Of a stretch of 64,000 nt of DNA, positions 1 to 64,000 are shown in pieces. The position numbers and the translations under genes were made by a program. Each line of letters begins with the position of its first letter. Position 1 is the stretch's first letter. Source of the DNA: Roseburia hominis A2-183 (GTDB lineage Bacteria; Bacillota; Clostridia; Lachnospirales; Lachnospiraceae); contig NC_015977.1 of assembly GCF_000225345.1 (NCBI RefSeq), forward strand, positions 2,711,501 through 2,775,500. The letters run 5' to 3'. The notes below the pieces were generated by a model that saw only the letters and a program-made list of their open reading frames with translations, searched no databases and had not been told where the DNA came from.

Positions 1-329
1 CAATCACGCTGCTCATGGCTTCCATCCAGAAGCCGAGGCTTCTGCTTTTAGACGAGCACACCGCAGCGCTCGATCCGAAGACAGCAGCCAAAGTGCTTGA
101 GATTTCCGACAAGATCATTGCCGATCACCACCTGACTGCCATGATGGTCACCCACAACATGAAGGATGCCATCGTACACGGCAACCGCCTCATCATGATG
201 CATGAAGGCCGGGTCATCTTAAACATTGCCGGAGAAGAGAAGAAGAAGCTGACGGTGGAAGATCTCCTCCATCAGTTTGAGAAGGTCAGCGGCGAGGAGT
301 TTGCAAACGATAAAGCGCTGCTGTCGTAA
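1..329 (+). CDS. ABC transporter ATP-binding protein, C-terminal part
   Basis: Only the last ~109 codons are in the window; the reading frame is open to the left edge. Visible are the Walker B/D-loop (LLLLDEHTAALDP), the H-loop histidine (MVTHNM) and a C-terminal tail ending EEFANDKALLS. The DEHTAALDP form and this tail are, from memory, typical of the ATPase of an uncharacterised importer class (COG1101-like) that works with a lipoprotein substrate-binding protein and one permease. It would hydrolyse ATP at the inner face of the membrane. Walker A and the LSGGQ signature lie outside the window, so the substrate cannot be inferred. It is followed directly by the 336-959 inverted repeat. Confidence 0.85.
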   Translation, partial: ITLLMASIQKPRLLLLDEHTAALDPKTAAKVLEISDKIIADHHLTAMMVTHNMKDAIVHGNRLIMMHEGRVILNIAGEEKKKLTVEDLLHQFEKVSGEEFANDKALLS

Positions 330-335
330 CCGCAG

Positions 336-959
336 GAAAGAGGCATAACGCGGTCGCAGGATATTTCGGGAGGAGAAGCTGTCCGGATGAAGTGAGCGCA
401 GGCGGAAGCCTTTTGTGTTTCAGGATGTAACGGGCACAATCCCTTCTAATCGCAAAATCGTGTATTTCTAATCCGTGCGGCCGTTGCCTTTGCGATGATC
501 CGTGTCTTTCCAAGTTTGGAGCACCCCCGCGGAAGCTGTCCTCAAGCTACAGACAATTTTAGGACTTTTGTGCAGCACTTACCTGCACTCTAAGCATAAA
601 ACATAACCGCGCGAAGCCGATGTCTGAGTCGGCATCTGCCCTATTTTCAATAGCAGATGCCGGCGAGTTCCGGTTCGCGCGGTTTTATGATGTCTATGCG
701 TGAGTGCAGTTAGTGCTGCCAGAAAGTCCGCTCATTGTCTGCTGCTTGACGGACAGCTTCCGTGGGGTGTTCAAACGTGGCAAAGACACGGAACCTAAGA
801 CAACGATCGCACGGAAGAAATACGGGATTTTGCTCCAAAGAAGGGACTGTGTCCGTTGCATTCTGAAACAAATGGGCTTCTCGCCTGCGTTATCATTCTC
901 CGTATTCCCCTCTCCAAACGCGAAATGTTCTGTAACTGCGGCAGTGCTATGCCTCTTTC
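336..959. repeat. 624-bp imperfect inverted repeat (giant hairpin)
   Basis: The stretch between the ABC gene and recD2 is one long dyad. The left end GAAAGAGGCATA (336-347) is mirrored at 948-959. Further matching blocks run inwards: GGAAGCTGTCC, CGTGTCTTT, GCAGCACT, CGCGCGAA. They meet at an apex around 649, where GGCATCTGC faces GCAGATGCC and CTATT faces AATAG. By eye about two thirds or more of positions pair. No convincing gene lies inside. The right end contains the stop codon of recD2 (947-949). It could be a MITE-like element or two tail-to-tail copies of a ~300-bp extragenic element. Confidence 0.85.
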
Positions 960-3148
960 AGTCGGTCACACAGCCCGCTGTATCGTTTTTGCTGCGACGT
1001 GTTCTGCACCATCTGCTCAAACGTCACCTCATTGCCGACCAGCGTCACACATTTCCGAGCGCGGGTGACCGCTGTGTACAGCAGATTCCGGTTCATAAGC
1101 ATCGACGGTCCGGACAAAAGCGGAATGACGACCGCCGGGTATTCGCTTCCCTGCGATTTATGTATGGTAATCGCGTACGCCAGTTCCAGTTCATCCAGCA
1201 GTTTGTATGGATATTCCACCATTCTGCCCTCATCAAATTCCACAGTCATCGTCTCCGCGAAATCGTTGATCTCCCGGACAATTCCCATGTCTCCGTTGAA
1301 TACTCCCGTTCCTTTATCCACAGACAGACCGTATTTTGTGCGGATTTCCCACTCTAACTGGTAGTTGTTCCGTGTCTGCATGATCTTGTCCCCCTCGCGG
1401 AACAGAATATCGCCGTGTTCCTTTTCACGCTTCTGCGGAGACGGCGGATTCAGATAGCGCTGCAGTATTCCGTTTAACCGCTCTACGCCCAGCAGTCCCT
1501 TGCGCATCGGCGTCAACACCTGTATATCGTACGGCGTCGCGTCCACAAATTTGGGGAGTTTCTGCTTGATCAGCTGCAATACCACGCTGATAATCACATC
1601 CGCGTCATACCGCTTCAGGAAAAAGAAATCCATGCTTTTGTTGTCCAACGTCACTTCTTCGCCCTGATTGATCTTGTGCGCATTCACAATGATGTCGCTC
1701 GTGGATGCCTGGCGGAAAATCTTCGTCAGCATGACCACATTGCACTCGTGCGAGCGAATAATGTCCCGCAGAACACTTCCCGGTCCCACACTCGGCAGCT
1801 GATTGACATCTCCGACCAGAATCAGTCTCGTTCCAACAGCAACCGCCTTTAACAGTGCATGCATCAAAGAAATATCCACCATGGACATCTCGTCGATAAT
1901 CACAACGTCCGTCTCAAGCGGATTCTGCTCATTCCGCTCAAACCCTGCCGCACCGTCCACACCGCCGTTCAGTTCCAGCATGCGGTGTATGGTTCTAGCC
2001 TCAAACCCGGTCGTCTCGCTCATGCGCTTCGCCGCACGTCCGGTAGGCGCCGCAAGAAAAATATCAAGTCCTTCCATCTCAAAATACTTGATGATCGTAT
2101 TGATCGTCGTCGTTTTTCCGGTACCCGGTCCTCCGGTGATAATCAGAAGTCCGTTGCGCACCGCCTCTTTGACCGCTGTCATCTGGTGCTCATCCAGTTC
2201 CATTCCGGTCTGCTTCTCAATTCTGCGAACACGCTCCTCGATTTCCAGATCCGGAACATCATAGCTGACATTGAGCTGTTTTAACATGGTTGCCGTATTT
2301 GCCTCCATGTAGTAAAAGGACGCCGCATAGATCTGCGTCTGGTTTTCGCCCTGCTTCATGATGATTTTCCGCTCGATCGCCAGATCCATATACTGCTTCT
2401 CGATCTGCTCCTCCCCGACCTCAAGAAGCTGTCCAGTTCTTCTGGTCAGTTCCTCCTCCGGCAGGTAGGTATGCCCCTCTGTGGATGCCTGAAGCAGCAC
2501 ATATAAAATTCCGCTCCGGATCCGGAAATCAGAATCCATGCGGATTCCTACCCGGACAGCAATCTCGTCTGCCGTGCGGAATCCCACACCCTCAATGTCG
2601 TCCGCCAGCCGATACGGGTTCTCACGGATAATCCCGTATACCTCCTGTCCATACTGCTGATATACTTTCACTGCCAGGTTCATCGTGATGCCGTACTGCT
2701 GAAGGAAAATCATCGCCTGCCGCAGATCACGTTTTTCATTCACCTGATCCGCAATCTCCATCGCCTTGCGCTCGCTGATTCCCTTTACTTCCGCCAGCCG
2801 CTCCGGCTCCTCCTCGATAATCCGAAAGGTATCCGCCTTGAATCTGCGCACAATCCGCGCTGCCAGCGCCAGACCGATTCCGCGGATCGCCCCGGAACCG
2901 AGATAGCGTTCGATGGCTTCCTCATCTTCCGGCGCTTTCTCCTCAAAACTTTCGACTTTAAACTGTTTGCCATAAGTAGGATGATCGGTATAGTCACCGG
3001 ATGCCTCGATGTTCTCCCCCTCAGCGATTGCCGAGAAGATTCCCACGCAGGTAATCTCCTCCTCCCCGCTTACCAGATTGAGAACCGTATATCCGTTGTC
3101 TGCATTTCTGTATATAATATGTTCCACATATCCTGCTAACTTTTCCAA
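947..3148 (-). CDS. recD2: RecD2-type ATP-dependent DNA helicase
   Basis: 733 residues, the usual length of RecD2, the stand-alone superfamily 1B 5'-3' helicase of bacteria without RecBC. The N-terminal part (about 1-300) carries tandem helix-hairpin-helix-like segments (IRGIGLALAARI, VKGISERKAMEI, IEGVGFRTADEI). Walker A GGPGTGKTT is at about 339-347, Walker B IIDEMSMVD at about 417-425, and the C-terminal UvrD-like motif YAITIHKSQGSEYPAV and TAVTRARK follow. The start is a TTG at 3148, chosen because GGGAGG lies 6 nt upstream. The last codons and stop fall inside the right end of the 336-959 inverted repeat. Likely roles are DNA repair and replication restart. Confidence 0.95.
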   Translation of the reverse strand: MEKLAGYVEHIIYRNADNGYTVLNLVSGEEEITCVGIFSAIAEGENIEASGDYTDHPTYGKQFKVESFEEKAPEDEEAIERYLGSGAIRGIGLALAARIVRRFKADTFRIIEEEPERLAEVKGISERKAMEIADQVNEKRDLRQAMIFLQQYGITMNLAVKVYQQYGQEVYGIIRENPYRLADDIEGVGFRTADEIAVRVGIRMDSDFRIRSGILYVLLQASTEGHTYLPEEELTRRTGQLLEVGEEQIEKQYMDLAIERKIIMKQGENQTQIYAASFYYMEANTATMLKQLNVSYDVPDLEIEERVRRIEKQTGMELDEHQMTAVKEAVRNGLLIITGGPGTGKTTTINTIIKYFEMEGLDIFLAAPTGRAAKRMSETTGFEARTIHRMLELNGGVDGAAGFERNEQNPLETDVVIIDEMSMVDISLMHALLKAVAVGTRLILVGDVNQLPSVGPGSVLRDIIRSHECNVVMLTKIFRQASTSDIIVNAHKINQGEEVTLDNKSMDFFFLKRYDADVIISVVLQLIKQKLPKFVDATPYDIQVLTPMRKGLLGVERLNGILQRYLNPPSPQKREKEHGDILFREGDKIMQTRNNYQLEWEIRTKYGLSVDKGTGVFNGDMGIVREINDFAETMTVEFDEGRMVEYPYKLLDELELAYAITIHKSQGSEYPAVVIPLLSGPSMLMNRNLLYTAVTRARKCVTLVGNEVTFEQMVQNTSQQKRYSGLCDRLKEA

Positions 3149-3234
3149 ATCATTCCTCCCGCCGAAAAAAGCAGAGAACCCGTCACCTCTAACGGTGACC
3201 GCCCTCTGCCTCGTTCATTCTTAACTGCCGGCAT

Positions 3235-3597
3235 CTATTCTATGCCATAGTTCCGTTTCATCTGCTCATAAAGCTGCTGCGTATAATTTTCTCCCACCTG
3301 ATCCACAATCTCATCTGCCACCAGTTCGATCGTGCTGTCCATGTGAAAATCTGTCAGCGTACTGAGAGAAGAATCCTTATCCTCGTCATCATCCGAAATG
3401 AGATTCTCCTTTACTTCCTTTAATACCTCTTCCACAAAGTAGGACTCAAAATCCTTGCAGACCGAGAGCAGTTCTTCCTCGCTCGAGCCGGAGGACACAC
3501 TACTGATCGAATTCTTCAGTGCCGACGCGCTGCCTGCGGCTGCGCTGTTCTGTGCATTGCTGACCAATGACGAAATACCGTCTATCGAAAAACTCAT
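3235..3597 (-). CDS. Flagellar rod-binding protein (FlgJ N-terminal type)
   Basis: 120 residues. After a Ser/Ala-rich N-terminal stretch come FESYFVEEVLKEVKENL and the closing QQLYEQMKRNYGIE, both features of the rod-binding domain found at the N-terminus of FlgJ. There is no muramidase domain, as is usual for the short Gram-positive version. It is expected to cap or chaperone assembly of the flagellar rod after export through the flagellar type III apparatus; there is no signal peptide. It is the last gene of a mreB-flgF-flgG-like set on the minus strand, 52 nt after the FlgG-like gene. Confidence 0.8.
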   Translation of the reverse strand: MSFSIDGISSLVSNAQNSAAAGSASALKNSISSVSSGSSEEELLSVCKDFESYFVEEVLKEVKENLISDDDEDKDSSLSTLTDFHMDSTIELVADEIVDQVGENYTQQLYEQMKRNYGIE

Positions 3598-3649
3598 ACT
3601 TTACGCTCCATTCCGCTTATCATCCGCTTACCGTTCGCTTATCATCTGC

Positions 3650-4465
3650 TTATCGTTTCAGGTTGTTCGCCATCTCCAGCATCTCATCCGATGTCGTGAT
3701 TGCCTTGGAGTTCAACTGATAGGCACGCTGTGCGATAATCATATTGACCATCTCGTCCGCCACCTGTACATTGGACGCCTCCAGATAATTCTGGCGAACC
3801 TGGCTTCTGGTAAGACCTGCTGTCGTATTCTCATTCATTGCCGCACCCGAAGCTGCTGTAACTTCCAGAAGGTTGTCACCCGTTTTCTCAAGGCCGCTCG
3901 GGTTGTTAAACTGGAACAGTCCAATCTGACGGTTCATATTCACATAAGTTCCATTTGCTGTCGTGTAACCGATTCTGCCGTCGCTCGATACTGTCACACT
4001 GCTGGAACTTATATTGGCCGGAAGAACGATCTGCTGGTTATTGCTGTCCAGCACCGGATAGCCGTCCGGATTGGTCAGTGTAACGCCGTTGGTTCCCACT
4101 GCCCACACAAAATCTCCCGCTCTGGTATAGCGTGTCTCGCCGTCTGCGCAGCGCACTGCAAAAAATCCGTCTCCGACGATTGCAAAATCGGTATCATTCT
4201 CACTCGCCTGCAGCGCTCCCTGTGTGTACACGGATGTGACTGCCGCAACTCTCGTTCCGAGTCCCACCTGTGCCGGAATCGGTTTCTGCTCTCCGTTTGC
4301 ACTCGTTGTCTTCGTCTGAATGGTCTGGTAAAGCAGCGACTTAAACTCTGCCTTCTCCTGCTTGAATCCAACCGTATTCACATTGGAAAGATTGTTTGAA
4401 ATATTGTCCACGTTCGTCTGCTGCGCAAGCATACCGGTTGCCGCAGTATAAAGTGCCCTCATCAT
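3650..4465 (-). CDS. flgG: Flagellar basal-body rod protein FlgG/FlhP
   Basis: 271 residues. The N-terminus MMRALYTAATGMLAQQTNVD with ISNNLSNVNTVGFK is the conserved rod/hook N-terminal domain. The mid-region FAIVGDGFFAV...YTRAGDF and the C-terminus SNVQVADEMVNMIIAQRAYQ complete the FlgG pattern. These subunits build the distal rod that links the basal body to the hook and leave the cell by flagellar type III export. GGAGGT lies 9 nt before the start; the next codon is also ATG, so the start could be three bases further in. In Bacillus subtilis the same pair of genes (flhO, flhP) follows mbl, matching this order. Confidence 0.9.
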   Translation of the reverse strand: MMRALYTAATGMLAQQTNVDNISNNLSNVNTVGFKQEKAEFKSLLYQTIQTKTTSANGEQKPIPAQVGLGTRVAAVTSVYTQGALQASENDTDFAIVGDGFFAVRCADGETRYTRAGDFVWAVGTNGVTLTNPDGYPVLDSNNQQIVLPANISSSSVTVSSDGRIGYTTANGTYVNMNRQIGLFQFNNPSGLEKTGDNLLEVTAASGAAMNENTTAGLTRSQVRQNYLEASNVQVADEMVNMIIAQRAYQLNSKAITTSDEMLEMANNLKR

Positions 4466-4482
4466 ATGTCAGCTACCTCCGT

Positions 4483-5277
4483 CTATACATTTCCGACCTG
4501 ATTGACCGCCTTATCCAGTGTCTCATCAATCGTGTTAATAACCTTCTGTCCTGCCTGATATGCTCTGGAAATCGTAATCATATTGACCATCTCAGAAACA
4601 ACATTCACATTGGACGACTCCAGCGTTCCCTGCACGATCCTGCCGTCTGCCGCCGTCACCGTTCCTCCGTTCACAAGGTCGTACATATTCTCACCGTACT
4701 TCGCCAGATAGTCATAATCCGCAAAATCGACGATGCCGATCGTTCCAACCTGCTGATCGTTCTGATAGATATTGCCAAGCTCATCCACGGTGATCTTCTG
4801 GGTCGGATCCACCCGAATCCGTCCGTTCACATTGCCGTTTCTGGCGTCATTTGCATTCAGGACATAATCGCCGTCTTTGGTCACCAGATAGCCCTGGGTG
4901 TTGACCGTGAACGCTCCGTCCCTTGTATATTTTACGGATGAATTTCCCTGCTTATCCGTGTAGGCAATCGCAAAAAATCCATCTCCCTTGATTGCAAAAT
5001 CCGTACTGTTATCGGTAACCTTGAAACTTCCGGTACTGTAATCCGTATACGTCTCACCGATATGAACGCCCATGCTGATTGTACCCAGCTTCTGCGCAAG
5101 ACCGTAAGACGATGTATCTTTGATCTTGATTGCCAGCTCATCTGCAAATGTCTGGGACGTTGTGCCTTCTTTCTTATAACCATTCGTATCTGCATTTGCA
5201 AGATTGTTGGAAAGCACATCTAGACGCTTCTGTTCATTTATCATTCCTGTATACGCTGTATACAATCCCTTTACCAT
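4483..5277 (-). CDS. flgF: Flagellar basal-body rod protein FlgF/FlhO
   Basis: 264 residues and paralogous to the next gene. It starts MVKGLYTAYTGMINEQKRLD with LSNNLANADTNGYKKEG, has a central FAIKGDGFFAIAY and YTRDGAF, and ends SSNVNVVSEMVNMITISRAYQ. It would form part of the proximal/distal rod in the periplasm-equivalent space and peptidoglycan. An AAGGAG site lies 6 nt upstream of the ATG. It sits 17 nt before flgG and 119 nt after the MreB-like gene, so co-transcription from the mreB promoter is likely. Whether it is called FlgF or FlgG cannot be settled by eye; gene order favours FlhO/FlgF. Confidence 0.88.
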   Translation of the reverse strand: MVKGLYTAYTGMINEQKRLDVLSNNLANADTNGYKKEGTTSQTFADELAIKIKDTSSYGLAQKLGTISMGVHIGETYTDYSTGSFKVTDNSTDFAIKGDGFFAIAYTDKQGNSSVKYTRDGAFTVNTQGYLVTKDGDYVLNANDARNGNVNGRIRVDPTQKITVDELGNIYQNDQQVGTIGIVDFADYDYLAKYGENMYDLVNGGTVTAADGRIVQGTLESSNVNVVSEMVNMITISRAYQAGQKVINTIDETLDKAVNQVGNV

Positions 5278-5396
5278 AGACTGCTCCTTTTTCTGTTACC
5301 TCTTGTAACTTCTGCCTGCTTCTCACCAGAATCCATCAGACGCTCCCGCATCCCAAGGGCTCTCTGTTGTTTATATCGTCATAACTGCCGTCAAAC

Positions 5397-6392
5397 TTAA
5401 TCATCGTCGCGCTTTCCGGACAGGAACTCCACGAACTTTCCGGTTCCGACTGCCACACAGGTCATCGGCTCCTCCGCTGTCATGGTATTGATGCCCGTCT
5501 TGTCCTCGATCAGTTCCTCAAGTCCGCGAAGCAGTGATCCGCCTCCCGTGAGAACGATTCCGCGGTCCGCCACGTCCGCCGCAAGCTCAGGCGGCGTCTT
5601 CTCTAACACCGAGTGTACCGCTTCCACGATCTGCAGTGTCGGCTCCTTCAGCGCCTCTTCCGTCTCCTCGGAAGAAACGGTTACCGTCTTCGGCAGACCG
5701 GTCACCAGGTTACGGCCTCTGACGTCCATGGTCTCATTCTGTGCCAGTGGGAAACAGGAACCGATCTTGATCTTGATGTCCTCCGCTGTGCGCTCACCGA
5801 TCAACAGATTGTGTTTCTTTCTCATGTAACGGACAATCGCCTCGTCAAAATCATCTCCGGCGATCTTGATGGAAGTGCTGACAACCGATCCCCCCAGAGA
5901 AATCACGGCGATGTCCGCGGTACCGCCGCCGATATCCACGATCATGTTGCCGCATGGTCTTGAAATATCGATTCCGGCTCCGATCGCTGCCGCAATCGGC
6001 TCCTCGATAATCGCCACCTCACGCGCACCTGCAGAATAGGTCGCATCCTCAACCGCTTTTTTCTCGACCTCGGTCACTCCGCTCGGCACACACACGCTGA
6101 TGCGCGGCTTGCGGAATGTCTTCTTGCCAAGTGCCTTCTGGATGAAATACTTGATCATCTTCTCGGTGACAGTATAATCAGAAATAACACCCTGACGCAG
6201 CGGACGGACTGCTACAATGTTGCCGGGCGTTCTGCCGAGCATCAGTCTCGCTTCCTCTCCGATTGCCTTGATTTTGTTTGTATCACGATCAAAAGCCACT
6301 ACTGACGGCTCCTTTAACACTACACCTTTGCCTTTAATATATACCAGGATACTTGCAGTACCAAGATCGATACCGATGTCCGTACTCATCAT
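5397..6392 (-). CDS. mreB: MreB/Mbl-family rod-shape actin homologue
   Basis: 331 residues, normal for MreB. It shows the actin-fold nucleotide site: DIGIDLGTASILVY (phosphate 1), VDIGGGTADIAVI (phosphate 2) and IVLTGGGSLLRGL (adenosine motif). IIEEPIAAAIGAGI is the connecting helix. MreB proteins polymerise under the membrane and direct lateral cell-wall synthesis. Its place directly before two flagellar rod genes matches the Bacillus mbl-flhO-flhP order, so it is probably the Mbl-type paralogue rather than the MreB of an mreBCD operon. Two ATG codons stand at the start (6392 and 6389). A good sigma-A-type promoter lies at 6508-6535. Confidence 0.92.
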   Translation of the reverse strand: MMSTDIGIDLGTASILVYIKGKGVVLKEPSVVAFDRDTNKIKAIGEEARLMLGRTPGNIVAVRPLRQGVISDYTVTEKMIKYFIQKALGKKTFRKPRISVCVPSGVTEVEKKAVEDATYSAGAREVAIIEEPIAAAIGAGIDISRPCGNMIVDIGGGTADIAVISLGGSVVSTSIKIAGDDFDEAIVRYMRKKHNLLIGERTAEDIKIKIGSCFPLAQNETMDVRGRNLVTGLPKTVTVSSEETEEALKEPTLQIVEAVHSVLEKTPPELAADVADRGIVLTGGGSLLRGLEELIEDKTGINTMTAEEPMTCVAVGTGKFVEFLSGKRDDD

Positions 6393-6507
6393 ATTCTAAT
6401 CTGCCCCTTTCTTTTCTCTGCCAATGGTTCATCTATTCGTTGAATCTTTCTTCACGTCCAAAAGGACATAAAGATGCATTTAATCATATTTTTACATATA
6501 CAGCATT

Positions 6508-6535
6508 ATTATATACAAAAACTGGGATTTTTCAA
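6508..6535 (-). promoter_or_regulatory. Promoter for the mreB-flgF-flgG set
   Basis: Reading the minus strand, TTGAAA (6535-6530) is followed after 16 nt by TATAAT (6513-6508). It is the best sigma-A-like match upstream of the MreB-like gene, about 115 nt from its start codon, leaving a long 5' leader. Confidence 0.6.
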
Positions 6536-6744
6536 AGCTTTTTTTCGCCCGTGCCGCCATTTTTGAAAAAAATAAGAATTTCTTCATTTTTTGTCCGGAA
6601 TATCATATTTTTTCATTTTTTTATCACGTATTCATCACATTTGCGGGTTATATTTTTTTACGTACTAAATGGTGTACCAAACATACACCGCCCCGGAAAT
6701 ATTCCTCAAATATTCCGCGGTTAGTATAATTTTTCATAACTCAT

Positions 6745-6777
6745 ACCTTCCGGCGCAAACACCAAACGCCGGGAGGT
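6745..6777. repeat. 11-bp hairpin in the mreB-uvrA gap
   Basis: ACCTTCCGGCG (6745-6755) pairs with CGCCGGGAGGT (6767-6777) over all 11 positions with one G-U, leaving an 11-nt loop. No U-run follows on either strand, so it is not a normal terminator. The rest of the 6393-6936 gap holds the mreB promoter and the uvrA terminator and no gene that I can see. Confidence 0.6.
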
Positions 6778-6873
6778 ACTCCCCGGGTATAACGAATTTT
6801 CATCCATATGAATTTTCGATGCCATATATTTCACAACATTTCTCTGACCGCAGATGCCAGCGCATCTGTTGTC

Positions 6874-6922
6874 AAAAAAGGCACTGTATGCCGCGTGTTT
6901 TCCACGTTTGCGTCCAGTGCCT
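6874..6922 (-). terminator. Intrinsic terminator of uvrBA
   Basis: On the minus strand AGGCACTG (6922-6915) pairs with CAGTGCCT (6886-6879) and is followed by six T (6879-6874). It begins 15 nt after the uvrA stop codon. Confidence 0.75.
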
Positions 6923-6936
6923 TCTCCTTATTTCCA

Positions 6937-9777
6937 CTATTTTTCCAGATATTTCTTGACATACTGTCCGGTGTAGGACTCCGGTATCTGCGCCACCTCT
7001 TCCGGTGTTCCCTGCGCAATGACCGTTCCACCGCCGTCTCCGCCTTCCGGTCCCATGTCGATGATGTAATCCGCCGTCTTGATCACGTCCAGATTGTGCT
7101 CAATAACCACCACGGTATTGCCGCCGTCGGACAATCTCCGCAAAATCTCGATCAGCTTGTGCACATCCGCAAAATGAAGTCCGGTCGTCGGCTCATCCAG
7201 AATGTAGATCGTCTTTCCGGTGCTTCGCTTGGAGAGTTCGGTTGCCAGCTTGATTCGCTGCGCCTCTCCTCCCGAAAGCTCTGTGGACGGCTGTCCCAGT
7301 TTTACATAGGAAAGTCCCACATCGTAGAGCGTCTGAATCTTGCGGTGGATGGACGGCACATTTTTAAAAAACTCCAGCGCCTCCTCCACCGTCATATCCA
7401 GCACATCATAAATGCTTTTTCCTTTATACTTGACCTCAAGCGTCTCCCGGTTGTAACGTTTTCCCTCGCAGACCTCACACGGCACATAGACATCCGGCAG
7501 GAAATGCATCTCAATCTTTAAGATTCCATCCCCTCCGCACGCCTCGCAGCGTCCGCCTTTTACGTTGAAGCTGAATCTTCCCTTTTTGTAGCCCTTCGCC
7601 TTTGCATCCGGGGTCGCCGCAAACAGATCGCGGATCATGTCAAACACGCCCGTGTAGGTCGCCGGATTCGAGCGCGGCGTTCTGCCGATCGGCGACTGGT
7701 CAATGTCAATCACCTTGTCCAGCTGCTCCATGCCGAGAATCGCATCATGCTCTCCCGGAATGCAGCGCGCCCGGTTCAGGTCGCGCGCCAGCCGCTTATA
7801 GAGAATCTCATTGGTCAGGGAGCTCTTTCCCGATCCGGACACGCCGGTAATGCAGGTCATAATTCCGAGCGGTATGTTCACATCGATGTTTTTCAGGTTG
7901 TTCTCCCGTGCGCCTTTGATCGTCAGAAATCCCGTCGGTTTTCTGCGCTCATCCGGTACCGGGATCTTGATTCTGCCGCTTAAGTACGCTCCCGTGATCG
8001 ACTTCGGATTCTTCATGATCTCCTGTGCCGTACCGCAGGCGACCACTTCTCCACCGTGTGAGCCGGCTCCCGGTCCGATATCCACAATATAGTCCGCGGC
8101 AAGCATCGTATCCTCGTCGTGCTCCACGACAATCAGCGTGTTGCCGAGATCTTTTAAATTCTTCAGCGCCCCCAGCAGCTTATCGTTATCGCGCTGATGC
8201 AGTCCGATCGACGGCTCGTCCAGAATGTACGCAACCCCGACCAGCCCGGAACCGATCTGCGTCGCCAGACGGATACGCTGTGCCTCTCCTCCCGAGAGGG
8301 TACCGGTCGCTCTGGACAGGGACAGATAATCCAGTCCCACTTCATTCAGGAATCCGACGCGTGCGCGGATCTCTTTTAAAATCTGATCGCCGATCCGGTG
8401 CTGCTGCTCCCCCAGCTTCATCTCCGCCAGAAAGGCATTGAGATTCTTCACCGACATGGAAGTCATCTCATAAATATTTTTATCTGCAACCGTCACTGCC
8501 AGAGACTCTGCTTTCAGCCGCTGTCCCTTACAGGTCTCGCAGGGGGTAATCCGCATGAACTGCTCATATTCCTGCTTCATGACCTCCGAACCGGTCTCCC
8601 GGTACTTGCGCTGCACGTTTTTGATCAGTCCCTCAAAGGCAACATCATAAACGCCTTCCCCGCGCTGTCCTCTGTAATGGACTTTCACTTCCCTGCCGTC
8701 CGTTCCGTAGATCAGGACATGGCGGATTTCCTCCGGGTATTCGCAGTATGGCGTCTCCAGTGAAAAATGATACTCCTCCGTCAGCGCCTTTAAAATAGCG
8801 TATGTGAAACTGGACGGATCTGTACAGGACTGCCAGCCCATCACCTGGATGGCGCCTTCCGCGATGGAAAGCCGTTTATCCGGAATCATCAGATCCTCAT
8901 CGAATTCCATTTTATAGCCCAGTCCGAAACAGGTCGGGCACGCGCCGAACGGATTGTTGAAGGAAAAGCTTCTCGGTTCAATCTCGCCGATGCTGATCCC
9001 GCAGTCCGGGCAGGAAAAGCTCTCCGAGAACTGAATCGGTTCACCGCCGATCACATCCACGGTCATGAGTCCGTTTGCCAGTGTAAGCACATTCTCGATG
9101 GAATCCGCCAGGCGCTTCTCAATTCCTTCCTTTACCATGAGACGGTCCACCACGATCTCGATATTGTGCTTTTTATTCTTGTCCAGTTTGATCTCTTCCG
9201 ACAGTTCATACATGCTGCCGTCGACAATCACACGCACATAACCGCTTCGCTTCGCCTGCTCAAACAGCTTCTGATGCTCGCCCTTTCTGCCGCGCACAAC
9301 CGGCGCCAGCAACTGGATCTTCGTGCGCTCCGGCAGTTCCATAATCTGATCGACCATCTGGTCGACCGTCTGCTTTTTGATCTCTTTTCCACATTTCGGG
9401 CAGTGCGGCACACCGATCCGCGCGTAGAGCAGCCGGAAGTAATCGTAGATCTCCGTCACCGTTCCCACCGTCGAGCGGGGATTGCGGTTCGTCGACTTCT
9501 GATCGATCGAGATTGCCGGCGACAATCCCTCAATCTTCTCGACATTCGGCTTTTCCATCTGCCCGAGGAACTGCCTTGCATAGGAAGACAGCGACTCCAT
9601 ATAGCGCCGCTGTCCTTCGGCATAGATTGTATCAAATGCGAGGGACGATTTTCCCGATCCCGACAATCCGGTCAGCACGACAAATTCGTCTCTCGGAATA
9701 TCCACATCGATATTTTTGAGGTTGTGCTCGTTCGCTCCTCTGATTTTAATATATTTTCTTTCGGACGTTTTCTTCAT
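6937..9777 (-). CDS. uvrA: Excinuclease ABC subunit A
   Basis: 946 residues counted from the ATG at 9777, which has AAAGGA 7 nt upstream. An in-frame start 24 nt earlier would run into uvrB and lacks a site. It is a double ABC ATPase: first Walker [10 protein letters not shown] at about 37-45, signature [12 protein letters not shown] in each half, second Walker [11 protein letters not shown]. There are two zinc modules, [10 protein letters not shown]...CPTCFGLG and CEACGGDG...CEVCEGKRY. UvrA scans DNA for bulky lesions and loads UvrB in nucleotide excision repair. It lies 13 nt downstream of uvrB, in one operon, and ends at the terminator at 6874-6922. Confidence 0.97.
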
Positions 9778-9790
9778 TGTCTTATCCTTT

Positions 9791-11773
9791 CTACAGGTCA
9801 CGCAGCATCCCTTTGAGTTCGATCATCTTGTCGCGGTATTCCGCCGCCGCCTCGAAATTGAGATCCGCCGCCGCTTTTTCCATCTTTTTCTGGATATCGG
9901 CAATCAGCTTCGTCAGTTCCGCCTTGTTCATCGACTCCGGAGACTTCTTGAAATTCATTTCTTCCTTTGCGATCTTCTTGGAAACAGAGATCAGTTCCCG
10001 CACCGACTTCTGAATCGTCGTCGGTGTAATGCCGTGTGCCTCGTTGTACTCCTGCTGGATCTTGCGGCGCCGTTCCGTCTCCTCGATCGCAACACGCATG
10101 GAATCCGTAATGGTATCCGCATACATGATCACATGTCCCTCGCTGTTGCGCGCCGCCCTGCCGATGGTCTGGATCAGCGACGTCTCAGAACGCAGGAAGC
10201 CTTCCTTGTCCGCATCCAGGATTGCCACCAGGGTAATCTCCGGTATGTCCAATCCCTCACGCAGAAGGTTGATGCCCACCAGCACATCGAACACATCCAG
10301 ACGCAGATCGCGGATAATCTCCGCGCGCTCTAACGTATCAATATCGGAATGGAGATATTTGACGCGGATCCCCAGTTCCCGCATGTAATCGGTCAGATCC
10401 TCCGCCATTTTTTTCGTCAGGGTCGTAATCAGCACCTTGTGGTGGTTCTTGATCTCCTTGTTGACCTCACCCACCAGATCATCAATCTGCCCCTCTACCG
10501 GGCGCACCACAACCTCCGGATCGAGCAGTCCCGTCGGCCGGATAATCTGCTCCGCGCGCAAAAGTTCATGCTCATCCTCGTATACGTTCGGCGTCGCCGA
10601 AACGAACAGCATCTGGTCGATCTTGCCCTCAAATTCCTCAAAATTCAGCGGGCGGTTATCCTTCGCAGACGGCAGCCGGAACCCGTAATCCACCAGCGTG
10701 CTCTTTCGTGACTGATCCCCCGCATACATTCCGCGGATCTGCGGAATTGTGATATGGGACTCATCCACGATAATCAGATAATCATCCTTAAAGTAATCCA
10801 TCAGTGTGTGCGGCGTCGCCCCCGCCGGAAGCCCCGCCAGATGCCTGGAGTAGTTCTCTATACCGCTGCAGAATCCCGTCTCTTTTAACATCTCAATGTC
10901 AAAATTCGTGCGCTCCGCGATTCTCTGTGCCTCCAGCAGCTTGTCCTCTCCCTTGAAATACTTCACGCGCTCTTCCAGCTCCGCCTCGATGTTATCGCAC
11001 GCTCTTAAAATCTTTTCCTGCGGCACAACGTAGTGGGAAGCCGGAAATACCGCAAAATGCTCGAGCCGGCACTTAATCTCGCCGGTCAGCACATCAATCT
11101 CCGTTATACGGTCAATCTCATCCCCGAAAAACTCCACGCGGATCGCCGTATCGCCATAGTTTGCCGGGAATATCTCAAGCACATCCCCGCGGACCCGGAA
11201 CGTGCCGCGATGAAAATCCATCTCATTTCGCGTGTACTGAATATCGATCAGCGCACGGATGACCTCGTCCCTGTCCTTCTCCATGCCCGGGCGCAGCGAT
11301 ACCATCATGCCAAGGTAATCCTCCGGGCTGCCCAGACCATAGATACAGGAAACCGATGCCACAACGATCACATCTCTCCGCTCCACAAGCGCAGCCGTGG
11401 CAGACAGGCGCAGTTTATCTATCTCCTCATTGATTGCCGAGTCTTTTGCGATATAGGTATCCGTCTGCGGCACATACGCCTCCGGCTGATAATAATCATA
11501 GTATGACACAAAATACTCGACTGCATTCTCCGGGAAAAATTCCTTCATCTCCCCGTAGAGCTGCGCCGCCAGTGTTTTATTGTGAGAAATAATCAGTGTC
11601 GGCCGGTTCAGCTGTTCGATGACATTCGCCATCGTAAATGTCTTGCCCGAACCCGTCACGCCGAGCAGCGTCTCAAACTGGTTGCCCTCGCGGAATCCGC
11701 GCACCAGTTCTTCAATCGCCTGCGGCTGGTCTCCAGTCGGCTTGTATTTGGAATGTAATTTAAAATGATCCAC
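9791..11773 (-). CDS. uvrB: Excinuclease ABC subunit B
   Basis: 660 residues from a GTG start at 11773, chosen because AAGGAG is 8-9 nt upstream and the length then matches the family (about 660-670). The open frame continues 35 codons further up without support. Motifs: Walker [13 protein letters not shown] (about 38-49), the damage-probing hairpin region [12 protein letters not shown], helicase motifs VDESHITIP and [21 protein letters not shown], and a C-terminal UVR domain that binds UvrC. It receives the lesion from UvrA and forms the pre-incision complex. It is followed by uvrA. I saw no clear LexA box upstream. Confidence 0.97.
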
Positions 11774-11871
11774 TTGCAAATCTCCTTTTATGTTCTCATA
11801 AAAAATAGAAAGCGCCCTTTCCCGGCTGTGCAGTACATGTCCGGAAAATCTTTGATGCTGCAAATCGGAAA

Positions 11872-12198
11872 TTACCAACGCTTCATGTTCTTCTCAAACT
11901 TCCCGGTATATGCCTGCTTCAATTCATCTGCCGTAATTCCGTAACAGAGCATGACATCATTGTAGTACATAAGAACATCAGCCATTTCCTCAACCAGATC
12001 TTTTCTCAATTCTTCCTGTGTCAGGGCATTCACTGCACCATGCTTTTTGACAATATCAATCACTTCACCTATTTCGCCAACCATCCAAAGCATCTTGTTC
12101 TGTCCTGTTTCCGGACAGATCGGTTCCCATCTGTCCTTGTACTTATCCTGCAAGCTTCTCTGCATTTTCTGCATTTCGTTTATACTAAAATCTTCCAT
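11872..12198 (-). CDS. MazG-like nucleotide pyrophosphohydrolase
   Basis: 108 residues from the ATG at 12198, which has GGGGAGGA 7 nt upstream. The helices [11 protein letters not shown] and [12 protein letters not shown] carry the EExxD-type metal-binding pattern of the all-alpha MazG/dUTPase-like family, which hydrolyses (d)NTPs to (d)NMPs and pyrophosphate. It is a single-domain form, so it may clean the nucleotide pool or act in a stress response. It lies 98 nt before uvrB on the same strand and at the host end of the AT-rich run of small genes, so it may be one of those accessory genes rather than a member of the repair operon. Confidence 0.8.
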
Positions 12199-12341
12199 AC
12201 CACATTCCTCCCCTGAAATAGTTCTGCAAATCAAAAATTTTCACTTTTTTGCAGCTTAATAAGCTGAACCTTGCCATCCATTTTAACATCCTTGACAACA
12301 AAATCATACTTCTCAATCAATGAAATTCTGCAAGTGGAAAG

Positions 12342-12614
12342 TTATACCGTTATTTCAATCTGATTTTCCTCTATTGCAACAACACAGCTTTCATAATAGC
12401 CATCGCCTGTTGTGCGTGGACCACTGACGACCGGATATCCTGCTTCTTCCAGTTTCATTGTCAATTCATCCACTTTTTCTTTACTGCCGACGCTGAAAGC
12501 AATATGGATTAGACCTGTTCGGTTAAGTGTTTTCTTCATATCCTCCATATCCGGCTTATTCATTATCTCAAGTCTCGAACCGCCCTCAAAAGCAAGAAAA
12601 TATGGCCTGATTTT
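12342..12614 (-). pseudogene. Truncated glyoxalase/VOC-fold protein
   Basis: The frame after an in-frame TGA (12617-12615) reads KIRPYFLAFEGGSRLEIMNKPD and continues to VVAIEENQIEITV. That is the C-terminal half of a vicinal-oxygen-chelate (glyoxalase/bleomycin-resistance) protein: the RPYFLAFEGGSRLEIM strand-loop and the closing beta-strand are typical. The N-terminal half is missing. An internal ATG at 12563 could give 73 residues, but without the paired half and without a ribosome site. It is most likely a decayed cassette. Confidence 0.65.
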
Positions 12615-12687
12615 TCAGTCTATCTCTCGTTCCAACAGCCCCTAACAATCATGATTTTTCCGATTCTGCAAACTTGAATTTCATGCG

Positions 12688-13206
12688 CTATTTGTTTATC
12701 AACCATTCCATAGTTTCAAAATTCAAATATAGTTCTATTTCTTTTCCCCATGTCAAAAATTCAAAACAACTGATTTTTAAAATATTCTCTCTCCATTCAA
12801 CAAATTTCAAATTATCAGCATTAATGGGAAGAACTATGTTTTCCATATCGCTAATCTTAGTATTTGCAAACATCTCAATGCCATAGCCGTCTGTAACTAA
12901 AATTTTTCCAAATGGTGTGACTGTTATATCTACATATTCTGGTTGTGAATAATATTCCATAATTTCACCACCATAAATATCTAGCACATACATATAATCA
13001 GAAGTCAAAACAACAATAATTCCTAATGTTGTAGAACAAGATACCCCTCTATATTTACCTCTAAATTCACCACACCAAATATCGTCTTCTTCGGTAAATT
13101 TTATCCATGTCCAATCAGTTGAATTCCATGGACTTTTTATATCATAAATTTTTTCAATATATTCCCCTGAATATGGTTGTTGAATATATTCTGCTCTAGA
13201 AATCAT
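12688..13206 (-). CDS. Hypothetical protein, possible immunity-type protein
   Basis: 172 residues, acidic and rich in aromatic residues and beta-strand pattern (FRGKYRGVSCSTTLG, TSDYMYVLDIYGGEIMEYY, VDITVTPFGKILVTDGYGI). No signal peptide or membrane segment. I do not recognise the family. Size, composition and placement among unrelated short AT-rich genes are like immunity proteins of contact-dependent toxin systems, but no toxin is present, so this is a guess. GGAG lies about 8 nt before the start, and the leader carries the repeat found before the next three genes. Confidence 0.6.
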   Translation of the reverse strand: MISRAEYIQQPYSGEYIEKIYDIKSPWNSTDWTWIKFTEEDDIWCGEFRGKYRGVSCSTTLGIIVVLTSDYMYVLDIYGGEIMEYYSQPEYVDITVTPFGKILVTDGYGIEMFANTKISDMENIVLPINADNLKFVEWRENILKISCFEFLTWGKEIELYLNFETMEWLINK

Positions 13207-13216
13207 TTAAACGCAT

Positions 13217-13235
13217 CTCCAAAATACCGATTTTT
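13217..13235 (-). repeat. Cassette-leader repeat, diverged copy
   Basis: Reading the minus strand, AAAAATCGGTATTTTGGAG precedes the 172-residue gene. It is a diverged copy of the leader repeat best seen at 14281-14313, ending in the ribosome site. Confidence 0.5.
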
Positions 13236-13253
13236 ATTGCTAACAAGCAGACA

Positions 13254-13646
13254 TTATCTTTCATATAAAATATGTAAATCTCCATCAACAAATCCAATAC
13301 CTATTGCTTGATATTTTTTTAAACTTCCAGCATATTTCCCAAAAGAAAGGTATTCATTCAATAAACCAATAAAAAATGTTTCCATTGATTTCCAATCACT
13401 TTCACGCTCTATCATAAAAGGATTATCTCTTGTAGCAAATACTTCATCACAAGCCCAATCGTCATTATCCCTATCGAATGAAAATGTGCCGACTAATTCA
13501 ATAGACCATTTATTATCTGTATCTTCATATAAATTAAAGTTAATCGCTTTTATTTCACTATTCAATTCATTCTTTAAGATCAAATCTAACCATTCAAAGA
13601 AATCTTTGTTGTTTTTATTCGGTTTTAATTTATCAAATAATCCCAT
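13254..13646 (-). CDS. Hypothetical protein, possible immunity-type protein
   Basis: 130 residues, soluble, acidic. It starts MGLFDKLKPNKNNKDFFEWL and has alternating strand/helix pattern (INFNLYEDTDNKWSIELVG, ATRDNPFMIERESDWKSME). The end AIGIGFVDGDLHILYER is compact. I do not recognise it. The style, short with WS-E-V and G-DGD motifs, again recalls small immunity proteins. GGAGGT lies 6 nt upstream of the ATG in the shared leader repeat (13653-13686). It is AT-rich compared with uvrB. Confidence 0.6.
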   Translation of the reverse strand: MGLFDKLKPNKNNKDFFEWLDLILKNELNSEIKAINFNLYEDTDNKWSIELVGTFSFDRDNDDWACDEVFATRDNPFMIERESDWKSMETFFIGLLNEYLSFGKYAGSLKKYQAIGIGFVDGDLHILYER

Positions 13647-13652
13647 ACTTCG

Positions 13653-13686
13653 ACCTCCACAAATATCGATTTCTCGATTTCAAAAA
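13653..13686 (-). repeat. Cassette-leader repeat
   Basis: A 34-nt leader in front of the 130-residue gene. On the plus strand it reads ACCTCC-ACAAATA-TCGATTTCTCGATTTC-AAAAAC. The block TCGATTTCTCGATTTC differs at two positions from the corresponding CCGATTTCTCAATTTC at 14292-14307. Confidence 0.65.
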
Positions 13687-13693
13687 CTAGAAG

Positions 13694-14275
13694 TTATCTT
13701 TTTCTTCCTAAATATCGGCATACTTTTGATTTGTATTGCAGGTACTCATTTCCAAATGCTTCTATCAAAAAATCTTCCTCTACATTGACTATCTGTAAAT
13801 GAAAAAATACCACTGCAAAACCTGTGGCAAAGCAAAGGAACCAATTAAAGAACGAAAACAATATTCCTATATACATTAAATCAAAACCCAAAAATGCAGG
13901 ATTTCTGCTAATAGAATAGATGCCCGTTGTTACCAAATTGGTCTTTTCTTCTTTTTGCACACCTGCTCTCCAATTCTCCTTCATCTGTGTAACAGAAACA
14001 ATAAAAGCAAGTACACCGAACATTGTTATTACAACTCCTGTAAATTGCAACACAATATGTGCTGTTTCTGAATAAAAGACAATACTGATAATCTGTATTA
14101 CAGGAAGCAAATATGTGATTATTTTAAGAGCTACTTCTATAAATTTGACAAATCCCTCTTTTCCTTTTCCTAATTGGCCTGTCTTTATGCCTTGCTTTTT
14201 CTGACTAATCAGCTTTGCAAAATAGCAGATGTAGAACACTGCCATCAGTGAAATTGTAACAATTTTTATTATCAT
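13694..14275 (-). CDS. Isoprenylcysteine carboxyl methyltransferase (ICMT)-family membrane protein
   Basis: 193 residues with about five hydrophobic segments (start IIKIVTISLMAVFYICYFA; IITYLLPVIQIISIVFY; IVLQFTGVVITMFGVLAFIV; LMYIGILFSFFNWFLCF). The conserved core NLVTTGIYSISRNPAFLG and the trailing EEDFLIEAFGNEYLQYKSKV match the ICMT/phospholipid methyltransferase family. These use SAM to methylate lipids or prenylated substrates in the membrane. The bacterial substrate is unknown. GGAGGT lies 5 nt before the ATG, inside the leader repeat. A host origin is not certain given the AT-rich surroundings. Confidence 0.8.
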   Translation of the reverse strand: MIIKIVTISLMAVFYICYFAKLISQKKQGIKTGQLGKGKEGFVKFIEVALKIITYLLPVIQIISIVFYSETAHIVLQFTGVVITMFGVLAFIVSVTQMKENWRAGVQKEEKTNLVTTGIYSISRNPAFLGFDLMYIGILFSFFNWFLCFATGFAVVFFHLQIVNVEEDFLIEAFGNEYLQYKSKVCRYLGRKR

Positions 14276-14280
14276 CGTGT

Positions 14281-14313
14281 ACCTCCAAATTCCGATTTCT
14301 CAATTTCAAAAAC
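14281..14313 (-). repeat. Cassette-leader repeat with full att-core match
   Basis: A 33-nt leader in front of the ICMT-family gene. The 13 bases CAAATTCCGATTT (14286-14298) are identical to 29218-29230 at the right end of the mobile element. Twelve of them recur at 14799-14810. Confidence 0.7.
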
Positions 14314-14327
14314 AGGAATTGTTCTGC

Positions 14328-14780
14328 TTAGTTTGGCAACTCGCTTTCTTCAACGGGAACTGCCTCTAAGTCAGTGTTGCTCCAATAAGAGCTAATATCT
14401 GCACTTGTAAAGTATTCAAAATTATCTGTGGAAGATTTCAGATTGCCTGTCTTTACTCCATCGCAGCCATAAATCAGTTCATAACTTGTTCCATCAGAAA
14501 GGTTAAATCTGAAACTGGTTATCTCTGCTCCAGCGGTTTCCTCTACTTCTTTGAGTTCCAGGGATAGCCCCTCAAACATATCATACAAGTTCTTTATGGT
14601 TTCTTCGGCAACAATGACCTTCTTTTCTGCTGACACAGGTGCTCCAACAAAGTGATACATTTCTATATTTTCAACATCACCTACCTCAAAAGGTAAATCA
14701 ATATTGACTGTCTTGTTGTTGCACCCAACCAAGCCAAGCACACAAACCACTGCTAAAACTAATGCTATCAACTTTTTCAT
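14328..14780 (-). CDS. Small lipoprotein
   Basis: 150 residues from the ATG at 14780, which has GGAGG 8 nt upstream. The N-terminus MKKLIALVLAVVCVLGLVGC is a type II signal peptide with lipobox LVGC and lipidated Cys20. The mature part is acidic with no transmembrane segment (FRFNLSDGTSYELIYGCDG, SSYWSNTDLEAVPVEE). It would be anchored to the outer face of the membrane. I do not recognise the family and cannot assign a function. Its leader contains attL of the mobile element, so its original upstream neighbour is probably the gene now at 29229-29534. Confidence 0.75.
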   Translation of the reverse strand: MKKLIALVLAVVCVLGLVGCNNKTVNIDLPFEVGDVENIEMYHFVGAPVSAEKKVIVAEETIKNLYDMFEGLSLELKEVEETAGAEITSFRFNLSDGTSYELIYGCDGVKTGNLKSSTDNFEYFTSADISSYWSNTDLEAVPVEESELPN

Positions 14781-14798
14781 ACAATCAACCTCCTTCGT

Positions 14799-14810
14799 CA
14801 AATTCCGATT
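14799..14810. other. attL core
   Basis: CAAATTCCGATT, inside the leader of the lipoprotein gene. It is followed by GAGATTTC, which mirrors GAAATCTC next to attR. Confidence 0.75.
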
Positions 14811-14907
14811 GAGATTTCACCTGTTTTAGGGAATTTAATAACTGTTATATTTTGTTATTAAATTCTCTGCAAGCCCTTGAAAACACTGGATTTATCGCAG
14901 GTGAGCT

Positions 14908-14980
14908 TTCCCTTATTGTTTCCCTTGTGTTATATCGTCCCGTCAGTGTTTACGAACTCTGATAAGGGCAAATACAAGGG
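14908..14980. promoter_or_regulatory. Probable integrase arm-binding region, left end
   Basis: TTTCCCTTATTGTTTCCCTTG (14908-14928, first 20 bases decisive) and, further in, GATAAGGGCAAATACAAGGG (14961-14980). Related motifs CCCTTATTTCCCTTG and AATAAGGG occur just after the integrase at the right end. The pairing of these motifs at both termini is what is seen in sequence; arm binding is inferred. Confidence 0.5.
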
Positions 14981-15095
14981 CAAGAAAAATCTATAAAACA
15001 GTATAACACAAAATAAAAGTGACATGGTGAACTGATTGAAATGCTTCTGATTTTTGTAACAAATGACTGATTGAATGATAAGGAGATTCTATACG

Positions 15096-15335
15096 ATGAG
15101 AACAATATTTGCAGAATACAATCCACACAGAAACAGCATTGATATTTATACTTCTGCTGGTTATATGCTCCGCATTGACTGTTGGGAAGCCGAAAAGGAT
15201 TTAAAAACCACACCCGGATCAGACTGTGCATTGAACGCACTTGCCATTGATAAACCGCTTGAATATGCAAAATTATATCTTGATGGAACAATGCAGATAT
15301 GGGTAGATGCAGAAGATTCATTAGAACTATGGTGA
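15096..15335 (+). CDS. Small conserved element protein (DUF6061-like)
   Basis: 79 residues from the ATG at 15096, which has AAGGAG 10 nt upstream; an earlier in-frame ATG at 15075 lacks a site. The sequence MRTIFAEYNPHRNSIDIYTS and the end LYLDGTMQIWVDAEDSLELW are very like small proteins I remember from integrative elements of Firmicutes, annotated DUF6061. Function unknown. It is the only plus-strand gene in the left half of the element and lies close to attL. Confidence 0.7.
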   Translation: MRTIFAEYNPHRNSIDIYTSAGYMLRIDCWEAEKDLKTTPGSDCALNALAIDKPLEYAKLYLDGTMQIWVDAEDSLELW

Positions 15336-15705
15336 TTTTTTCAACAGCACTAAGGTTACTTTTTCCCAATCTCATTTATTGAGAATCGTCTTTTTACCGT
15401 GCATATATATTCAATATCTTTTTATCTATTATAATGAAATCAAGGGCTGGTCTAATGCCAGCCCTACAAAAATGAAAATTCACATAGAAAATAAATTTAC
15501 AATTTTTCCGATATAAACCTGTTATCAACAAATACAAACATAATTTATATTATCGTATCTATTGATATGATATGTATTTCAAAGAGTTACCAGAAGTTTT
15601 TGAAAACTTTTCCCTTGTGATATTATCTAAAGCTCCTAATTTTATACTTTTCCCATGATGGAGCAGCTTATTTGACCGTATCTCTAGCACCAAAGATGTT
15701 GTATT
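15336..15705. other. Intergenic stretch with one hairpin
   Basis: No gene seen. It contains AGGGCTGG (15443-15450) pairing with CCAGCCCT (15458-15465) over a 7-nt loop. No clear U-run follows on either strand, so a terminator role is uncertain. It lies between the convergent DUF6061-like and DUF3879-like genes. Confidence 0.5.
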
Positions 15706-16338
15706 CTATACTGATACATCAATAGAATTGCGAACTAACCTATTACCATTTTTGACAAGAGTAGATTCCACTGATTCTCTTTTGACATTATCAAGAATGC
15801 TTGTATCAAACTTTTGTCCCGGTTTCCAATTTGGATTAGCTGATTTCACTGCTGCATACATAGCAGCTCTATACTGTCCTTCGTATTGCTCTAAAGTCCA
15901 TGTACCACTTAAACGTTTGTCTTTACTTACGCTTAACTGATAATCCTTAAAAATATCTGAACGCTTAGTTGTATCACCATTTGAAATACCGTTTTCCTTA
16001 ATAAATTCCCTCTTCACATTATCAAACATCTTTTGACGATATTCCTCGGATACACTCGTGAGCTGCTGCCATGATGTACCTTTTCCGGTAACATCCATTC
16101 CCGCCACTCCATTTGCATTCAGTAAATCGCCATCCGAATCAAATTGCTTCATCAGATTCTTAATAATGGTATCTCTTCCACCGAATGTTTCATATATCAA
16201 TCTTTCTTCTGCTGACATCATGGCTTCATTTTGCATAATACCAGATAACCGGCCTTTTTCTTTCAAAGCCTTATATTGTTTACTATTTGTGTTAATACCA
16301 TTATAGGTATTGCCTAATCCGCTGATATTCATTGACAT
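15706..16338 (-). CDS. DUF3879-like protein of unknown function
   Basis: 210 residues from the ATG at 16338, which has AAGGAGGT 5 nt upstream. It starts MSMNISGLGNTYNGINTNSK, contains IKNLMKQFDSDGDLLNANGV and ends ESVESTLVKNGNRLVRNSIDV. There is no signal peptide. A fragment of a second member lies at 18018-18365 (shared NSKxYKA, AIKNLM/IIKNLM, QYDKNGDWIDPNTG). The D-x-D-G-D stretch resembles a loop that could bind calcium. From memory such proteins are annotated DUF3879. It belongs to a cluster of signal-less unknown proteins in the element. Confidence 0.7.
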   Translation of the reverse strand: MSMNISGLGNTYNGINTNSKQYKALKEKGRLSGIMQNEAMMSAEERLIYETFGGRDTIIKNLMKQFDSDGDLLNANGVAGMDVTGKGTSWQQLTSVSEEYRQKMFDNVKREFIKENGISNGDTTKRSDIFKDYQLSVSKDKRLSGTWTLEQYEGQYRAAMYAAVKSANPNWKPGQKFDTSILDNVKRESVESTLVKNGNRLVRNSIDVSV

Positions 16339-16590
16339 ATAAAACCTCCTTGTAAATAAATTCAAAATCCGTTTAGAATTAACTCAATGCTATATAGTAT
16401 ATATCGTCATAAATCTCCAAGAAATAAGTTTCACTGTTAAGTGCCCTCTTGATTATACAGGTGGTTGTTGCGTGTTCTTCGTTCCTCTTTGGATAACTTT
16501 TGACGCAACCTCTTTTCCAAGTTCTCAAACTGGCGGATTTTCTTCTTTCCATCCTCAATCTCGGCTGTCCCTTGTGGGTGTCAATCAAAA

Positions 16591-17223
16591 TTATTTTTCT
16601 TGGTCTGCGTCAACCGTTCCAGCACCGTCATCAGTATATAGCTCGGCTGGAATTGAATTGACAGCAAGTTGTTTTTCTGGCGGTATCGAATTATACCACT
16701 CAAGCCATTCAAGGGTTTCTTCGGATAAGTCCGATTTGTTAAATAACTGTCCTTCAAATTCAACCGTTTCATTTTCAGCATCTTCCATATGACTATATAA
16801 GAAATATTTACCATCAATTAAAACCACAATATTATTTTCATATTGATATACTTTAGCACCTACAATATCGTCATTGGCTTGGAAATTCTCTTTTGGCTCT
16901 TGCGATGAGCTAACTTTGCTTTCGATTTCCCCTAAATAAGTGAACTGGCTTTCTTTATCTGTAAAATCGAGTTGACTATCCGTATATTGATACAACTTGT
17001 TATTTACATAAACCATAGGAGCCAAATCTCCAGAAATAGGGGGATTAGAGCCATTAAGTAAACGCGGAATTGTAACTACGCAAATTATAAGGCAAAGACA
17101 GGCTGCCATAATTCCCCACTTTATCCATATAGGCTTTTTCATTTTCGTTTTGTAGTTGAGTGCTTCATCAACATATTTTGTATCAAGCTCGCTCATAGCG
17201 TCAGAAAATTTCTTTGCGTTCAT
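16591..17223 (-). CDS. Probable anti-sigma factor (single-pass membrane protein)
   Basis: 210 residues. The N-terminal ~30 residues are cytoplasmic (MNAKKFSDAMSELDTKYVDE). One membrane segment follows at about 31-55 (WIKWGIMAACLCLIICVVTI), then an extracellular acidic domain. Its ATG overlaps the stop of the sigma gene by 4 nt (ATGA). This is the standard layout of a co-translated anti-sigma factor that holds an ECF sigma at the membrane. I see no zinc-binding HxxxCxxC motif, so it is not a ZAS-type anti-sigma. The signal sensed is unknown. Confidence 0.75.
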   Translation of the reverse strand: MNAKKFSDAMSELDTKYVDEALNYKTKMKKPIWIKWGIMAACLCLIICVVTIPRLLNGSNPPISGDLAPMVYVNNKLYQYTDSQLDFTDKESQFTYLGEIESKVSSSQEPKENFQANDDIVGAKVYQYENNIVVLIDGKYFLYSHMEDAENETVEFEGQLFNKSDLSEETLEWLEWYNSIPPEKQLAVNSIPAELYTDDGAGTVDADQEK

Positions 17224-17780
17224 ACGAATACCTCTCTTTCAATCAAGTATTGCTTCATTTTCTCGCGGATACGGGTCAGCCGGACAGAAATATTTTTTTC
17301 TGAAAGCCCTACAAACTCGGCTATGTCCTTGTAGCTGTCGGAAAACCAATAGCGGCGCATAAAGATAACGCGGTTTTCGATAGTCAGCGTGTCTAAAAAA
17401 GACTCAATGATACAGGCTAACTCTCTGACCTCGATTTCTTCTTCAATGTTTTTCTGGTCTGCAATACAGGCTTCAATTTCCTCCAAAGCAATCGTGTAAT
17501 GACTGCTTCGTTTGGCTGCTTCCTTTCTCCAATAGATTTTGAGCGAAATATTCCGAACGATTTTCAAAAGATACGACAACAATGGGTTAGGTCGTGCTGG
17601 GGGAATGGCGTTCCATGCACCTAAATAAGCGTCGTTTACACATTCCTCCGCGTCCTGTCTGCTCCCTACTATATGGTAGGAAAGATTGTGACAGGCTTTT
17701 CCATATTTTATGTCCAGTTCCCGTATGCCCTGTTCCGAACGCTCAAAAAACATTTCTATGATTTTTTCATCGTCTATCAT
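17220..17780 (-). CDS. ECF-type RNA polymerase sigma factor
   Basis: 186 residues from the ATG at 17780 (AAGGAGG 7 nt upstream; a GTG one codon earlier is closer to the site). Region 2 is seen as AEECVNDAYLGAWNAIPP and the LLKIVRNISL stretch, region 4 as ENRVIFMRRYWFSDSYKDIA and GLSEKNISVRLTRIREKM. It directs RNA polymerase to a small regulon when released by its partner at 16591-17223. Carriage on a mobile element suggests it regulates element genes, perhaps the adjoining unknown proteins, but no conserved promoter was identified. Confidence 0.88.
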   Translation of the reverse strand: MIDDEKIIEMFFERSEQGIRELDIKYGKACHNLSYHIVGSRQDAEECVNDAYLGAWNAIPPARPNPLLSYLLKIVRNISLKIYWRKEAAKRSSHYTIALEEIEACIADQKNIEEEIEVRELACIIESFLDTLTIENRVIFMRRYWFSDSYKDIAEFVGLSEKNISVRLTRIREKMKQYLIEREVFV

Positions 17781-17864
17781 CACACCGCCTCCTTTCCGGC
17801 TTCACTCATATACTACGGTTTCAGCGGCAAACACTACATCTAATCCGAAACTTTTTTCAAAAAA

Positions 17865-17969
17865 TTACCATTTTGCTTTATTATAAAATACATAATCGCA
17901 GAACATGCAACTCCTACAGGATATGTTATTGTCATAGATGCCATTCATATAATTGTTCACACTAGACAT
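17865..17969 (-). CDS. Small Cys-containing ORF (34 aa)
   Basis: Starts ATG at 17969 with TGGAGG 9 nt upstream and encodes 34 residues including SCRSCMFCD (C-x2-C-x2-C). No family recognised. It lies between the sigma gene and the DUF3879-like fragment. The strong ribosome site is the only support; the peptide could be a chance ORF. Confidence 0.3.
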   Translation of the reverse strand: MSSVNNYMNGIYDNNISCRSCMFCDYVFYNKAKW

Positions 17970-18017
17970 TTTATAATACCTCCATTCTTTCATTAGGCTT
18001 TCGCATTAAAAACCGCC

Positions 18018-18365
18018 TCAAATGATATGTTTATAACTGTTTCTGTTCTCATCCGTTACAGCAAGTCCTGTTAATCCGGTATTCGGATCAATCCAGTCTC
18101 CATTTTTGTCATACTGGCTCATCAGGTTCTTAATTGCCTGAACATTTGTAAACATTGCACCGTTTCCATTTTTCATCATCTCACTCAGTACTGCTTTATA
18201 CTTTTTACTGTTTGTGTCGATCCCTGCTGCTTTTAATTGTTTCTGTACAGAACTGCTATTCATTTGATAATCTGGATTACCAAAGACTGTTGGTTTATCC
18301 TTCAGAATGTACAAGCGATCAGATAACCACCATTCTTGCACTTGTAGAAGCCTATCTTCGTACAT
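18018..18365 (-). pseudogene. DUF3879-like fragment
   Basis: The frame matches the first ~80 residues of the DUF3879-like protein at 15706-16338 (GIDTNSKKYKAVLSEMM, QAIKNLMSQYDKNGDWIDP) and stops after DENRNSYKHII. The ~120-residue C-terminal part present in the paralogue is missing. The first ~34 codons are unlike the family; the natural start may be the ATG of MNSSSVQKQLKAAG. No good ribosome site precedes the long form. Probably a truncated copy. Confidence 0.55.
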
Positions 18366-18435
18366 ATAAAACCCATGAAACAGAATAGCAGAAAGATTTT
18401 GATTTTCTCTTGATTATTTCTGCATTTTTCTGGAT

Positions 18436-18475
18436 AAAAACAGGGCGGTCAGCTCTCCATAGCCTTCCACCCTGT
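18436..18475 (-). terminator. Intrinsic terminator after the 18592-19272 gene
   Basis: On the minus strand ACAGGGTGG (18475-18467) pairs with CCGCCCTGT (18448-18440) with one mismatch and is followed by TTTTT. Confidence 0.65.
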
Positions 18476-18591
18476 CATCTTATCTTTTCATAGAAGAAAC
18501 TATTGATTATATTGGCAATTCACAATCTTTTAGCCAAAATCGCAGTTCCAACCAATGCACCAATTTGATATTTCCCTTTTACCGAATCCTT

Positions 18592-19272
18592 TTATGCCTT
18601 AACATCACAACTTCCTCCGATAGATGGAGCTGTACCTACTGCCTGTGCTACAACATTCTCTGTAATGCTTTTCATATCCGTACCAATTGCAAATATTGTG
18701 CGTCTATCTTCCTGAATTTTCTTCATCTTCTCTTTTCTTTCAGCTCTCCGTTCTGCAAGTTTTTGTTCATTTTCTTTCTTTTTCTCGATTTTTCTATCTT
18801 CATCAGCCTTTTTTTGTTCTTCGCTTGGTCCTGTAATAACCATGGAGCCCATATTACCATCCTTATCTATCCATACCTGACGATACTTAACTTCACTACC
18901 AGTCATTGATTTAATCATTGAGTCAGCCCATCTATCTAATGCTGGAATTTTTGACAACATATTTTCATATTTTGTGGCAACCTCTGGATTACTCATCATC
19001 CTATTTAAAATCTCAGGAGCAATCCTCACATCTGTTTTTCCTGTACGATTAGCTGTTTTTACATTTTTATCCGAACTTCCTGCCACAATATCTATTTGAG
19101 GATTTTTTTCCTGCAATTTTTTTACATAATCTTCCTGACTCTCTTCTGTTTTGCTCACCTGTGAATTTTCCTTTGTTTTTTGAATATCACAAGCTGCCTT
19201 TTTAACCGTGTTCTTGTAACCTGATGCATAATACGATGTGTAACTGCTGTTATTGATACCTGTAATTGCCAT
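18592..19272 (-). CDS. Unknown protein, MAITGINN family copy A (DUF6033-like)
   Basis: 226 residues. The N-terminus MAITGINNSSYTSYYAS is identical over 17 residues to that of the 21400-22149 protein. The C-terminus (DMKSITENVVAQAV ... CDVKA) also matches, and between them lies a charged coiled-coil (DRKIEKKKENEQKLAERR). No signal peptide or membrane segment. From memory such proteins are annotated DUF6033; function unknown. Both copies share near-identical 5' and 3' flanks, showing segmental duplication. Confidence 0.7.
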   Translation of the reverse strand: MAITGINNSSYTSYYASGYKNTVKKAACDIQKTKENSQVSKTEESQEDYVKKLQEKNPQIDIVAGSSDKNVKTANRTGKTDVRIAPEILNRMMSNPEVATKYENMLSKIPALDRWADSMIKSMTGSEVKYRQVWIDKDGNMGSMVITGPSEEQKKADEDRKIEKKKENEQKLAERRAERKEKMKKIQEDRRTIFAIGTDMKSITENVVAQAVGTAPSIGGSCDVKA

Positions 19273-19312
19273 AATCCTACCTCCCTGTTATTGAAACTTA
19301 AAATAATTTCTA

Positions 19313-20260
19313 TTATATTGAACGACTTGGATATTTAATTTCCGTTGATGTAAATTCATCTTCTGCCGAAACATTGATATGCCCACTGCTGTCAATAGCA
19401 TACTCTTTACCATAAACGAAAAACGTATCTCCTTCTTTATATCCGATTTCTATCCAGTTTATATCATTTAACTGTTTTATCTTTGCGTCAACATTTATGG
19501 TCTTTCCTGATTCCTGCAATAAATAAGTGTGTTTTCCTGCTCCCGCATCTATAGAAAAGAATCCCGGAGAAATCCCGACTTTCTCACAGACGGACAATAC
19601 CTCCTCATTGCTGTAGAGATACCCCCACACACTCTTTCCCTGTGCCAGATCAGACAGGATATTGCCTGCCTTACACATTTCCCACTTATAATTTGTTCCT
19701 TTTTGATTTGTATTCTCTGCAAGCAACGATTCCGAGGCTGCCCAGCCTATCCTTCCATTATTGACCGTCCATGTATATTTACTGCCACTTGATGTTGTCC
19801 ATGCATAATAACTTTTATTACTTAGTACCAGAGAATTATTCGCAGCACAAATGCCTGACATGGTGCTTGTATTCATTTTCGGTACTGCATAATTAGGTAC
19901 TACCTGTCTGCTCCCATTAAGGTCAAAGGAAATAACCCCGTACTCCTTAAAATCAGAATTATATCCACAGGAAACATTCTCCCCAAAATTGATTGCATCC
20001 AAAATAGCACTTGAATTATTATAGTTTGCAAAATAATAAGCTAATTCACTGTTAGAAATATTCGCATTTTTATCTATCAGTGCAGCTATGGATTGCTTTG
20101 AAAAGCCTCGTGCAGCATCAGAAATACTTAAACTGTCCTGTTTTTTATTATTTCCTGCTCCAAGCAACATCTGTATTGCTTTTTGGTGTATTCCTGCCCC
20201 TGCCTGCTTTGAATATGTCAATAGCTGGTTTACTGTGTTTACATCTGTCACTGTCTTCAT
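19313..20260 (-). CDS. Unknown protein with N-terminal SISDAAR motif
   Basis: 315 residues, no signal peptide. After an N-terminal helix (QLLTYSKQAGAGIHQKAIQM) comes QDSLSISDAARGFSKQ, then a largely polar beta-rich body with many aromatic residues (SYYAWTTSSGSKYTWTVNNG, GKSVWGYLYSNEEVLSVC). It ends STEIKYPSRSI. Not recognised. The last codons recur as a remnant upstream of the 21400-22149 gene (about 22193-22220), evidence that a related gene once stood there too. It follows the 20288-21187 gene by 27 nt, so the two are probably co-transcribed. Confidence 0.6.
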   Translation of the reverse strand: MKTVTDVNTVNQLLTYSKQAGAGIHQKAIQMLLGAGNNKKQDSLSISDAARGFSKQSIAALIDKNANISNSELAYYFANYNNSSAILDAINFGENVSCGYNSDFKEYGVISFDLNGSRQVVPNYAVPKMNTSTMSGICAANNSLVLSNKSYYAWTTSSGSKYTWTVNNGRIGWAASESLLAENTNQKGTNYKWEMCKAGNILSDLAQGKSVWGYLYSNEEVLSVCEKVGISPGFFSIDAGAGKHTYLLQESGKTINVDAKIKQLNDINWIEIGYKEGDTFFVYGKEYAIDSSGHINVSAEDEFTSTEIKYPSRSI

Positions 20261-20287
20261 AATTATTCTCCAAACCCTTTTTCAACA

Positions 20288-21187
20288 TTAAACGCCAAAC
20301 ATATGCTGCAATTTGTCCAGCATATTATTTACTCTGCCTTCAACAGCTTCTGGCTGATTCCTTAATTCATACCTGCTTCCATAGTAATCATTTAAACGGT
20401 CTTTCATCTCATTACAAAATAATTTTTGATCTGTTTTACCATTTAAAAACTGATTGCAGATACCACTTATCTCTTTCTTCTCATTTGTATAAAAAGCTGT
20501 CTCATCTGAGATTATTTCTGACTTGTACTTATAAGATTCTGTTTTGCTTCCAATTCCAACAACCATGTAATCTGGTGTCATTTTCTCCATGATAGAATTA
20601 CGTGCCGAATCATTAAAATGAACATATTCGTCAATCATGTCTGAAAAACCTGCTTGTAATTGATCTGGAACATACATTTCATTTACTTTTCTTAGCCCCG
20701 CTTCACTTGCACTTAACAAAAATACAGATTCATAGGAAGTTCCTCTATATCCCTCCTGAGCATTCAAAGAATCTACATCTGCTGTCATTGCATTAATCTT
20801 CTCTTTTAAATCTTTCATTTCATCTTCTGTCAAATATTCAGAAGCATTTTCGTCCAGCCATTTTTCAAAAACCTCTGATTGATTTTCCGAACAGCCTTCA
20901 AACGCATTTTGTTCTCCAGAAATGGAAGTTGCTTTCAAATCTAATTTGAATAAATTTTCACATTTATATTCTGCTGGTATTTCTTTTATCTCTCCATTGA
21001 TTGACGAAAAATGCATTGTATGAAAATCCGATACCTTATTACGAGCAGTCTCAACTAACTTTCTTGCTGAATCACTGATTTTCACATCATCCTCCGAAAT
21101 AATATTCTGAGGAACAGTTGTTTTCTTCTCAACCTTATTTTTTATCATCTCTGGATTATTAATATACCTATTTCCTTGAACTTTCAT
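20288..21187 (-). CDS. Unknown protein with N-terminal KISDSARKL motif
   Basis: 299 residues, soluble, helical. It starts MKVQGNRYINNPEMIKNKVE and has EDDVKISDSARKLVETARN at about 34-52. That resembles the D-x-V-x-IS-x-x-A motif at the start of the neighbouring protein and of FlgM-like and flagellar-exported proteins. A long helical middle (EDEMKDLKEKINAMTADVDS) follows. GGAGG lies 8 nt upstream of the ATG. Function unknown. Probably the first gene of a two-gene unit with 19313-20260. Confidence 0.6.
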   Translation of the reverse strand: MKVQGNRYINNPEMIKNKVEKKTTVPQNIISEDDVKISDSARKLVETARNKVSDFHTMHFSSINGEIKEIPAEYKCENLFKLDLKATSISGEQNAFEGCSENQSEVFEKWLDENASEYLTEDEMKDLKEKINAMTADVDSLNAQEGYRGTSYESVFLLSASEAGLRKVNEMYVPDQLQAGFSDMIDEYVHFNDSARNSIMEKMTPDYMVVGIGSKTESYKYKSEIISDETAFYTNEKKEISGICNQFLNGKTDQKLFCNEMKDRLNDYYGSRYELRNQPEAVEGRVNNMLDKLQHMFGV

Positions 21188-21399
21188 AGCAACCTCCTTA
21201 AGTTAGTCCACACTTTCTATACTTCTTTATCTATCTTGCTCGATGTCAAAGAACCTGCATCTATTTTCAGGTAATCTACATCACTGTCATTGCTCAATGA
21301 ACCAATAAAACGATTTATATCTACTGACTTTCTGCCACTCTACTCTCTGGTGATGCCATCCAATGCACCAATTTGATATTTTCCTTTTATCGAATCCTC

Positions 21400-22149
21400 T
21401 TATGCCTTAATATCAAAACTTGATCTATCAGGTGCAGAAATACTCACAGATTCTGCTACAAGGCTCTGTGTCATACTTTTTACATCATTACCAGTTATGG
21501 ATAAGGTATAATCACCCGTTTCTTTTCTTTCTGCCGATTTTTCTGCACGTTGCTTTGCAGCTTTTTCTTCCTCTGCTTTTTTAGCAGCTCTTTTCTCTTT
21601 TACTTTTTCCTCTTTTTCTCTGTTCTCTTTTGCTTTTCGTTCAGCATTCTCTTTCGCTATTTTCCCATCTGGATCATTTGTACCAGATATTGCCACCGAA
21701 ATATTTCCGTTTGCATCAATCATATAACTCAGATTTGTCAAAGTGCCCAAACATCCATTCACCGCACTTTTTGCACAATCTGGAATGGCTGCTAAGTTTT
21801 CCTCCAGATACTTTGCTTTTTCTGGATCATTCATACACTTCTGTAAAAATGCACTTGAAACGGATACTGTTGTCGGAACCCCTTGCATTGAAGTCGTTCC
21901 CGTATTCATATAATGGTATTTTCCTTGCAAGTATTTTGAATAATCATTTACATTGCTATACCCCGTCTTAATCTGCTCTGTTTTTGTCACACCGGGACGT
22001 GATGTTTTTAATTCAACTGTACTTGTTGTCACGTTGCCGTCTTTTGTATTTGTACTATCCTTTTCACTATCTGTTTTTTTTACAGTATTCTTATAATTTG
22101 AAGCATAATACGATGTGTAACTGCTGTTATTGATACCCGTAATTGCCAT
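21400..22149 (-). CDS. Unknown protein, MAITGINN family copy B (DUF6033-like)
   Basis: 249 residues and a clear paralogue of the 18592-19272 protein: same first 17 residues and the end SMTQSLVAESV ... FDIKA. The middle includes a long Lys/Glu/Ala coiled-coil (KEEKVKEKRAAKKAEEEKAA). GGAGG precedes the ATG in a leader of about 70 nt that is identical to that of copy A. No transport signal. Function unknown. Confidence 0.7.
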   Translation of the reverse strand: MAITGINNSSYTSYYASNYKNTVKKTDSEKDSTNTKDGNVTTSTVELKTSRPGVTKTEQIKTGYSNVNDYSKYLQGKYHYMNTGTTSMQGVPTTVSVSSAFLQKCMNDPEKAKYLEENLAAIPDCAKSAVNGCLGTLTNLSYMIDANGNISVAISGTNDPDGKIAKENAERKAKENREKEEKVKEKRAAKKAEEEKAAKQRAEKSAERKETGDYTLSITGNDVKSMTQSLVAESVSISAPDRSSFDIKA

Positions 22150-22283
22150 AATCCTACCTCCCTGTTATTGAAACTTAAAATAATTTCTATTATATTGAAC
22201 GACTTGGATATTTAATTTCTCTCAGCCTCAATATGATATGTAATCCAAGTTCTCTTTTTTCCCTATGTTCAAATGACTAAGCA

Positions 22284-22829
22284 CTATTTATACTTACTAT
22301 TTGCATTTGGCAAATTAAGATATGTATCCATACTTTTCGTCCAAAGCAACGATAAGTCAAACCTTCCCAATTTGTTTAAATCTTCTATGCTTTTTTTGAA
22401 CATTGAGATAAAATCTCTTCTGTCGTTAAGTCCCATATTACCAGCTTCAAGCGGCAAAGATGTGAAACCTCCCTGCTTCTCCACTTTGTAATGTGCCTCC
22501 AATGCACGCATTTCGACTACTGTAGCACTTGATGGATTAACGTCATTGATATATATTCTTTGTTCAAACTCTTTTCCATTTTCATCCACACCTTTCGCTA
22601 ACACCACCGGATTTTCATCCGTTGAATCATCCGCATATTTAAGACAATAAGAAAGACCGGTGCCATTACCTCCTGTCCACAACATATTATCTGTTGTGAA
22701 TATCTGATATACCTTCGGTGTTTCTGCCGTATAAAATGTCTTTTCCCCAGATGCAGGCGTTTTCATATTATTGCCTTTTTGTTGGCGGTACATTGAAGAT
22801 ACCGTATTTAGACCAGAACCAATGTGCAT
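22284..22829 (-). CDS. Unknown protein of the element cluster
   Basis: 181 residues from the ATG at 22829, which has GGAGG 9 nt upstream. After a short N-terminal stretch the body TPKVYQIFTTDNMLWTGGN, YINDVNPSSATVVEMRALEA and DRRDFISMFKKSIEDLNKLG looks like a folded soluble domain. It overlaps the end of the upstream gene by 22 nt. I do not recognise it. It may be the second half of a protein that is a single chain elsewhere, with the upstream ORF as its N-terminal half; its own ribosome site argues for translation. Confidence 0.55.
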   Translation of the reverse strand: MHIGSGLNTVSSMYRQQKGNNMKTPASGEKTFYTAETPKVYQIFTTDNMLWTGGNGTGLSYCLKYADDSTDENPVVLAKGVDENGKEFEQRIYINDVNPSSATVVEMRALEAHYKVEKQGGFTSLPLEAGNMGLNDRRDFISMFKKSIEDLNKLGRFDLSLLWTKSMDTYLNLPNANSKYK

Positions 22830-23074
22830 ACTTCTGTTCCTCCAATCATTTTATCTGAATTGTAAATGTACTGCTTGTATTCCACCATCGTCATATCTTT
22901 AGCAGACACAGAACCTATTTTTGAATTGCCCACTATACTTCCACTAGCTTCGCTCTTTTCTCTTACACTATCCGCAAACCTTGTATCTTCCTTCTCCTGA
23001 TCTTTAGCCGCATTTTTCTGCTGGTACTGATTGTAAGCCCGTGTCATATAGTTCACATTAATTGTATTACTCAT
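22808..23074 (-). CDS. Short unknown protein, probably truncated
   Basis: 88 residues: MSNTINVNYMTRAYNQYQQK, RFADSVREKSEASGSI, then DMTMVEYKQYIYN. Related proteins that I remember from Lachnospiraceae run on for another ~150 residues after EYKQYI. Here the frame diverges (SDKMIGGTEVCTLVLV) and stops inside the next gene. It is therefore probably a shortened or frameshifted member. First gene of the minus-strand cluster. Confidence 0.5.
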   Translation of the reverse strand: MSNTINVNYMTRAYNQYQQKNAAKDQEKEDTRFADSVREKSEASGSIVGNSKIGSVSAKDMTMVEYKQYIYNSDKMIGGTEVCTLVLV

Positions 23075-23310
23075 AGTAACCTCCTTTGCTTTCTTTATCG
23101 GATAAAATAACCTGTTCTCCTAGTCCCATATCATCAAACGACCATATTACGCACACAAAGACCATATTTTTACAAGATGACCACTGCCTTAGTAGAAGCT
23201 CTGTATCTCAAACTCTTTGAAATACAATGCTTCCCTGCATTTTCTATATCGGCATGTTGATATTATTACTTTACTATCCTGCACACTCTCTGAGAGTGAC
23301 TGTATCTATC

Positions 23311-23350
23311 AAAAAAGAAGCCAGCAGTTTATTCACGCACTGCTGACTTC
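23311..23350 (-). terminator. Intrinsic terminator of the mob operon
   Basis: On the minus strand GAAGTCAGCAGT (23350-23339) pairs with ACTGCTGGCTTC (23328-23317), one G-U, followed by six T (23316-23311). It lies 56 nt after the stop of the 23406-24377 gene. The remainder of 23075-23405 holds no gene that I can see. Confidence 0.7.
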
Positions 23351-23405
23351 TTATAATACTACTCATTTTATTTACTTCGCTGCGTCTCAGACAATTTTTT
23401 TATTT

Positions 23406-24377
23406 TTAAACATAACCTCTGTTTTCCCGCCATCCCTTTACATACCACCTGATTCCAACATATACCAGTTGCACGAATAATAAGAGAAATAGCAGATTGA
23501 TTGGCAATACTTCCTTTATCCAATCCCCAAAGTAGATAGCTATTGCCATACTTACAAGTATCACCATTATGGTAATCATATCCCAACAGTATTTCTTATA
23601 TAGCCCTGCAATCTTTATTTCGATGAATGCCAAAAGTATTCCCACACCCACCAGACATCCACCGCAAATCAATATTCTTATCAGCCAGTTTATAATTCCA
23701 GCAACGACAGGATTGGATATTCCATCACTAATCTGTGCCACGTTCTTTCCTGCCAGTACAACCCAGCCAGCAATGGTCTGTGTGAAAGTTGCGATTGTAT
23801 CAAAGAATACCACGCAATCAGAAATAAATATTTTTGACCGTATCATCTGAAAAAGAGTAGTTGATACGGAATACCATATCAGCAGAAACATCAATGCTTC
23901 ATACATGGCTGTTTTTGTTTTATATCTGCCTGCCAGTTTTTCCCTCTGCATATCATACTTTTCCTTAGCTTTCAGATAAGCTGTCTGTTTACAATTCCCG
24001 CACTTTTGATAGAGTACCGGCTTTTCAACCGGTATCTCTACTTTTTTCTGATGGGAGAGTGCATAATCCCGTTCCTGTTCTGCCTGTCTCTGCTTATCTC
24101 GACATTCCTCTATCATGGCTTGGACGGTGTGTGTTTTCTCTTTCTCGCTCTGCAACAATTCTTTTGTTTTCCTCAAGTCGTTCTTTAAGGCTTGAATGTT
24201 CTCTGTTTTGTTCTCGCTGTTTAACTTCTCGTTCAAGGTCAGCGATTCGTCGAGCTGCACTTTCAGTTCCCTGATAGTCCGGTCTTTCTGGTCGAGTTCT
24301 TCCTGCATCTGCTCTGTCAGCAGAAGCAACTCTTCCAGTTGATCGTCGCTCTTTGAGTTTCTTAATTCGTTCATCAA
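23406..24377 (-). CDS. Coiled-coil membrane protein of the mob module (DUF6040-like)
   Basis: 323 residues. The N-terminal ~120 residues are coiled-coil (LEELLLLTEQMQEELDQKDR). A C-x2-C motif (QKCGNCKQTAY) follows, then about five hydrophobic segments (ALMFLLIWYSVSTTLFQMI, VAGIINWLIRILICGGCLVG, MVILVSMAIAIYFGDW, NLLFLLLFVQLVYVGI). From memory similar proteins next to MobA/MobL relaxases are annotated DUF6040. Its first 95 codons overlap the relaxase tail in another frame. It may couple the relaxosome to the membrane or to a helper conjugation system; that is inference. Confidence 0.65.
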   Translation of the reverse strand: MMNELRNSKSDDQLEELLLLTEQMQEELDQKDRTIRELKVQLDESLTLNEKLNSENKTENIQALKNDLRKTKELLQSEKEKTHTVQAMIEECRDKQRQAEQERDYALSHQKKVEIPVEKPVLYQKCGNCKQTAYLKAKEKYDMQREKLAGRYKTKTAMYEALMFLLIWYSVSTTLFQMIRSKIFISDCVVFFDTIATFTQTIAGWVVLAGKNVAQISDGISNPVVAGIINWLIRILICGGCLVGVGILLAFIEIKIAGLYKKYCWDMITIMVILVSMAIAIYFGDWIKEVLPINLLFLLLFVQLVYVGIRWYVKGWRENRGYV

Positions 24378-25815
24378 TCAACCTTCCTTTCTCTAATTGC
24401 TGTTCAAGTTCAGTAATTCGCTGTTCTGTTTCTGCAATAGCCGGTTCTCGCTGTTTAATTTCTGTGCCAATTCCTGCCATTGCTGATTTTCGTCTGTGAG
24501 TTTCTGTATCTGGTCTGTCTTTTCTTCCAGAAGCATCAACAGTTCTTCTGTATCCGGTAAGATTTGTAGCAGCTCTGACAATTCTTTCTCTAATTGCTGC
24601 AATCGTTCTTCCTGCTCCTGAAAGCACATCAGCTTCTCGTCCTTTTCCTGTATCTCCTGAAGCATCTCTGCCATGATATTCTGCTGTTCCTCTATCTGTG
24701 TAATCATTGCTTCCATCATGGGAATTACTTCTTTGCTTTCTTCTAATGTCATTCAACCACTCCCTCCACATCGACAATGCACCGGATACCTTACCAAAGG
24801 TTGCAATTACCTTTTGCAGCAGTGCATTTTGTTTTTTTATCATCTGGTTTTCCTCGACCTTCCATGAACCTTTCCTTATCTGCCCGGTGAGATATTTTTC
24901 CTCAATCTTCCTTGCATCTGCACCCTCATGAATCGTAGGGACTTTCAATTTGCCCTGTCTTTCATAAGAGCGGTGGTCAATCAGATTGTCTATGGATAAA
25001 TGCCGGTTACACATCTTTGCCCATTCGCTTCGCCATAACTCACAATTCTTTGGATTGTTCCAGCCGGTAGCGTCAGTCAGAACCCTTTTCCATTGTTTTC
25101 TGTTTCTTGCCCCGACTTTCTGTACTCCGTTTTCATCAAGTACCGGAATACGGATTCCATGACGGTCTGGATTTTTCTTATCCTGCCACCAGTCCGGGTG
25201 GGATTCATCAACCACGATATTTCCGTCAGTATCTCTGACAAAATCCCAGTCCTTGACTTCCTTGCTGCCCCATGAGTGGTCTGGATTGAATGGTCGCATG
25301 GTTACAAGTAAATGCACATGTGGGTTCCCGTCGCCCTTATCGTGTATGCTCCAGTCGGCACACATTCCCTCGTCCACGAAAGTCTTTTGAATATATTCGG
25401 TTGTATAATCAATCTGTTCCTGTCTGCTCCATTCTTTCGGCAGGGAAAATTCAAATGAGCGTCCAAGCTGTGCATCTGCATTTTTTTCTATCTTCAATAC
25501 CTCATTCCATAGACGCTGTTTCTGAAATGTGATTTTAAACTTTTCCAGTGCGGCATCTTTATCATCCGCTCTTTTATAACGGATAGACTGTTGAAACCTT
25601 TTTATATTTTCTTCCGGTACATGCAGCCATTCAGGAGGTGCATTTTCGCACATCATCAGACTGGTGTAGACGACTTCCTTTTTGGAAGTATAGTAACTGA
25701 TTCTGCCTGTTTCCTCATTCTTCATCACATCTCCATTAAGATATGCCGATGCGGATATGACAGATTTTCCTTTACTGCGCCCGACAATCTTTACTGTAAA
25801 GTGAAATATCGCCAT
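24094..25815 (-). CDS. mobA: MobA/MobL-family relaxase
   Basis: 573 residues from the ATG at 25815 (AAGGGGG about 9 nt upstream). The N-terminal relaxase domain starts MAIFHFTVKIVGRSKGKSVI with SASAYLNGD. The metal-binding histidine triad is HDKGDGNPHVHLLVTM. These are MobQ/RSF1010 MobA features: nicking of one strand at oriT and covalent attachment to the 5' end. The matching oriT lies just upstream at 25994-26070. The C-terminal ~220 residues are charged and low in complexity and overlap two ORFs in another frame (24393-24752 and 23406-24377). Confidence 0.93.
   Translation of the reverse strand: MAIFHFTVKIVGRSKGKSVISASAYLNGDVMKNEETGRISYYTSKKEVVYTSLMMCENAPPEWLHVPEENIKRFQQSIRYKRADDKDAALEKFKITFQKQRLWNEVLKIEKNADAQLGRSFEFSLPKEWSRQEQIDYTTEYIQKTFVDEGMCADWSIHDKGDGNPHVHLLVTMRPFNPDHSWGSKEVKDWDFVRDTDGNIVVDESHPDWWQDKKNPDRHGIRIPVLDENGVQKVGARNRKQWKRVLTDATGWNNPKNCELWRSEWAKMCNRHLSIDNLIDHRSYERQGKLKVPTIHEGADARKIEEKYLTGQIRKGSWKVEENQMIKKQNALLQKVIATFGKVSGALSMWREWLNDIRRKQRSNSHDGSNDYTDRGTAEYHGRDASGDTGKGREADVLSGAGRTIAAIRERIVRAATNLTGYRRTVDASGRKDRPDTETHRRKSAMAGIGTEIKQREPAIAETEQRITELEQQLEKGRLIDERIKKLKERRSTGRVASADRADAGRTRPERPDYQGTESAARRIADLEREVKQREQNREHSSLKERLEENKRIVAERERENTHRPSHDRGMSR
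24393..24752 (-). CDS. Nested coiled-coil ORF inside the relaxase gene
   Basis: 119 residues in a different frame from the relaxase and the same frame as the 23406-24377 gene, from which it is separated only by its stop and 15 nt. It is a nearly perfect heptad coiled-coil (EEQQNIMAEMLQEIQEKDEK, LQQLEKELSELLQIL). A long frame without stops that also keeps heptad periodicity is unlikely by chance, but no independent evidence of translation is visible. Confidence 0.4.
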   Translation of the reverse strand: MTLEESKEVIPMMEAMITQIEEQQNIMAEMLQEIQEKDEKLMCFQEQEERLQQLEKELSELLQILPDTEELLMLLEEKTDQIQKLTDENQQWQELAQKLNSENRLLQKQNSELLNLNSN

Positions 25816-25993
25816 GATACGATTCCCCCTTTCTGCCGTATCCGGCATTGATTTCCGACAGCATCTTCTTCTGGTTTGGCAGAAGTGAAGCTGTCGGAAC
25901 GCCCTCTGCGCAAGAGTGCCCCCTGCGGCATGAGCAGGTCTGGCTGAAAGCCCCGCCGACGGAACGAGCCCGGCAAGCGTAAGCGCAGACCGG

Positions 25994-26070
25994 TTGCCAC
26001 TTGTGGCAAACTTATAAGGACGACCTCTGGTTGTCCATAAGTGCGCCCTTCATTCAAAGGCAATGAAGGG
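25994..26070. other. oriT with RSF1010-type nic region
   Basis: TAAGTGCGCCCTT (26038-26050) matches, from memory, the conserved nic core of RSF1010/R1162-type (MobQ) origins, where cleavage falls after TAAGTGCG. Three inverted repeats surround it. TTGCCAC/GTGGCAA lies at 25994-26009. ACTTATAAGGAC (26010-26021) with GTCCATAAGT (26033-26042) lies directly before the nic. CCCTTCATT/AATGAAGGG lies at 26046-26070. The site is between the DUF3847-like gene and the relaxase gene, in a region that is GC-richer than its neighbours and contains no gene. Confidence 0.75.
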
Positions 26071-26095
26071 AATGGAAAAACCACTCCCTCCGCCA

Positions 26096-26410
26096 TTACA
26101 CTTCCTCCATATCTGTAAGTGGCTCTTTCTGCATCGCCTTTGAGAAAAACTTTCCGTTTGTTTCCTGCCTTTTTAAGAAGCCTATCAACTTTGGTAAATC
26201 TTCCTCCTCAATCGGACAGCCAAGAACCGATTCCACCGCACCGCCAATCTGACAGAGCCTGTGGGTTCGTTTTTTACTTTCCTCGGCTTTCTTTCTCTTT
26301 TCCAGTTCCTTTCGCTGTGCAATGAGCTTTTTGGTAGCTTCGATGCTTTCCTGTTCCTTTTTCTCTAATGCACGTATTCTTTCTTCATAAGTCTTTGTTG
26401 ATTTCGCCAT
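26096..26410 (-). CDS. DUF3847-like small mobilization accessory protein
   Basis: 104 residues from the ATG at 26410 (AAAGGA about 10 nt upstream; the frame stays open for 35 more codons without support). The N-terminal half is a basic coiled-coil (EERIRALEKKEQESIEATKK, QRKELEKRKKAEESKKR). The C-terminal half is FLKRQETNGKFFSKAM-like. From memory, small proteins before MobA/MobL relaxases are annotated DUF3847 and are thought to act like MobC, helping the relaxase open oriT. oriT lies immediately downstream, supporting a relaxosome role. Confidence 0.72.
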   Translation of the reverse strand: MAKSTKTYEERIRALEKKEQESIEATKKLIAQRKELEKRKKAEESKKRTHRLCQIGGAVESVLGCPIEEEDLPKLIGFLKRQETNGKFFSKAMQKEPLTDMEEV

Positions 26411-26463
26411 ATCGTCTTCATCCTTTCTCTTATAATCAAATCTTGCTCTGCTAAGATTTGGCA

Positions 26464-26558
26464 CACGATTCTGGTCAGCTCTGTTGACATAATTCCAATC
26501 AGAATCGTGGTGCATCCTTGCGGAGCATTATCTTGTCGATGTTTTTCCGACAAGATAA
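26464..26558. repeat. Two inverted repeats in the mob operon leader
   Basis: CACGATTCTG (26464-26473) pairs with CAGAATCGTG (26500-26509). TTATCTTGTCG (26528-26538) pairs with CGACAAGATAA (26548-26558). Both are perfect. They sit in the untranslated stretch between xis and the DUF3847-like gene, opposite the candidate small RNA at 26609-26675. Role unknown: relaxosome binding, attenuation or an mRNA structure. Confidence 0.6.
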
Positions 26559-26572
26559 ACATTAGTTCCCGG

Positions 26573-26602
26573 TTGCATATCAGGAGAAGCACATGGTATA
26601 AT
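26573..26602 (+). promoter_or_regulatory. Plus-strand promoter of a candidate antisense RNA
   Basis: TTGCAT (26573-26578), an 18-nt spacer and a perfect TATAAT (26597-26602), directed against the mob operon. Confidence 0.5.
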
Positions 26603-26608
26603 CCTCTT

Positions 26609-26675
26609 GCGTGTAGGTATATCATGGCTTCGGTCTGATAGAACCTTTGGCGGTTTCGTAGGAAGCCGCCTTTTT
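26609..26675 (+). ncRNA. Candidate small antisense RNA upstream of the mob genes
   Basis: About 67 nt between the promoter at 26573-26602 and a terminator hairpin GGCGGTTT/GAAGCCGCC (26649-26670) followed by TTTTT. It lies antisense to the leader between xis and the DUF3847-like gene and overlaps the end of xis by two bases. If xis and mob are one transcript it would be a cis-encoded antisense regulator, as in plasmid copy or transfer control. No ORF inside. Confidence 0.45.
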
Positions 26676-26904
26676 AAGTTGCCACATTTCTTGTGACAGT
26701 TTTTACATTTCCTTTATCCCTCAGATCTCGCCCCTCGTTGGCTTCCATGAACTTTTCCAGAATGTCAGTTTTAATAAGGACTTTTCTTCCGACTTTTAAT
26801 ACCGGAAGTTTCTTCCATTCAACCAGCTTTCTCAAAGTGTTTCTGCCAATTCCTGTATAGTCGGCTGCTTCCTCGATGGATAATGCAATCTTTCTTTCCG
26901 TCAT
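26674..26904 (-). CDS. xis: Excisionase-type DNA-binding protein
   Basis: 76 residues. It is a winged-helix MerR/excisionase fold: LSIEEAADYTGIGRNTLRKL, WKKLPVLKVGRKVLIKTDIL, EKFMEANEG. This is the usual form of Xis in Tn916-like and related elements. It would bend DNA at the element ends and steer the integrase toward excision. It is divergent from the XRE repressor and shares with it a 174-nt region with two palindromic operators. Confidence 0.85.
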   Translation of the reverse strand: MTERKIALSIEEAADYTGIGRNTLRKLVEWKKLPVLKVGRKVLIKTDILEKFMEANEGRDLRDKGNVKTVTRNVAT

Positions 26905-26922
26905 CTTGTCACCTCCTTATGA

Positions 26923-26937
26923 ATTGCATTATGCAAT
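26923..26937. promoter_or_regulatory. Operator palindrome O1
   Basis: ATTGCAT-T-ATGCAAT, a perfect palindrome 19 nt upstream of the xis start. It is almost the same as the palindrome at 27012-27026, so the XRE protein encoded next door is the likely ligand. Confidence 0.6.
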
Positions 26938-27011
26938 TTTTGTTGTGCTGTTAGTATAGCGGTTTTATATTGTGTTGTCAAGCGTTATGAAATTTTAAAA
27001 ATAATTATTAT

Positions 27012-27048
27012 ATTGCATATTGCAATTATGTGAGGTACATGCTATAAT
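27012..27048 (+). promoter_or_regulatory. Operator palindrome O2 and XRE promoter
   Basis: ATTGCA-TAT-TGCAAT (27012-27026) overlaps the -35 TTGCAA (27020-27025). After 17 nt comes a perfect -10 TATAAT (27043-27048). Binding of the XRE repressor here would shut off its own gene. Confidence 0.6.
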
Positions 27049-27078
27049 TCATACATACCGAAAAAGGAGGCAATCAGC

Positions 27079-27708
27079 ATGAAAGATAAAGAACTACGCA
27101 AGCTGATAGGCAGCAGGGCAAAACAGCGTCGTCTGGAATTAAATCTGACACAGCCTTATGTTGCAGAGAAGATGGGAGTTACCGCTTCCACAATCCTGCG
27201 TTATGAGAATGGTTCGATTGACAATACCAAAAAGATGGTGCTGGAAGGTCTTTCGGAAGCACTTCATGTATCTATTGAATGGCTCAGAGGGGAAACCGAT
27301 GAATACGAAACCGATATTACGGATAAGAAAGAATTACAGATTCGTGATGCAATGGGCGATATTCTCAAACAGTTACCTCTCGACCTTAGTAAAAAGGAAG
27401 ATGCTTTTTCCAAAGATTTACTGCTGTTGATGTTAAAGCAATATAACCTGTTTCTGGAATCATTCCAGTTTGCCTGCAAGAATTACAAGGGCAACACGAA
27501 TGAAGCTGATATTGCAAAAGTAATGGGGTTTGAATCGAATGATGAATATAACGAGATTATGTTTCTCCGGGAGATCACCCACACTGTTAATGCCTTTAAC
27601 GACATGGCAGATATCGTAAGGCTTTATTCCAAGAAACCGGAAATGGCAGAACAAAGGCTTGAAAATCTTTTATCAGAAGTTTTGTATGAGGATTCCGATT
27701 CGGTATAG
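27079..27708 (+). CDS. XRE-family transcriptional repressor
   Basis: 209 residues. The N-terminal helix-turn-helix is seen as SRAKQRRLELNLTQPYVAEK and MGVTASTILRYENGSI. After a linker, the C-terminal ~130 residues are helical (LDLSKKEDAFSKDLLLLML, MFLREITHTVNAFNDMADIV), probably for dimerisation. There is no peptidase motif. AAAGGAGG precedes the ATG. It is divergent from xis with two near-identical operators between, the arrangement of an element immunity/excision switch. Confidence 0.88.
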   Translation: MKDKELRKLIGSRAKQRRLELNLTQPYVAEKMGVTASTILRYENGSIDNTKKMVLEGLSEALHVSIEWLRGETDEYETDITDKKELQIRDAMGDILKQLPLDLSKKEDAFSKDLLLLMLKQYNLFLESFQFACKNYKGNTNEADIAKVMGFESNDEYNEIMFLREITHTVNAFNDMADIVRLYSKKPEMAEQRLENLLSEVLYEDSDSV

Positions 27709-27794
27709 AACGACAACCGGAGTTATGATATACTTACACGCAAGAAGCATTTCATCAGTTCCGATTGTCTGATATCGAAAGGAGACACACGATT

Positions 27795-29090
27795 ATGGCA
27801 AAAGGATCTGTAAGAAAAAAAGGAAAGAAATGGTACTACCGCTTCTATGTAGAAGATGCAAGCGGCAATCTGGTTCAGAAAGAATACGCTGGAACAGAAA
27901 GTAAAAGTGAAACGGAAAAACTGCTCCGTCAGGCAATGGATGATTACGAAAGCAAGAAATTTGTCGCAAAGACAGATAATCTTACTGTAGGAGAACTTCT
28001 TGATATGTGGGCGGAAGAAGAACTGAAAGTCGGAACACTCAGCAATGGTACAGTGGAAAATTATCTTGGTGCAATCCGTTGTATCAAGAAACATCCGATT
28101 GCAGAACGCAAATTAAAAACCGTTACTGCTGAACATTTACAGGCATTTCTCGATCTGCTTACATTCGGTGGGGAATTTCCAGATGGAAAAGTGAGAAAAG
28201 GATACAGTAAAGATTACATCCATTCCTTTTCAGCAGTATTACAACAGGCTTTCCGGTTTGCAGTATTTCCAAAACAGTTGATTACTTTTAATCCTATGCA
28301 GTATATTAAGCTGAAAAAACAGGCAGAGGATGTGGATTTATTCTCAGATGATGAGGTAGAAGAAGGCATACAGCCTATTTCCCATGAAGATTATGAGAGA
28401 CTGATAGAATACCTCAAAGTAAAGAATCCACCTGCAATCCTGCCAATCCAGATCGCATACTATGCGGGACTTCGTATCGGTGAAGTTTGCGGATTGACAT
28501 GGCAGGACATCAATCTTGAAGAACAATGCCTGACCATTAAAAGAAGTATCCGCTATGATGGCACAAAACATAAAAACATCATCGGACCGACCAAGCGAAA
28601 GAAAGTAAGGATTGTTGATTTTGGCGATACTCTGACTGAAATACTGAAAACCGCCAGAAAAAAACAGCTTAAAAGCCGGATGCAGTATGGTGAACTTTAC
28701 CACCGCAATTTCTACAAGGAAGCACAGGACAAAAACAGAGTGTATTATGAATATTATCATCTGGACGGAACCGAAGAAATCCCGGTAGATTACAAGGAAA
28801 TCTCCTTTGTCTGCCTGAGACCGGACGGATGTCTGGAACTGCCAAGCACACTCAGCATTGCCTGCCGATCAGTTGCAAAAAGGCTGGACGGATTTGAGAA
28901 TTTCCATTTCCACCAGTTGCGACACACCTACACAAGCAACCTCCTCTCAAACGGAGCTGCCCCAAAAGATGTGCAGGAACTGTTAGGGCACTCTGATGTC
29001 AGTACCACAATGAATGTCTACGCCCACTCTACAAGAAAGGCAAAGCGGAACTCCGCCAGACTTCTTGATAAAGTGGCAGGCAACGACTAA
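27795..29090 (+). CDS. int: Tyrosine recombinase (integrase)
   Basis: 431 residues from the ATG at 27795 (AAGGAG 10 nt upstream). Order: N-terminal AP2-like arm-binding domain (MAKGSVRKKGKKWYYRFYVE), SAM-like core-binding domain (about 60-170), catalytic domain with arginine in YAGLRIGEVCGLTW, HFHQLRHTYTSNLL (H-x-x-R), and LGHSDVSTTMNVYAH carrying the nucleophilic tyrosine. It catalyses integration and excision between the 12-bp att cores. It ends 127 nt before attR, the normal position for the last gene of such an element. Confidence 0.95.
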   Translation: MAKGSVRKKGKKWYYRFYVEDASGNLVQKEYAGTESKSETEKLLRQAMDDYESKKFVAKTDNLTVGELLDMWAEEELKVGTLSNGTVENYLGAIRCIKKHPIAERKLKTVTAEHLQAFLDLLTFGGEFPDGKVRKGYSKDYIHSFSAVLQQAFRFAVFPKQLITFNPMQYIKLKKQAEDVDLFSDDEVEEGIQPISHEDYERLIEYLKVKNPPAILPIQIAYYAGLRIGEVCGLTWQDINLEEQCLTIKRSIRYDGTKHKNIIGPTKRKKVRIVDFGDTLTEILKTARKKQLKSRMQYGELYHRNFYKEAQDKNRVYYEYYHLDGTEEIPVDYKEISFVCLRPDGCLELPSTLSIACRSVAKRLDGFENFHFHQLRHTYTSNLLSNGAAPKDVQELLGHSDVSTTMNVYAHSTRKAKRNSARLLDKVAGND

Positions 29091-29100
29091 ATAAAAAATT

Positions 29101-29144
29101 CCCTTATTTCCCTTGCTGATTCCGCATAAGGTCAAAAATAAGGG
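29101..29144. promoter_or_regulatory. Probable integrase arm-binding region, right end
   Basis: CCCTTATTTCCCTTG (29101-29115) and AATAAGGG (29137-29144). The same motifs occur inside the left end at 14908-14980. Confidence 0.5.
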
Positions 29145-29217
29145 AAAATACATATCATTTCACTATTTAAGGGGCTGGAAAGCCCGTAAAATAAGGAAAG
29201 TTCAAGAAATCTCTCCA

Positions 29218-29229
29218 CAAATTCCGATT
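29218..29229. other. attR core
   Basis: CAAATTCCGATT, identical to attL. It overlaps the first base of the stop codon region of the host gene at 29229-29534. GAAATCTC just inside (29205-29212) mirrors GAGATTTC next to attL. Confidence 0.75.
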
Positions 29230-29534
29230 TATCCCTCTGCCCCATGCTTACATTGCTCTTCTTCCCCCTCAAGTTCCTGCAACGCATGATAATAATTTTC
29301 CATCCACGCTGCCTGTTCCCGCGCTTTTAACGCTTCTGAATCCTCCTCCTCGATGTCCTCAGGCCACTCTTCTCCTTCTTGTAATCCCTGCATAAGCAAC
29401 CAGTTGTGAGGCATTTGAAATTGAAGTATTTCTCCCAGATCACTTTCCAACGTAACCGCTGTCATCATCGGCTCGCCCGGCAAGCGTTCCTCATCTCCAT
29501 CATCCATTTCGTCCATTCGTTGTATTGTCCACAT
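29229..29534 (-). CDS. Acidic hypothetical protein
   Basis: 101 residues, very rich in Glu and Asp (MDEMDDGDEERLPGEP, EDIEEEDSEALKAREQAAW). No membrane segment. Not recognised. AGAGGA lies 8 nt upstream of the ATG. Its stop codon merges into attR (TAAATCGGAATTTG on the minus strand). Base composition is host-like. Before the element inserted, the lipoprotein gene at 14328-14780 probably followed it directly. Confidence 0.6.
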   Translation of the reverse strand: MWTIQRMDEMDDGDEERLPGEPMMTAVTLESDLGEILQFQMPHNWLLMQGLQEGEEWPEDIEEEDSEALKAREQAAWMENYYHALQELEGEEEQCKHGAEG

Positions 29535-30076
29535 TTCAAAGTTCCTCTATCCCAGTGATAAGCCCCTCAAAAATATCACGTTCATATTACGCTCCGGCAA
29601 AAGTCCGGGCGAGGCGCGTTCACATGGCGCATATCCGTCTGCCGCATGCAAGCATGCGCAACCGTCTCTGTTCATACCCGCAGTGCTCGTCCGAAAAATC
29701 ATAGATTTTCCGGACTGACGGGCATTCGCCCTATCATCCGCAACATCTGCGATATATAGCCTGCAAGCAGACATATATCGCAGCCGTCACGTCTGGCACT
29801 GCTCATTGCATATGCACATTATATCACATCTTTTTTCAATTGCAAACAAATGTTCGCTTTTGTTATAAAAAGAGTTCTCTCCACAGAATGCATTTTCTTA
29901 TAAAGCAGAAAAAGACACCCATCCACTTCGTACATATTACTTTGTACACGCAAACAGGTGCCTTTTCCCAACCAGCGATCCTGAAACGATCGCGCTATTT
30001 CTTCTTTTGTTATCCGTTATTTATATGAGAAAGTCTTTGCTTCCCACAAAACGCAATGATAAAGTCAGTAACACAA
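29535..30076. other. Intergenic region with hairpins
   Basis: No gene supported. It contains CTGCGATATAT (29747-29757) pairing with ATATATCGCAG (29773-29783), an imperfect GTCCG...CGGAC dyad around 29688-29714, and the fprA terminator at 29909-29967. The ORF that can be drawn across 29547-29774 has no ribosome site or recognisable content. Confidence 0.5.
29909..29967 (-). terminator. Probable fprA terminator
   Basis: On the minus strand AAAAGGCACC pairs with GGGTGTCTTTTT across a ~36-nt loop containing a second small dyad (GTAC...), and a T-run follows. Confidence 0.55.
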
Positions 30077-31285
30077 TTACTGCTTATCCATGCTCGCTAC
30101 GATCGCATCCGCAAGTGCCTCAAGCTGTCCTTCCTGCTCCGGTGCCATCGCCGATTTTATGGTGATCTGCGTATCCAGAATCGTCACATTTTTCAGTTCC
30201 GCCAGTTTTTCTCTCATCTGCTTTGCCGTCGTCGGTGCCCAGGTGCCGTTCTCCATCAGTGCTACGGTCTTGTTCTGAACCGCAAGTGCCTTCATGTCGG
30301 CGAGCAGGTTCTCCATCACCGGATAGATGCCTCCGTTGTAAGTCGGCGCTGCAAACACCACATGGCTTGCGCGGAAGATCTCACTGATGAGCTCCGACAC
30401 ATGGGTGTTCGAGACATCATAAACGGCAATCTTCTTCACGCCCTTTGCCGCAAGTCTTCCTGCAAGCGCATCCGCCGCCGATGCCGTGTTACCGTACATC
30501 GTTGCATACAGAATCACAACCGCCTGATCCTCCGCCTCATAGGTGCTCCACTTCTGATATTTTTCCAGAATATAGCCCAGATTCTCCCGCCAGATGGGTC
30601 CGTGGAGCGGGCAGATCACTGCGATCTCCAGCCCGGAGGCTTTCTTTAACAATGCCTGCACCGATGCACCATACTTTCCGACGATATTCGTGTAATATCT
30701 TCTGGCATCATCCAGCCAGTCGCGGTCAAAATCGACTTCATCCGCAAAAATATTGCCGTTCAATGCGCCAAACGTTCCGAATCCGTCCGCAGCAAAAAGC
30801 ACCTTGTCCTTCTCATCATAGGTTACCATTACCTCCGGCCAGTGTACCATCGGCGCCATCACAAAGTGCAATGTATGCGCACCGGTTGCAAGCGTATCTC
30901 CCTCTTTTACCGTCACGGCTCTCTCCGCGAAATCCGTTCCGAAGAACTGTTTTATCATTCCAAATGTCTTGGTGTTTCCGACCACCTGCACTTCCGGGTA
31001 ACGGCGCACCAGATCCCCGATCATCGCACAGTGATCCGGTTCCATGTGATTGACAATCAGATAATCCAGTTTCCGTCCGTCGAGCACATGCTCCAGATTT
31101 TCAAAAAACTGTCCCGCCACGGACGCATCGACTGTATCCAAAAGTACCGTCTTCTCATCCAATAATACATAAGAGTTGTAGGATACCCCGCGCGGAATTG
31201 GAAATATATTTTCAAACAGCGCCAGTCTTCTGTCACTGGCTCCAACCCAAACAATATCCTCAGTCACTTTTCTTACGTTGTACAT
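30077..31285 (-). CDS. fprA: Flavodiiron protein (A-type flavoprotein)
   Basis: 402 residues, the standard two-domain length. The N-terminal metallo-beta-lactamase-like domain carries the diiron ligands NHMEPDHCAM (H-x-E-x-D) and the later MVHWPEVMV and CPLHGPIW. The C-terminal flavodoxin domain (about 250-400) has the FMN loop LYATMYGNTASAA. Such enzymes reduce O2 to water, or NO to N2O, in the cytoplasm and protect anaerobes. It stands alone on the minus strand; no rubredoxin or NADH reductase is adjacent. Confidence 0.93.
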   Translation of the reverse strand: MYNVRKVTEDIVWVGASDRRLALFENIFPIPRGVSYNSYVLLDEKTVLLDTVDASVAGQFFENLEHVLDGRKLDYLIVNHMEPDHCAMIGDLVRRYPEVQVVGNTKTFGMIKQFFGTDFAERAVTVKEGDTLATGAHTLHFVMAPMVHWPEVMVTYDEKDKVLFAADGFGTFGALNGNIFADEVDFDRDWLDDARRYYTNIVGKYGASVQALLKKASGLEIAVICPLHGPIWRENLGYILEKYQKWSTYEAEDQAVVILYATMYGNTASAADALAGRLAAKGVKKIAVYDVSNTHVSELISEIFRASHVVFAAPTYNGGIYPVMENLLADMKALAVQNKTVALMENGTWAPTTAKQMREKLAELKNVTILDTQITIKSAMAPEQEGQLEALADAIVASMDKQ

Positions 31286-31554
31286 AGTGTTCCTCCTTCT
31301 GTCCGGCAGTCTGCCGTCTCATATTCTACCTGTTTGGTATGAATTATAAATCAGATTTCTGGAAATTGCCACCCAAAAATGCACTCTGTATGTATTTTTC
31401 TGCATACAGATGAAAATATGCAAAAAGAGCATTCCCGGCAATAATTATCTACCTGAAATGCTCTCTCTTCCTTATGCTGTTCTGTCGACTTTTCTGCCGG
31501 ATAAACAGCGTTCTGCCGTCCGCCCGTCATTGCAGTCTGCCGTTTGCAGCACTC

Positions 31555-34131
31555 CTACTGCGCTGCGTTTCTGCCGCAGCACTGCTTATACTTCTTGCCG
31601 CTTCCACACGGACACGGATCGTTCGGATATACCTTTGCCGCAGCACGCTTCTTCGGCGTGTTCGTCGCAGACTCATCCTTGTTCGTTCCGGTCACTTTCG
31701 CTACCTGCTCACGCTCAACCTTCTGCTCAATCTTCACATGATACAGTAGCCGGATCGTATCCTCCTGAATGCTCGCCGTCATCTCGTCGAACATGTCAAA
31801 TCCTGCCATCTTGTACTCGACAAGCGGATCTCTCTGTCCGTAGGACTGCAGTCCGATACCCTGACGAAGCTGATCCATATCATCAATGTGATCCATCCAC
31901 TTGCGGTCGATCACCTTCAGGAGAACGACACGTTCAAGTTCACGGAACTGCTCCGGCTCAGGGAACTCCGTCTCCTTCGCCTCATACAGCTTCACTGCAC
32001 GCTCCTTTAACAGATGCTTCAGTTCCTTATTATTCTTAACGCTGTCCACGTCCTCCGGCGTCACTGCCTGCATCGGAATCATGGAGAGGATCAGCTGGTT
32101 CAGTTCATTCAGATCCCACTCTTCCTTCGGAATATCAGAAGAAATACAGGTATCTACACAATTTTCCACACGATCCGTGATCATCTTGAAAATCGCATCG
32201 CGCATGTTCTCTCCGTCCAGTACGCGGCGGCGCTCCTTGTAGATAATCTCTCTCTGATCGTTCATAACCTGATCATACTCAAGAAGATTCTTTCTGATAC
32301 CGAAGTTGTTGCCCTCGATCTTCTTCTGCGCTTTCTCAATCGCAGATGTCAGCATCTTATGCTGGATCTGCTCACCTTCCGGAACACCGAGTGCATTGAA
32401 AATGTCCATCAGCTTCTCAGAACCGAACAGACGCATCAGATCGTCTTCAAGAGAAATGAAGAACTGGGACTCACCCGGATCTCCCTGACGTCCGGAACGA
32501 CCGCGCAGCTGGTTATCAATACGTCTGGATTCATGACGCTCTGTACCGATGATCTTCAAACCGCCTGCAGCCTTCGACTCATCATCCAGCTTAATATCGG
32601 TACCACGTCCTGCCATGTTGGTCGCGATCGTCACCGCTCCATGCTGTCCGGCACCGGCTACAATCTCAGCCTCTTTTTCATGGAACTTTGCGTTCAATAC
32701 CGTATGCGGAATTCCCTCGCGCTTCAGCATGCCGCTGATCAGCTCGGAAGTATCGATATTGATGGTACCGACAAGTACCGGCTGTCCCTTTTCATGGGAT
32801 TTTACCACTTCCTCCACAACCGCCTTGTATTTTTCATTCTTTGTCTTGTATACAACATCATGATGATCGATACGGGCGATCGGGCGGTTGGTCGGGATCT
32901 CGACGACGTCCATGCCGTAGATGTCGCGGAACTCCTTCTCCTCCGTCAATGCGGTACCGGTCATACCTGCTTTCTTCTCAAACTTGTTAAAGAAGTTCTG
33001 GAATGTGATCGTTGCCAGAGTCTTGCTCTCTCTCTTGACCTTCACATGCTCCTTCGCCTCAATCGCCTGATGAAGTCCGTCTGAATAACGGCGTCCCGGC
33101 ATGATACGTCCGGTAAACTCATCGACGATCATAACCTGGTCGTCCTTCACCACGTAATCCTGGTCGCGGAACATCAGGTTGTGTGCGCGCAGCGCCAGAA
33201 TAATGTTATGCTGAATCTCCAGATTCTCCGGATCAGCCAGGTTCTCTATCTTGAAGAACTGCTCAACCTTCTTCACACCATCCTGTGTCAGGCTGACCAC
33301 CTTATCCTTCTCGTTTACGATGAAGTCTCCGGTCTCCTCCTGCTCCACGCCCATGATGGCATCCATCTTGGAATACTCCGGCATGTCCTCACCGCGCTTC
33401 ATCTGGCACGCCAGAATATCGCATGCTTCATACAGTCTGGTGGATTTGCCGCTCTGTCCGGAAATGATGAGCGGTGTACGCGCCTCATCGATCAATACCG
33501 AGTCGACCTCGTCGATGATGGCAAAATGCAGTCCGCGCTGCACCAGCTGCTCCTTATAGATTACCATGTTGTCACGCAGATAATCAAAACCAAGCTCATT
33601 GTTTGTCACGTAGGTAATGTCACAGTTATAGGCATCCCGGCGCTCATCGTTCGTCATCTCGTTCAAAACCACGCCGACTTTCAGTCCCAGGAATTCATGG
33701 ACCTGTCCCATCCACTCAGAGTCACGCTTTGCCAGATAGTCATTGACTGTGACGATGCACACGCCCTTGCCCTCAAGCGCATTTAAGTATGCCGGCAGTG
33801 TCGATACCAGAGTCTTACCTTCACCGGTCTTCATCTCTGCGATACGTCCCTGGTGGAGAATGATACCACCGATAATCTGCACGCGGTAATGCTCCATGCC
33901 GAGCACACGCTTCGCCGCCTCGCGCACCGTCGCATATGCCTCCGGAAGAAGATCATCCAGCGTCTCGCCGTTCTCCAGTCTCTCCTTATATTCCTTCGTC
34001 TTGTTCTTTAATTCTTCATCGGAAAGTGCTCCCATCGCCTCGCGGTAAGATTCCACCTTGTCGACAAGCGGGTAAATCCGCTTTAACTCACGCTCGCTGT
34101 GGGTTCCGAAGATCTTCGTTATTGCACTCAT
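31555..34131 (-). CDS. secA: Preprotein translocase ATPase SecA
   Basis: 858 residues. Features in order: [20 protein letters not shown] (Walker A), [17 protein letters not shown] (DEAD-type motif), the preprotein cross-linking domain, [15 protein letters not shown] and [20 protein letters not shown] (helicase VI), the helical scaffold, and the C-terminal zinc site [16 protein letters not shown] that binds SecB or ribosomes. It pushes unfolded preproteins through SecYEG. TAGGAG lies about 7 nt upstream. It is a single-gene unit here; 31286-31554 downstream holds nothing I can identify. Confidence 0.98.
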
Positions 34132-34393
34132 AAAAAGCTCCTACTCCTGTTTTTACACAAAACTGTGTCAAAATCCATTCTCCTGCGGGACACCTGCAAA
34201 AGGGTATGACCCCGCACAATATTGTTATTGTAACACTTTTCCAGCACCACCACAATAAAAACAGGCGTAAAAGAATTGTAAATTTTTTATTAACTGCCGC
34301 TTTACTGCAAATTTTTCTTGCACACTTCCGGTTCCATGTTATACTCAAAAGTGATCTGAACGATCTATTTTTTCAATAAAGGAGGATTTCAAA

Positions 34394-34654
34394 ATGACAT
34401 ACACATATAAGACCAAGGGCACCTGCTCCACACAGATTGATCTTGAATTAGAGGGCAACATCGTGCATAACGTAAAGTTCACCGGCGGCTGCAACGGCAA
34501 TCTTCAAGCGATTCCGAAGCTCGTCGAGGGTCTTACCGTCGAGCAGGTTGAGGAGAAAATCGGCGGCATCTCCTGCAACGGACGCCCGACTTCCTGCGGC
34601 GATCAGCTGGCTAAGGCCTGTCGCGAAGCCTACGAGGCATCCAAGCAGGCGTAA
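34394..34654 (+). CDS. TSCPD-domain protein (TIGR03905-like)
   Basis: 86 residues with three conserved cysteine blocks: KTKGTCSTQIDLELEG, FTGGCNGNLQAIPKLVEG and GISCNGRPTSCGDQLAKAC. This matches the small TSCPD proteins common in Firmicutes, related to the C-terminal tail of adenosylcobalamin-dependent ribonucleotide reductase. A metal- or nucleotide-related role is assumed, not shown. AAAGGAGG lies 8 nt upstream and a strong terminator follows. Confidence 0.88.
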   Translation: MTYTYKTKGTCSTQIDLELEGNIVHNVKFTGGCNGNLQAIPKLVEGLTVEQVEEKIGGISCNGRPTSCGDQLAKACREAYEASKQA

Positions 34655-34678
34655 GGAAACACCTGTAAACGCAAAACG

Positions 34679-34709
34679 CGCCTGTCCCGGGACAGGCGTA
34701 TTGATTTTT
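34679..34709 (+). terminator. Terminator of the TSCPD gene
   Basis: CGCCTGTCCCGGGACAGGCG is a perfect 20-nt palindrome at 34679-34698, followed by TATTGATTTTT. Confidence 0.75.
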
Positions 34710-34745
34710 GTGGACTAAGTTGCAGGAGTAGAAACCGAGCGCTCA

Positions 34746-34815
34746 ATGTTCCGGCTGTAACGGAGGCGGCATTTCTAATCGCAAAATCCGCCCCTGCCAG
34801 AAGCGGCCGGAACAT
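34746..34815. repeat. 70-nt hairpin sharing a block with the 336-959 element
   Basis: ATGTTCCGGC (34746-34755) pairs with GCCGGAACAT (34806-34815), and an inner GGCGG/CCGCC pairs as well. The loop contains TTCTAATCGCAAAATC, 16 bases identical to a block near 445-460 in the giant inverted repeat. It lies between the TSCPD gene and the end of dpaB. Confidence 0.6.
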
Positions 34816-34895
34816 AAGATGCTCTGATTTTTTGCATAATAAAACGTCCCCGGCATTTTCCGTCTCTGTCTCCGCCCGGCTCCGTCAGATCTGCG

Positions 34896-35486
34896 TTACG
34901 TCGGGGTCTGCAGAATCGGCTGGATCTGTTTGCCGGCGAGCGCCGCCTCGATTGTGTCCGGCAGGAGCTCCATTTTTGCAATCATGGAGTTCGGCTTGCT
35001 CTTGCAGTTGTCCTGCCCGAACGGAACGAAATAAATATTTTTCATATTCATCAGCATTCCGATATTCTTAAAGCTGGCGCCGAGCGCATCGTTCGTCGAG
35101 ATGGCAATCACAAGCGGCTTACCGTTGCGCATATGCGCTTTGGTCGCCATCAGCACCGGCGTATCCGTGATTCCGTTGCAGAGTTTTGCCGCCGTATTTC
35201 CGGTGCAGGGCGCAATGACCATGATGTCCAGAAAATTATTCGGTCCGATCGGCTCCGCCGCACAGATGGTACGGATGCCCTCATTTCCGGTAATCTCGCA
35301 GATTCCGTCCACATAATCTTTCGCACTTCCGAACCGCGTGTCACACGTCTGCGCATTAAATGAAAAAACCGGCACCACATTGGCGCCCATATCGCACAGC
35401 CGCTGTATTTCTTTTCTTGCTTTCGCAAACGTACAAAACGAACCGGTAATTCCAAGCCCGATATTATAATTGGAAAAATCCATCAC
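34896..35486 (-). CDS. dpaB: Dipicolinate synthase subunit B
   Basis: 196 residues; a flavoprotein-like Rossmann fold (SpoVFB). Motifs: SNYNIGLGITGSFCTFAKAR at the start, APCTGNTAAKLCNGITDTPV (phosphopantothenoylcysteine-decarboxylase-like loop) and VIAISTNDALGAS. With subunit A it converts dihydroxy-tetrahydro-dipicolinate to dipicolinic acid, the calcium chelator of the spore core, in the mother cell. Its start overlaps the dpaA stop by 4 nt. Presence of the pair is good evidence that the organism sporulates. Confidence 0.93.
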   Translation of the reverse strand: MMDFSNYNIGLGITGSFCTFAKARKEIQRLCDMGANVVPVFSFNAQTCDTRFGSAKDYVDGICEITGNEGIRTICAAEPIGPNNFLDIMVIAPCTGNTAAKLCNGITDTPVLMATKAHMRNGKPLVIAISTNDALGASFKNIGMLMNMKNIYFVPFGQDNCKSKPNSMIAKMELLPDTIEAALAGKQIQPILQTPT

Positions 35487-36325
35487 ATTTCATGCTCCTT
35501 TCGCACGAATCTCTCCACCGCCCGGTCCAGAATATAGGCGCTCTCCTTCGGCGCATATTTTCCCGGAAGTCCAAGTGCCAGATCCGCACGGATGCCGCAC
35601 TCTCTGGCGCAGGCAAAATCCGTACCGCCCGGTTTGGACGCGATGTCTAAAATATATGCATCCCGCGGCAGTTCGCGGATGATCGCACCTGTAACCACAG
35701 GCGCAGGAACCGTGTTGACCAGCATTGCCGCCCCCATCGCTTCCTCCGGTCCAAACGCAAAATCCGCGGCATAAAATCCATCCTTCTTGGCAAGTTTGCG
35801 CACTTCCCGTCTTCTTGCCAGCACCGTCACGCGCGCGCCGAGCGCTTTCAGCCTCGCAGCCACCGCTCTGCCGCAGCAGCCGTAACCGGTGACGATAATT
35901 TTTGCCTCCTCAATGTTATAAGGGCTGTGGTTCACAAGCTCCGCGATCACGCCCTCCGCCGTCGCCACTGCATTTTCTTCCGTCACAATCTCATCTTTCA
36001 TAAAATCCAGATAGTGAATGTCCCGGCGCTCCAAAAGCTCCTGCTGTTCTGTGGAGAAGCAGCCTCCAAGCACCAGCGTATCGTTCGTCAGGTTTTTATT
36101 CAATATATCGTTCAGCATTTTCTGTTCCGGTATCTTTGTCACCGGAATCGGGAGGATCAGCATATCCGCCTCCGCCAGAAAACTTTTCAACTTCTCGATT
36201 TGTTCTTTTACCGTCCCGCTGTTTCTGATATCCAGGCAGCGTACGTTGAGTCCTCTTTTGGTCATAATCTCCGCCAGATAAACCTGGCGCATGTCACTGA
36301 TGAGAAGTATGGTCTGTCTATTCAT
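35483..36325 (-). CDS. dpaA: Dipicolinate synthase subunit A
   Basis: 280 residues from the ATG at 36325 (AGGGAG 9 nt upstream; the frame is open for 17 more codons without support). The N-terminal domain ILLISDMRQVYLAEIMTKRG and the NAD(P)-binding motif GYGCCGRAVAARLKALGARV mark SpoVFA/DpaA, the dehydrogenase subunit. It is paired with dpaB. In Bacillus the pair is transcribed by sigma-K in the mother cell; I did not find a convincing sigma-K promoter by eye. Confidence 0.93.
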   Translation of the reverse strand: MNRQTILLISDMRQVYLAEIMTKRGLNVRCLDIRNSGTVKEQIEKLKSFLAEADMLILPIPVTKIPEQKMLNDILNKNLTNDTLVLGGCFSTEQQELLERRDIHYLDFMKDEIVTEENAVATAEGVIAELVNHSPYNIEEAKIIVTGYGCCGRAVAARLKALGARVTVLARRREVRKLAKKDGFYAADFAFGPEEAMGAAMLVNTVPAPVVTGAIIRELPRDAYILDIASKPGGTDFACARECGIRADLALGLPGKYAPKESAYILDRAVERFVRKEHEM

Positions 36326-36509
36326 AGAATTACGCTCCCTTCTCTTTATTATATGAAGCGCACGCTCTTCTGCCACAGCGAAGCATTTACATGTATTTTA
36401 CGAAAAATATATATTATATCTATTGCATCTATATTTTCAGAATATTTTTTCGTTTATTCTTTGTTTATTGTTTTTAAATATTTTTTATTATAATTTTCTC
36501 ATTTTATGC

Positions 36510-36538
36510 TTGACTTTTTCTCATATATCAGATAGAAT
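36510..36538 (+). promoter_or_regulatory. Strong plus-strand promoter in the dpaA-ldt gap
   Basis: TTGACT (36510-36515), a 17-nt spacer and TAGAAT (36533-36538). It drives transcription away from dpaA across a region without an obvious gene. Confidence 0.6.
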
Positions 36539-36544
36539 AAAGAC

Positions 36545-36857
36545 AACAAAAAGAAAGGAAAACGAAATCGAAGGAAAGGAAGGTACAAGCCACCAGAAAC
36601 GTAACGATTTACCCAAAACGATATTAAGGAAAGAGAGGTACAGACCACCGAAAACGTAATTGCATTCGTTTTTTTCTAACTCCCGAAAAACACACGTGAC
36701 AATCCAAATCATGGAAAGAGGAATCAGTATCAGATGAGTTAATCAGATATGATGCGATATCCACCGTCATAAGAAGAGTGATACAAGGTACGAAGGAAGC
36801 GAAGAAGTCCGAAAGAAAAAGAAAAGAGAGGTACAGTCCCATGGACGAGATAGTTTA
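36545..36857 (+). ncRNA. Candidate plus-strand transcript with repeated purine-rich motif
   Basis: Bounded by a promoter (36510-36538) and a terminator (36858-36911). It contains three copies of an AGGAAGGTACA/AGAGAGGTACAG block (36579, 36634 and 36827 onward). Read in the appropriate frames each gives a similar peptide end: RRKGRYKPPET, LRKERYRPPKT and KRKERYSPMDEIV, each followed at once by a stop. No complete ORF with a start codon and ribosome site spans them. It may be an RNA gene or a set of decayed gene ends. Confidence 0.35.
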
Positions 36858-36911
36858 GAAGGCGACATCGATTCAAATGAATAGGATGTCGCCTTCGTCG
36901 TTTTATTTTTT
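36858..36911 (+). terminator. Terminator of the 36545 transcript
   Basis: GAAGGCGACATC (36858-36869) pairs perfectly with GATGTCGCCTTC (36885-36896), followed by GTCGTTTTATTTTTT. The U-run is on the plus strand, so it serves the plus-strand transcript better than the ldt gene. Confidence 0.7.
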
Positions 36912-37928
36912 CTATTTTATCTGTTTTTCCTGCTCGCTCTCCGTCACGGACGTCTCCGTCTGCTGCCAGGGATTTTCCTCATCCGGATCAGTCGGATCCC
37001 AGTGGCAGTCCGGATCTGATTTATCCAGTTTTTGTGCCTCCGGTTTCCCGAGCGGCCCCGGGTCTTCCCCGTCGTATATTTCAACCGTAGTGCCTTCCGG
37101 GCAGTTCTCCGCAATCCATTTTGCATCCTCCACCGTCAGTCTTACGCAGCCCATCGACGCCTGCTGTCCCAGCTTGTTATACTTGTCCGTACAGAGTGTA
37201 TCCTTTGCGCGCTTGTAATAGGGCACAGAATGGAACAGGATTCCCCCGTGAATCCGCGTCGCGTACTGCCCATACACACCGCCATAGAGTTCCCGCCACA
37301 GATACTTGGTGGAAATCTGGTAAGTTCCGCGCGGCGTTGCGTTGTAAAGTCCGGTCGAGCATACCATTGCCTTATAGGGTACCGTATACTCCCCCTCCTC
37401 ATCCTGGGTGTAGATCGTGACGCAGTTCTGCTTGCGATTGATGCGGATATAATACGAAAATTCCGGTGTCTGCGTCTCCTTAACATCCGCTTCCGCTTTT
37501 CCGGTTCCGCTTACATCCGGCGTCTCAGTCTCTTCCTGCCGCACCGCTTCTGTCCCTTCCACCTGCAAGTCTTCCCCGTTCCCTGCATTTTCACCGGTCT
37601 GCGCCGTCCCGCCGCTTCCGTTTTCCCCCACATTCGTTTTGGCATTCTCACCACTTCCTGTGAGCGGTGTCTCTCCATCGTCTGCGAGCAGAATGTTTTC
37701 CGTGCTGCCGTCCATCACCAGTTCTTCCCGCTGGTACTCCCTGGTCCACAGTCCGTTGTCGCCGCTTAGCACCGCCAGTGCAGGCACATTCCACTCCATC
37801 TTGAGCGCAACAAATTCAAACAATGTCAGTACGCACAAAAAGACAGTGACTGCAGCCGCAATCATGCGGGCAGCCCTGCCTTCCATCATACGCTGTAATT
37901 CATTTTGCTCGTGCTTGTTGTTCTTCAT
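36912..37928 (-). CDS. L,D-transpeptidase (YkuD domain), membrane-anchored
   Basis: 338 residues. One N-terminal membrane segment at about 22-45 (MIAAAVTVFLCVLTLFEFVA), an acidic Gly/Thr/Glu-rich linker (about 75-155), then the YkuD domain. That domain carries the catalytic pattern RIHGGILFHSVPYYKRA and SMGCVRLTVEDAKWI, with the nucleophilic Cys in SMGC. It would form 3-3 peptide cross-links or attach ligands in the cell wall outside the membrane. A charged C-terminal tail follows the domain. It lies 9 nt downstream of the aspartokinase gene, which may be coincidental packing. Confidence 0.9.
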   Translation of the reverse strand: MKNNKHEQNELQRMMEGRAARMIAAAVTVFLCVLTLFEFVALKMEWNVPALAVLSGDNGLWTREYQREELVMDGSTENILLADDGETPLTGSGENAKTNVGENGSGGTAQTGENAGNGEDLQVEGTEAVRQEETETPDVSGTGKAEADVKETQTPEFSYYIRINRKQNCVTIYTQDEEGEYTVPYKAMVCSTGLYNATPRGTYQISTKYLWRELYGGVYGQYATRIHGGILFHSVPYYKRAKDTLCTDKYNKLGQQASMGCVRLTVEDAKWIAENCPEGTTVEIYDGEDPGPLGKPEAQKLDKSDPDCHWDPTDPDEENPWQQTETSVTESEQEKQIK

Positions 37929-37937
37929 ATCTTAATC

Positions 37938-39257
37938 TTAAAGCTGGGTCTCCACGAAAATGTCATAGATCGCACGGATTGCCGGTTCAAAATCCGCATT
38001 GCTCACACCGATAATAATGTTAAGCTCAGAAGATCCCTGATCGATCATCTTGACGTTGATGTTTGCATGTGCCAGTGCCGAGAAGATACGGCCTGCCGTT
38101 CCTCTGGTCGACTTCATGCCGCGTCCCACAACCGCGATCAGCGCCAGATCACCCTCCAGCTCGATACTGTCCGGCTTTGCCAGACGGTGAATTGCTGAGA
38201 TCACTGCCTGCTCCTTGCCCTCGAATTCCGGCTGGTGAACGAAGATTGTCATCGTGTCGATGCCAGACGGCATATGCTCGAATGAGATATTATTCTCCTC
38301 AAACGCGGACAATACTTTTCTCCCGAATCCAACCTCGGAATTCATCATATCCTTATCAATATTGACGGAAACAAAACCTTTTTTGCCGGCAATACCGGTA
38401 ATGGTGTATTTTGACTGATGGCAGGTGCTCTCCACGATCCAGGTTCCCTCGTCATCCGGCGCGTTGGTATTGCGGATGTTGATCGGAATTCCTGCTTTTC
38501 TCACCGGGAACACTGCGTCCTCATGAAGCACGCTGGCGCCCATATAGGAAAGCTCGCGCAGCTCACGGTATGTGATCGTCTTGATCGGCTGCGGATCCTT
38601 AATGATGCGCGGATCTGCAATGAGAAAGCCCGACACATCCGTCCAGTTCTCATAGCAGGTGGCATGTACCGCACGCGCCACGATGGATCCCGTGATGTCG
38701 GAACCGCCTCTGGAAAAGGTCTTGATCGTTCCGTCCGGCAGTGCCCCGTAGAATCCCGGAATTACCGCACGCTCGCATTTCTCCAGACGCTCTGCCAGCA
38801 CCTTGTTGGTCTTCTCCGCGTCAAAAGTTCCGTCCTCCTCGAAGGAAATCACCTCTGCCGCATCCACAAACTCGTAGCCAAGGTAATTCGCCATAATAAT
38901 ACCGTTCAGATATTCGCCGCGGGACGCCGCATAGTCAACCCCCGCTTTATTTTTAAAGTTCTCACTGATCTTTTTGAATTCTTCCTCCAGTGACAGCTTC
39001 AGATTCAGTCCATTGATAATTGTGTCATAGCGGTCCTTGATCTTCATCAGCGGCACGCGGAAATCCTCCTCCGCCTCCACCAGCGCATAACAGGCATATA
39101 ACATATCTGTGACCTTGGTGTCCTTGGCATTGCGTTTTCCCGGGGCACTCGGCACTACATAACGTCTTTCCTTATCCGCCTGAATGATCTTCCCCACTTT
39201 TGCAAACTGTTCCGCACTTGCCAGAGAGCTGCCGCCAAACTTCACAACTTTAATCAT
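37938..39257 (-). CDS. Aspartate kinase
   Basis: 439 residues, monofunctional class. The amino-acid kinase domain has VKFGGSSLASAEQFAKVGKI at the N-terminus and IKTFSRGGSDITGSIVARAV in the active site. Two C-terminal ACT domains follow (about 300-439; GIAGKKGFVSVNIDKDMMNS, LIAVVGRGMKSTRGTAGRIF), which bind the feedback amino acid. It phosphorylates L-aspartate in the first step to lysine, threonine, methionine and diaminopimelate. The diaminopimelate branch also feeds dipicolinate and peptidoglycan synthesis, in keeping with its neighbours dpaAB and ldt. Confidence 0.95.
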   Translation of the reverse strand: MIKVVKFGGSSLASAEQFAKVGKIIQADKERRYVVPSAPGKRNAKDTKVTDMLYACYALVEAEEDFRVPLMKIKDRYDTIINGLNLKLSLEEEFKKISENFKNKAGVDYAASRGEYLNGIIMANYLGYEFVDAAEVISFEEDGTFDAEKTNKVLAERLEKCERAVIPGFYGALPDGTIKTFSRGGSDITGSIVARAVHATCYENWTDVSGFLIADPRIIKDPQPIKTITYRELRELSYMGASVLHEDAVFPVRKAGIPINIRNTNAPDDEGTWIVESTCHQSKYTITGIAGKKGFVSVNIDKDMMNSEVGFGRKVLSAFEENNISFEHMPSGIDTMTIFVHQPEFEGKEQAVISAIHRLAKPDSIELEGDLALIAVVGRGMKSTRGTAGRIFSALAHANINVKMIDQGSSELNIIIGVSNADFEPAIRAIYDIFVETQL

Positions 39258-39390
39258 TTTTCTGCTCCTCCAATTACCAGCTATCGTCAGGGACGCTTCC
39301 GTCCTCGCTTTAACGATTTAATATAACGATATATATATTATCATAAATGGCGGTTCCGTCAAATGATTTTTTTGAAAAATCGCGTTTTTC

Positions 39391-40188
39391 CTACAAAATG
39401 GCAACCGGTCCGGCAAGCTTCTCACGTACCACATACATGGTCATGTCCGGGCGCGTCGCCACCTTCCATTTCACAAGCGTCATCTGCATCTGTTCCAGTT
39501 CGATGGCAGTGATGCACCCGGGATGCACACAGCTTCCCGCATTCAGATACAGCTCCCCGTTTTCCGGCAGTCTCGGTCTGTGTGAATGGCCGGCAATCAG
39601 ATAACGGTCGTGAAGTCTGGTCCAGCCCGCCAGGCACTGTTCATACCGGACCGCCTTTTTATAATTGCGCGCCGCACTCGTGGGATCATTCACGCCGGAG
39701 CGCTCCAACGGTTTCCACACGTAGCGCACCAGAGCTCTGGAGAGCCTCCAGCACACAGAATTAAAAAAATCCGCCTGATGCCCGTGAATCATGCAGACAT
39801 CCCTTCCGCCCTCGCAATTATCTAATATAATCGCCTCCGGCAGGATTTTTCTCAGCTCCATATTGTGGTTTCCATAGATGCGGCACAGCGCATTCCGGCT
39901 TTGCAGACAAGCAAACATCTCATACACGGTCTCGTGATAGTGCACAATCCGGTCCATGCAGCGGTTTTCCCAGAGTTCCTCCCCGTCCCCCAGTTCCAGA
40001 TAGAAGAATCCTCTCTTTATATAATGTTCCATCGCCGCCTCGTACAGGTACGCGTTTTTCAGGAAATTGTCATTTGTTGTCCCTTCCCCTCTGTGGCAGT
40101 CACTGATCACCACATAGCGGCTGCCCGTGCCAAGCGGAAGGTGCAGGGCATGTTCCAATGCCCTGTCAATCCTTCGATAACATCCCAT
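39391..40188 (-). CDS. Metallophosphoesterase
   Basis: 265 residues with the calcineurin-like metal-binding blocks in order: YVVISDCHRGEG (D-x-H), ELGDGEELWENR (GD), YGNHNME (GNH[E/D]-type), IHGHQADFF and IAGHSHRPRLPENG (GHxH). The order and size resemble the UDP-2,3-diacylglucosamine hydrolase/LpxH-like branch, but a Gram-positive has no lipid A, so the substrate is unknown. It lies 4 nt after the DUF4474-type gene and is probably co-transcribed with it and the LysM gene. Confidence 0.85.
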   Translation of the reverse strand: MGCYRRIDRALEHALHLPLGTGSRYVVISDCHRGEGTTNDNFLKNAYLYEAAMEHYIKRGFFYLELGDGEELWENRCMDRIVHYHETVYEMFACLQSRNALCRIYGNHNMELRKILPEAIILDNCEGGRDVCMIHGHQADFFNSVCWRLSRALVRYVWKPLERSGVNDPTSAARNYKKAVRYEQCLAGWTRLHDRYLIAGHSHRPRLPENGELYLNAGSCVHPGCITAIELEQMQMTLVKWKVATRPDMTMYVVREKLAGPVAIL

Positions 40189-40192
40189 GTTT

Positions 40193-41131
40193 TCACCTGC
40201 CCCGACATGATCTGTGCGGTTTCCTGGTCCTGCAGCGCGGTTTGCATCGCCCGCCCGAAAGCACCAGAATCTTCCGAAACCATCCCGGAAGCAGATAATA
40301 TAGAAATACCATTCTGTCCGCCGTCCGTTTCCACGGGTATGTCACGATCCTAAATCCTCTGCACAGCAGCCTGTTCCAGAGAAGCACCACGCTTCTGCAG
40401 ATTCCCGGAATCAATCCGTGTTCCTCCGAAAAATTCATCCGCACACTGACTTCTCTTCCGCAGATGCGAAAAAGGCTGCGCGGTTTTCCGGTTTTGTGGA
40501 GACCTTCCCAGAACGCCAGCGCCATCTCCTGCTCTGGGAAAATCAGCGTCGTGGCAAGTCTGAGGCGCGACGGTTTTGTATACACGCCCATCCGAAAGCC
40601 GGTGAGCCACCAGTGTCTGGCACAGATTTCATAAAACGTTTCCTCTGCCGTATCCAGACAGCTGCAGATTCTCGGGAGTTCTGCATCCGATACCGCTTCA
40701 AAATGCGCCGTGTGATAGGCGTGCGGCGGAATCACGCCCTTCGCATGGTAAATTCCGACCTCTCCGCCGGTGTTGATCCCGTACTGTCCCTTCCAGAATT
40801 CCACCAGCCAGGTTCTTCCCTCATAATTAAAGTACACGGGAAATGCGTCAATCACCATCCCGGCACCCACCGTCATGGTATCATATTTCGCCTCATATCC
40901 CTTGTCACGCTGCCAGGCATCCAGCCTTGAGGTAAAAATATCTTCCGACGGCAGATAAGCAAATCCAAAGGGTTCCGCCAGTTCATTGAGCAGCCGCACC
41001 CGTTCCCCGGGAGTCAATGCAAGAACTTTTTTCTTCGCCCGCACTCTGTGCACTACTGCCAGGATCAGCAGCGCCGCAAATAGTACCAGAAAGGCGATGC
41101 ACAAGAGGCACCGCCCGTTTGCAAAGCACAT
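40193..41131 (-). CDS. DUF4474-domain membrane protein
   Basis: 312 residues. An N-terminal membrane segment (about 8-27; LLCIAFLVLFAALLILAVVH) is followed by a cytoplasmic or external domain with FGFAYLPSEDIFTSRLDAWQ, LVEFWKGQYGINTGGEVGIY and ARHWWLTGFRMGVYTKPS. From memory these are the hallmarks of DUF4474. Function unknown. Its start overlaps the LysM gene stop (TGATG), so translation is coupled. The C-terminal ~35 residues are very basic. Confidence 0.75.
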   Translation of the reverse strand: MCFANGRCLLCIAFLVLFAALLILAVVHRVRAKKKVLALTPGERVRLLNELAEPFGFAYLPSEDIFTSRLDAWQRDKGYEAKYDTMTVGAGMVIDAFPVYFNYEGRTWLVEFWKGQYGINTGGEVGIYHAKGVIPPHAYHTAHFEAVSDAELPRICSCLDTAEETFYEICARHWWLTGFRMGVYTKPSRLRLATTLIFPEQEMALAFWEGLHKTGKPRSLFRICGREVSVRMNFSEEHGLIPGICRSVVLLWNRLLCRGFRIVTYPWKRTADRMVFLYYLLPGWFRKILVLSGGRCKPRCRTRKPHRSCRGR

Positions 41132-42012
41132 CAGCGCGCCAGAAGTCCTCTTGCGAGATAATCAGCGAGTTCCAGCACCAGATCACTTAAATCCCGGAAG
41201 GTATCAATGCTCTGGTCATACTCACCGTTCATCTGATGTTCTATAATCTCGCGCGTCATATCCAGATAATTCAACAGAAGATTCCTCGTCTCTTTTCCTG
41301 CAAAGTAGGGATTCTGGTCAGCGAGAAGTGTTGCGATCTGATTCGCATTAGCATACCACTCCCGGATCTGCTGTTCATAATTCTCCTTATCCCCGGATTT
41401 TAACGTGCGGATGATCTGCCCCGTCATCTCCACATGTTCCACGAGCAGATTGCGCAGCTGTCTTGTGACAGCTACCGGCAGCCGCTCTGCAAAAACATCC
41501 GTGATTGCATCTGCAGTTTCCAACAGGCGTCCCTCCACTGCATACTGCTCTTTTGCATCTGCCCCGGAATCCACACTCATCATATACATCCGTGTCCAGT
41601 AGATCAGTTCCAGCCACGCCAGACGCATTGTCTCAAACAGCTGATTCACTGAATTCTGCCTCTCTCCCGCTGTCTGATTTCCGCCCGGGCGCTGTCCACC
41701 CGGAATCACCACTCCGATACCGATGTTTCCGCCCACGCCGGCATTACTGGTATTTCCACCATTTCCAGCATTACCGGTGTTCCCGGTGCTTCCGCTGTTT
41801 CCCGTGTTCCCGGTGTTTGCGCTGCCTCCCTGGGGCGGTACGTAGCTTTCCCCCGGGCAGACATAGAGCTTCATTCCTACCTGCAGGTTGTAGGGGTTTA
41901 CCCCCGGATTTCCGAGTATCAGTTCCGTGACGGTTGTGTGGTACTGTCTCGCAAGGCGATACAGTGAATCCCCCTCCTGCACGGTGTGTACCATTCTATT
42001 CTGACAATACAT
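41131..42012 (-). CDS. LysM-domain protein
   Basis: 293 residues. One LysM domain at about 9-55 (VQEGDSLYRLARQYHTT, NPGVNPYNLQVGMKLYVCPG) binds peptidoglycan or chitin-like glycans. A low-complexity Gly/Asn/Thr linker (GNTGNSGSTGNTGNAGNGGN) follows at about 66-105, then a helical C-terminal domain (about 125-293). There is no classical signal peptide, so how it reaches the wall is unclear; similar SafA/LysM coat-type proteins in spore formers also lack one. The first gene of a three-gene unit with the DUF4474 and phosphoesterase genes. Confidence 0.85.
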   Translation of the reverse strand: MYCQNRMVHTVQEGDSLYRLARQYHTTVTELILGNPGVNPYNLQVGMKLYVCPGESYVPPQGGSANTGNTGNSGSTGNTGNAGNGGNTSNAGVGGNIGIGVVIPGGQRPGGNQTAGERQNSVNQLFETMRLAWLELIYWTRMYMMSVDSGADAKEQYAVEGRLLETADAITDVFAERLPVAVTRQLRNLLVEHVEMTGQIIRTLKSGDKENYEQQIREWYANANQIATLLADQNPYFAGKETRNLLLNYLDMTREIIEHQMNGEYDQSIDTFRDLSDLVLELADYLARGLLAR

Positions 42013-42106
42013 AAAGATTCCACTTCTTTGTTTTCTCTCTTTATCTTATGTCAGATATAAGATCCTGGTGCATAATGATCTGCATATAGGGCAGGCAGAC
42101 CGCGTG

Positions 42107-42799
42107 CTACATAATTCCTGCAAATACCGGTGCCAGCACAACTGTCAGAAGTCCCGCAACCGCAATGGCAAGACTGCTCATCGCACCTTCGATCTCTCCT
42201 ATCTCCATCGCCTTGACTGTACCAACCGCATGGGATGACGCTCCGATTGCAATTCCCTTTGCCACCGGCTCCTCAATCTTAAATATACGGCAGACCGTCT
42301 CCGCCAGCATATTGCCAATCACTCCGGTAATAATAATCACAGCAACCGTGATGGTCACATAACCGCCAAGCTCCTCCGATATTCCCATGCCGATCGCGGT
42401 CGTGATGGATTTCGGCAGAAGCGTCACATACTGCGCATGATCAAAATGAAACAACAGTGCCAGTACAAGCACACACACAAGACTCGTAATCACACCGGAG
42501 ATCAATCCAAGCACGATTGCCTTGGAATGTTTTTTCAAAAGCTCCACCTGCTCGTAGAGCGGGATCGCCAGACAGACCGTTGCCGGCGTCAGAAGATAGC
42601 TCAGATATTTTGCTCCCGCGTTATAACTCTCGTAAGGAATATCAAACGCGACCAGAAAAACGATCACCGCGACGATCGAAATTAAAAGTGGATTACATAT
42701 CGGCCACTTCAGCTTCTTTTTCAAAAATACTCCCAGTTCATAGGTCAATACGCTGATTGCCACACCGAAAAATACAGACTGATTTAAAAATTCCTTCAT
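42107..42799 (-). CDS. lrgB: LrgB-family membrane protein
   Basis: 230 residues, about six to seven membrane segments. The conserved LLPKSITTAIGMGISEELGG and IAIGASSHAVGTVKAMEIGE identify the LrgB/CidB/YohK family. With the LrgA protein it modulates murein hydrolase release and, in recent work on relatives, pyruvate or small-acid transport. It follows lrgA by 4 nt, forming an lrgAB operon. Confidence 0.93.
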   Translation of the reverse strand: MKEFLNQSVFFGVAISVLTYELGVFLKKKLKWPICNPLLISIVAVIVFLVAFDIPYESYNAGAKYLSYLLTPATVCLAIPLYEQVELLKKHSKAIVLGLISGVITSLVCVLVLALLFHFDHAQYVTLLPKSITTAIGMGISEELGGYVTITVAVIIITGVIGNMLAETVCRIFKIEEPVAKGIAIGASSHAVGTVKAMEIGEIEGAMSSLAIAVAGLLTVVLAPVFAGIM

Positions 42800-42803
42800 T
42801 GTT

Positions 42804-43157
42804 TTATGCCTTTCTGTTTCTGCGAATTACAAACTGTGTCACTCTTCCCGAAATCACCATAACCACAATCGTGGATACAAACATGATCACAACCACCTGC
42901 ACACAGATCGGCTTTAAAGCGCTCCAGGACTCGACCAGCCCCGCCCCCGCCGGAATAAACATCACCGGCATGATCTCTATCAAAAATTTCCCTGCATCTT
43001 CCACTGCAGAGAGTTTTATTATTCCAAGCTCCAGTGCCGCAAACAACAATACCAGTCCATAGATGCTTGCCGGTACCGGAAGTGGAAGCAATGCCTTTAA
43101 TCCTTCTCCAAGAAATGAAAAAAGTAAAATAATCAAAAATTGTTTCAAATGCTTCAT
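42804..43157 (-). CDS. lrgA: LrgA/CidA-family holin-like protein
   Basis: 117 residues from the ATG at 43157, which has GAGGAG 8 nt upstream; an ATG 18 nt earlier has no site. Four membrane helices; LLPLPVPASIYGLVLLFAAL and FIPAGAGLVESWSALKPICV are the family motifs. It is proposed to form holin-like oligomers that influence autolysis or export. Just downstream of the hybrid kinase gene on the same strand (108 nt), so regulation by that kinase is possible; in other Firmicutes lrgAB is controlled by LytSR. Confidence 0.9.
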   Translation of the reverse strand: MKHLKQFLIILLFSFLGEGLKALLPLPVPASIYGLVLLFAALELGIIKLSAVEDAGKFLIEIMPVMFIPAGAGLVESWSALKPICVQVVVIMFVSTIVVMVISGRVTQFVIRRNRKA

Positions 43158-43265
43158 CCTGCCGTCTCCTCTCATCGGAACTTATTATAGCAACAGTATC
43201 ACAACTTTTACATCGACATTCCGACGAAATGCATGCCTTTCTTTTTCTATTTACAGTGCAACTTT

Positions 43266-45239
43266 CTAGTTCTTACTGCCTATATACCCCGCAAGTGTAT
43301 CCAGAATCACCTGCGGTTCGATCGGCTTTGCAAGATGAGCGTTCATCCCGGCCGCCAACGACTGGCTGACATCTTCCTCATAGGCATTGGCCGTCATAGC
43401 AATTATGGGCACAGTCTGTGCATCCGTCCGGCTCATTGCCCGGATCTGTCTGGCTGCCTCCAGTCCGCTCATCACCGGCATCCGGATATCCATCACGATT
43501 GCGTCAAAATATCCCTCCGGATTCTGCTCCACCATTTCCACCGCTCTTTTTCCATTTTCCGCATGTTCCACAATAATTCCCCTTGATTCCAGAATACGTC
43601 TGGCCACAAAAGTATTGATCTCATTGTCCTCTGCCAGAAGCACCCGTCTGCCTTCCAGGTTCTGTTTTGCCATGACTGCCTGTGGCATTTTTTCCGGAGC
43701 ATCGATGCCCGAGATCGTAAGCGGCAGATCGAGGATTACCCCGGTACCCGCTCCTAATTTACTGTGAATTTCAATCGTGCCGTGCATCATGACCACCAGT
43801 TTCTTTACGATCGCAAGTCCAAGACCGGTTCCCTGCCATTGCAGGGCAAGCGTGCGGTTACCCTCCTGCGAAAACGGTTCAAACGCATGCTCCAGGAATT
43901 CCTCACTCATACCGATTCCACTATCCCGCACCGTAAAACGCACCCATTCAACGTTTCCTTCCGTGCGGAGCCTTTCGGTCAGAAGCCACACATTTCCGCC
44001 CTCTGGCGTGTATTTTGCTGCATTGGACAGCAGATTGAAGAAAATCTGCTTGAACCGCACCGCATCAGTGTATATCATTTCTTCCATATGCTGCAGATCA
44101 CACTGGAACGTAATGTTTTTCTGCTCCATCAGCGGGCCGATCGTGGTATTGATTGCCGTTCCAAACGTCTTTCTGCTCATCTGCTCCGACTTCAGGTTCA
44201 GATTACCGCTCTCTATACGTGAAATATCCAGCATATCATTGATCAGTCCGAGAAGAAACTCACTTGAGGATTTGATTTTATCCAGATATCCGCAGATCGT
44301 CTCATCCTGACATTCCTGCCTTGCAACGGATGTCATGCCGATAATCGCATTCATAGGTGTCCGGATGTCATGACTCATATGGGCCAGGAATTCACTCTTG
44401 GCGCAATTCGCCCGCTCCGTTTCTTCAATTGCCCGCTCCAGACGTTCCTGCTTCTTCTTCTCCTCCGTTACGATGTCTTCGATGTCCACACAGCTTTTGA
44501 ATACCGTCCCCATCTGCTTATCCATATAGGTATAACGGATCATTTTACGCCGCACTGAGCCATCAGACTCTCTCACATCAATTTCCTGTATGTAAAGTGG
44601 CTCTGCCTCAAGGTTACGACGGATTTCCTCTGTCTGCATTGCCCGGATGTGTGCTTCCAGCTGATCCGTCACTGCGACTCTGGTAAGATAATCACGGATA
44701 TCCGCATCGTAGTCTGTTCCTCTGGCGCTCGGACACATGGAACTTTTTTCCTGCGCCATAATCTCGAAATGACCATTCTGCAGACAGATGTATTCCACAT
44801 AATCATAGTCGAACTCAATGATCAGCTGCATCATACGGTCACGGTTTTTCTCATGCGTGACATCCCAGTTATTGTAAAAGGCAAACAAATCTCCCGTATC
44901 CAGCTGCGGTACAATCCTCACGTCCACACGCACCCAGATAATGTCGTCCGTGTCCCGCCTCTTTGCCCAGTAGTAACGCGATATCATTTCCTCTCCCTGC
45001 CAGTAGGCTTCCATCAATGCCTCTGGCTGTAGATCCGCATACGTCTCCCCAGTCATATGAATTTCCGAGAAAATCTTTTCAATGCGCTTCCGGTAGTCTG
45101 CTTCCTCACGCAATTCTTCGGTAAAATCCCCCAGACCATTGTATTTGACGGATTCCACATAACGCTGCGTGAGATTGACGCGGCTGGTTCCAATATTCGC
45201 ATCTGTTCCTTTCTGATCCAATCCTCTGTCGATTATCAT
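43266..45239 (-). CDS. Hybrid sensor histidine kinase/response regulator
   Basis: 657 residues from the ATG at 45239, which has GGAG 7-8 nt upstream. Order: PAS-like N-terminal sensor region (about 40-260, no membrane segment), HisKA with FLAHMSHDIRTPMNAIIGM (His at about 290), HATPase (RFKQIFFNLLSNAAKYTPEG, DSGIGMSEEFLEHAFEPF, GTGLGLAIVKKLV), and a C-terminal receiver (RRVLLAEDNEIN, FDAIVMDIRMPVMSGLE, with Asp as phosphoacceptor). It is a cytoplasmic sensor of unknown input. No separate output regulator is adjacent, so the phosphoryl group may pass to a distant protein or the receiver may be regulatory. Confidence 0.9.
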   Translation of the reverse strand: MIIDRGLDQKGTDANIGTSRVNLTQRYVESVKYNGLGDFTEELREEADYRKRIEKIFSEIHMTGETYADLQPEALMEAYWQGEEMISRYYWAKRRDTDDIIWVRVDVRIVPQLDTGDLFAFYNNWDVTHEKNRDRMMQLIIEFDYDYVEYICLQNGHFEIMAQEKSSMCPSARGTDYDADIRDYLTRVAVTDQLEAHIRAMQTEEIRRNLEAEPLYIQEIDVRESDGSVRRKMIRYTYMDKQMGTVFKSCVDIEDIVTEEKKKQERLERAIEETERANCAKSEFLAHMSHDIRTPMNAIIGMTSVARQECQDETICGYLDKIKSSSEFLLGLINDMLDISRIESGNLNLKSEQMSRKTFGTAINTTIGPLMEQKNITFQCDLQHMEEMIYTDAVRFKQIFFNLLSNAAKYTPEGGNVWLLTERLRTEGNVEWVRFTVRDSGIGMSEEFLEHAFEPFSQEGNRTLALQWQGTGLGLAIVKKLVVMMHGTIEIHSKLGAGTGVILDLPLTISGIDAPEKMPQAVMAKQNLEGRRVLLAEDNEINTFVARRILESRGIIVEHAENGKRAVEMVEQNPEGYFDAIVMDIRMPVMSGLEAARQIRAMSRTDAQTVPIIAMTANAYEEDVSQSLAAGMNAHLAKPIEPQVILDTLAGYIGSKN

Positions 45240-45271
45240 ACTTCCATCTCCTGCCATACATTATCCGCAGT

Positions 45272-45931
45272 TTATTTTAACCCTGCCTGACCGGCCATCG
45301 CTCTTCTCTCCTCATACTGTTCATAGAAGTCCTGCTCCGGTTCATATGGTTTTATAAAAAACAGATTTAACAAAAACATGTTGATCGTCTTTGCCTCCTG
45401 TTCACCAATTCCGTCTTTCACCTGCTTCTCCAGCTGCTTCCGCAGGCCATGCCAGTCCATCAGAAACCGTTCGTATCGTTCCATCTGCGGAGTATCGAGC
45501 CATTTTCCAACCTTCACTTTGCTGCGCCCGGGCTTCTGACAGGCATCCATCTGCAGAAAGTAGCGGATTCTGCTTTCCTCATAGATTCTGCCAAGCGGAA
45601 ATACACGACACAACCCGGGACGCATTGCGTGGATCCTGCATCTTCCCTGTTCATTCAAGAACACACACTGCTCTTTTTCTCCGTCCATCCTCAGGTTCGG
45701 AAGAATCACGCCGTCCACTACCTGCAGCTCTATCGTATCGACCAGCAGCTGCTCAAAATTTTTCCCGGTCACGGTCGTCAGACGCCATATATCACAGGGA
45801 TCAAGCACAATGGATGTCCCCATTTTCTCACAGCAGGCATGACATCCCGCGCAGTCTCCGCACGCCGCCCGAACCATATCATTGCAGCCATATATTTTTC
45901 CATCTGATATTTCCTGCAGATCCCGTAACAT
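45272..45931 (-). CDS. YkgJ-family cysteine-cluster protein
   Basis: 219 residues from the ATG at 45931 (GAGGAG 6 nt upstream; the open frame runs 23 codons further without support). The N-terminal CGDCAGCHACCEKMG and later CVFLNEQGRCRIHAMRPGLC with RVFPLG give the Cys-rich zinc- or iron-sulfur-binding pattern of the YkgJ/CxxCxxCC family. Biochemical role unknown. It precedes the hybrid kinase gene by 32 nt on the same strand. Confidence 0.85.
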   Translation of the reverse strand: MLRDLQEISDGKIYGCNDMVRAACGDCAGCHACCEKMGTSIVLDPCDIWRLTTVTGKNFEQLLVDTIELQVVDGVILPNLRMDGEKEQCVFLNEQGRCRIHAMRPGLCRVFPLGRIYEESRIRYFLQMDACQKPGRSKVKVGKWLDTPQMERYERFLMDWHGLRKQLEKQVKDGIGEQEAKTINMFLLNLFFIKPYEPEQDFYEQYEERRAMAGQAGLK

Positions 45932-46082
45932 TGCAATCTCCTCATTTCTTTTTTCTGTGTCTATTTTAACTGTTTTTTGCAAAAGAAGCAATAAACTCAC
46001 ATAGCCTATAGAGTGAAAAAAGAAACCGCCACAAAAGTGACGGCTTCTTAAATCCTGATTTTATAATATCTGTTCTATGCCC

Positions 46083-47279
46083 CTATGCAGCAGCTTTCTC
46101 AGAATCATTGTCTTTCATGACAAGCTTTAAGAGAATCGGGGTGATCAGCGTCGTTACAATAACAACGAGAACGATCGGAGCAAACAGGACATCATCTAAC
46201 ATACCGCTTGCATATCCCTTCTGCGCCACAATCAGTGCAACCTCACCTCGGGAAATCATACCGATACCGACCTGGAACGCTTCCTTTCCGGTACATCCGC
46301 ATATCTTTGCACCCAGTCCGCATCCGACAACCTTGCTTAAGATGGCGATAACAAGCAGAATGATTGCGAAGATCCAGATGCTGGCATCCATTCCGCCGAG
46401 TGTTACCTTAAGACCTACACTGGCAAAGAATACCGGTGAGAAAATCAAGTAAGACGGGATCTCGCATCTTCTTGCAACATACGGTCCAACTTTCATCGTG
46501 CAGAGCATCAGTCCTGCGAAGTAAGCACCGGTAATATCTGCAATACCGAAGTATTCCTCTGAGATATAGGAAAGAATGAAGCAGAGCGCTACACAGATGA
46601 TAGCGGTTCTTCTCTTCTCATCCTGCTCTTCCACAAATACCTTTAACTTTGTAAGCACGAAGATCAATACTGCAATAAATACGAAATACAGTACAATCTT
46701 TAACACAACTGTGATCGGGCTTACGCTGGTATCCTTTAAGCTGGTTACGATTGTGAGTACGATAATACCGATGATATCATCGATAACAGCTGCGCCAAGG
46801 ATTGTCGTTCCGACTTTTCCTTTCAGCTTGCCCATCTCACGCAGCGTCTCAACTGTGATACTTACAGATGTTGCTGTCAGTACAACACCGACGAACACTG
46901 CCTTTAACACCTCATCGTAATCGCTGAAGTCTGTGTGGAAGAAAAATGCATACCCCAGGAATCCACCAATCAACGGAACAATCACACCGATCAATGCTGT
47001 TACGAAAGATGCCACACCATTTTTCTTAAGTTCGGACAGATCCGTCTCCAGTCCTGCGTTAAACATCAGGAGGATAACACCGAGCTCTGCCATCTGCTCA
47101 AGAAAGACGCCGGTATCTCCGGTCAATGTAATCAAGTTCAGACAGGACGGTCCTAAGATCACACCTGCAACTAATGCACCGACAACCGCCGGCATATGAA
47201 TCTTACGGGTAAATAAACCCAGAATCTTGGTTGAGATCATAATGATCGCCAAGAACAGTAAAAATGAATACGATTCCAT
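46083..47279 (-). CDS. Cation:proton antiporter (CPA2 type)
   Basis: 398 residues with about 12 hydrophobic segments. VGALVAGVILGPSCLNLITL, AELGVILLMFNAGLETDLSE, AAVIDDIIGIIVLTIVTS and IGMISRGEVALIVAQKGYAS are the conserved blocks of KefB/NapA-like Na+(K+)/H+ exchangers, with the DD pair in AVIDDIIG as cation site. No C-terminal TrkA domain is present. It exchanges Na+ or K+ for protons in pH and salt homeostasis. Single gene. Confidence 0.92.
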   Translation of the reverse strand: MESYSFLLFLAIIMISTKILGLFTRKIHMPAVVGALVAGVILGPSCLNLITLTGDTGVFLEQMAELGVILLMFNAGLETDLSELKKNGVASFVTALIGVIVPLIGGFLGYAFFFHTDFSDYDEVLKAVFVGVVLTATSVSITVETLREMGKLKGKVGTTILGAAVIDDIIGIIVLTIVTSLKDTSVSPITVVLKIVLYFVFIAVLIFVLTKLKVFVEEQDEKRRTAIICVALCFILSYISEEYFGIADITGAYFAGLMLCTMKVGPYVARRCEIPSYLIFSPVFFASVGLKVTLGGMDASIWIFAIILLVIAILSKVVGCGLGAKICGCTGKEAFQVGIGMISRGEVALIVAQKGYASGMLDDVLFAPIVLVVIVTTLITPILLKLVMKDNDSEKAAA

Positions 47280-47763
47280 ATCTATACTCCCTTTCTGTTA
47301 ATAAATTATTAAATATGTATAAAGTATTCTTATAGCATAGCTATTCTAACGCTTTATCTCACAAAATGTAAGTGGCGTTTTTCAAGAAAAAACATCAAAA
47401 TAATAACATTTTTTAGGAATTTTCAACAGATTTTCGGGGGATTTTACAGAAGATTTCGTTCGCATGGAATATATATTTCATTATTGTGTGTCCACAACTT
47501 CAACTACTTTACCTTTGCTTCTTCGACATATCTGTCTCATGCACAAAACTCTTGATGTTGATAAATGCACCAGCAAAACCAAGTCACATCAAAGCTATTA
47601 TTTCATCCCCCCTATTACGTAGTGAAGAGGGATAGTTTTTTAGTATCTTTCGCTATCTCGAAGATGTAATAGTTGCGACTTTGGCCAGAAGTGGTAGATA
47701 CAAACGTGTTTTCTTCGCAGAGTACGAAACACAGCCATGCTATCCCTTCTATATTATTAGCGA
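47280..47763. other. Intergenic stretch at the old end of the CRISPR array
   Basis: No gene seen. AT-rich promoter-like sequence for the antiporter gene occupies 47280-47420. A CCCCCCT...AGAGGGAT dyad followed by TTTTTT lies near 47609-47640 and could be a plus-strand terminator. Degenerate repeat material begins at about 47764. Confidence 0.4.
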
Positions 47764-50700
47764 TATTTCAACCCACACTCCCCTCTCTGGGAATAACTCC
47801 ACTCTCACGCCTGTCTCCAAGCTGAGATCAACCTTCCAATCCACACTTTCCTCGCTGCGAGCGATCCAGAACGGGCAACAACATCAGCCATCTGACTACT
47901 TCAATCCTCGCTCCCCTCACAGGGAGCGACAAAACCAAACAATACAACGAGAGATCGTTGTAAAATTTCAATCCTCGCTCCCCTCACAGGGAGCGACCCA
48001 GAATATCGGTGATCGTGGTTGCTTCTTCCAATTTCAATCCACGCTCCCCTCACAGGGAGCGACTAATAAAAACGCAAATGGGTCATACTGATATTAATTT
48101 CAATCCACACTCCCCTCACAGGGAGCGACTTTTCTTGTTGATACTATCATATCACTTTAAAAAATTTCAATCCTCGCTCCCCTCACAGGGAGCGACACCG
48201 TGAAATCCATGTTCTGCTCCACATATCCAATGATTTCAATCCTCGCTCCCCTCACAGGGAGCGACAGTTGCGACCGTGGAGTCCGGGAACACTACAAAAT
48301 TTCAATCCTCGCTCCCCTCACAGGGAGCGACAAATAATGACTTGCCCTCTTTCATGTAATTCGTATTTCAATCCTCGCTCCCCTCACAGGGAGCGACGCC
48401 ACAGTTATCTCCTGTCCCGGCAGCCACTGCGATTTCAATCCACGCTCCCCTCACAGGGAGCGACGTAGCTCCGCTGTTTTTATAATTGTAGCAAGGGATT
48501 TCAATCCACGCTCCCCTCACAGGGAGCGACACACTATTCCCTTGGTGCTTTGCCTGTATCTGTGATATTTCAATCCACGCTCCCCTCACAGGGAGCGACA
48601 CACTATTCCCTTGGTGCTTTGCCTGTATCTGTGATATTTCAATCCACGCTCCCCTCACAGGAAGCGACACAAAGATGCTTCTTTTTGGTGTATATCCGAT
48701 CAAATTTCAATCCACGCTCCCCTCACAGGGAGCGACGCGCGTGCGATGGAAACTTTGAAGTACAGGTCGACATTTCAATCCACGCTCCCCTCACAGGGAG
48801 CGACCGATCTGCAATGCAGTGTATTTTTTCAATTCAAAATTTCAATCCACGCTCCCCTCACAGGGAGCGACTGATTTTTGTGGCGGGAATTTTAAAAAAT
48901 CCTTCAATTTCAATCCACGCTCCCCTCACAGGGAGCGACAAATCATAGTGAAGTTAAATTTGTAAAAGATATATTTCAATCCACGCTCCCCTCACAGGGA
49001 GCGACAAAAGGGGTGGTGCTAATGATAATTAAATACATAATTTCAATCCACGCTCCCCTCACAGGGAGCGACTTGGAAATAGTATACGCAAGTCAAATTG
49101 CAGATATTTCAATCCACGCTCCCCTCACAGGGAGCGACATAGCTGCGCCACTTGATATTGCTTCGCCATGGCGATTTCAATCCACGCTCCCCTCACAGGG
49201 AGCGACATATATCCGCATAACCACTCTATATCTTCAAAATATTTCAATCCACGCTCCCCTCACAGGGAGCGACGCACCTTGCGGAACGGAAATTCACTAC
49301 ACAGTAGATATTTCAATCCACGCTCCCCTCACAGGGAGCGACGACAACGCCATTGACCTTGTATGCGACAAGAAAATATTTCAATCCACGCTCCCCTCAC
49401 AGGGAGCGACTGTTGCAAACATGAGAAACGGCATGGGAGTATATATTTCAATCCACGCTCCCCTCACAGGGAGCGACAACAGCTTCGGAGCTCCCCAAAC
49501 TTGGAAACGGATTTCAATCCACGCTCCCCTCACAGGGAGCGACTTATGACGCGGGAAACTATGGACGGTTAAATGCATTTCAATCCACGCCCCCCTCACA
49601 GGGAGCGACACGCCGTGCTGTCGGCATCTGACATGGAGTATTTTATTTCAATCCACGCTCCCCTCACAGGGAGCGACATCCTTTACAAACATAAATTCAT
49701 AACCTAAATTATATTTCAATCCACGCTCCCCTCACAGGGAGCGACATTGGATTACACCTAAAAGCATCAATCAATGAGATTTCAATCCACGCTCCCCTCA
49801 CAGGGAGCGACATATACGGTCTCGCAGCGGAAAACGCAGAAGAGGGAATTTCAATCCACGCTCCCCTCACAGGGAGCGACCACAAGCGACGGTAACAACA
49901 CATCACAAGCAGATCATTTCAATCCACGCTCCCCTCACAGGGAGCGACCAGTAGTCATTGATCTGATTTCTTACGTTTGCCATATTTCAATCCACGCTCC
50001 CCTCACAGGGAGCGACGTGTGAAGAACAAGGTAACAGATGCCGGATGGTCAATTTCAATCCACGCTCCCCTCACAGGGAGCGACCGATTAAACTTATATT
50101 TCACAAACACTTTCGACAATTTCAATCCACGCTCCCCTCACAGGGAGCGACTGTGACTCGTCTTGATCTTGCTATTGACAATGTATTTCAATCCACGCTC
50201 CCCTCACAGGGAGCGACACAGCTCCTGGGTGGTACTTGATGCAAACTGGGGCATTTCAATCCACGCTCCCCTCACAGGGAGCGACATCGTGACTGCGTGT
50301 ATGTGCAGACCAAGACGGGCATTTCAATCCACGCTCCCCTCACAGGGAGCGACTGATAACGCCTAGACTTACACCGTAGGCGCGCAAATTTCAATCCACG
50401 CTCCCCTCACAGGGAGCGACTTCTTTGGTGAATTGTATCGGATAGGTGCATCAATTTCAATCCACGCTCCCCTCACAGGGAGCGACTTGGACTCACGGAA
50501 AAACACCGCAAACATCTGAAAATTTCAATCCACGCTCCCCTCACAGGGAGCGACGGGCATCGGGCAATGGATGATGCATGGAGCCATAATTTCAATCCAC
50601 GCTCCCCTCACAGGGAGCGACGATGGCGTACTGGCTGTCAGAACTTGCGCTTAGTATTTCAATCCACGCTCCCCTCACAGGGAGCGACGGCGTTAGGGTC

Positions 50701-53309
50701 TGGCGTGCTCCGTGGCGATGAGTTATTTCAATCCACGCTCCCCTCACAGGGAGCGACCATATAAGACGCCCTGGAATTCTGCGCCGACAGATTTCAATCC
50801 ACGCTCCCCTCACAGGGAGCGACGACATGGCTATTCTGAAGAACTGCGGCATCTCCAAGATTTCAATCCACGCTCCCCTCACAGGGAGCGACCGGACAGA
50901 TGGGCGGTAAGATGCTCGGAGGCGGAATTTCAATCCACGCTCCCCTCACAGGGAGCGACGGAGATCGCACAGGCAATAGCTGACGGAAACCTTATTTCAA
51001 TCCACGCTCCCCTCACAGGGAGCGACCGATCAGACAAACGTGACGATCTCCGTCGATCTCGATTTCAATCCACGCTCCCCTCACAGGGAGCGACAAAACA
51101 AACTCATGTTACGGTCGATTATGTACATGATTTCAATCCACGCTCCCCTCACAGGGAGCGACAAACGGGCGTAGCTTGTCACGTATGACGCTATTTATTT
51201 CAATCCACGCTCCCCTCACAGGGAGCGACTTTTGCGGCGGCAAACTGGGATGAATACCTCTGCATATTTCAATCCACGCTCCCCTCACAGGGAGCGACTG
51301 TCAAAGACGGAGTAACCAACTTGGACAACATATTTCAATCCACGCTCCCCTCACAGGGAGCGACCAGACACGGTAAATCTTGCCAGCACCTATAACTTCT
51401 ATTTCAATCCACGCTCCCCTCACAGGGAGCGACGGCGTTTGGAGTTATCAAAGAGATAATTCAATCATTTCAATCCACGCTCCCCTCACAGGGAGCGACG
51501 ACAACGCCACAGGATAACGACGAGGAGCAGGTTATTTCAATCCACGCTCCCCTCACAGGGAGCGACTCTTGCAAGCCGTCAAAATCGTCTGCAATAGACT
51601 ATTTCAATCCACGCTCCCCTCACAGGGAGCGACCACAAGCCTGTCATCCTCAATGTCGGAATATGATTTCAATCCACGCTCCCCTCACAGGGAGCGACAT
51701 CTGCAATTCAGCAGCGGATTCAGCAGATTGAATTTCAATCCACGCTCCCCTCACAGGGAGCGACTGTCAAAGATGGAGTAACCAATCTAGATAATATATT
51801 TCAATCCACGCTCCCCTCACAGGGAGCGACTTGTCCAAACGTCCATTATAAAATGCACACGACAGATTTCAATCCACGCTCCCCTCACAGGGAGCGACGA
51901 CGAACCGAACGGCGAATCGACGTTAAGTTTTATTTCAATCCACGCTCCCCTCACAGGGAGCGACATCGAAGCGGCGGCACAAGCTAGGCATATAGCGATT
52001 TCAATCCACGCTCCCCTCACAGGGAGCGACGAAGAAAGCGTTAAAAGCCACATGAATTCCTATATTTCAATCCACGCTCCCCTCACAGGGAGCGACCTCA
52101 ACCTTTGCTTCCATATCAATCATCTGCATATTTCAATCCACGCTCCCCTCACAGGGAGCGACGTGTTTCCTGTTCATTAGCTTTCAATGGAATCAGGGAT
52201 TTCAATCCACGCTCCCCTCACAGGGAGCGACTCCGTCTTGATGTGCTCGTCGACCCTGCTCGCAGATTTCAATCCACGCTCCCCTCACAGGGAGCGACTC
52301 ACAGGAGCTAAACGTTTAGGTCACTTTATAACAATTTCAATCCACGCTCCCCTCACAGGGAGCGACCTCTGCTCCATGATCTGCTCAACTAAAGCGTTAG
52401 CATTTCAATCCACGCTCCCCTCACAGGGAGCGACATTGCTGCGTTGGAATCCGTCATCATCATTTTTTATTTCAATCCACGCTCCCCTCACAGGGAGCGA
52501 CAGCTGCGCGAGGAGTACAAGGATTATGGTTATGCATTTCAATCCACGCTCCCCTCACAGGGAGCGACCATCATGGTAAGAGTCATCAAAAAAAGAGTGA
52601 GCATTTCAATCCACGCTCCCCTCACAGGGAGCGACGCCAGACAAGAAAAACATGGAAAAATGGCTTGATATTTCAATCCACGCTCCCCTCACAGGGAGCG
52701 ACGAAGCATAGGGGGGGCGGTTTTATGGATATTATGAATTTCAATCCACGCTCCCCTCACAGGGAGCGACGAATATTGGCGATAAGATTGTCTCTATTAT
52801 CAATATTTCAATCCACGCTCCCCTCACAGGGAGCGACGCATACTTTGCGTCCGTCTGTGCCAGCTCTACATCTATTTCAATCCACGCTCCCCTCACAGGG
52901 AGCGACGTATAATATGTATAAAAGAGATTACCATCCAGACATTTCAATCCACGCTCCCCTCACAGGGAGCGACCCGTACATGCCATTCTTACGCCGTGCA
53001 ATGCCGTATTTCAATCCACGCTCCCCTCACAGGGAGCGACTCTGCTCCATGATCTGCTCAACTAAAGCGTTAGCATTTCAATCCACGCTCCCCTCACAGG
53101 GAGCGACTCGCTGTGGAGTGAGCACCTGTGTGCCGGTATAGCATTTCAATCCACGCTCCCCTCACAGGGAGCGACTCGATCAAGTATGTATCTTGCCACT
53201 TAAGACCAGGATTTCAATCCACGCTCCCCTCACAGGGAGCGACATGAACACAAGTCCAATAGCGGCGCCCGTAGTAATTTCAATCCACGCTCCCCTCACA
53301 GGGAGCGAC
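47764..53309 (-). CRISPR. Type I-C CRISPR array, about 83 repeats
   Basis: A 33-nt repeat, read on the minus strand: GTCGCTCCC, then TGTGAG, GGGAGCG and the 11-nt end TGGATTGAAAT; the two 7-nt arms CGCTCCC/GGGAGCG form the hairpin cut by Cas5c. Spacers are about 33-36 nt. I counted about 83 units by eye. The leader lies at the cas2 side (53310-53494). Repeats are nearly perfect there, and at the other end they decay: a CCTCGCTCCC variant dominates from 47897 to about 48397, and the first two (47764, 47834) are badly degenerate. Some spacers are repeated (see findings). Confidence 0.98.
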
Positions 53310-53494
53310 AGCAAATATACACATAAAATTCCTTTGTGACCTCCTGTTTTCAACGCTTTCTTCCAAAAATTCCTTTACTCTTTCACGTTTTCCACAGACG
53401 ATAACTTGATTTTGTGCTATTTGCACTGATAAATTGTGCGCGAATGTTCCGCTGTATTTATGTACACTTTACATTCGCACTACTCTAAAAACTC
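53310..53494 (-). promoter_or_regulatory. CRISPR leader
   Basis: An AT-rich 185-nt stretch between the cas2 stop and the first perfect repeat, on the side with the best-conserved repeats. No gene. It should contain the array promoter and the Cas1-Cas2 integration site. Confidence 0.6.
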
Positions 53495-53785
53495 TCAGAT
53501 AATCAGCGGCGCCGTGACATCAAATGCCCTTTGCACACCGATATGTTCCACCTTACTCTTATACTTTTCCCCCATGACATAGTACCTCACACTGTCTTTA
53601 TCCACATCAATGATATCCTTCAACTGCTTTTTCAACATGACATACTGCGTCTGATCAACAATGCACTCAAATACAGAATTTTGTACCCGCTGTCCGTAAT
53701 TCGTACAGATTTTCGCTACCCGGGCAAGTCTTCGTACTCCCGCCGCAGTCTGTGTATTCACGTCATAAGTAATCAGCACTAACAT
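53495..53785 (-). CDS. cas2: CRISPR endoribonuclease/integrase subunit Cas2
   Basis: 96 residues. Ferredoxin-like fold with MLVLITYDVNTQT (catalytic-type Asp), RRLARVAKICTNYGQRVQNS and VFECIVDQTQY. It is the structural dimer at the centre of the Cas1-Cas2 spacer integrase. Last gene of the cas operon, next to the leader. Confidence 0.96.
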   Translation of the reverse strand: MLVLITYDVNTQTAAGVRRLARVAKICTNYGQRVQNSVFECIVDQTQYVMLKKQLKDIIDVDKDSVRYYVMGEKYKSKVEHIGVQRAFDVTAPLII

Positions 53786-53821
53786 AACTCACCTTCCTTC
53801 CAAACAGCATACAGTTTATCT

Positions 53822-54850
53822 TTACCGTTTAAAATATGGTGGATATGCATTGATATCTCCCCGCAGATACCGGGCAAGCAGCATCGCCTGCACATATGGC
53901 AGCAGCCCGACAGCTACTTTTTCTTTTAGGTAAGGATGCATGATCTCTTCACTCTTTAATTCCTGCCAGTTCTGTATCAGCACTCTGCGTGTGTCATCAT
54001 CCATAACAACCGCTCCGCTTTCCATTTTTCTGAACCCTCTTGCATTGATCTGCTGCTTGTTAATCATTGTAAGAACAAAACGGTCTGCCACGGGTGCCCG
54101 GAATTCTTCCATCAGATCTAACGCCAATGACTGCCTTCCCGGACGGTCGGTATGCAAAAATCCAACATAAGGATCAAGTCCGACCGAATAGGCTGCGCCT
54201 GCGCACTCGTTTACCAGCAGCGCATACGTAAATGATAACATTGCGTTGACATTATCCAGCGGTGGACGTTTATTCCTTCCGTGAAATACGAAGCTCTCTT
54301 TGTTCTGAAGAATCAGTTCATCAAATACACTAAAATAAGTGCTTGCCGCTTTTCCTTCATATCCCCGCAGTTCCTCCGAACTACCACTGTCTTTCACCGC
54401 TCTTAGATACTGTTTTAACTGCTCCGACGCATCTTTTAGCTTTTCTGTATCAAGGCGCAATGCATGATCCCGGATTGCCCGTTCAAGTACATAACGCTCA
54501 TTATGTACCTTTCCGAGAATCATATTTCTTGCAATCGCAAGACTTTCACCTTCCCGCTCCGACAGCCGATATTGTATTTTCCGCAAAACGACATTACCGT
54601 TTTCCTGTCCGATCATTCTGGCACAAAACGAATCATTGTGAAAAAAGCTCAGATTCACATTGTTCTCATTGCATTTGCGCATGAGCGCCGGACTGGCACC
54701 TACATAATTAAACGCAACGATTGCTTCTACATTGTGAATCGGTATCCGCATTGCCACCCGATCCTCTTTTTTGACGACAACGTTTTCTCCATCCAATGCA
54801 AGATATACATCCGGTGTTGTTACATAAAGAGTATTCAGCAATTTCTTCAT
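53822..54850 (-). CDS. cas1: CRISPR integrase Cas1 (type I-C)
   Basis: 342 residues from the ATG at 54850 (AAAGGAGG 7 nt upstream), overlapping the cas4 stop by 4 nt; an apparent 33-codon N-terminal extension is inside cas4. It starts MKKLLNTLYVTTPDVYLALD and holds the active-site glutamate in RGYEGKAASTYFSVFDELIL, the histidine in YVGFLHTDRPGRQSLALDLM and the following acidic residues EEFRAPVADRFVL. It catalyses insertion of new spacers at the leader end. Confidence 0.97.
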   Translation of the reverse strand: MKKLLNTLYVTTPDVYLALDGENVVVKKEDRVAMRIPIHNVEAIVAFNYVGASPALMRKCNENNVNLSFFHNDSFCARMIGQENGNVVLRKIQYRLSEREGESLAIARNMILGKVHNERYVLERAIRDHALRLDTEKLKDASEQLKQYLRAVKDSGSSEELRGYEGKAASTYFSVFDELILQNKESFVFHGRNKRPPLDNVNAMLSFTYALLVNECAGAAYSVGLDPYVGFLHTDRPGRQSLALDLMEEFRAPVADRFVLTMINKQQINARGFRKMESGAVVMDDDTRRVLIQNWQELKSEEIMHPYLKEKVAVGLLPYVQAMLLARYLRGDINAYPPYFKR

Positions 54851-55512
54851 TGCAATTCCTCCTTTAACATCTCCGACACATAGGCATCCGCAGGCTGTGC
54901 TCCGGAAAGTTCCGGCAGACAGATGTTGTTTAAGGAACACTGCCTGCAATATGTGCCTGTCTTTACCATCGGTGTATATTTTCTGCTGTAATATGCATGC
55001 ATTTCTTCAAAACAAGACCGTACACTCTGTCTCAATTCCTCTGTAAACAGCACTTCCGTTCTGCGTCTCGTTTCTCCATAATACAAATAGCCCTTTGGAA
55101 TTCTGGTCATAAGCATCTCTTCCAGACACATTGCCTGCGCCATAAGCTGCATTTCATCTGCATTGTGCGGCTTTGGTTTTCCGCGCTTATATTCCACCGG
55201 CACGGCAATGTACGTTCCCTTTTGTCCAGCTAATGTGATGCCCTCCGGTGCCGGATGAAACTCCACAACATCACATTCTCCGCTGATTCCCATCTCTCTG
55301 GAGAAAACCTTCATCGCCCGCACCATGATAACCCCGTTTCTTTTTTCGTGAAAGTCCGCATTGTGCGCATTTTCATGCATGACCCTTCCCTCAAATGTCC
55401 GTACATTCTCTTCCCACTGCTGCTCAATATGAATCAGAGCCCATTGTCTGCGGCAAAAAACGAAATGCTGAATTCCCGATAATAATAAATAATCCTCCTC
55501 CTGATATTCCAT
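54847..55512 (-). CDS. cas4: Cas4 exonuclease
   Basis: 221 residues from the ATG at 55512 (GGGAGA about 5 nt upstream). The four cysteines of the iron-sulfur cluster are in FVFCRRQWALI and YCRQCSLNNICLPE. The RecB-like nuclease residues lie in GECDVVEFHP and VPVEYKRGKPK. Cas4 trims prespacers and selects those with the correct PAM during acquisition. It lies 29 nt after cas7 and is translationally coupled to cas1. Confidence 0.95.
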   Translation of the reverse strand: MEYQEEDYLLLSGIQHFVFCRRQWALIHIEQQWEENVRTFEGRVMHENAHNADFHEKRNGVIMVRAMKVFSREMGISGECDVVEFHPAPEGITLAGQKGTYIAVPVEYKRGKPKPHNADEMQLMAQAMCLEEMLMTRIPKGYLYYGETRRRTEVLFTEELRQSVRSCFEEMHAYYSRKYTPMVKTGTYCRQCSLNNICLPELSGAQPADAYVSEMLKEELQ

Positions 55513-55541
55513 ATGTTTCTCCCTGCGATAGCCACGCAATA

Positions 55542-56429
55542 CTATTCCATACAGGTACAGGTAACTCCCTCAGGCAGCTGCTCCGGCAATGTAACCTCAT
55601 AATCTGAAAACGCCCTTGCCAAATCAACTCCAGGTTTTCTTGCCACCTTGACAGCTTCAAACAATTTATAAGACGGTGCATTTCCAAGTTCGCTGTCGTG
55701 CTTAAAAATGATCAGTTTTCTGACTGCCATCTTGCCGCGTGCCGCCGCATGATCATTCTCAAACATATTCAGAATTGCTTTCCAGAGCAATTCCAGATCC
55801 TCTTCCGAAAAACCGGTCACTTTTCTCGCCAGATTTGCAGACACATATCCCTCTACCCGGTACAGACCATACGGAACAATATATTTTCTTCCCATTTCCG
55901 TTCCTTTTTTGGCAGCATCCTCCTCCGTCGTGATTGCCACTCTGGTAATCGTGATCTCCTGTGGAAGAATCGGATCAACGGATTTCGCAAATCCCATCTG
56001 CACCGGTCCGCGTACCTGTCCACAGTTTAAATTTGCTTTCACAAAAGTGGTCATAACTGCTCCGAATGTACGAATATCATAGAAATTCTGACACATAAAG
56101 TCACGAACCTTTACGTCCAGCATTGGATCTGTCTTCTTTAAATTCTTAATCTCCTTTTCGTCAATGCCAAGTGACTGGAATGCTCCAAGATCACTGCGGT
56201 TTAACGGCACATTGTCCTTGATATAGATTTTATATCCGGTCGTATCCTCCTTGAGTGTCTCCACATAGTTGCGGATCTTTCGCTTCAGGCACACATCTGT
56301 CACGAGACCGTAACCCGTTTCCGGATCAATTCTCGGCATATTGCCGGCATCCGGATCTCCATTTGGATTTCCATTCTCCACGTCAAATAGTACTACAAAA
56401 TCATATCTGTTCCTAATTGCCTCTCCCAT
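55542..56429 (-). CDS. cas7: Cascade backbone subunit Cas7 (Csd2)
   Basis: 295 residues. It starts with the RRM strand RYDFVVLFDVENGNPNGDPD and contains the Gly-rich GQVRGPVQMGFAKSVDPILP, both typical of Cas7c/Csd2. Several copies coat the crRNA spacer in the I-C effector. AAGGAGG lies 9 nt upstream, within the end of cas8c. Confidence 0.96.
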   Translation of the reverse strand: MGEAIRNRYDFVVLFDVENGNPNGDPDAGNMPRIDPETGYGLVTDVCLKRKIRNYVETLKEDTTGYKIYIKDNVPLNRSDLGAFQSLGIDEKEIKNLKKTDPMLDVKVRDFMCQNFYDIRTFGAVMTTFVKANLNCGQVRGPVQMGFAKSVDPILPQEITITRVAITTEEDAAKKGTEMGRKYIVPYGLYRVEGYVSANLARKVTGFSEEDLELLWKAILNMFENDHAAARGKMAVRKLIIFKHDSELGNAPSYKLFEAVKVARKPGVDLARAFSDYEVTLPEQLPEGVTCTCME

Positions 56430-56430
56430 C

Positions 56431-58182
56431 TTAGTTTTCCTCCTTCTTTGTATATCGTTTCTGTGTCTGGCAATAATACCCCAGCTGAAAGGCTCCCTGT
56501 TCCGGCAGATTTAAACGCTTTGGGAAACTCTCCCCAATCACTTCCGCAAGTTTCCCAATCTGTCGGTTAAAATAAACTTTGTGTCCTTCGTTTGCCAGTT
56601 TCCGCAGATGCTTCTGCGCCAGATTCAGCAATAGCGGAAAAATCTGTGCCGGGGTCGCTGCTGCCGAATTGAAGTACTTGTCTTTGATCGTCGTGTTAAT
56701 TCCTGGATTCGCTTCCTGCTGCAAATGCTCTAAAACCGCAAACAGGCGCCCCAGTGTGTATGGTACATTTTTGCTCTCCTCATTTATCATTTCCTGCAAT
56801 ACCTCCTTGGGACAGTCTTTGTTCTCATTCTTCAGATAATAGGCCTTTATCATAGCCGCTCGCTCTCGTGTTATCCTGTGTTCCGCCCGGATTCTTAACA
56901 TAACGGCGTTTAGCAGCGATGCCGGATACTTTCCGCCTGTCAGAACCGCTTTTAGCGTATCCGCTGCCATCTGTGGTGACGGAGACTTGTCTCTCGCATT
57001 TTGGTTTACGGTCTCTGACATCAATTTCCAGATTGGAATGATGGGATACTCCTTTTGCCGCGCATTAACAATCCGCAGACGCTCCTGATGTTCATTGACA
57101 TGCCGGATCATAGTGCCAAAAGAATCCCTCATAAAAAATCGGACAGTCAGTCTGGCCGCATTCGGTGCAAGTCCCAGCACATAAAAATGTCTGTCGGGAT
57201 CCAGTCGTATATCCTCGATCTGTACCGGCTCCCCGTTTGCCACCTTCCCGATAATTGCCCGAAGTTCGCCATCTGTCATACCACTCTCATCTGTCAGACC
57301 GAACATCGCCATCATACCGACATCCTGATAGAGGCTCTCTCCTCCTTCCGCCCAGCATACCACGGTTGTATCCCCGATAGTTCCCGTGTGAGCCCGGTCA
57401 TTCAGAAGTTCATTTAACGCTGTGGTGTAGGCAAATGCCGCATACTCACCCACCGGAGCATTGGCACCCTGTTCCTTCTCATAGGAACAGAAGGACGCTG
57501 CATTAAAAGATACCAGTGACGCTCCCATCGCCTGTGCGCCGCGAACCCCCTTAATGCTCGGATGCAGCACTGCAAGCTTGTCTTTTTTCCCGGTAACCAG
57601 ACACAACGTCTGCCCGCTTTCATCCTTCCTGTCATAAAACTGCTGCCATGCTTCACGTATTGCAGGATCCTCTGTCACTGCTTCTCCTTCATAATAAAAT
57701 AGAAGATTTACTCCTGCCATCAGATCGCTCCAGTTATCCTCTATGTCAGTACACTGGCGCGCCGCATCCGGGCTCCAATACTCGAAATAATGACAGATCG
57801 CTTCTGCTGCCGGCGTGTGGATATCAGAAAGCAATTCCATGTGCTTTTCCATGCAGGCTTCATAGCACTGACTGGTTCGCTCTGGTTTTCCTTTTTCATC
57901 AACACCAAGAATATAGGTCGCATTGTCGCACAAAAAGTTCGGGCAAACCGCCACGGATCTCTTCTCCGGATGAGGTACTTCCATCATCCGCGCAACAAAA
58001 ACCGTTTTTTTCTTGCTGCCTCCCGTCTCCTGCGCCACCTTCAACGGGATCAACCCTAGTACGTGTCCCTGCCGATCCAGATTCAGTCCATAGGAAACTT
58101 TTACTTTTCCCCAACCCGGCTTTGCAATCCGCCCCTGCTTCAACAAATCTTCATAATGTTCCACCAATGCCTGTAAAATCAT
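56431..58182 (-). CDS. cas8c: Cascade large subunit Cas8c (Csd1)
   Basis: 583 residues from the ATG at 58182, overlapping the cas5c stop (ATGA). It starts MILQALVEHYEDLLKQGRIA and has the Csd1-like blocks LNLDRQGHVLGLIPL, NFLCDNATYILGVDEKGKPE and LVSFNAASFCSYEKEQGANA. The C-terminal part (about 460-583) is the small-subunit-like segment; in I-C a Cas11 protein is made from an internal start in this region. Cas8c reads the TTC PAM and opens the DNA. Confidence 0.95.
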   Translation of the reverse strand: MILQALVEHYEDLLKQGRIAKPGWGKVKVSYGLNLDRQGHVLGLIPLKVAQETGGSKKKTVFVARMMEVPHPEKRSVAVCPNFLCDNATYILGVDEKGKPERTSQCYEACMEKHMELLSDIHTPAAEAICHYFEYWSPDAARQCTDIEDNWSDLMAGVNLLFYYEGEAVTEDPAIREAWQQFYDRKDESGQTLCLVTGKKDKLAVLHPSIKGVRGAQAMGASLVSFNAASFCSYEKEQGANAPVGEYAAFAYTTALNELLNDRAHTGTIGDTTVVCWAEGGESLYQDVGMMAMFGLTDESGMTDGELRAIIGKVANGEPVQIEDIRLDPDRHFYVLGLAPNAARLTVRFFMRDSFGTMIRHVNEHQERLRIVNARQKEYPIIPIWKLMSETVNQNARDKSPSPQMAADTLKAVLTGGKYPASLLNAVMLRIRAEHRITRERAAMIKAYYLKNENKDCPKEVLQEMINEESKNVPYTLGRLFAVLEHLQQEANPGINTTIKDKYFNSAAATPAQIFPLLLNLAQKHLRKLANEGHKVYFNRQIGKLAEVIGESFPKRLNLPEQGAFQLGYYCQTQKRYTKKEEN

Positions 58183-58826
58183 CGCAGCACCTCGCAATCT
58201 GCCACATGGATCACGCCGTTTTCCATCTTTGCACGAAAGAACAGCGGACGAATGTTTGCCGGATCTGAGAAGTCAAGATCCCACAACATATAGCCGAGAT
58301 CCCTTGTCTCCTGAATAGCCGGAATCTCTCCGCCCTCCCACTCCTTGAAATTCGCCGGGAATTCCCGACATCCAAAATATGGTTCGTGATAGCACTGTCC
58401 CTTTCTCAGGCGGCGCTTTATGATATCCTGAAACTTTCCCGGATTATCTCCGGCTGCCGCCTTCTCTGTAAGGGTAAAATGTGCTTCAATCACATATCTG
58501 ACATCCTGCAGAACCAATGATGCTCTCTGCACAATATCCTTTGATGTGTTAATATACAGTTCTGTGCGTCCGCCGGTCATAGCTGCTCTTACACTGCTCC
58601 CCAGCACCTTGGACTGCACCTCATTTCTCCGTATGTTTGTCATCTGAATAGGCGCCAACACATAAATGTTGTCAATATGCCACTGCAGGCCTGGGTGCCA
58701 GTATACTGCCTCGAGCATTCCCCGCGCCGCCGACGGTGTCATCACATCATAGCTGACGCGTTCCACCTTCATCTCCGGCCGGCTGAAGCATGCAAAATTC
58801 CCCCACACTTCCATTTTTACTGCCAC
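58179..58826 (-). CDS. cas5c: Cas5c (Cas5d) crRNA-processing nuclease
   Basis: 215 residues from a GTG at 58826 with AGGAGG 8 nt upstream; an ATG at 58828 is in another frame. It starts VKMEVWGNFACFSRPEMKVE with the Cas5 RRM, followed by DVMTPSAARGMLEAVYWHPG. In type I-C, which lacks Cas6, this subunit cuts the repeat at the base of the hairpin and leaves an 11-nt handle. It is the first gene of the cas5-8-7-4-1-2 operon. Confidence 0.95.
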   Translation of the reverse strand: MAVKMEVWGNFACFSRPEMKVERVSYDVMTPSAARGMLEAVYWHPGLQWHIDNIYVLAPIQMTNIRRNEVQSKVLGSSVRAAMTGGRTELYINTSKDIVQRASLVLQDVRYVIEAHFTLTEKAAAGDNPGKFQDIIKRRLRKGQCYHEPYFGCREFPANFKEWEGGEIPAIQETRDLGYMLWDLDFSDPANIRPLFFRAKMENGVIHVADCEVLR

Positions 58827-58852
58827 ATATCATTCCTCCTTTCATTTATTTT

Positions 58853-58869
58853 TTCATTTAATATGTTTT
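58853..58869 (+). promoter_or_regulatory. Predicted CreR-type target site (TTC + 14-nt match)
   Basis: TTC (58853-58855) followed by ATTTAATATGTTTT (58856-58869). The 14 bases equal the first 14 of the pseudo-spacer at 58982-58995, in the same orientation. TTC is the type I-C PAM in the correct 5' position. The site falls at about +5 to +21 of the predicted cas5c transcript. Confidence 0.7.
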
Positions 58870-58880
58870 AAAGTATTTAT

Positions 58881-58909
58881 ACAATATAATATATTATTAT
58901 GTTTGTCAA
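58881..58909 (-). promoter_or_regulatory. Promoter of the cas5-8-7-4-1-2 operon
   Basis: On the minus strand a perfect TTGACA (58909-58904), a 17-nt spacer and TATTGT (58886-58881). Predicted start near 58874. Confidence 0.65.
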
Positions 58910-58920
58910 TACATTTTTTA

Positions 58921-58949
58921 TTGAAAAAAACGTTATATTTGTATACACT
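58921..58949 (+). promoter_or_regulatory. Promoter of the crRNA-like RNA
   Basis: TTGAAA (58921-58926), a 17-nt spacer and TACACT (58944-58949). The predicted start, 7 nt later, is exactly the G of the pseudo-repeat GTC at 58956. Back-to-back with the cas5c promoter. Confidence 0.55.
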
Positions 58950-58955
58950 GATTTT

Positions 58956-59030
58956 GTCACTTTATAAGTGTGGATTGAAATATTTAATATGTTTTTCTTT
59001 CATCAGGGCGGCAGATTTCTGCCGCCTTTT
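58956..59030 (+). ncRNA. creR: crRNA-like regulatory RNA (CreR-type)
   Basis: About 75 nt on the strand opposite to cas. A 26-nt pseudo-repeat (58956-58981) begins GTC. It keeps a short hairpin CACTT-TAT-AAGTG in place of the CGCTCCC/GGGAGCG stem, then has TGGATTGAAAT, identical to the 11-nt crRNA handle. The pseudo-spacer ATTTAATATGTTTTTCTTTC (58982-59001) follows. An intrinsic terminator, GGCGGCAG/CTGCCGCC with TTTT, ends it at 59030. Its first 14 spacer bases match the cas5c leader beside TTC. Inferred role: it guides Cascade to repress the cas operon without cleavage. Also lies just after, and convergent with, cas3. Confidence 0.75.
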
Positions 59031-59040
59031 GACCACTCTT

Positions 59041-61266
59041 TTATCCGAACAATCCATATCCTGTACTCACATCCATCTGAAGTCCGGTATCCTCATGATA
59101 CTGGTTCATATCCCGAAGCACATACATCCCCTCTCCGATTCCTTCCACACAGCCGGCATCGTACAATGCTTTTAAATGATTCGGATATACATTCACCGCA
59201 TACTGCCCCAGCTTTCGCATAAGTTCTCTTGAGACCTTTCCCTTTTCCATCTCCTCTATCCACAATTCCGCTTCACCGACCGGAATATAAATCGTCTGTG
59301 TCTCACTCTCAATCAGATGAAATTCCCTTGCCACCGTTGCAAACGGAAAGCAATCCCCATTGATTCCTTTTCCGGCAGTAAATGCATCCATTATCTTCTT
59401 TTGATCCAGATTCTCTCTCCCCAGAATCTCACGATACTGCTTAAAATAGAATGCGATCGCCTCCGGCGCTGCCGGATCTTCGTAACAACGCAGGGTCTGC
59501 CTTAACGCGCTGATGTTCTGTGCAAAATATACCGATGCATCGCCTTTCAAACCGAACAGATATACCTTGCTCTCCTCTGGGGAATGCGTCCCCTCCCGGT
59601 TGCATCTGCCCGCCGCCTGTATGAGTGCATCCAGTCCGTTCTCCTGACGATATACACACGGAAAATCCAGATCTACGCCCGCCTCCACAAGTGAAGTAGC
59701 GATCACCCTGCAGGGCACATGATGTTCCAGTCTCTCTTTGATCTCGCGCAATTTCTCTTTGCGATGCTCCGGGTACAATAATGTTGTGAGGCAAAATGCT
59801 CCCTCTCTCGGAATTTCTTCAAAAAGTTCCTGTGCCAGATTTCGACTGTTTACAATGCAAAGCACCTGCTCCTGCGCAGTCAGACAGTCGATCAATTTTT
59901 CCCGTTCCATATTGCCGGCTGCAACAATCGATGTTCTGCGCAGTTTTTGAAAAAGAATATCTGTATGTTCACAGATTTCTCTTACCTGCGTCTGCGGTAT
60001 ATATTTTTGGATCATTTCATCCAATACCGGCTGCGTAGCCGTACAAAGAACGATTGTTGAATGGTAATGCGCCGCCAGTTCTGCGATTGCCGCAACACAC
60101 GGTTCCAGATATGGAATCGGCATTGTCTGTGCCTCGTCAAAAATAATGACACTGTTTGCCATGTTATGAAGCTTTCTGCATTTTGAACTGCGGTTCGCAT
60201 ACAACGATTCAAAAAACTGCACCGCAGTCGTCACGATCACCGGCATGTCCCAGTTTTCGGTGGCCAGAGCCTTGCGGTATGCCGCTTCATTCTCCGCCTT
60301 ATCCTCCGTCAGATCGTAGAGAATTCCGGAATGATGTTCCAGAACATTTTTCTCTCCTAAAATAGAGCGGAACACCTCTGCATTCTGGTCTATAATCGAT
60401 GTGTACGGTATCACATAAATAATCCGCTTCATCTTTGATTGTATCGCATGCCGCAGTGCAAAGCCCAAAGATGCCGTGGTTTTCCCGCCTCCCGTGGGTA
60501 CCGTCAGCGTATAGATTCCGGGCGGCAATTCACTTCCTTTGCTCATACAATCCTGCAAAACCTGATTTCTTATACTGCAGAGTATTTTCTGTTTGTCGCT
60601 TTTGAAATCCGTTTTTTCCAGCCATTGTTTTATATGGTTGTCAAAACGTTCTGCCAAAACCTTCAGGGAATCATATTCTCCCCTGACTGCCTGATTCTCC
60701 TTCATAAACGCTTCCGTATCCAGATAATCCGCATCTACCAGGCAGGAATACATCATCCGAATAAAAAAAGACATCGTAAAACAGGGATTGCTTCCATCCC
60801 TACAAAATGCAGGAATATTCACATCCTCCGGTACGATATCTCTCTTCCATGCCGCATAATCCGGCAGACTTTCCGCTCCTTTTATTCTTCCAAAAAACGT
60901 GCCGTCTCCTTTATTGGAAATCCGGTAGACGCCTCCGTTCAACAACCCAGAATGATGCTCGGCAATCGTCATTGCAAGCGGTATGTTTTCTTTTGCTATT
61001 TTCATCGCCTCAACCGCCCCCGCAGTCGAATGATCCACCTTTGCCGTGTGTTCCGGATCCGCAATCCGCCTCTGAAATGCCTCGGAATACTTTCCAATAT
61101 CGTGAAGAAGTCCGCAAAAATATCCCTGTTTTCCACAACCGAACTCCTCCGCAAACTGCTGTGTCAGACATGCGGTCCCCTCAGAATGGCTTTTTACTGT
61201 CTGAATCTTTCCGCTCGCATTGATGTGAGCAATCATACGCTTCCCCGTCACCTTATCTTCTACCAC
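59041..61266 (-). CDS. cas3: Cas3 nuclease-helicase
   Basis: 741 residues. The N-terminal HD nuclease shows HSEGTACLTQQFAEEF, LLHDIGKYSEAFQRR and DHSTAGAVEAM. The superfamily 2 helicase has LTVPTGGGKTTASLGFAL (motif I), VIFDEAQTMPIPYLEP (motif II, DEAQ instead of DEAH), and LIQAAGRCNREG (motif VI). It is recruited by Cascade and degrades the invading DNA. The GTG at 61266 follows a GAGGGGG stretch; the ATG ten codons later (61236) is an alternative. Unlike the usual I-C order, a 214-bp gap with the crRNA-like gene separates it from cas5c. Confidence 0.95.
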   Translation of the reverse strand: MVEDKVTGKRMIAHINASGKIQTVKSHSEGTACLTQQFAEEFGCGKQGYFCGLLHDIGKYSEAFQRRIADPEHTAKVDHSTAGAVEAMKIAKENIPLAMTIAEHHSGLLNGGVYRISNKGDGTFFGRIKGAESLPDYAAWKRDIVPEDVNIPAFCRDGSNPCFTMSFFIRMMYSCLVDADYLDTEAFMKENQAVRGEYDSLKVLAERFDNHIKQWLEKTDFKSDKQKILCSIRNQVLQDCMSKGSELPPGIYTLTVPTGGGKTTASLGFALRHAIQSKMKRIIYVIPYTSIIDQNAEVFRSILGEKNVLEHHSGILYDLTEDKAENEAAYRKALATENWDMPVIVTTAVQFFESLYANRSSKCRKLHNMANSVIIFDEAQTMPIPYLEPCVAAIAELAAHYHSTIVLCTATQPVLDEMIQKYIPQTQVREICEHTDILFQKLRRTSIVAAGNMEREKLIDCLTAQEQVLCIVNSRNLAQELFEEIPREGAFCLTTLLYPEHRKEKLREIKERLEHHVPCRVIATSLVEAGVDLDFPCVYRQENGLDALIQAAGRCNREGTHSPEESKVYLFGLKGDASVYFAQNISALRQTLRCYEDPAAPEAIAFYFKQYREILGRENLDQKKIMDAFTAGKGINGDCFPFATVAREFHLIESETQTIYIPVGEAELWIEEMEKGKVSRELMRKLGQYAVNVYPNHLKALYDAGCVEGIGEGMYVLRDMNQYHEDTGLQMDVSTGYGLFG

Positions 61267-61385
61267 CAGCGTCCCCCTCTCTTTTGTGCCTGCCGGCGTT
61301 CCAGCGAATATATCATCTTTTTTTGCGCTGCTTTCTGCGCATCTGAAGTTCCGCAGGAACTTCTAATATGAATCTGTCAAGATTC

Positions 61386-61412
61386 ATTATATCACAAGCA
61401 TAGTAAGTTCAA
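61386..61412 (-). promoter_or_regulatory. Possible cas3 promoter
   Basis: On the minus strand TTGAAC (61412-61407), a short 15-nt spacer and a perfect TATAAT (61391-61386). A GAAGTTCC/GGAACTTC hairpin lies in the leader (about 61341-61361). Confidence 0.4.
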
Positions 61413-61457
61413 CATATAAAAACTGCATTTTACATTCTTTGTATGTTCCCCCCAATG

Positions 61458-61493
61458 AAAAACCCCCGGGACATCTCTGTCCCGGGGGTTTTT
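61458..61493. terminator. Strong bidirectional terminator
   Basis: ACCCCCGGGACA (61462-61473) pairs with TGTCCCGGGGGT (61478-61489) over TCTC. Four or five A and T residues flank it symmetrically, so it can stop transcription from either side. Confidence 0.85.
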
Positions 61494-61632
61494 CGAGGAG
61501 TTTAGTTATGAAAATGTTAATCTATATAAAGGAATCTTCACCGAAAGGTTCTGCAGAAATATGACCTTTATTCCACATCTCTGAGCTGCTGGGAACGAAG
61601 CTCTGGGAAACCGTCCTCAGCTCCTTTCGATG
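61458..61632 (-). ncRNA. Candidate structured RNA between murI and cas3
   Basis: On the minus strand a TATACT -10 (61643-61638) is followed at once by CATCGAAAGG (61632-61623), which pairs with CCTTTCGGTG (61548-61539) and encloses a 94-nt domain with an inner GAGCTG/CAGCTC stem. After ~45 nt comes the strong terminator at 61458-61493. The -35 is poor. I do not recognise the family; 6S RNA or an orphan riboswitch-like RNA are possibilities. On the other strand 61508-61564 is an 18-codon ORF (MKMLIYIKESSPKGSAEI) with GAGGAG 7 nt upstream, so the real product could instead be a peptide. Confidence 0.4.
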
Positions 61633-61732
61633 ATGTTAGTATACGGAAAAAATGTGTCCGAAGTATGTCGATTTTCATAAAGCTTTCTAAAAAAACGTTC
61701 AATGTTATTTAGATTTCTTTAATATTTTATTT

Positions 61733-62545
61733 CTATTTTTTTATAATTGCCTGCACCGTGCCCGACTGGAGCAGCCGGATCTCCAGCTGTTTCATCTGCT
61801 CCGACGCAAGACTGTTGCACAATTCCACGGTTCCTTGCTGCGCTCTGCCACTGCACAGACCGCAATCCTTAAGCCTGCGTTCTGTCTCCCGCGCGGTCCC
61901 CGCTCCGCCGTCAAAGATCTGCACTCCGGCTCCGAGAAGCTTCTGGATTGTCTCCCGCACAAACGGATAATGCGTGCAGCCAAGCACGACACAATCCACC
62001 GGATGGCTTTGGTACGGTTCAAACAGATTTGCAAGAAACGCTTCGAGTTCTGCGCCCTCCAGCACGCCCTGCTCCACATACTCCACCAGCCCCGGACACG
62101 GCAGCCGGAGAATCTCGGCATCCGACTCAAACCGCTGCATCAGGGCGTGAAACTTCTCCTCGCGCAGGGTCATCGGTGTTGCCATGACCAGAACACGCGG
62201 GTGTCCGCCCGCGTGCACTGCTGGCTTTAATGCCGGCTCGATTCCGATTACCGGCATATCCGCATATTTTTCCCGAAGGATCCGGATGGCCGCGCTTGTC
62301 GCCGTGTTGCATGCCACCACGAGCGCCTTTACGCCGCGTGACAGCAGATATTCGGCATCCGCACAGGTCAGCTTCTGCACTTCCTCCAGCGTCTTTGTAC
62401 CGTAGGGCGCATTCTTAGAATCCCCAAAAAAGATATAATTCTCGTTCGGCATCTGTGCCACCAGTTCCCGCAGCACACTGATTCCTCCGACTCCCGAATC
62501 AAACACACCAATCGGACATTCCTGTCTGTTTTCATACTTTTCCAC
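61733..62545 (-). CDS. murI: Glutamate racemase
   Basis: 270 residues from a GTG at 62545 with GGGAGGAA 5 nt upstream. The two catalytic cysteines are seen in LVVACNTATSAAI and VVLGCTHYPFVRE, and the N-terminal IGVFDSGVGGISVLRELV is diagnostic. It interconverts L- and D-glutamate for peptidoglycan. It lies 2 nt after the SbcC-like gene, forming an operon. Confidence 0.95.
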   Translation of the reverse strand: MEKYENRQECPIGVFDSGVGGISVLRELVAQMPNENYIFFGDSKNAPYGTKTLEEVQKLTCADAEYLLSRGVKALVVACNTATSAAIRILREKYADMPVIGIEPALKPAVHAGGHPRVLVMATPMTLREEKFHALMQRFESDAEILRLPCPGLVEYVEQGVLEGAELEAFLANLFEPYQSHPVDCVVLGCTHYPFVRETIQKLLGAGVQIFDGGAGTARETERRLKDCGLCSGRAQQGTVELCNSLASEQMKQLEIRLLQSGTVQAIIKK

Positions 62546-62547
62546 TG

Positions 62548-64000
62548 CTATTCCTCCCAGACTGCCTCGCTTCCGTTCTCCGTGCGCGTGACATAAAGTC
62601 TGTGTTCTATCTGTTCTTTTAATTCTGTCACATGGGAGATGATTCCCACCAGGCGCTCGCTTCCCGCGAGCTGTGACAATACTTCAATCGCCTGTTTTCT
62701 GGACTGCGCATCCAGCGTACCGAATCCCTCGTCGATAAACATCATGTCCAGATGCACGGCCCCAGCCTTGCGGATAGCAATATCCGAAAGTCCCAGCGCC
62801 ATGGCAAGCGCTGCCAGAAACGACTCGCCGCCGGATAAGGTACGGATATCGCGCTCACTGTCCGTGACCAGACTGTACACCGACAGATCCAGACCTTCGT
62901 TGGATTTGCGTCCGCTGTTTTCCGTCTCTTTCAGTTTTAGCATAAACTGATGTCCGCTCATCGTCAATAGCCGTCTGTTCGCCTCGTAGATCACCTGCCG
63001 GAAATACCGGCGCTGCACATACGTCTCAAAATCAATCTTCGCCGAGCCCGCCAGGCGCCCATCCGCCGTGCAGTACAGTCTTTTCAGCACCTGGTTTTCC
63101 GCATCGAGCCGCTCGTGTGCGGCGAAATATTCCCTGCAGCGCTCCACCACTTTCGCATCCGTCTCGTATGCGGTGTGCATTGCAAGAATCTCCTCATGAA
63201 GCTCCTGCTGGCGCTGTTTTTGCGCCTCCAGTTCCGTCTCCCATGCCAAGATCCCAATCTCCTGCTTTCCCTCGGTCAGCTTCTGCATAGTCAGAAGCCT
63301 GCCCTCACTTTCCACGCGATTCCGGACGTATGCCTCAGACTGCTGCACGAGCGTCTCCCGCCCGCTCTCTGTAAGGAATGCTTCGTGGTATGCCTCCTCC
63401 GAAGAAAATCCGGCATCACGCAGCGCCTGCCGGTATTCTTTCTCCAATTCCAGACACTCCTGCACAAGTCCGGCATTCTTCGTCTGCTCCTGCGTCAGCA
63501 TTCCCTCTTGTCTGGAAATGTCTTCCTTTTTCTTTTGCAGTGTTTCCTCTGCATCAGCAAGGCGCTTCGTACGCCGGTCTGCCTCATCCGTCAGCTGCTG
63601 CAGCGCTTCCTCTGCCCTTTCTTTCGTCTCAAATGATAACTCTGCGCGGATCCGTGCCGTTTCCCGCTGGTCTTCTTCCCAGTCGCGCTTGAGCGACTCA
63701 AGCTTCAGGCGGTCCACCGCCTCTCCCGTTTCCCCGGGATGTTTTTTCCCCTCCCGTGAAAATCGCTCCGCCTGCCGTCCACGCTCTGTCAGAGACCTCT
63801 TTTTTGCTGCAGGTTCTTCTGCCGCCTGCTGTGCGGCAAACGTATAAAGTTCTTTCTCTCTGTCACCGCACGTATCTCCCGCAAGCGCCAAGAACTGCTG
63901 CTTCGCCTGCTCCAGACGCAGTTCCTGCTCTGCCGCCGCGCTTTTCTGCCCGTCAAATTCCTGATACGCAGCATCGCGCGCCGTCTCCGCCTGCTCCCGC
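62548..64000 (-). CDS. sbcC: SbcC/Rad50-type ATPase, C-terminal part
   Basis: The frame is open through the right edge; about 484 codons are visible. A long coiled-coil rich in Glu, Arg and Gln (SLKRDWEEDQRETARIRAEL, QLTDEADRRTKRLADAEETL) leads to the C-terminal ATPase lobe. The lobe has the ABC signature IRTLSGGESFLAALAMALGL, Walker B HLDMMFIDEGFGTLD and IISHVTELKEQI. These are features of SbcC, which with SbcD cleaves hairpin DNA ends. The N-terminal Walker A and the zinc hook are outside the window, as is any sbcD. Large hairpins such as 336-959 are the kind of structure SbcCD attacks. Confidence 0.87.
   Translation of the reverse strand, partial: REQAETARDAAYQEFDGQKSAAAEQELRLEQAKQQFLALAGDTCGDREKELYTFAAQQAAEEPAAKKRSLTERGRQAERFSREGKKHPGETGEAVDRLKLESLKRDWEEDQRETARIRAELSFETKERAEEALQQLTDEADRRTKRLADAEETLQKKKEDISRQEGMLTQEQTKNAGLVQECLELEKEYRQALRDAGFSSEEAYHEAFLTESGRETLVQQSEAYVRNRVESEGRLLTMQKLTEGKQEIGILAWETELEAQKQRQQELHEEILAMHTAYETDAKVVERCREYFAAHERLDAENQVLKRLYCTADGRLAGSAKIDFETYVQRRYFRQVIYEANRRLLTMSGHQFMLKLKETENSGRKSNEGLDLSVYSLVTDSERDIRTLSGGESFLAALAMALGLSDIAIRKAGAVHLDMMFIDEGFGTLDAQSRKQAIEVLSQLAGSERLVGIISHVTELKEQIEHRLYVTRTENGSEAVWEE

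Follow-up and report, generated by a model that had tools for sequence, protein, structure and literature searches.

A CreR-type crRNA-like RNA predicted to target the cas5c leader of its own type I-C CRISPR-Cas locus

The primary study of CreR, the cas-regulating RNA, is reportedly that of Liu et al. 2023 in Cell Host Microbe, and Shmakov et al. 2023 in NAR are said to have predicted, for type I systems in the main, standalone repeats whose guides are directed at cas promoters. For class 2, Workman 2021 reportedly described the autoregulation of Cas9 by a natural single guide. In the passages of three reviews that treat it, CreR is a crRNA-like RNA partly complementary to the promoter of its own cas genes (PMC13131331, PMC12948488, PMC12737573), and the systems named there are I-B, I-E and V-A (PMC13131331) or type I and V-A (PMC12737573). 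CreA, of the CreTA/CrePA modules, is described in excerpt as having degenerate repeats ('one or two') and a short match, and as controlling a promoter through Cascade (PMC9458426), with a seed given in a passage elsewhere as 11 bp (PMC10989794). Racrs, or solitary repeat units, among them RacrIC1, figure in the excerpt of another source as viral inhibitors, a I-F one acting via an aberrant Cas subcomplex (PMC10651486). An I-C candidate also appears in the excerpted part of a survey of structured RNAs (PMC9067536), but its position, about 300 bases upstream of cas3, is not that of the element considered here. Our literature search, run without the full text of Shmakov 2023 and Liu 2023, found no CreR described for I-C, and since those texts lay outside the search, an I-C prediction may already exist.

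The window, the 64-kb stretch of Roseburia hominis A2-183 DNA analysed here, carries on its minus strand a type I-C locus with cas3, cas5c, cas8c, cas7c, cas4, cas1c and cas2. An element at 58956-59030, in the cas3-cas5c interval but on the other strand from cas5c, very probably (we would put it at about 0.92) encodes a CreR-type crRNA-like regulatory RNA of type I-C, targeting its own cas5c leader. The features are as follows:

58956..59030, plus strand: creR-like RNA gene of about 75 nt (pseudo-repeat, handle, guide, terminator), called from sequence, fold and 54 loci with a pseudo-repeat and matching guide
58921..58949, plus strand: promoter-like site of the RNA gene, TTGAAA-17-TACACT, ending 6 nt before the G of GTC
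58956..58970, plus strand: GTC and degenerate 5-bp hairpin of the pseudo-repeat, stem CACTT-TAT-AAGTG, the C of GTC being the first stem base
58971..58981, plus strand: 11-nt 5′ handle TGGATTGAAAT, identical to the end of the array repeat
58982..59004, plus strand: guide (pseudo-spacer), 23-24 nt up to the terminator stem, its first 14 nt matching the cas5c leader
59005..59030, plus strand: terminator-like hairpin (59005-59028) and T tract (TTTT, 59027-59030), occupying the place of a second repeat
58853..58855, plus strand: TTC PAM of the target, directly before the 14-mer on the same strand
58856..58869, plus strand: protospacer matched by the guide, within the cas5c leader at roughly +5 to +18 from the estimated start site of cas5c
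58881..58909, minus strand: cas5c promoter-like site by consensus, TTGACA-17-TATTGT
58179..58826, minus strand: cas5c (TIGR01876, E 3.4e-51), leading gene of the operon that follows the target
53495..58197, minus strand: cas8c, cas7c, cas4, cas1c and cas2, downstream of cas5c in the same direction
59041..61266, minus strand: cas3, converging on the RNA gene
47760..53310 (approximate ends), minus strand: CRISPR array, 81-83 repeat copies reported, at 66-69-nt spacing

The array spacers in the window are 33-36 nt long and the array repeat ends in TGGATTGAAAT. As a separate observation on the array, two neighbouring units at 48498-48635 carry an identical repeat-spacer stretch (100% over 69 nt), pointing to a recent spacer duplication.

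The window RNA resembles CreR in being a crRNA-like RNA directed at its own cas promoter, to which it has partial complementarity beside a PAM, and in controlling no toxin gene in the window, where cas5c directly follows. It differs from the CreRs of the review passages in belonging to type I-C and in having one pseudo-repeat followed by a terminator-like hairpin, whereas a two-repeat mini-CRISPR is usual for CreR, although not defining; its family adds a class of targets upstream of the -35 box. Standalone repeats with a cas-promoter guide are likewise what Shmakov et al. 2023 reportedly predicted as crRNA-like regulatory elements. The natural single guide of Cas9 represses its own cas promoter, as is proposed for the window RNA, but it is class 2 and tracrRNA-derived. 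An ordinary array crRNA would have the form repeat-spacer-repeat with a spacer of 33-36 nt, whereas here the repeat is solitary, with about 23-24 nt to the terminator stem. With CreA, as excerpted, the RNA shares a degenerate repeat, a short match and predicted promoter control by Cascade; CreA, however, targets a toxin promoter, while the window RNA targets the cas operon, although in three relatives (L173 of genome G006, L175 of G007, and L172) a DUF3990 pair leads that operon. The RNA is not of the CreTA/CrePA antitoxin kind, since its target precedes cas5c in the window, and toxin-free control does not extend to the three relatives, where the DUF3990 pair follows the target. A solitary type I-C repeat is shared with RacrIC1, but the Racrs of the excerpt are viral, phage-borne and apart from cas, whereas the window RNA sits in a full cas locus with a matching guide and PAM. 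Comparison of 58850-59040 with 50,697 phage records gave no match, and viral_contigs held no exact handle-plus-seed match.

The pseudo-repeat spans 58956-58981 (GTC, hairpin and handle), and the solitary pseudo-repeat opposite to cas that the first-pass annotation had described, with GTC, 5-bp hairpin and exact 11-nt handle, is present letter for letter, as are the divergent promoters it had placed 11 bp apart, the two -35 boxes being separated by that distance. Its promoter at the first base of the pseudo-repeat agrees with a -10 box ending 6 nt upstream, while the terminator it proposed is borne out by the fold and the relatives but not by a stricter terminator scan of the stretch, which found none; it is for that reason that we call the terminator from fold and relatives. 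Four promoter-like sites were found in the cas3-cas5c stretch against 1.8 expected from shuffles, and consensus promoter matches here, taken alone, are modest evidence. The 76-nt RNA is predicted to fold at -24.2 kcal/mol (z -4.95) into three hairpins, a small one at the 5′ end, a weak one in the middle, within the guide, and a strong one at the 3′ end. A search of the whole window against Rfam gave no family at gathering score.

Guide bases 1-14 (from 58982) are identical to 58856-58869, and positions 15-18 are mismatched, so that the letters uphold the earlier claim of a 14-base identity lying behind TTC in the right place and orientation. This 14-mer is present at just these two places in the window, and the target pattern TTC-ATTTA-N-TATGT-N-TT has a single occurrence in the 3.59-Mb genome. 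Simulation of 200,000 leaders with unchanged dinucleotide composition yielded the 14-mer in 24 and the 14-mer behind TTC in one. Both TTC and TTT are given as I-C PAMs in the relevant passage on Neisseria (PMC10865793). The window's match (14) is shorter than most in its family, with one core mismatch, at position 15.

Whether guides of this kind match their own leaders was surveyed in two samples. The first comprised 84 loci: the best 80 of 164 relatives found by a cas5c search, the window and three same-genus loci. A scan of the strand opposite to cas5c for the handle, with 0-2 mismatches allowed and PAMs left out of account, gave 51 candidates in 46 loci; 39 of the 51 matched their own leader (score >=10), compared with 2 of 510 shuffled guides. 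All 32 candidates with 0-1 handle mismatches had such a match, the 12 failures all having two mismatches, and the 39 matches, chosen without a PAM rule, lay behind 36 TTC and 3 TTT. Guides swapped to other loci's leaders also scored >=10 in 77 of 2295 cases, many of them between close kin. When the same 84 leaders were scanned without the handle (TTC plus 13 core positions), 43 matches placed the guide opposite to cas and nine placed it on the cas-sense strand; a handle preceded 36 of the former and none of the latter. The second sample, genomes of the class at 60 of 66 places, yielded nine positives. Under the rule for the combined set (TTC or TTT and at most 2 mismatches of 13 core positions), which 5 of 1080 shuffled guides passed, 54 of 145 regions were positive: 41/81 close loci (L003 included), 9/60, the three same-genus loci and one phage-labelled scaffold; this is no prevalence, since L003 and L172-L175 were added after matches had been seen there. 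The 54 positive loci carry 52 different guides, identical ones being shared by L053/L062 and L032/L137. A loose whole-locus scan (handles with up to 2 mismatches of TGGATTGAAA) returned nothing in 15 plasmid I-C loci (L157-L171), and the cas3-cas5c distance is at most 111 nt in 9 of 12 annotated plasmid I-C loci. The same loose scan also returned array fragments in L017, L029 and L073; on inspection by eye these looked like repeats matching repeats, and they were excluded. Among the loci sampled so far, in which other phyla are poorly represented, the RNA has been found in Clostridia-type loci and in L035 (labelled Melainabacteria) and L053 (labelled Phascolarctobacterium).

Guide and target also change together. 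In 139 close guide pairs, which are not independent of one another, core changes had a counterpart on the other side 445 times and lacked one 150 times, while at positions 6 and 12 of the same pairs the counts were 2 and 231; in the same-genus pair G006/G007, positions 13 and 17 have changed alike in guide and target. Co-variation of pseudo-spacer and promoter target in relatives, which the first-pass annotation had named as a check on its reading, is thus strongly positive (39/51 against 2/510, and co-change with the PAM kept). It had further held that loci keeping the handle and losing the match would speak against it, yet of 47 regions with a handle of 0-1 mismatches opposite to cas5c, 45 keep a target by the combined-set rule, and the two exceptions, L112 and L121, are not convincing as lost matches, their handles lying at -391 and -15 from cas5c, unlike the rest. 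In L027 the handle has decayed (TGGATAAAAAG), the hairpin is kept and the guide has no match to its own leader, in which the guides of L040, L030 and further loci still have a target, as if this were a dying copy or a chimeric bin; it is the only credible case of a hairpin kept and a match lost.

How the guides pair is informative. Across the 54 loci, in whose selection positions 6, 12 and 16 onward were left unscored, matches occur at positions 1-5 in all 54, at 6 in 16, at 7-11 in 50-54, at 12 in 8, at 13-15 in 50-53, at 16 in 43, at 17 in 35, at 18 in 19, at 19 in 10, at 20 in 11 and at 21-24 in 16-18, so that positions 6, 12, 18 and 19-24 stand near or below the level of 21-24. The stop of pairing after 14 nt that had been claimed therefore holds in the window and fails as a rule, the family pairing as 5+5+5 with positions 6, 12 and 18 free. 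For the type I-E Cascade, a passage of a 2015 review gives flipped bases at 6, 12, 18, 24 and 30 and a seed of 1-5 and 7-8 (PMC5965380); a term search of two I-C structure papers found no such statement for I-C. Because the mismatches fall at Cascade's flipped bases, the profile looks like that left by a type I Cascade R-loop and unlike RNA-RNA pairing. Matches at position 12 (8/54) and at 19-20 (21/108) are rarer than at 21-24 (p ~0.007 each, kinship uncorrected), a hint that longer pairing may be selected against.

The remaining anatomy is conserved as well. The pseudo-repeat begins with GTC in 47 of 52 placed loci; of the 48 of these with a -10 score of at least 4, 33 have a -10 box ending 6 nt before it, and the box is TATAAT in 26 loci. 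Given the GTC start and this fixed spacing, transcription should start at the repeat. A stem of at least 4 bp abuts the handle in 48/54 loci, against 616/2700 shuffled sequences, which serve as the control, a re-dealt-arm statistic being circular where stems have been selected. Handle base 6 is that of the commonest handle-like 10-mer (at least 4 copies) in the locus in 30 of 32 loci (Fisher 2e-6), base 4 following the host 10-mer less well (24/32). Since base 6 tracks the host array, the RNA appears matched to its own Cas5c and Cascade, and together with the exact handle in the window this is the cognate handle of a CreR. A pattern search identified a terminator-like hairpin in 40 of 54 loci and none in the other 14; where present, its stem begins a median 25 nt after the handle (interquartile 23-25.25). 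In two I-B systems, according to passages of the two reports, spacers of at most 24-26 nt repress without interference (PMC10989794, PMC10551041); the short guide and the early stop of pairing both fit binding without attack on those data, if by analogy the rule extends to I-C. At the level of sequence, then, the anatomy, the PAM, the Cascade-type pairing and the co-variation of guide with target and of handle with host array can be regarded as established, and function as a guide is supported as well as sequence alone allows.

Where the target lies relative to the cas promoter divides the family in two. The promoters were placed by consensus in 51 of 54 loci (the exceptions being L172, which gave no placement, and L044 and L141, set aside because their promoters are weak), the start sites being consensus estimates. 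In class A (33/51, the window included), the target centre has a median of +16.5 from the estimated cas start (sd 12.7), a placement that would suit a block at or just after initiation. In class B (18/51), the target lies upstream of the -35 box, its centre at -52.5 (sd 4.2); 13 have the PAM on the promoter side and five have the target on the other strand, and, whichever strand it is on, the 17-nt target has its end 38-53 bp before the cas start. The RNA's own promoter was considered as the true class B target and ruled out, since spacing to the RNA start varies (sd 19.5 against 4.2 to the cas start). Promoters of the two classes are similar, with mean -35 matches of 5.39 in B and 5.58 in A, -10 matches of 4.78 and 4.64, and an exact TTGACA in 11/18 and 23/33. 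On a Cas5c tree, with L172 labelled A by default and L093-L152 left out, neither class is a single clade; class A is clearly clustered (16 changes, 0/500 shuffles as low) and class B less so (10 changes, 12/500 shuffles; 4 changes, 42/500). Part of the tight class B spacing is therefore ancestry.

From this arrangement we infer transcription, processing, repression and sensing along the following lines. Transcription of the RNA would begin with the first base of the degenerate repeat, driven by a promoter of its own. Cas5c, the crRNA-processing protein of I-C, would cut at the foot of the small hairpin, so that the usual 11-nt handle remains, and the RNA would be loaded into Cascade. The guide would then pair with the cas5c leader beside TTC in 5-nt blocks (1-5, 7-11 and 13-17 in the family, up to 14 in the window), forming a short R-loop in which Cascade binds and Cas3 does not attack. 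Cascade lying across the cas5c transcript start would repress the cas5c-cas8c-cas7-cas4-cas1-cas2 operon; we speak of repression because of known CreR biology and the position of the target. The level of Cascade would in this way be held steady, rising when array crRNAs or anti-CRISPRs draw Cascade away, although sensing of anti-CRISPRs and of crRNA load is suggested by analogy only.

Other explanations have to be set against this. A plain antisense RNA, whose 14 nt would pair with the cas5c 5′ UTR without Cascade, draws on the fact that the window RNA is complementary to the predicted cas5c 5′ UTR; across the family, however, the guide is the cas-sense strand in 6/54 loci, where no pairing with cas mRNA is possible, and the target lies upstream of the estimated start in 18/51, although cas3 read-through could still carry it there. 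The cas-strand guides and the upstream targets lead us to reject this model as highly improbable, and a PAM and mismatches at 6, 12 and 18 would be meaningless for RNA-RNA pairing. Still harder to believe is a functionless decayed repeat with a leftover self-matching spacer: the repeat is indeed degenerate and the RNA was not found in 40/81 close loci, yet 54 loci carry 52 different matching guides behind a PAM, with handle and promoter spacing kept, shuffled guides (2/510) and simulated leaders (1/200,000) rarely do as well, and the handle outlives the match in only 2/47 regions, neither convincing.

The class B site bears on the sign of control, being also where an activator would sit, so that repression is less obvious there. 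RNA-guided activation or mixed control, with Cascade at about -52 helping polymerase at least at upstream targets, would account for a class B target centre that is fixed relative to the cas start (median -52.5, sd 4.2) and not to the RNA start (sd 19.5). We nevertheless consider it very unlikely, since class B promoters, in contrast to activator-dependent ones, are as near consensus as those of class A, part of the tight spacing reflects common ancestry, known CreRs repress and the window itself is class A; equally consensus-like promoters favour repression in both classes. A bolder joint proposal, which we regard as a long shot, is that in class B, about a third of loci, CreR-loaded Cascade, bound on either strand at a constant position near -52, is a natural RNA-guided transcription factor that contacts RNA polymerase instead of simply blocking its way, either as an activator or with a sign that depends on Cascade supply, and that in the G006/G007 clade one guide controls both a DUF3990 toxin-like pair and the cas operon through their shared promoter, so that disabling Cascade would set off an alarm. 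The best reading remains that the RNA is a CreR-type autoregulator of I-C, in a solitary-repeat, terminator-ended form that appears to recur in Clostridia.

Absence from 40/81 close loci, 11 of them with a gap of at least 150 nt, indicates that the RNA is dispensable. Its presence goes with the cas3-cas5c gap: among 77 measured loci, it is found in 37/48 with at least 150 nt and in 3/29 below. In L004 and L017, sisters of L005 with a nearly identical Cas5c, the leader with promoter, target and RNA is absent as a whole and cas5c lies 45 nt behind cas3, which suggests a joint loss relative to L005. Genes have also entered the controlled operon. DUF3990 plus a partner stands between the controlled leader and cas5c in L173:5188-6079, on the minus strand of L175 (1955-2849) and in L172:2629-3556, three loci of one clade in which the operon then continues with cas5c. 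The pairs in L173 and L175 are PADLOC candidates PDC-M10A/B, and that in L172 was judged by eye from translations. DUF3990 presumably has an ADP-ribosyltransferase-like fold, and the pair is a candidate defence or toxin module placed under Cascade control; a literature search returned no paper with both DUF3990 and CRISPR. L172 itself is MT836695.1, labelled Bacteriophage sp. (unverified), with a bacterial-type I-C cas operon and creR; it is probably a mislabelled bacterial scaffold. In the Butyrivibrio bin L003 (1619-2577), a DUF4417 protein and a CPCC Cys-rich protein lie between the creR leader and cas5c.

New here are the two target classes, around the cas start and near -52, and the relatives in which a DUF3990 pair comes first in the controlled operon. 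With a recurrent, self-contained autoregulator in I-C, a further major type I system would come under RNA-guided self-control. The 52 guide-target pairs form a natural set that spells out the pairing rule of Cascade, 5-5-5 and fading after 17, and the short guide offers a template for gene repression while Cas3 is active. The two target positions, finally, pose a testable question, namely how Cascade meets RNA polymerase.
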